Shown: positions 1 to 14,335 of the stretch, piece by piece
Layout: the number at the start of each line of letters is the position of its first letter
How positions within the stretch are numbered: the first letter of the stretch is position 1
Source of the DNA: a bacterium
GTDB taxonomy: Bacteria > Chloroflexota > Dormibacteria > UBA8260 > Bog-877
Reading direction: 5' to 3'
Assembly (NCBI GenBank): GCA_021791455.1
Contig: JAJYWM010000042.1
Span: 1 to 14,335 of the forward strand
Length of the DNA stretch: 14,335 bases
The notes under the pieces: model-generated
Database searches by the model: none
The model's input: the letters and a program-made list of their open reading frames with translations, nothing else
What the model was told of the DNA's origin: nothing
Program-made: the position numbers and the translations under genes

Positions 1-1128
1 ACCCTGGCGCACACGGGAGGCCCGAAGGCGGAGGTTCGTGAGGGCGTGCGGGTGCACCGGATAGCGGGTGTGACGAGGATCTTGCGCCCGCTGTATGAAG
101 ACCCTAGGAGGCCCTTCCACCCCACAGTCCCCGATCCCCTGTTGACAGCGGCGCTGGCCAGGATCATCCGCCGCCGCCGACCGCAAGTGGTGCATGCTCA
201 CTCCTGGATCGTCTACTCTGCGCTGCCGATCCTGCCCTCCCGCTCTGTCCCCCTGGTGCTCGGTCTTCACGACTTCGGCTTCATCTGTGCCAAGAAGACC
301 TACCTCCACCACGACCTGGTGTGCACCGGCCCGAAGTTGCTCAAATGCCTGCCATGCGCATCCGGGCAATACGGGAGACCTCAGGGAACAGCACTCGCCC
401 TGGGGCTGGCCGCCAGCCGCCCGTGGGTGCGCCGGGCGGACCGTGTGGTCGCCAACAGCCGCCCGGTCGCTGAGGCCTGCAGCATGCTTGTGGCAGCCGG
501 TGCTCCGCCAATCCAGGTGGTGCCACCCTTCCTGCCCGAGTCGGACATCCGGAAGCTGGAGGGGCCGCGCCCTGACTTCGCTCCCCCGACCGGGCCGTAC
601 ATCATGTTCGCGGGAGGGGCGGGGGTCCACAAGGGGCTGCCAGTGCTTCTGCGCGCCTGGGACCGATTGGAGGCCAAGGTGCCGCTGGTGGTGGCCGGGG
701 TGACCCGGGGCAGGGAGCCTTATCCGATCCCAGCGGATGTCATCCTCGCAGGTCAGGTTCCCCACGACCAGGTCCTGCGGGCCTGGTCCCACTGTGCCAT
801 CGCGACGGCTCCCTCCTCCTGGCCCGAGCCCTTCGGCCTGGTTGCCCTGGAGGCCATGGCGGCCGGTCGCCCGGTGGTGGCCACTCGTTCCGGCAACCTG
901 GCAGACCTGGTGTCCGATGGAGTCACAGGGCTTTTGGTGCCCCCGGATGACCCCGTGGCACTGGGTGCTGCCCTGGCCCGGCTCTTGGAGCGAGCCGATC
1001 TCAGGGAGGAGATGGGAAAAGCCGCGTTCCAGCGCTCCATGGATTTCCGCGCCGACGCCGTGGTGCCGCGGCTGGAACAGGTCTATCGGGACGCGATCCG
1101 GGCCCGCACCCACACCGACCCGGGCTGA
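1..1128 (+). CDS. Family 4 glycosyltransferase, 5' end outside the window
   Basis: Retaining sugar-nucleotide-dependent transferase of the GT4 (GT-B fold) type, probably cytoplasmic and acting on a polysaccharide or glycolipid. The frame is open from base 1. Its first residues (HTGGPKAEVREGVRV) resemble the region after the first strands of GT4 proteins, so the true start lies upstream; the in-window GTG at 46 is probably internal. Visible features are an HAHSW segment, a cysteine cluster (ICAKKTY...VCTGP...KCLPC) seen in some GT4 enzymes, the donor-domain opening 'MFAGGAGVHKGLPVLLRAW', and the conserved 'SSWPEPFGLVALEAMAAGRP' block holding the EX7E-type acidic pair. The end is normal (TGA at 1126-1128). 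It converges on the synthetase gene, 120 nt away, so it belongs to a different transcript. Family assignment is firm; donor and acceptor cannot be told. Confidence 0.9.
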   Translation, partial: TLAHTGGPKAEVREGVRVHRIAGVTRILRPLYEDPRRPFHPTVPDPLLTAALARIIRRRRPQVVHAHSWIVYSALPILPSRSVPLVLGLHDFGFICAKKTYLHHDLVCTGPKLLKCLPCASGQYGRPQGTALALGLAASRPWVRRADRVVANSRPVAEACSMLVAAGAPPIQVVPPFLPESDIRKLEGPRPDFAPPTGPYIMFAGGAGVHKGLPVLLRAWDRLEAKVPLVVAGVTRGREPYPIPADVILAGQVPHDQVLRAWSHCAIATAPSSWPEPFGLVALEAMAAGRPVVATRSGNLADLVSDGVTGLLVPPDDPVALGAALARLLERADLREEMGKAAFQRSMDFRADAVVPRLEQVYRDAIRARTHTDPG

Positions 1129-1217
1129 CCCACGGGATGTTTCGGCCGTCGATGAGCGGCGCCGGGCCCCGGTCTCATAGGGACCTCCTCGGGAACCGTC
1201 GTCCGGTCCGGTCAACG

Positions 1218-1237
1218 CGAAACAAGACAGGCCAGGT
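1218..1237. repeat. Left copy of a short split direct repeat flanking the synthetase/operon block
   Basis: CGAAACAAGAC at 1218-1228, then AGGC, then CAGGT at 1233-1237. The same words occur in the same orientation at 10314-10329 without the 4-nt interruption. The two copies lie just outside the block 1249-9779. Seen directly; significance is uncertain because the exact core is only 11 bp. Confidence 0.4.
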
Positions 1238-1248
1238 GCCCGAGGACA

Positions 1249-3984
1249 CTACCCGTGGTCGAGGCAGCGTCTGAGCTCCGCCGCCAAGACGTCGGCATAC
1301 CTGGTGATCGACGAGGCGTGATCGCCAGGTACGTAGTGCGACTCCACGTCGGACAGGGAGCGGCGCCACCAAGCGACGGTCTTCGGGGCTGTGGCGGGCA
1401 CCTCAGCCGCGTCCCTGGACCAGAACATTACGACCCGACCTGCGTATGGGCGCGGGCGGTAGGCGGCCGTGGCCCACGAGTAGCGTCCGAACTGATCCTC
1501 GTGACGCTCCGCCCTGGCCCACCTCGACAGGTCCCGCTCCTCGCCAGCCAGATCCAGGCCCCTGGCCCTGCCCGGCCCCTGCGGCGCCACGACCCGCCGG
1601 CGCGACTGCACCGCCTGGCGCAGCCGGATGACCGCGGGGTCCTCACCCTCCAGGGGTGCCGCCCCACCGGCCCTGCCAAGGGTGTAGCCCCGCAGCTCCT
1701 GGACACGATGGAAAAGCCCCAGCACCCAGAGAAACCATTCGACCTGGCGCCTGGTCCCAACCCGCAACGGGCGCGCCAGCCCCGCGATCGCGGCATGGGC
1801 CAGGAGGATGCGCCGCCGTGGGCGCCCCGGGTCGATCATGGCGACCATGCGGACCTCCTCTCCCGCCGCCTTCAGCTGCTGCGCGAGTTCCAGAGCCACG
1901 TAGCTGGCGGGCCGGTAGCCGACTAGGTGATATGGCCCCGACGGCTGAATCTCCCTGATGAGGGGCAGGTAGTAGGCGGCCATCTCCTCGATGGTCGCGG
2001 GCACCGGCAGGTTGTCGATCCCGTGAGGCTGCAGCCCGTAAACCGGCTGGTCTGGAGCAATTTTGCGACCCAGGTTGAGGCAGTAGAAGCCCCCACCCTG
2101 ATGGTCACCGTGGAGAAAGAACAGCGGGGGGCGGCTGCCCGTGGCGCGAATGGCGGTGACCGGCGCCCTCTGCGCATCCCCCTCAGTTGCCGCCAGAGCC
2201 GTGGCGAGGCCCTTGATGGTGTGATGTTCGTAGAGCAGGGTCACGGGCACATCCCGGCCCAGAGCCAACCCCACCTGGCGGGTCATCCGGACAGCCAGAA
2301 GCGAGTGCCCTCCGAGGTCGAAGAAGTCGTCCTCGGTCCCGACCGGGTCCACCCCCAGCAGCTCTTCCCAGATGGCAGCCATCTGCTCCTCGAGCGGAGT
2401 CAGCGGAGCGACATACGCCGCCGAGTCACTGCTGCGTCGGCTGGCCAGCGCCACCAGCGCATCCTTGTCCACCTTGCCGTTGGCCGTGCGGGGAAGCCGC
2501 TCCAGCTCGACGATCGTCTCGGGCACCATGAACCTCGGAAGATGCAGGCGCAGGTGGTCGCGCACCCGCGCGGTGGCGACCGGCTGCCCTGGCTCCGCCG
2601 AGACCACATACGCGACCAGCGACGAAACGCCGTCGGAGTCCGTGGTGGGAAGCACGCTCGCTTCCTGTATTCCCGGGTATTTGACCAGTGCGGACTCCAC
2701 CTCTCCGGGCTCGATGCGATATCCGCGCACCTTCAGTTGCCGATCGGCGCGGCCGACGTACTCGAGCTCGCCGTCCGCGTTGATCCGGGCCAGATCTCCG
2801 CTGCGGTAGAGAGTTTTGCCCGGTCCTTCGAACGGGTTCGGCAGGAAGCGCTCCTTGGTGAGCCGGGGACGGCCCCGGTATCCCCGGGCCACGCCGGCCC
2901 CAGCCACGTACATCTCCCCGACCTCCCCGGGAGGGACCTGCCGCAGAGGCGACGTCTGCTGCTCGACAAGATAGACCTGAAGGTCAGGGATTGGTCGGCC
3001 AATGACGCTGGCGCTGTGTTGGGTGTCGCTAGTGACCACCCTGCGATAGGTCACGTGCACCGTGGTCTCGGTGATGCCGTACATGTTTATCACCTGCGGC
3101 GCATCGTCGCCGTGGCGCTCGAACCACCCGGCCAGCATTGCCGGGCGCAGGGCCTCGCCGCCAAGGATCACCCGGCGCAGACAGAGGGCCGTCGGCCCCA
3201 CGTCGCGGGACTCGACCCGGATGAGTTCGGCAAAGGCCGATGGGGTCTGGCTGAGAATCGTCACCTTCTCTTCCCGCAGCAGGGTTAGAAAGTCGGCGGT
3301 GGACCGCGCCACCGCTCGCGGCACCACCACCAAGCGGCCCCCGTGCAGCAGGGCGCCCCACATCTCCCAGACGGAGAAGTCGAAGGCGAGCGAGTGGAAC
3401 AGCGTCCAAACGTCGCGAGAGGAGAACTGGAACCAGGGGTTGGTCTTGGTGAACAGGCGGGTCACGTTGCGATGCTCCACCTCAACCCCCTTGGGGACCC
3501 CGGTCGAGCCTGAGGTGTAGATGATGTAGGCGAGGTCACTCGGCTCGCTTGCCGGCGCCCGATAGGTGGCACCCGCAGCCATGGCATCCAGGTCCTGGTC
3601 CGAGCGGATGCGGACCTCAGGCAGGCGGCCCAGCGGCTGGTCGCCATCGCCACGGTCGGTGATCAGCAGGTCGGCCCTGGAGTCCTCCAGCATGAACCGC
3701 ACCCGGTCTTCCGGATACTCGGCATCTATGGGCAGATAGGCGGCCCCGGCGAGCAGCACCGCGAGCACCGCGGCCACGGATCTGGAGGATGGGGCCAGGT
3801 GCACAGCCACCACACCTCCGCGGCCCGCACCCATCTCCTGCAACCGCCCGGCCAGTCCCCGGGCACTCGCTGACAGCTTGCGATACGTCATCACTTGCGC
3901 CCCATCGGTGACCGCGTCGCGCTCCTCGCTCGACTCCGCCCGGCTAAGAAACAGCTCGTGGATGCAAGGGTCAGAGGCGGACAT
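1249..3984 (-). CDS. Single-module NRPS: adenylation - carrier - thioesterase, altered thioesterase nucleophile
   Basis: 911-residue protein that should adenylate one amino acid and load it on its own phosphopantetheine arm. The adenylation domain spans about 5-515: A3 loop YTSGSTGVPKG (156-166), FDFSVWEMW (201-209), YGITETT (302-308), YRSGDL (393-398), GRADRQLKVRGYRIE (411-425), A10 lysine K504. The pocket residues read D202 F203 W206 S245 I273 G275 M301 V309 H310 K504, one change from the threonine code DFWNIGMVHK. The carrier has DLGGHSL with S561. The alpha/beta-hydrolase thioesterase starts near 615 (LFFLHGDHQGGGFYCLNL) and keeps D718 and H889, but its elbow reads GYRPAS, with R691 where Ser or Cys is expected. 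There is no condensation domain. A GAGGAG site at 3995-4000 lies 10 nt before the ATG. Domain calls are firm; substrate is inferred, and thioesterase activity is doubtful. Confidence 0.93.
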   Translation of the reverse strand: MSASDPCIHELFLSRAESSEERDAVTDGAQVMTYRKLSASARGLAGRLQEMGAGRGGVVAVHLAPSSRSVAAVLAVLLAGAAYLPIDAEYPEDRVRFMLEDSRADLLITDRGDGDQPLGRLPEVRIRSDQDLDAMAAGATYRAPASEPSDLAYIIYTSGSTGVPKGVEVEHRNVTRLFTKTNPWFQFSSRDVWTLFHSLAFDFSVWEMWGALLHGGRLVVVPRAVARSTADFLTLLREEKVTILSQTPSAFAELIRVESRDVGPTALCLRRVILGGEALRPAMLAGWFERHGDDAPQVINMYGITETTVHVTYRRVVTSDTQHSASVIGRPIPDLQVYLVEQQTSPLRQVPPGEVGEMYVAGAGVARGYRGRPRLTKERFLPNPFEGPGKTLYRSGDLARINADGELEYVGRADRQLKVRGYRIEPGEVESALVKYPGIQEASVLPTTDSDGVSSLVAYVVSAEPGQPVATARVRDHLRLHLPRFMVPETIVELERLPRTANGKVDKDALVALASRRSSDSAAYVAPLTPLEEQMAAIWEELLGVDPVGTEDDFFDLGGHSLLAVRMTRQVGLALGRDVPVTLLYEHHTIKGLATALAATEGDAQRAPVTAIRATGSRPPLFFLHGDHQGGGFYCLNLGRKIAPDQPVYGLQPHGIDNLPVPATIEEMAAYYLPLIREIQPSGPYHLVGYRPASYVALELAQQLKAAGEEVRMVAMIDPGRPRRRILLAHAAIAGLARPLRVGTRRQVEWFLWVLGLFHRVQELRGYTLGRAGGAAPLEGEDPAVIRLRQAVQSRRRVVAPQGPGRARGLDLAGEERDLSRWARAERHEDQFGRYSWATAAYRPRPYAGRVVMFWSRDAAEVPATAPKTVAWWRRSLSDVESHYVPGDHASSITRYADVLAAELRRCLDHG
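1903..1920 (-). other. Thioesterase nucleophile elbow with Arg in place of Ser/Cys
   Basis: Codons GGC TAC CGG CCC GCC AGC encode G689-Y-R-P-A-S694. Type I thioesterases have GxSxG here, and relatives with the 'LHGD...GGGFYC' opening can have Cys. The frame is intact on both sides. Arg691 is the CGG codon at 1914-1912. Both the nucleophile and the following glycines are altered. Confidence 0.8.
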
Positions 3985-4303
3985 CTATGACCTGCTCCTC
4001 ACAACCGTCGTGGTCCTCGTGCGCCCCCGCCGCGGGACCGGCACAGAAGATCAACCTCGGCTCGCGATGGCGCTCCCGCCCGCCGTGGGGACGCTGGTTC
4101 ATGCGGAAGGACATCAAGTGAGACCCGGCGGTGGGCACCATGCGGCGTCCGCTGCTTTGCCAAGCCAGCCTGTGGCGCCAGCGCAGCGACATGCCCCGCC
4201 CGATGGGCACGACCGCGCAGTCGCGCCCCACAGGGACACCGGCCGCCGTGCACCAGGATGACCACTGCCGCCCAACTCGGAGAACAAAAGTTAGTGCCTC
4301 CAT
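3971..4303 (-). CDS. Doubtful small ORF overlapping the synthetase start
   Basis: 110-codon frame starting at ATG 4303 and ending 14 nt inside the synthetase gene. I do not recognise the product. It is rich in Arg, Gly and His and has no signal peptide, membrane segment or MbtH-type pattern (no NxExQxSxWP, no PAGW). By hand count about 80% of codons end in G or C, as in the real genes here; against it, the first ten codons are AT-ending and no Shine-Dalgarno precedes the ATG (a GGAGG lies just after it). It could be a real accessory protein, a decayed gene, or a chance frame. Confidence 0.2.
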   Translation of the reverse strand: MEALTFVLRVGRQWSSWCTAAGVPVGRDCAVVPIGRGMSLRWRHRLAWQSSGRRMVPTAGSHLMSFRMNQRPHGGRERHREPRLIFCAGPAAGAHEDHDGCEEQVIDVRL

Positions 4304-4604
4304 ATCCTAGGGGGCGGCCACCACTGCTCTATAGCTAACCCGACGACCGCGCAGGGAAAGTGCGCGATCCTTCCAGGTAACGCGCCAGTGCCGCCCCTCA
4401 CCCGCACTTATGAGATATCGGATTCAAGCCGATGGACGAAGGACGCTTTGGCTGAGATGACTCCCGAAATCAGGCGAACGACTTGCCTTGCAAGTATATG
4501 TCGCGAGGACGTCAGCGGCCCGCCTTGGGGACCGCCTGGAACACCCGGGAGCTCTCGCACCCAACGGGACCGAGTGTGGGGAGGACGGACGCAGGCGCTA
4601 CAGC
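3985..4604. other. 620-bp gap between synthetase and FAD-protein genes
   Basis: No recognisable gene. It holds the doubtful ORF at 3971-4303. The stretch 4304-4500 is more AT-rich than its surroundings and contains a minus-strand TATAGA (4328-4333) with no convincing -35 partner. The gap is long compared with the 3-nt or overlapping junctions upstream, so the synthetase probably has its own promoter here, but none can be placed with confidence. No U-tailed terminator hairpin was found after the FAD-protein stop. Confidence 0.5.
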
Positions 4605-6572
4605 CTATCCCGACAGCACCTGAAGCGCGCAGCTCAGAGCCTCTTGGAACGACCACTTGCGGCTTCCCGGCGAGGGTATGCAGTTGGTGAAATATCGCGC
4701 CCCCTCGGTGAGCGCCCCGAAGACCCAGAGGCGCTCCTGCACCCTGCCCTCGGCGTCAACGGGGTGCGATTCACGGGTCAGCTCGACCCCCTCGGCGGCC
4801 GAGCCATCCAGCGCCATGCGAGACAGCCGCCCAGCGCGATACAGCGTCCCGATGAGAGTGGAGGCCGAGCGGTGCGGCAGAGGATCTTCCAGGAATCCCC
4901 GCACCAGGTGGTCCACCCGGTCCTGGTGTGGGCTGTCGAGGTGGGTCGAGCTAACCACGGCTCGCCCCGCAGCCAGAAACTCCACCTCCGGCCCGGGGCC
5001 ATAGGGCATGGTCACAACCCCGGCCTCCACCAGCGCCAGCAGCTGCTGGGAGCGATAGGCCGGAGGTCCGGCGACAAGGCGGTTGATCTGACCCCGGACA
5101 CCAGGGAAGAACTCCCGATGGGATTCCGCGTCGAGACCGCCGAATTCCACCGCACGCCTGATGGGATCACGCAGAAACCGGAGGACCTCATAGGCCATCT
5201 TGATGGGGCTGGACCCACCCGGGCGCATGGCCTCGGCCAGGTCAGACTCGACCAGCTGAGTGACGAAGTCCTGATAGCCCTGCGGGCCCTCGAAGCTGCG
5301 CTCCGTGTGTGGCGACAGGTGTTCGTCGGGATCGAACCGGCCCAGCTGAGACTCCAGCCGGGCCACGGCCGAGCTGAACCGGTGCTCGGACCAAGCCCGG
5401 ATCAGCTCCTCCTTCACCACCTGGGCGGCGGCATCCCCACCCCGCAGTAGGCTCGCCTGAACGTAGTACTGCAGCCGCATCTCCGCCACCAGCAGGGGAT
5501 GCAGGTCCCGCCGCCAGTTGAGGGCCCCGCTGCCGGTTTCCGCCAGGGCCCTGGCGCGCCGCTGGGCCACCGCCTCGGGGGTCCAGAAGTTGGGCCGGAA
5601 TTGCGTGGTCACGTTGCGCATCCCGACCGCCTTGGCGCAGTGCGGCAGCCCCGTGGTGGAGAAGATGCGAATCTGCGGCTCCCGCCCGCTGGGCAAATAC
5701 CGTAGGCGATCGCCGGACCCCACTTCAAAACGACCACCACGGCCGCGGGTCAGAGCCGCCAGCACGTCGGTGGCGACCAGCCCCATCCCCGCGATCGCGA
5801 CCAGGCTGCCCGGGTCGACGGCCACCTGCTCCCGCACGACCGAGTACGGGTCCAGAGCGGCCCCCCAACCCGGTTCCGGGAGCAGATTCGGGGTGTGCCC
5901 GGAGGTCAGCATCACGTGATCCACCGTCAGCCTGGCTCCTGACGACAGGGTCACCACCTCCTGGTCGGCCCCGGCGGCGACAACCTCGACGGCCGCCGCG
6001 CGGTGGAGCTGGATCCTGACCCCGCTGGGCGGTGAACTCACCAACGCGTCATAGAACCACTGGAGGTAGCGCCCCACCACGGAGCGGGGCAGAAAGTCGT
6101 TCTCGCTGATGGCCCGGCCCCCAGGCTGAGGCAGGCAGAGGTCGCCGTGCCAGGTATAGCCATTGCGCCTGGCCCAGGAGAAGAGCCCGACCTGGTACGG
6201 GAGGCTTGCCTCCGCTTCGTCTCCGGGAAACAGGGAGATCTGGCCACAGGGGGTGTTCATCACCAGATATCCCGGCAGGTCCACGGAGTAGACACCCGAC
6301 CCGGGGCTGCCCGGCTCGACCACATGGATCAAGACCGCGGAGGCACCACTGCCCCCCTGCCGGATCACGGTCAGCAACCTCTCCAGGACGGCGAGGCCCC
6401 ATGCTCCCATGCCGATGATGGCAACCTCCAGCTGCCCATTGGGCGAGTAATGGCTGCGGTTGCGCTGTCTCCTAGAGCTGGTCCCTTGAGCCTCACTCGT
6501 CACGAGGCCGACCCCAGGGTCCGGCAGGGCCGCCGCCGCTTGGGCGATCTGCTCGGCCGACGCCACGGTCAC
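4605..6572 (-). CDS. FAD/NAD(P)-binding protein (PF13454-like), probable oxidoreductase
   Basis: 655 residues from a GTG start that overlaps the metY stop as GTGA (6572-6569), the usual coupled arrangement. The same frame stays open to 6953, but that extension lies wholly inside metY and reads as Arg/Gly/Pro-rich shadow. About 53 residues precede the first dinucleotide site 'VAIIGMGAWGLAVLERL' (GMGAWG at 54-59). Next come 'YLVMNTPCGQISLFPGDE' (MNTP near 105), typical of the FAD-NAD(P)-binding family, and a second Rossmann-type segment 'VAIAGMGLVATDVLAAL' (262 onward), fitting a two-nucleotide flavoprotein. The C-terminal half is helical, closing with 'VFGALTEGARYFTNCIPSPGS'. Family members are poorly characterised and the substrate cannot be read from sequence. 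Last gene of the operon; a redox step on the amino acid or carrier-bound intermediate is inference. Confidence 0.87.
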   Translation of the reverse strand: MTVASAEQIAQAAAALPDPGVGLVTSEAQGTSSRRQRNRSHYSPNGQLEVAIIGMGAWGLAVLERLLTVIRQGGSGASAVLIHVVEPGSPGSGVYSVDLPGYLVMNTPCGQISLFPGDEAEASLPYQVGLFSWARRNGYTWHGDLCLPQPGGRAISENDFLPRSVVGRYLQWFYDALVSSPPSGVRIQLHRAAAVEVVAAGADQEVVTLSSGARLTVDHVMLTSGHTPNLLPEPGWGAALDPYSVVREQVAVDPGSLVAIAGMGLVATDVLAALTRGRGGRFEVGSGDRLRYLPSGREPQIRIFSTTGLPHCAKAVGMRNVTTQFRPNFWTPEAVAQRRARALAETGSGALNWRRDLHPLLVAEMRLQYYVQASLLRGGDAAAQVVKEELIRAWSEHRFSSAVARLESQLGRFDPDEHLSPHTERSFEGPQGYQDFVTQLVESDLAEAMRPGGSSPIKMAYEVLRFLRDPIRRAVEFGGLDAESHREFFPGVRGQINRLVAGPPAYRSQQLLALVEAGVVTMPYGPGPEVEFLAAGRAVVSSTHLDSPHQDRVDHLVRGFLEDPLPHRSASTLIGTLYRAGRLSRMALDGSAAEGVELTRESHPVDAEGRVQERLWVFGALTEGARYFTNCIPSPGSRKWSFQEALSCALQVLSG

Positions 6573-7918
6573 CGTGAACCCCCCAACGACTCCAGGTCCA
6601 CGGTCCCGAGGCGGGCCTGACTGGCGTCGAGCGCCTGATCTATGTCCTGCAGGATGTCGTCGATGTTCTCCAACCCGACCGAGAGGCGAATCGCCTCCGG
6701 GCGCACGCCGGCCCGTCGATGCTCCTCCGGGGTCAGCTGCCGGTGGGTTGTCGAAGCGGGATGGCTGACCAGGCTCTTGGCGTCGCCCAGGTTGACCAAA
6801 CGCTTGAACAGCTTCACCGAGTTGAAGAAGGTGAGCCCGCTCTCGTAGCCGCCGACCACGCCAAACGTGAGCATCGACACCGTGTGGTCTCCCAGGTACT
6901 TGCGCTGCAAGCGGTGGTAGGGGTTGTCCGGGAAGTCTGAGAAACTCACCCACTCGACCCTGGGATCGGCGCTCAGGTAGGCGGCCACCCGACGGGTGTT
7001 CTCCTCATGGCGCTGGAGCCGCACCGGCAGGGTCTCCAGCCCCTGGAGCAGCATGAAGGCGCTGAATGGGGAGAGCGTCGGACCGAAGTTCCGCAGGCCC
7101 ACCGTGCGGCAGCGGACGATGAAGGCCCGGCGCCCAAAGTCATGGGCATAACGCACCCCGTGGAAGCAGGGCTCAGGCTCATTGAACCAGGGGAACCGCT
7201 TCGGATGGGCGGCCCAGGGAAAGCTTCCTCCATCTATCACCGCCCCTCCCATCGTGGTTCCGTGCCCCCCAATCCACTTGGTTAGGGACTCCACCACCAC
7301 ATCCGCACCGTGCTGGATCGGCTTGAGGTATATGGGGGTCGCCACGGTGTTGTCGACGATGAGGGGCACCCCGTGGGAGTGGCTCACCTCGGCCAGCACG
7401 TCCAGGTCGACGATGTTGCCCGCGGGGTTTCCGACGCTCTCGCAGAAGACACCGATCGTGGAGTCGTCAATGAGCGGCTCGATCTCGTCCCTGGCGTCAC
7501 TTTGGGCCAACCGAACCTCCAGCCCGAACCTCGGTAGCAGATGGGCGAAGAGGGTGTAGGTAGCTCCGTAAAGCTGTGGAACACTGACCAGGTTGCGGCC
7601 CTGCCCTCCCAGATTGAGGATCGCCTGGGTGACCGCCGCCATGCCCGATGCGAACAGCACGGCGCCCACGCCCCCCTCCAACTGGCTCAGCCGCTCCTCC
7701 AGGACCTCGTTGGTGGGGTTGTTGATCCGGTTGTAATGGAAACCCGGGATCTCAAGGTCGAAGACAGCTGCGGCGTGGGCCGCATCGGTGAAGTCGTTGG
7801 CGACGGTCTGGTAGATGGGAACCGCGACCGCTCTGGTGGCGTCAGGGTGGTACCCCGCGTGGATGGCGACGGTCTCGTCACGCATCGCTTGGGATGGGCG
7901 GCTCTGCCTGTCGTCCAT
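6569..7918 (-). CDS. metY: O-acylhomoserine sulfhydrylase, MetY type (PLP-dependent)
   Basis: PLP enzyme of the Cys/Met-metabolism family. Canonical members replace the acyl group of O-acetyl- or O-succinylhomoserine with sulfide to give homocysteine; relatives in secondary metabolism use other nucleophiles. 449 residues, slightly longer than the usual ~430. Signatures in order: AIHAGYHPD (18-26), 'FHYNRINNPTNEVLEERL' (60-77), LFASGMAA (88-95), 'VPQLYGATYTLF' (113-124), Schiff-base lysine K214 in SLTKWIGGHG, 'SPFSAFMLLQGLETLPVRL', and the C-terminal 'LVNLGDAKSLVSHPASTTH' with RLSVGLE. All expected active-site blocks are present. ATG 7918 lies 3 nt after the acyltransferase stop and its own stop overlaps the FAD-protein GTG. 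It is probably coupled to the acyltransferase as donor supplier. Housekeeping methionine synthesis versus a dedicated role cannot be decided from this window. Confidence 0.95.
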   Translation of the reverse strand: MDDRQSRPSQAMRDETVAIHAGYHPDATRAVAVPIYQTVANDFTDAAHAAAVFDLEIPGFHYNRINNPTNEVLEERLSQLEGGVGAVLFASGMAAVTQAILNLGGQGRNLVSVPQLYGATYTLFAHLLPRFGLEVRLAQSDARDEIEPLIDDSTIGVFCESVGNPAGNIVDLDVLAEVSHSHGVPLIVDNTVATPIYLKPIQHGADVVVESLTKWIGGHGTTMGGAVIDGGSFPWAAHPKRFPWFNEPEPCFHGVRYAHDFGRRAFIVRCRTVGLRNFGPTLSPFSAFMLLQGLETLPVRLQRHEENTRRVAAYLSADPRVEWVSFSDFPDNPYHRLQRKYLGDHTVSMLTFGVVGGYESGLTFFNSVKLFKRLVNLGDAKSLVSHPASTTHRQLTPEEHRRAGVRPEAIRLSVGLENIDDILQDIDQALDASQARLGTVDLESLGGSR

Positions 7919-7921
7919 CGG

Positions 7922-8938
7922 CTAGCCGCAGCCAACGCTGGCCGGTTTGGGAGCGACCTTCACCGCGGCCAAACACTCCAGCCAGTTGCGATACAGCTGC
8001 TCGGCTCCAGAGGACCAATCCTTTTCCACCGTCGCCGCCAGGGCGGCTGCGGGAAAGGAGTCGGCGCTGGCTCGATCCGGGCCGATCGCCACCCGGCCGC
8101 CAAGCGAGGCGAGCAGCGGGGCCGCACCCTGGCCCAGGTAGCCCTGAGGAGCGCTGGGCCGGAAGCAAGCCTGGCCCAGATGGAATCGCCGCCAGTCCCT
8201 TCTGTACTCCTTCAGAAGCGCCAGGCGATCGTACTCGGGGTGCCCTTGAACCAGCACCAGCAGACAATCACCCTCCTGCCTGGATACCACCGACCAGTCA
8301 GCCGACTGGCTGAGTAGCGGTCGGTACCCTCGCTCGATCAGAGCATCGAACCCCACCGTGTTGCTGTGGGAATGGGGCAAACTCAGGCGCCCTCCGAGGC
8401 CCCTCGTGAGCGGGCTGGGCGCCATCACGGAGGCCTCGCTCAGGCCGAAGCACTTGGATTCGAGGCGAACCCGGTCCAGGCCGTCAAGCATCAGAGCGAC
8501 CCCGTGCGCGGCCAGACACGACGCCACAACGGATCCACAATTGCGCAGCCCCCAATCCAGGACCGCGGTCATGGCATCCCAGTAGGGCTCGTCCTGCAGC
8601 CTGGTAGTGGTGGGCTCCGTTCCGGTGACGATCAAACCGTCGAGGCCGGCGCCGCCCACCTCCTCGAAGGACCGGTACCGAGCCTCGAGAATCGCCCGCA
8701 CGCGGGGCCCGCGTTGAAGCCCGGGGAGCCAGAAGCGGTGAAGCTCCACCGCCCTCTCACCGGCCGCCGCGTGGAGAAGCCAGCGGAACTGGGCCTCGGT
8801 GTCCTCAAACGCCGCGTCGGGCATGTTGTTCACGAGGCCGATCCGGACCGGGCCGCCGCTCCTCCGTGGGGCTGGTGAACCCTGGAGGTCGGTCCCGTCC
8901 TGACGGTTGGACGTCAGCTCCGTCACCACTTCAATCAT
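7922..8938 (-). CDS. Divergent homoserine O-acyltransferase (MetA/HTS-like)
   Basis: 338-residue member of the homoserine O-succinyl/acetyltransferase family (class I glutamine-amidotransferase fold), expected to acylate homoserine. The triad matches E. coli MetA in position: C141 (VASCLAAHG), H233 and E235 (VQGHPEYD), followed by 'KEYRRD'. It departs elsewhere: canonical NLMPxK is 'NNMPDAAFEDTEAQF' without the lysine, the HSR signature is PHSHS, and the acyl-specificity site (Gly111 or Glu111 in MetA) aligns to Thr110, so acetyl versus succinyl is not predicted. ATG 8938 overlaps the glycosyltransferase stop by 8 nt. An earlier in-frame start at 9115 lies inside that gene and adds only shadow sequence. 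It directly precedes metY, consistent with supplying its substrate. Another acyl acceptor remains possible. Confidence 0.85.
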   Translation of the reverse strand: MIEVVTELTSNRQDGTDLQGSPAPRRSGGPVRIGLVNNMPDAAFEDTEAQFRWLLHAAAGERAVELHRFWLPGLQRGPRVRAILEARYRSFEEVGGAGLDGLIVTGTEPTTTRLQDEPYWDAMTAVLDWGLRNCGSVVASCLAAHGVALMLDGLDRVRLESKCFGLSEASVMAPSPLTRGLGGRLSLPHSHSNTVGFDALIERGYRPLLSQSADWSVVSRQEGDCLLVLVQGHPEYDRLALLKEYRRDWRRFHLGQACFRPSAPQGYLGQGAAPLLASLGGRVAIGPDRASADSFPAAALAATVEKDWSSGAEQLYRNWLECLAAVKVAPKPASVGCG

Positions 8939-9779
8939 CGTGTTCCGTTGCGACCAAGGTGTTCGCTGGAAGCTCAACCCGGCGCGGTCCGAACTCGGCG
9001 ATGATGGTGCGTAGCACCCGCCACCCATCTCGCATGGTGTGCAGCTTGCTGAAGCCGTAGAGACGGCGGGCCTCGTGGCTCCCCACCTCCTCCACCCTGA
9101 GCCCGGCGCGCGCAATCCTGATGTTGATCAAGGTCTCGACCTCAAACCCATCGCAGTCTGGATTCATGTAGGGCAGGCAGTGACGCCAGAAGGCGTTCAT
9201 GCCATAGCAGAGGTCGGTGTAATCAGTGCGGTACAGGAGGTTCACAAGCCAGACCAGCGCGGCGTTACCGAGGCCCCTGAAGCGGGTTATGTCGGCGCTG
9301 CTGCCCCCGTGCCCAAATCTGGTGCCCTTGGCGAAGTCCGCCCCCCCGGTCAGGACCTCGACGAACTTGGGAATCTCGCCGGGATCCGCGGATCCGTCGC
9401 AATCCAGCATGACCACGATGTCCCCAGTCGCCGCCTGGAAACCCGCCGCCAGGGCGTTCCCCTTGCCCCGGCCGGTCTGATGCACCACGATCGCGCCCGG
9501 CAGAAGCTCCTGGAACGCCTCCACGGTACCGTCATTGGAACCGCCATCGACCAGGATCACCTCGGACACGCACGCAGGCAGCTTGCAGAGAACGTGGGGA
9601 AGGTTCTGGGCCTCGTTCAAGGCCGGTATGACAACCGAGATTCGCGGCTGAACCAGCCTCCCAGGAACTTCTATCGAGACGGTAGGAGTCTCCGCCAGTG
9701 TCGAGCGTGGCGGCACCTCGGCTTCGATCTCTGGTGTGATCGCATCGTACAGGGTCGACGCCACTTCGGCCTCAGCCAT
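8931..9779 (-). CDS. Family 2 glycosyltransferase (polyprenyl-phosphate mannose synthase-like)
   Basis: 282-residue inverting GT-A transferase, first gene of the operon. About 45 variable N-terminal residues precede 'ISVVIPALNEAQNLPHVL' (47-64), VDGGSNDGT (77-85), GRGKGNALAAG (103-113) and the metal/nucleotide motif MLDCDGS with D126 and D128. Later 'TDLCYGMNAFWR' and 'GFEVETLINIRIARAGL' match soluble GT2 enzymes of the dolichyl/polyprenyl-phosphate sugar group. There is no transmembrane segment, so it is probably cytoplasmic or membrane-associated. The ATG has a good GGAGG 7 nt upstream. Placement ahead of an acyltransferase/sulfhydrylase pair is unusual and suggests sugar attachment to the pathway product or to a lipid carrier, but donor and acceptor are unknown. 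Confidence 0.92.
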   Translation of the reverse strand: MAEAEVASTLYDAITPEIEAEVPPRSTLAETPTVSIEVPGRLVQPRISVVIPALNEAQNLPHVLCKLPACVSEVILVDGGSNDGTVEAFQELLPGAIVVHQTGRGKGNALAAGFQAATGDIVVMLDCDGSADPGEIPKFVEVLTGGADFAKGTRFGHGGSSADITRFRGLGNAALVWLVNLLYRTDYTDLCYGMNAFWRHCLPYMNPDCDGFEVETLINIRIARAGLRVEEVGSHEARRLYGFSKLHTMRDGWRVLRTIIAEFGPRRVELPANTLVATEHDD

Positions 9780-9852
9780 GCTGTGGCCTCCGCCCAGCGG
9801 AACGCATCACCAGCGGTCGCGCGAGGATCCCCCCCTCGCGAGAACCAGTCAT
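9772..9852 (-). CDS. Possible 26-residue leader peptide ending inside the GT2 start
   Basis: ATG 9852 follows AAGGAGG by only 3 nt. The frame runs 26 codons and stops at TGA 9774-9772, a few bases past the glycosyltransferase ATG. It contains the 9820-9840 hairpin. The peptide is Arg/Gly-rich with no run of one amino acid, so classical attenuation is not indicated; translational coupling is possible. It may equally be a chance ORF. Confidence 0.25.
   Translation of the reverse strand: MTGSREGGILARPLVMRSAGRRPQHG
9787..9791 (-). promoter_or_regulatory. Ribosome binding site of the GT2 gene
   Basis: GGAGG on the minus strand, 7 nt before ATG 9779-9777, within GGGCGGAGGCCACAGC. It supports this start for the first gene of the operon. 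Confidence 0.7.
9820..9840. repeat. Hairpin in the operon leader
   Basis: Perfect 7-bp inverted repeat CGCGAGG / CCTCGCG with a 7-nt loop. It lies about 40 nt before the GT2 start, within the predicted 5' leader and within the possible leader peptide. No U-tract follows on the minus strand, so it is not a standard terminator; an effect on leader folding is inference. Confidence 0.5.
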
Positions 9853-9959
9853 GCGCCTCCTTCGCGGTACAGCCAAAGACATCCCGTAGGAATGCCAGAA
9901 CCCATCAACCGGCCGGCGCGGCGCTCGCCGCCACCTGCAAATTCCCTTCCTCTCAGGGG

Positions 9960-9988
9960 ATTGTGACAGTGGGCAACGGGTCTGTCAA
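9960..9988 (-). promoter_or_regulatory. Sigma-70-like promoter of the GT2-acyltransferase-metY-FAD operon
   Basis: Minus strand: perfect -35 TTGACA (9988-9983), 17-nt spacer, -10 CACAAT (9965-9960; four of six consensus bases). The expected transcript start is near 9953, giving a 5' leader of about 174 nt before the GT2 ATG. This is the best promoter match seen in the window and points straight at the operon. Confidence 0.6.
9964..9987. promoter_or_regulatory. Inverted repeat spanning the promoter spacer, possible operator
   Basis: TGACAG (9964-9969), 12 nt, CTGTCA (9982-9987): perfect 6-bp half-sites, one touching the -10 element and one the -35. The position would let a dimeric regulator control the promoter. 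Part of the symmetry comes from the -35 consensus itself, which weakens the case. No regulator gene lies in the window. Confidence 0.35.
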
Positions 9989-10020
9989 GAGATCTGACGC
10001 TCCTGTTACCGCAACCTGAC

Positions 10021-10085
10021 GAAGGGGCCCGGGCTCGACCGACTCATCCTCTGGGAAGGCCCCTTCCAGCCCCTAACCGGGGGCG
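10021..10085. repeat. Cluster of GC-rich inverted repeats with alternative pairings
   Basis: GAAGGGGCC (10021-10029) is the exact reverse complement of GGCCCCTTC (10058-10066). The right arm also belongs to a local palindrome GGAAGG-CC-CCTTCC (10054-10067), so the two pairings exclude each other. A third small stem, GCCCC/GGGGC, follows at about 10069-10084. There is no T-tract. It lies upstream of the operon promoter, so it is not part of that operon's leader. Confidence 0.5.
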
Positions 10086-10300
10086 TTCCGCGGAGCGGTG
10101 AGTCGTGCGTCCACGACCTGAGTGGTGCGAGCGCTTCAAGGCCACGTGAGGATCGCCGGCAGCCAGCGGGCGGCCACAACAAGGCGTCACGTGGATTCCA
10201 GGATACCAGCCCCGGGACGCTCGATCGTCGGCCCGCTGATCTCAAGGTCGACCGCGCAGTGGTCTCCTCTGGCCCCTGCGTCGTGCCGTCGCCAACGGTG

Positions 10301-10324
10301 TCGAAGCAAGACTCGAAACAAGAC
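10301..10324. repeat. Tandem 12-bp repeat
   Basis: TCGAAGCAAGAC (10301-10312) followed directly by TCGAAACAAGAC (10313-10324), differing at one base. The second unit contains the core of the flanking direct repeat. Function unknown. Confidence 0.6.
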
Positions 10325-10329
10325 CAGGT
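10314..10329. repeat. Right copy of the short direct repeat flanking the synthetase/operon block
   Basis: CGAAACAAGAC followed at once by CAGGT. It matches 1218-1228 plus 1233-1237 in the same orientation, about 9.1 kb away. Both copies lie in intergenic DNA outside the block 1249-9988. Confidence 0.4.
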
Positions 10330-10371
10330 AGGTTCTGGAGTCGCCACCCGAGCTGGGGACGGGCGCTGACC

Positions 10372-10380
10372 GGGGGGGGG
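10372..10380. repeat. G9 homopolymer within a G-rich, quadruplex-prone stretch
   Basis: Nine consecutive G, followed by T and GGG, and preceded by GGGGACGGG at 10355-10363. Four or more G-runs lie within about 30 nt on the plus strand. It is non-coding as far as can be seen. Runs this long are prone to slippage and to sequencing error. Confidence 0.6.
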
Positions 10381-10537
10381 TGGGAGCAGTCAGAGCCCAG
10401 CCGAGGATGCACGGACTGCCCTGACCGCCCAGGGACCATCCGCACGCTCACCTGGGATTGCCAGGGCCCCATCGAAGCTGGATCGACGAGCGGTCTGCTG
10501 CCGGGCCGCGCATCCCGGCACGCGTCCACATTGGGAC

Positions 10538-11008
10538 TTGGGCGGCGTCCACATCGGCATCGCCCTGTGCGAACATGATGTGGTGGTGGACAAGGAGGGC
10601 TATGGGGCGAGGCCGGAGCAGACCGACCTCGAGCGGCTGCTTGAGGACTGCAGAACCCTCTCCTCTGCTGGAATCGAGCGGATCGCTCACGCGTGGGACA
10701 GGAGGGGAGCCGAGGGGGATTACCTGGCGGCCGAACGTGCGGCCCTGCGGGTGGTCGAGCGGCACTCCCGCGGGGAGCTCTGGGACACAACCCGAAACCG
10801 CCTCTTGGGGCTGACCGAAAGGGGCACCCCTTTGGTCGCATGGAGAGCTGAGCACGGCGCGGTCGGGCACAAGGCGGAGGACGCCCTGATGGGCTGCGCC
10901 CTGGCTCTCATAGCGCAACCGGAGCTGGATCGCCACCACGCCCAGGTGCTGCTCCATCCCATGGCCCAGGCCCTGCCCTGGCTACTTCCAGACTCCACCC
11001 TGGACTGA
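10538..11008 (+). CDS. Unrecognised 156-residue protein, start uncertain
   Basis: I do not recognise a family. The frame looks genuinely coding: by hand count about 80% of codons end in G or C, and the product reads as alternating amphipathic helices (LERLLEDC, 'AAERAALRVVERHSRGELW', 'AEDALMGCALALIAQ', 'HAQVLLHPMAQALPWLL') rather than shadow sequence. It has no signal peptide, membrane segment or clear catalytic motif. The only early start in frame is TTG 10538, with no good ribosome site. GTG 10580 is an alternative, and the frame stays open upstream without ATG or GTG, so this may be a truncated or frameshifted remnant. It converges on the aminotransferase gene, 53 nt away, and no promoter was found for it. 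Confidence 0.5.
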   Translation: MGGVHIGIALCEHDVVVDKEGYGARPEQTDLERLLEDCRTLSSAGIERIAHAWDRRGAEGDYLAAERAALRVVERHSRGELWDTTRNRLLGLTERGTPLVAWRAEHGAVGHKAEDALMGCALALIAQPELDRHHAQVLLHPMAQALPWLLPDSTLD

Positions 11009-11023
11009 GACGAGCCGAGCTGC

Positions 11024-11051
11024 CAGCGCCGTCCCATCGCCTGCGGTGCTG
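11024..11051. terminator. Possible hairpin between convergent genes
   Basis: CAGCGCCG (11024-11031) and CGGTGCTG (11044-11051) pair over 8 bp with one G-U wobble around a 12-nt loop. It lies between the ends of the 156-residue gene and the aminotransferase gene, where a bidirectional terminator would be expected. No T-tract follows on either side, so termination is only suggested. Confidence 0.3.
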
Positions 11052-11061
11052 CCACACGCGC

Positions 11062-12399
11062 TCAGCAGTACTCATCAGCGACGGACAGGGCCGCATCGAT
11101 AGCGCTGAGACCGGCCCCGAGCTCAGCCTCTGAGATCACCAGCGGAGGGGCAAGTTGGAGGCGGTTGAAGTGAATGAACGGCCACACCCCGGACGCATGG
11201 CAGGCCGCCGCCACCCGGGCCATCGGCTCGGCCTGTTCACCGGAGGCGTTGAACGGGACCAACATCTCTCTGGTACCTCGGTCGCGCACCAGTTCCAGCG
11301 CCCACATCAGCCCGCGCCCGCGCACCTCGCCGACCGACGGGTGGACCTCCGCCAGAGCGTTTAGGGCTGGCTCCATGACGCGTCGTCCCAGGTCCCGGAC
11401 CCTCTCCAATATCCCAAGCTCCTCGAAGGCCCTAATGTTGGCCACGCCGGCGGCACACGCCAGCGGGTGCCCAGAGTAGGTGAGCCCTCCCGGGTAGGCG
11501 CGGTCGACAAAGGTAGCCCGCACACGCTCTGAGATCACCACTCCCCCCAGGGGCACATACCCCGAGTTCACGCCCTTCGCGAAGGTGATCAGGTCCGGTG
11601 TCACGTCCCAGGCATTGACGGCGAACCACTCGCCCAGTCTTCCGAAACCGACCATGACCTCATCGCAGATCAGAAGCGCGCCCACCTCATCGCAGATGGC
11701 GCGCACCCCCGCCAGATAGCCTGGAGGAGGCAGCAGGACGCCGTTGGTGCCGACCACGGTCTCCAGCAGCACGGCGGCCACCGACCGGGCCCCCTCCAGC
11801 TCTATTACCTGACGGAGGTGTTCGAGGGCCCGAGCGCTCTCGGTAGCCTCGTCAGTCGAATGGAAAGGAGACCGGTAGAGGTAGGGACCAAAGAAGTGGA
11901 CGATCCCAGGCATCCCAGGCTCACTGCCCCAGCGGCGCGGTTCCCCGGTGGCGGTGATGGAGGCGCCGGTCGCTCCGTGGTAACTGCGATAGGCGCTGAG
12001 AACCTTGAGACGGCCGGTGTGGATGCGCGCCATCCGCATGGCGTGCTCGTTAGCCTCCGTGCCCCCGTTGGTGAAGAGGACGTAGTTCAGGTCCCCGGGG
12101 GCGCGCTCGGCGATAAGCCGGGCCAGCTCGCCCCTGGCGGCGTTACCGAATGAAGGACCAATGGTGCAGAGCCGGTCCGCCTGGGCCTTGATGGCGGCCA
12201 CCAGGGCCGGATGCTGGTGCCCGAGGTTGGTGAAGACGAGCTGCGAGGCAAAGTCAAGATATCGCTTGCCCTGATAGTCCCAAAAATAGCACCCGGACGC
12301 CCCCGCCACGGGCAGCGACTCAAGGCTGCCCTGGGCTGCCCACGAATGAAAGACGTGCGCCGAGTCATCCTCCCGGACCTGCTGCTCTATCTCATTCAT
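11062..12399 (-). CDS. Class III (omega-amino acid:pyruvate type) aminotransferase
   Basis: 445-residue PLP fold-type I transaminase moving an amino group from a terminal or beta-amine to a 2-oxo acid. Signatures: 'GCYFWDYQGKRYLDFAS' near the start, 'FTNGGTEANEHAMRMAR' (GTEAN from 113), 'SYHGATGAS', ICDEVMVGFGRLGEWF with PLP-ring aspartate D246, and Schiff-base lysine K275 in FAKGVNSGYVPLGG. 'TYSGHPLACAAG' and 'VRGRGLMWALEL' follow in the small domain. Length is normal. ATG 12399 shares its A with the upstream TGA (TGATG), so translation is coupled to the dehydrogenase; the in-frame ATG at 12453 lies inside that gene and is rejected. With MmsA it fits beta-alanine or 3-aminoisobutyrate breakdown through a semialdehyde. 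Exact substrate (beta-alanine, taurine, GABA, other) is not readable. Confidence 0.92.
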   Translation of the reverse strand: MNEIEQQVREDDSAHVFHSWAAQGSLESLPVAGASGCYFWDYQGKRYLDFASQLVFTNLGHQHPALVAAIKAQADRLCTIGPSFGNAARGELARLIAERAPGDLNYVLFTNGGTEANEHAMRMARIHTGRLKVLSAYRSYHGATGASITATGEPRRWGSEPGMPGIVHFFGPYLYRSPFHSTDEATESARALEHLRQVIELEGARSVAAVLLETVVGTNGVLLPPPGYLAGVRAICDEVGALLICDEVMVGFGRLGEWFAVNAWDVTPDLITFAKGVNSGYVPLGGVVISERVRATFVDRAYPGGLTYSGHPLACAAGVANIRAFEELGILERVRDLGRRVMEPALNALAEVHPSVGEVRGRGLMWALELVRDRGTREMLVPFNASGEQAEPMARVAAACHASGVWPFIHFNRLQLAPPLVISEAELGAGLSAIDAALSVADEYC

Positions 12400-13943
12400 C
12401 ACCGTCCCCCGGGGAAGCCGAGGTCCATCGCGCTGACGGCGGGATCGGGCCACCTTGTGGTGACCACCTTGGTTCGGGTGTAAAAGCCGATGCCCTCCGG
12501 CCCGTAGATGTGGGCATCACCGAACAGGGACTGCTTCCAGCCGCCGAAGGAGTAGAAGCCGACCGGGACCGGGATCGCCACATTCACCCCGACCATTCCC
12601 ACCTCGACATCGCGGGCGAATAGACGGGCAAGGCGACCGTCCCTGGTGAAGATCGCGGCCCCGTTGCCGAAGGGGTTGTGATTCACGACCTCCAACGCCT
12701 CCTGGTAGGTCTCAACCCGCACCACCTCCAGGACCGGCCCAAAGATCTCCTCCTCGTAGATCCGCATCCCCGGGAGCACCCGATCCACCAGCGACGGACC
12801 CAGGAAGAATCCCTCGCGGTCGAACCTGGCCAACCGGCCGTCCGCCGCGACCACGGCCCCCTCCTGCTCGGCAAGCTCGACGAAGCCCGCGACCCTGGCC
12901 CGGTGCTGTGGCGTTACCAGAGGGCCCATGTCCGCAGCAGCATCGTCTCCCGGCCCAACCCTCAACCTCCCGATCCGCTCCTTGAGCCCCTTGACCAAAG
13001 GATCCGCGATCGCCCCCACGGCGACCACCACCGACACCGCCATGCACCGCTCTCCGGCCGATCCGAACCCCGCCGACACGGCGGCGTCCGCGGCCACGTC
13101 GAGGTCGGCGTCGGGCAGGACCACCATGTGATTCTTGGCCCCTCCAAGAGCCTGGACCCGTTTGCCAGCCGCTGCCGCCGCGGCATAGATCTGCTTCGCG
13201 ATGGGGGTTGACCCGACAAAGCTGATGGCCTCAACCAGCGGATGTTCCAGCAGCCGGCGCACCGTCTCCTGGTCACCCTGGACCACGTTGAAGACGCCCG
13301 GAGGAAGCCCTGCCTCGAGCAGCAGCTGAGCCAGCAGCACCGCCGCACTCGGATCCTTCTCACTGGGCTTGAGGATGAACCCATTGCCGCAGGCGATGGC
13401 ATTGCTCAGCATCCACAGGGGCACCATCGCCGGGAAGTTGAAGGGCGTGACGCCGCAGACCACCCCGAGCGGGTGGCGTTGCTCGTGCACGTCAACCCCG
13501 GTCGTCGCCTCCAGACTGTGGCCCCCCTTCAGGAGATGCGGGATTCCGCAGGCAAACTCCACATTCTCAATCCCTCTGGAGACCTCCCCCTTAGCGTCCT
13601 GGATCACCTTGCCGTGCTCCGAGCTGACCAGCCTGGCAAGCTCATCCCGTCTGGACACGAGAAGCTCCCGGAAGCGGAAGAGCACCTCGGCCCGGCGCGA
13701 TAGGCTGACCTGCCCCCAGTTCAACTGGGCCAGGCGGCAGACCTCAACGGCTCGATCGACATCCGCTGCTGTCGAAAGTGCGACCTCCTTGACCAAGCTG
13801 CCCAGCGACGGGTTGTAGACCGGGCTGCGCCGCGGGGACGCGCTCGGCGCTATCAGGGAGCCGATGACATTCGGGACCAGGGGAAGCTCCTCGGGCTTGG
13901 ATCGGGTAACCCTTGGCATCCCCCGCCCTTTTGGCTGTGTCAT
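12399..13943 (-). CDS. mmsA: CoA-acylating methylmalonate-semialdehyde dehydrogenase
   Basis: 514-residue aldehyde dehydrogenase of the MmsA/IolA type, oxidising (methyl)malonate semialdehyde with NAD and CoA to propionyl- or acetyl-CoA plus CO2. Catalytic C300 lies in 'GFGSAGERCMAV'; the lysine of the NAD site is K192 in 'FILKPSEKDPSA'. The position that carries the general-base Glu in hydrolytic aldehyde dehydrogenases is N271 in 'LGGAKNHMVV', a hallmark of the CoA-dependent branch. Also present are VTPFNFPAMVPLWM, EEEIFGPVL and FSFGGWKQSLFGD. The N-terminus is about 20 residues longer than many homologues; the start is chosen for AAGGAGG upstream (13955-13961). ATG 13919 is an alternative. 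It is first of a two-gene operon with the aminotransferase; the pair points to beta-amino-acid, valine or pyrimidine-derived catabolism. Confidence 0.95.
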   Translation of the reverse strand: MTQPKGRGMPRVTRSKPEELPLVPNVIGSLIAPSASPRRSPVYNPSLGSLVKEVALSTAADVDRAVEVCRLAQLNWGQVSLSRRAEVLFRFRELLVSRRDELARLVSSEHGKVIQDAKGEVSRGIENVEFACGIPHLLKGGHSLEATTGVDVHEQRHPLGVVCGVTPFNFPAMVPLWMLSNAIACGNGFILKPSEKDPSAAVLLAQLLLEAGLPPGVFNVVQGDQETVRRLLEHPLVEAISFVGSTPIAKQIYAAAAAAGKRVQALGGAKNHMVVLPDADLDVAADAAVSAGFGSAGERCMAVSVVVAVGAIADPLVKGLKERIGRLRVGPGDDAAADMGPLVTPQHRARVAGFVELAEQEGAVVAADGRLARFDREGFFLGPSLVDRVLPGMRIYEEEIFGPVLEVVRVETYQEALEVVNHNPFGNGAAIFTRDGRLARLFARDVEVGMVGVNVAIPVPVGFYSFGGWKQSLFGDAHIYGPEGIGFYTRTKVVTTRWPDPAVSAMDLGFPGGR

Positions 13944-14248
13944 ACCGCGCCGATCCTCCTTGGTTGCAAGTCGGTTCAGGTGGCGGGGGCGCTGGGACAG
14001 GAGCTCATGGCTCCATCCTGACGGTCCCGGCAGCCGAGGTCAACCGGGCCGGGGACCGGCCGCAAGCCCTGGCGGCAACACGGTATGCCCTGGGTTTCGT
14101 CCCGGCTCACGGCGGCATCCGCGCGCTGCGAGCCCGCGGGCTCCAAGCCGAGCGCATGGGCGCGCTTCGCCTCAACCGGCGGGCCGCACCCGGTCGCCAC
14201 GATACGGGGCACCCGTCGGAACTCCGCGACCGCGCGCCTCGGCACCGA
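13944..14248. other. 305-bp gap upstream of mmsA
   Basis: No supported gene. AAGGAGG at 13955-13961 lies 11 nt before the mmsA ATG. No clear -35/-10 pair was found. A minus-strand frame at 13976-14245 and a startless plus-strand frame are both Arg/Ala/Gly-rich and not recognised. Confidence 0.45.
13955..13961 (-). promoter_or_regulatory. Ribosome binding site of mmsA
   Basis: AAGGAGG on the minus strand, a full Shine-Dalgarno match, 11 nt upstream of ATG 13943. The spacing is slightly long but it decides the start. Confidence 0.65.
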
Positions 14249-14335
14249 TCAGGCGGCGGTCTGGTCGTGTCCTCGGCACGACGCGCACAGGGTGCTGGCG
14301 GGCTCGTGGGCCAGGTCCTGGCTGGCGATGTCCTG
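14249..14335 (-). CDS. Probable 3' end of a gene entering from the right edge
   Basis: The last 28 codons of an open frame, with stop TGA at 14251-14249. By hand count 26 of 28 codons end in G or C, a strong coding signature for this genome. The tail contains CASCRGHD (a Cys-x-x-Cys pair). It is too short to name. If real, this gene lies upstream of mmsA in the same direction, separated by about 300 bp. Confidence 0.4.
   Translation of the reverse strand, partial: QDIASQDLAHEPASTLCASCRGHDQTAA

Follow-up and report, generated by a model that had tools for sequence, protein, structure and literature searches.

In the rhizobitoxine, loline and fusaric acid pathways, a MetY-type PLP enzyme (RtxA, LolC and Fub7, respectively) acts outside methionine synthesis, on an acylated homoserine. 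To our knowledge, none of these pathways has an N-hydroxylase and an HTS/MetA-type homoserine O-acyltransferase (HTS) as partners. Flavin-dependent N-hydroxylation of an amino acid is exemplified by the FzmM-type aspartate N-hydroxylase. In its structure (8cp2) the side chains of Arg13, Arg276, Asn413, Arg416 and Arg577 bind L-aspartate (PMC10404684), and the substitution N413E abolishes hydroxylation (PMC10404684). The CreE/CreD nitrosuccinate pathway has also been described; the portions of that paper available to us hold nothing on homoserine (PMC11705231), and nor do those of PMC9113183. Here we describe a locus where an FzmM-type flavoprotein is encoded beside HTS and MetY. We consider, with a probability of about 0.58, that these three genes form a module dedicated to an N-oxygenated, gamma-substituted 2-aminobutyrate, a non-protein amino acid derived from homoserine. 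The reading draws on gene content, conservation of the three genes, fold and signature residues, from which we infer every catalytic step and the product. The sequence-only reading of this DNA knew of no named cluster with such a gene set, and a literature search, covering few subscription papers, found no description of one.

The window (the whole stretch analysed, 14,335 nucleotides) carries four tightly packed minus-strand genes, as had been described from the sequence. The first encodes a GT2 glycosyltransferase-like protein of 282 aa (8931..9779; PF00535, 91 bits), for which the best PDB matches are dolichol monophosphate mannose synthase and ArnC-type transferases. It overlaps by 8 nt the gene for HTS (7922..8938, ATG at 8938; 338 aa; PF04204, 168 bits). 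Three nucleotides separate the latter from the gene for the MetY-type PLP gamma-replacement enzyme (6569..7918; 449 aa; TIGR01326). This overlaps by 4 nt the gene for a flavin-dependent N-hydroxylase-like monooxygenase of 655 aa (4605..6572, GTG at 6572), assigned from fold and signature residues. Downstream, again as first read, the same strand encodes a single-module A-T-TE synthetase of 911 aa (1249..3984; PF00501, PF13193, PF00550 and PF00975). Because a 620-nt gap, with no convincing ORF by eye, lies between the flavoprotein and synthetase genes (3985..4604), a single operon of all five genes is not established. The 'one good promoter' reported upstream of GT2 is present as a sigma-70-like match (9960..9988, minus strand) but is not above chance; the scan found 1 site against a mean of 1.1 in shuffled sequence. 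An Rfam scan of the window gave no matches at gathering scores. An aminotransferase/aldehyde dehydrogenase pair adjoins the block and is probably separate from the pathway.

Loci in other genomes were sought with two peptide patterns only, so the 55 loci found are a sample. The 52 loci scored include three with distant flavoproteins, and hits from draws of 395 and 399 genomes are not in the neighbour counts. HTS and MetY were both within 5 kb of the flavoprotein at 24 of the 27 close loci with at least 5 kb on both sides, and at 0 of 24 distant flavoproteins. Nor was the pair present at 15 of the 18 short-flank distant flavoproteins re-read with flanks of ~6 kb (for one of them, at a contig start, one flank is 3 kb). 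Across 49 distinct loci whose flavoprotein is close (41-50% identity), many of them truncated at contig ends, no A-T-TE synthetase was present, and a relative of GT2 was found at L051 only (47% identical, ~8 kb away). The earlier view of the five genes as one conserved block is thus not supported by the loci read; the set conserved there is flavoprotein, HTS and MetY, hereafter the cassette. Mirror-tree r was 0.89-0.96 (26 loci) and 0 of 2000 permutations gave a value as high, a result that shared species descent alone could explain. The closest flavoproteins with readable neighbours were 42-46% identical to that of the window (26 loci); relatives at 50-82% identity are metagenome sequences without readable gene neighbours. 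Metagenome matches of the synthetase, flavoprotein and HTS, compared by eye for co-location, gave no usable match. The cassette is scattered among actinobacteria, in uncultured Acidimicrobiaceae and Solirubrobacterales and a few mycobacteria. Its flavoprotein is patchy, being present in 5 of 297 genomes of the mycobacterial genus and in 3 of 396, 4 of 395 and 3 of 399 genomes drawn; the last three draws contained no closer genome relative of the window. If our reading is right, the cassette is an undescribed, portable biosynthetic module across these groups, and the three genes within 5 kb are a genome-mining handle for N-oxygenated amino acids.

HTS and MetY might instead form an alternative homocysteine/methionine route, with the flavoprotein as a sulfur-metabolism helper (for S-oxygenation, or sulfur release from a scavenged compound). 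We consider this unlikely. The window HTS is below the equivalog cut-offs for methionine-pathway MetA (292.7 of 358, 106 of 495 and 97.6 of 460.5 bits). Its catalytic Cys, His and Glu columns, identified by alignment to solved MetA, are kept, as they are in 29/29 cassette HTS proteins and 8/8 other aligned relatives. The window MetY passes the TIGR01326 sulfhydrylase subfamily cut-off (557.1 versus 495.1 bits), which would suit a methionine route, and is short of the equivalog PRK06084 (577.4 of 790). It is 61-67% identical to cassette MetYs (26 loci), compared with 44-51% for ten second-copy MetYs. Cassette MetYs differ from second copies, for example in K372 (41/42) and R373 (42/42), where second copies have S and H (10/10). 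Fub7 is among the PDB matches of the window MetY. A separate full-length MetX was found in 9 of the 17 cassette genomes, where nine matches of 418-431 bits were taken as full-length MetX (the curated cut-off of 500 bits was reached by no genome, nor by any control). A second MetY was found in 10 of the 17. No full-length MetX was found in the other eight genomes, so a methionine-supply role for HTS-MetY is possible there; all eight are metagenome-assembled by title and may be incomplete. Just one MetY was found in seven of the 17. A luciferase-like protein at 12 of the 52 loci would also fit sulfur metabolism; its representative is alkanesulfonate monooxygenase-like, at 224 bits against a cut-off of 510. 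Conversely, six mycobacterial genomes retain a MetX-MetY pair in addition to the copies in the cassette, in a genus where just 5 of 297 genomes have the flavoprotein. That flavoprotein's sole solved sequence relative is an N-hydroxylase (8cp2), and ligases and adenylation enzymes recur near the cassette; both argue against methionine supply. The sequence-only reading had named two adverse outcomes: scattered homologues, or HTS-MetY as the only methionine route with the synthetase missing from most relatives. The relatives read do lack the synthetase. The three core genes, however, are not scattered, and MetX and second MetY copies occur at the frequencies given above.

It is also quite unlikely, in our view, that the A-T-TE synthetase and GT2 are unrelated neighbours, adjacent by chance, and that the functional unit is the cassette only. 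The 49 loci without A-T-TE, the lone and remote GT2 relative, and the 620 nt between flavoprotein and synthetase favour such an explanation. Conversely, GT2 at least is linked to the cassette, because its gene overlaps that of HTS and because P0243 and P0244 are GT2-HTS fusions. Furthermore, an adenylation enzyme is encoded at 22 of the 52 scored loci (none of the 22 has a distant flavoprotein; L034 is weak). Among the 16 loci that extend beyond 9 kb to each side, an ATP-grasp enzyme was present at 13, an adenylation enzyme at 10 and either one at 16. The ATP-grasp gene was within 5 kb at 19 of 27 full-flank loci. Some loci have neither partner, for example L010 (flanks of 7.6 and 10 kb). These recurring partners had not been foreseen from the window. 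The A-T-TE synthetase is tied to the three genes by one contig, across the 620-nt gap, and was seen beside no cassette outside the window.

The synthetase is condensation-less, as first read; no PF00668 was found in it. The specificity code of its A domain, DFWSIGMVHK, is threonine-like, an assignment that we take from published codes. The earlier proposal of a dedicated pathway to a homoserine-derived non-protein amino acid, with a threonine-like A domain, is supported. The same synthetase in cassette relatives was considered and rejected, since their adenylation codes differ: 16 of 18 are of the DG...GRI.K/M/Q type (DGSSAGRIAK and similar) and the exceptions are also unlike the window's. The codes of P0122-P0124 were read by eye. 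The domain order proposed for the synthetase stands, and the TE has the alpha/beta-hydrolase fold, but the thioesterase nucleophile is missing. Its position is occupied by Arg (GYRPA), with no Ser or Cys at the elbow, and the five closest matches also have Arg. Cys or Ser is at the elbow in 104 of 120 among the matches listed (11 were unreadable by the pattern) and in 30/30 other aligned rows. Hence, the normal acyl-enzyme route is closed to this TE. If our reading is right, this marks out, among NRPS thioesterases, a small clade that lacks the nucleophile.

What had been called a flavin-fold protein is a flavoprotein, but its N-hydroxylase identity had been missed; it is a full-length monooxygenase of the aspartate N-hydroxylase type. 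It is 31% identical to 8cp2 and matches the overall fold, with a helical substrate domain wedged between two dinucleotide-binding domains. The catalytic Asn62 above the flavin is kept in the window, in 44/45 locus proteins (one gap) and in 23/23 metagenome proteins. At 8cp2 positions 13, 62, 266, 276, 409, 412, 413, 416 and 577 the window has WNKQRRDRS. All five flavoproteins 56-77% identical to 8cp2 have RNRRRRNRR, and with it the complete aspartate chamber. In the window, Arg13, Arg276, Asn413, Arg416 and Arg577 of that chamber correspond to Trp, Gln, Asp, Arg and Ser, so that Arg416 alone is kept. Three of the five (Arg13, Asn413 and Arg577) are substituted almost clade-wide and position 276 is variable (Arg in 2/45). 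Asp occupies position 413 in 44/45 locus proteins and 23/23 metagenome proteins (P0002-P0024). We consider L-aspartate an unlikely substrate, the chamber residues being mostly replaced. If right, the cassette flavoproteins would form a specificity branch of their own among the FzmM-type hydroxylases, marked by a clear residue signature; this signature and the nucleophile-less TE clade are both directly testable. It is very unlikely that the flavoprotein feeds an aspartate-nitrosuccinate (CreE-like) pathway, with nitrite or a nitro group as the nucleophile from which HTS and MetY make a gamma-nitro amino acid: fold, family, Asn62 and three Arg would fit, but four of the five L-aspartate-binding side chains are lost in the window, the clade has Asp where N413E abolished hydroxylation (PMC10404684), and inspection of the annotated recurring neighbour families showed no evident CreD-like lyase.

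If the cassette is dedicated to making an N-oxygenated amino acid, L-homoserine would be acylated by HTS. The acyl group would then be replaced by an O, N or S nucleophile through the MetY-type enzyme. The flavoprotein would N-hydroxylate an amine, either in the nucleophile or in the product, with aspartate probably not its substrate. In most relatives, an ATP-grasp ligase, a discrete adenylation enzyme or both would next couple or load the amino acid. In the window, this slot is probably taken by the A-T-TE protein, loading threonine. Its TE may transfer the aminoacyl group straight to an amine, or have just a structural role, and GT2 may glycosylate the precursor or product. A bolder version, which we regard as a long shot, has an N-O-linked homoserine amino acid of the canaline or 'homo-cycloserine' type (N-O-Cgamma bond) as the product. 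The flavoprotein would provide an N-hydroxy nucleophile, joined through oxygen to acyl-homoserine by the MetY clade, and in the window the nucleophile-less TE would move carrier-bound threonine directly onto the product. If true, the window holds a thioesterase converted to a peptide-bond former.

The five flavoproteins nearest 8cp2 have no HTS or MetY neighbours within the ~6 kb read, whereas cassette flavoproteins have both. The ATP-grasp neighbour of cassette loci, for which one representative (L017) was compared, matches the bacilysin ligase BacD and the L-amino acid ligase BL00235 (PDB 3vmm and 3vot). The window has no ATP-grasp gene, and the A-T-TE synthetase instead. The D-cycloserine (dcs) pathway employs serine, a CysK-type enzyme, a heme N-oxygenase and a MetX-like enzyme, whereas the cassette would employ homoserine, MetY, a flavoprotein and HTS. 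The likeness is one of logic: an O-acylated hydroxy amino acid, PLP-dependent replacement by an N-hydroxy nucleophile, an N-oxygenating enzyme and an ATP-grasp enzyme.

The window carries four tightly packed genes on the minus strand. In transcription order, these encode a glycosyltransferase-like protein (GT2, 8931-9779), a homoserine O-acyltransferase (HTS), the PLP-dependent gamma-replacement enzyme MetY and an N-hydroxylase-like flavoprotein (4605-6572). The junctions are an 8-nt overlap, a 3-nt gap and a 4-nt overlap respectively, in line with the sequence-only reading of overlapping genes or genes 3 nt apart. After a further 620 nt, the same strand encodes a single-module A-T-TE synthetase (1249-3984). 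The good promoter proposed ahead of GT2 is present as a match, at a frequency expected by chance. Transcribed before these genes, on the same strand (13943-11062), are overlapping genes for an aldehyde dehydrogenase (methylmalonate-semialdehyde-dehydrogenase type; TIGR01722, 654 bits) and a class III aminotransferase (PRK06062 subfamily, 700 bits), which are probably a separate catabolic pair. At loci L005 and L016, relatives of the dehydrogenase (about 60%) are encoded 7-10 kb away from the cassette flavoprotein. The stretch of about 1 kb between aminotransferase and GT2 (10020-11060) holds no convincing gene, just overlapping ORFs of doubtful coding value. A GT4 glycosyltransferase (1-1128) is encoded on the opposite strand to the others. 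Gene names are consistent with Pfam and NCBIfam matches.

GT2, HTS, MetY, flavoprotein and synthetase had been read as one pathway. The observation is real, and its flavoprotein-HTS-MetY part recurs elsewhere; in the loci read, the five genes do not recur as a set. The unit worth following is the three-gene cassette. A search of the genome collection with a profile (A1) built from 33 flavoproteins yielded 55 loci, 49 of which have a close flavoprotein (identity at least 40%). These 49 are mostly from Acidimicrobiaceae and MAGs titled Actinomycetes, with others from Solirubrobacterales and Mycobacterium. Where at least 5 kb was available on both sides (27 loci), 26 have MetY inside that distance, 25 have HTS and 24 have the two together. 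The three that deviate are L009 (HTS slightly past 5 kb), L026 (lacking MetY) and L031 (lacking HTS). Both genes were also present at 16 of 25 edge loci, three of the 25 being repeats of genomes already counted. Conversely, neither was near any of 24 distant flavoproteins. Flanks were only about 1.5 kb for 18 of these; 15 of the 18, re-read with flanks of about 6 kb, still had neither gene. Pairwise identities of the three proteins correlate (r 0.89-0.96, 26 loci). This would be expected under joint inheritance; species descent also contributes to the correlation. The cassette flavoprotein is rare, occurring in 5/297 genomes drawn from the genus Mycobacterium, 4/395 and 3/399 drawn from two classes, and 3/396 drawn from the phylum (13 further genomes had a distant flavoprotein only).

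Methionine synthesis is a possible role for HTS and MetY. Among 17 cassette genomes, 16 have one HTS and one has two. Full-length MetX is encoded by nine (418-431 bits; the curated cut-off is 500, and all controls also fall below it) and a second MetY by ten. MetX and the second MetY are side by side in six mycobacteria and two others. MetX was not found in the other eight of the 17, all MAGs by title; hence, the HTS-MetY pair might do double duty there. By sequence, cassette MetYs stand apart from the second copies. The window MetY is 61-67% identical to cassette MetYs (26 loci) and 44-51% identical to second copies (n=10), and fixed differences include K372-R373 instead of S-H and N63 instead of T.

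The overlap of the GT2 and HTS genes, and two single GT2-HTS proteins (P0243 and P0244; HTS part 48-49% identical), connect GT2 with HTS within the sub-lineage to which the window belongs. Across the 49 loci, a GT2 relative was seen at L051 alone (47% identical, about 8 kb from the flavoprotein). The solved proteins nearest to the window GT2 make polyprenyl-phosphate sugars. Separately, P0319 joins HTS to a C-terminal phosphopantetheine carrier domain, which suggests that some relatives of HTS use an acyl donor, or form a product, that is bound to a carrier.

The adenylation code of the synthetase is DFWSIGMVHK, versus, for example, DGSSAGRIAK in the adenylation enzymes of relatives. Therefore, it is not the relatives' enzyme; it may fill the same activating slot. 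Its thioesterase has the right fold and keeps the usual PGDH histidine. The elbow reads GYRPA, versus CNGG or similar in most others, and a predicted structure places the arginine at the strand-helix elbow. Among 120 listed of 2083 matches, the elbow residue is Cys in 94, Ser in 10 and Arg in five (11 were unreadable by pattern). The five Arg proteins are the five best of those listed; one is 99% identical to the window's, perhaps from the same organism, and another is a C-A-T-TE protein. An alignment of 35 rows shows Cys or Ser in each of the 30 that fall outside the Arg clade. Relatives P0121-P0125 make up a small thioesterase clade with Arg at the nucleophile position (GYRPA/GFRPA). The domain is either inert or works without an acyl-enzyme.

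Other neighbours recur at cassette loci, namely an ATP-grasp protein like L-amino acid ligases and BacD (one representative compared) and a discrete enzyme that adenylates amino acids. Of the 16 loci extending more than 9 kb on each side, HTS was found in 16, MetY in 15, ATP-grasp in 13, adenylation in 10 and either of the latter two in 16. L010 (flanks of 7.6 and 10 kb) has neither. A 701-aa A-T protein, differing from the discrete adenylation enzymes, is encoded close to the cassette in L007 (16507-18612), which has no ATP-grasp neighbour. Among 52 loci scored, parts of the Acidimicrobiaceae set add an amidohydrolase (12), aldo-keto reductase (11), luciferase-like monooxygenase (12), carrier protein (10), AcpS-like transferase (13, some in Mycobacterium) and hydrolases (13). 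Mycobacterium loci L015, L017, L020, L021, L029 and L051 have an extra beta-eliminating lyase (GntG-like, 65 of 230 bits for one representative) and a PaaK-like ligase, an adenylating enzyme; they are a defined mycobacterial cluster.

The cassette's core steps would be homoserine acylation, gamma-replacement and N-oxygenation. Amide formation or carrier loading would be supplementary, with the enzyme responsible varying between lineages. We infer the step order, nucleophile and product. The D-cycloserine route uses acylation, replacement by an N-hydroxy nucleophile and an ATP-grasp enzyme, and the cassette may follow a parallel logic.
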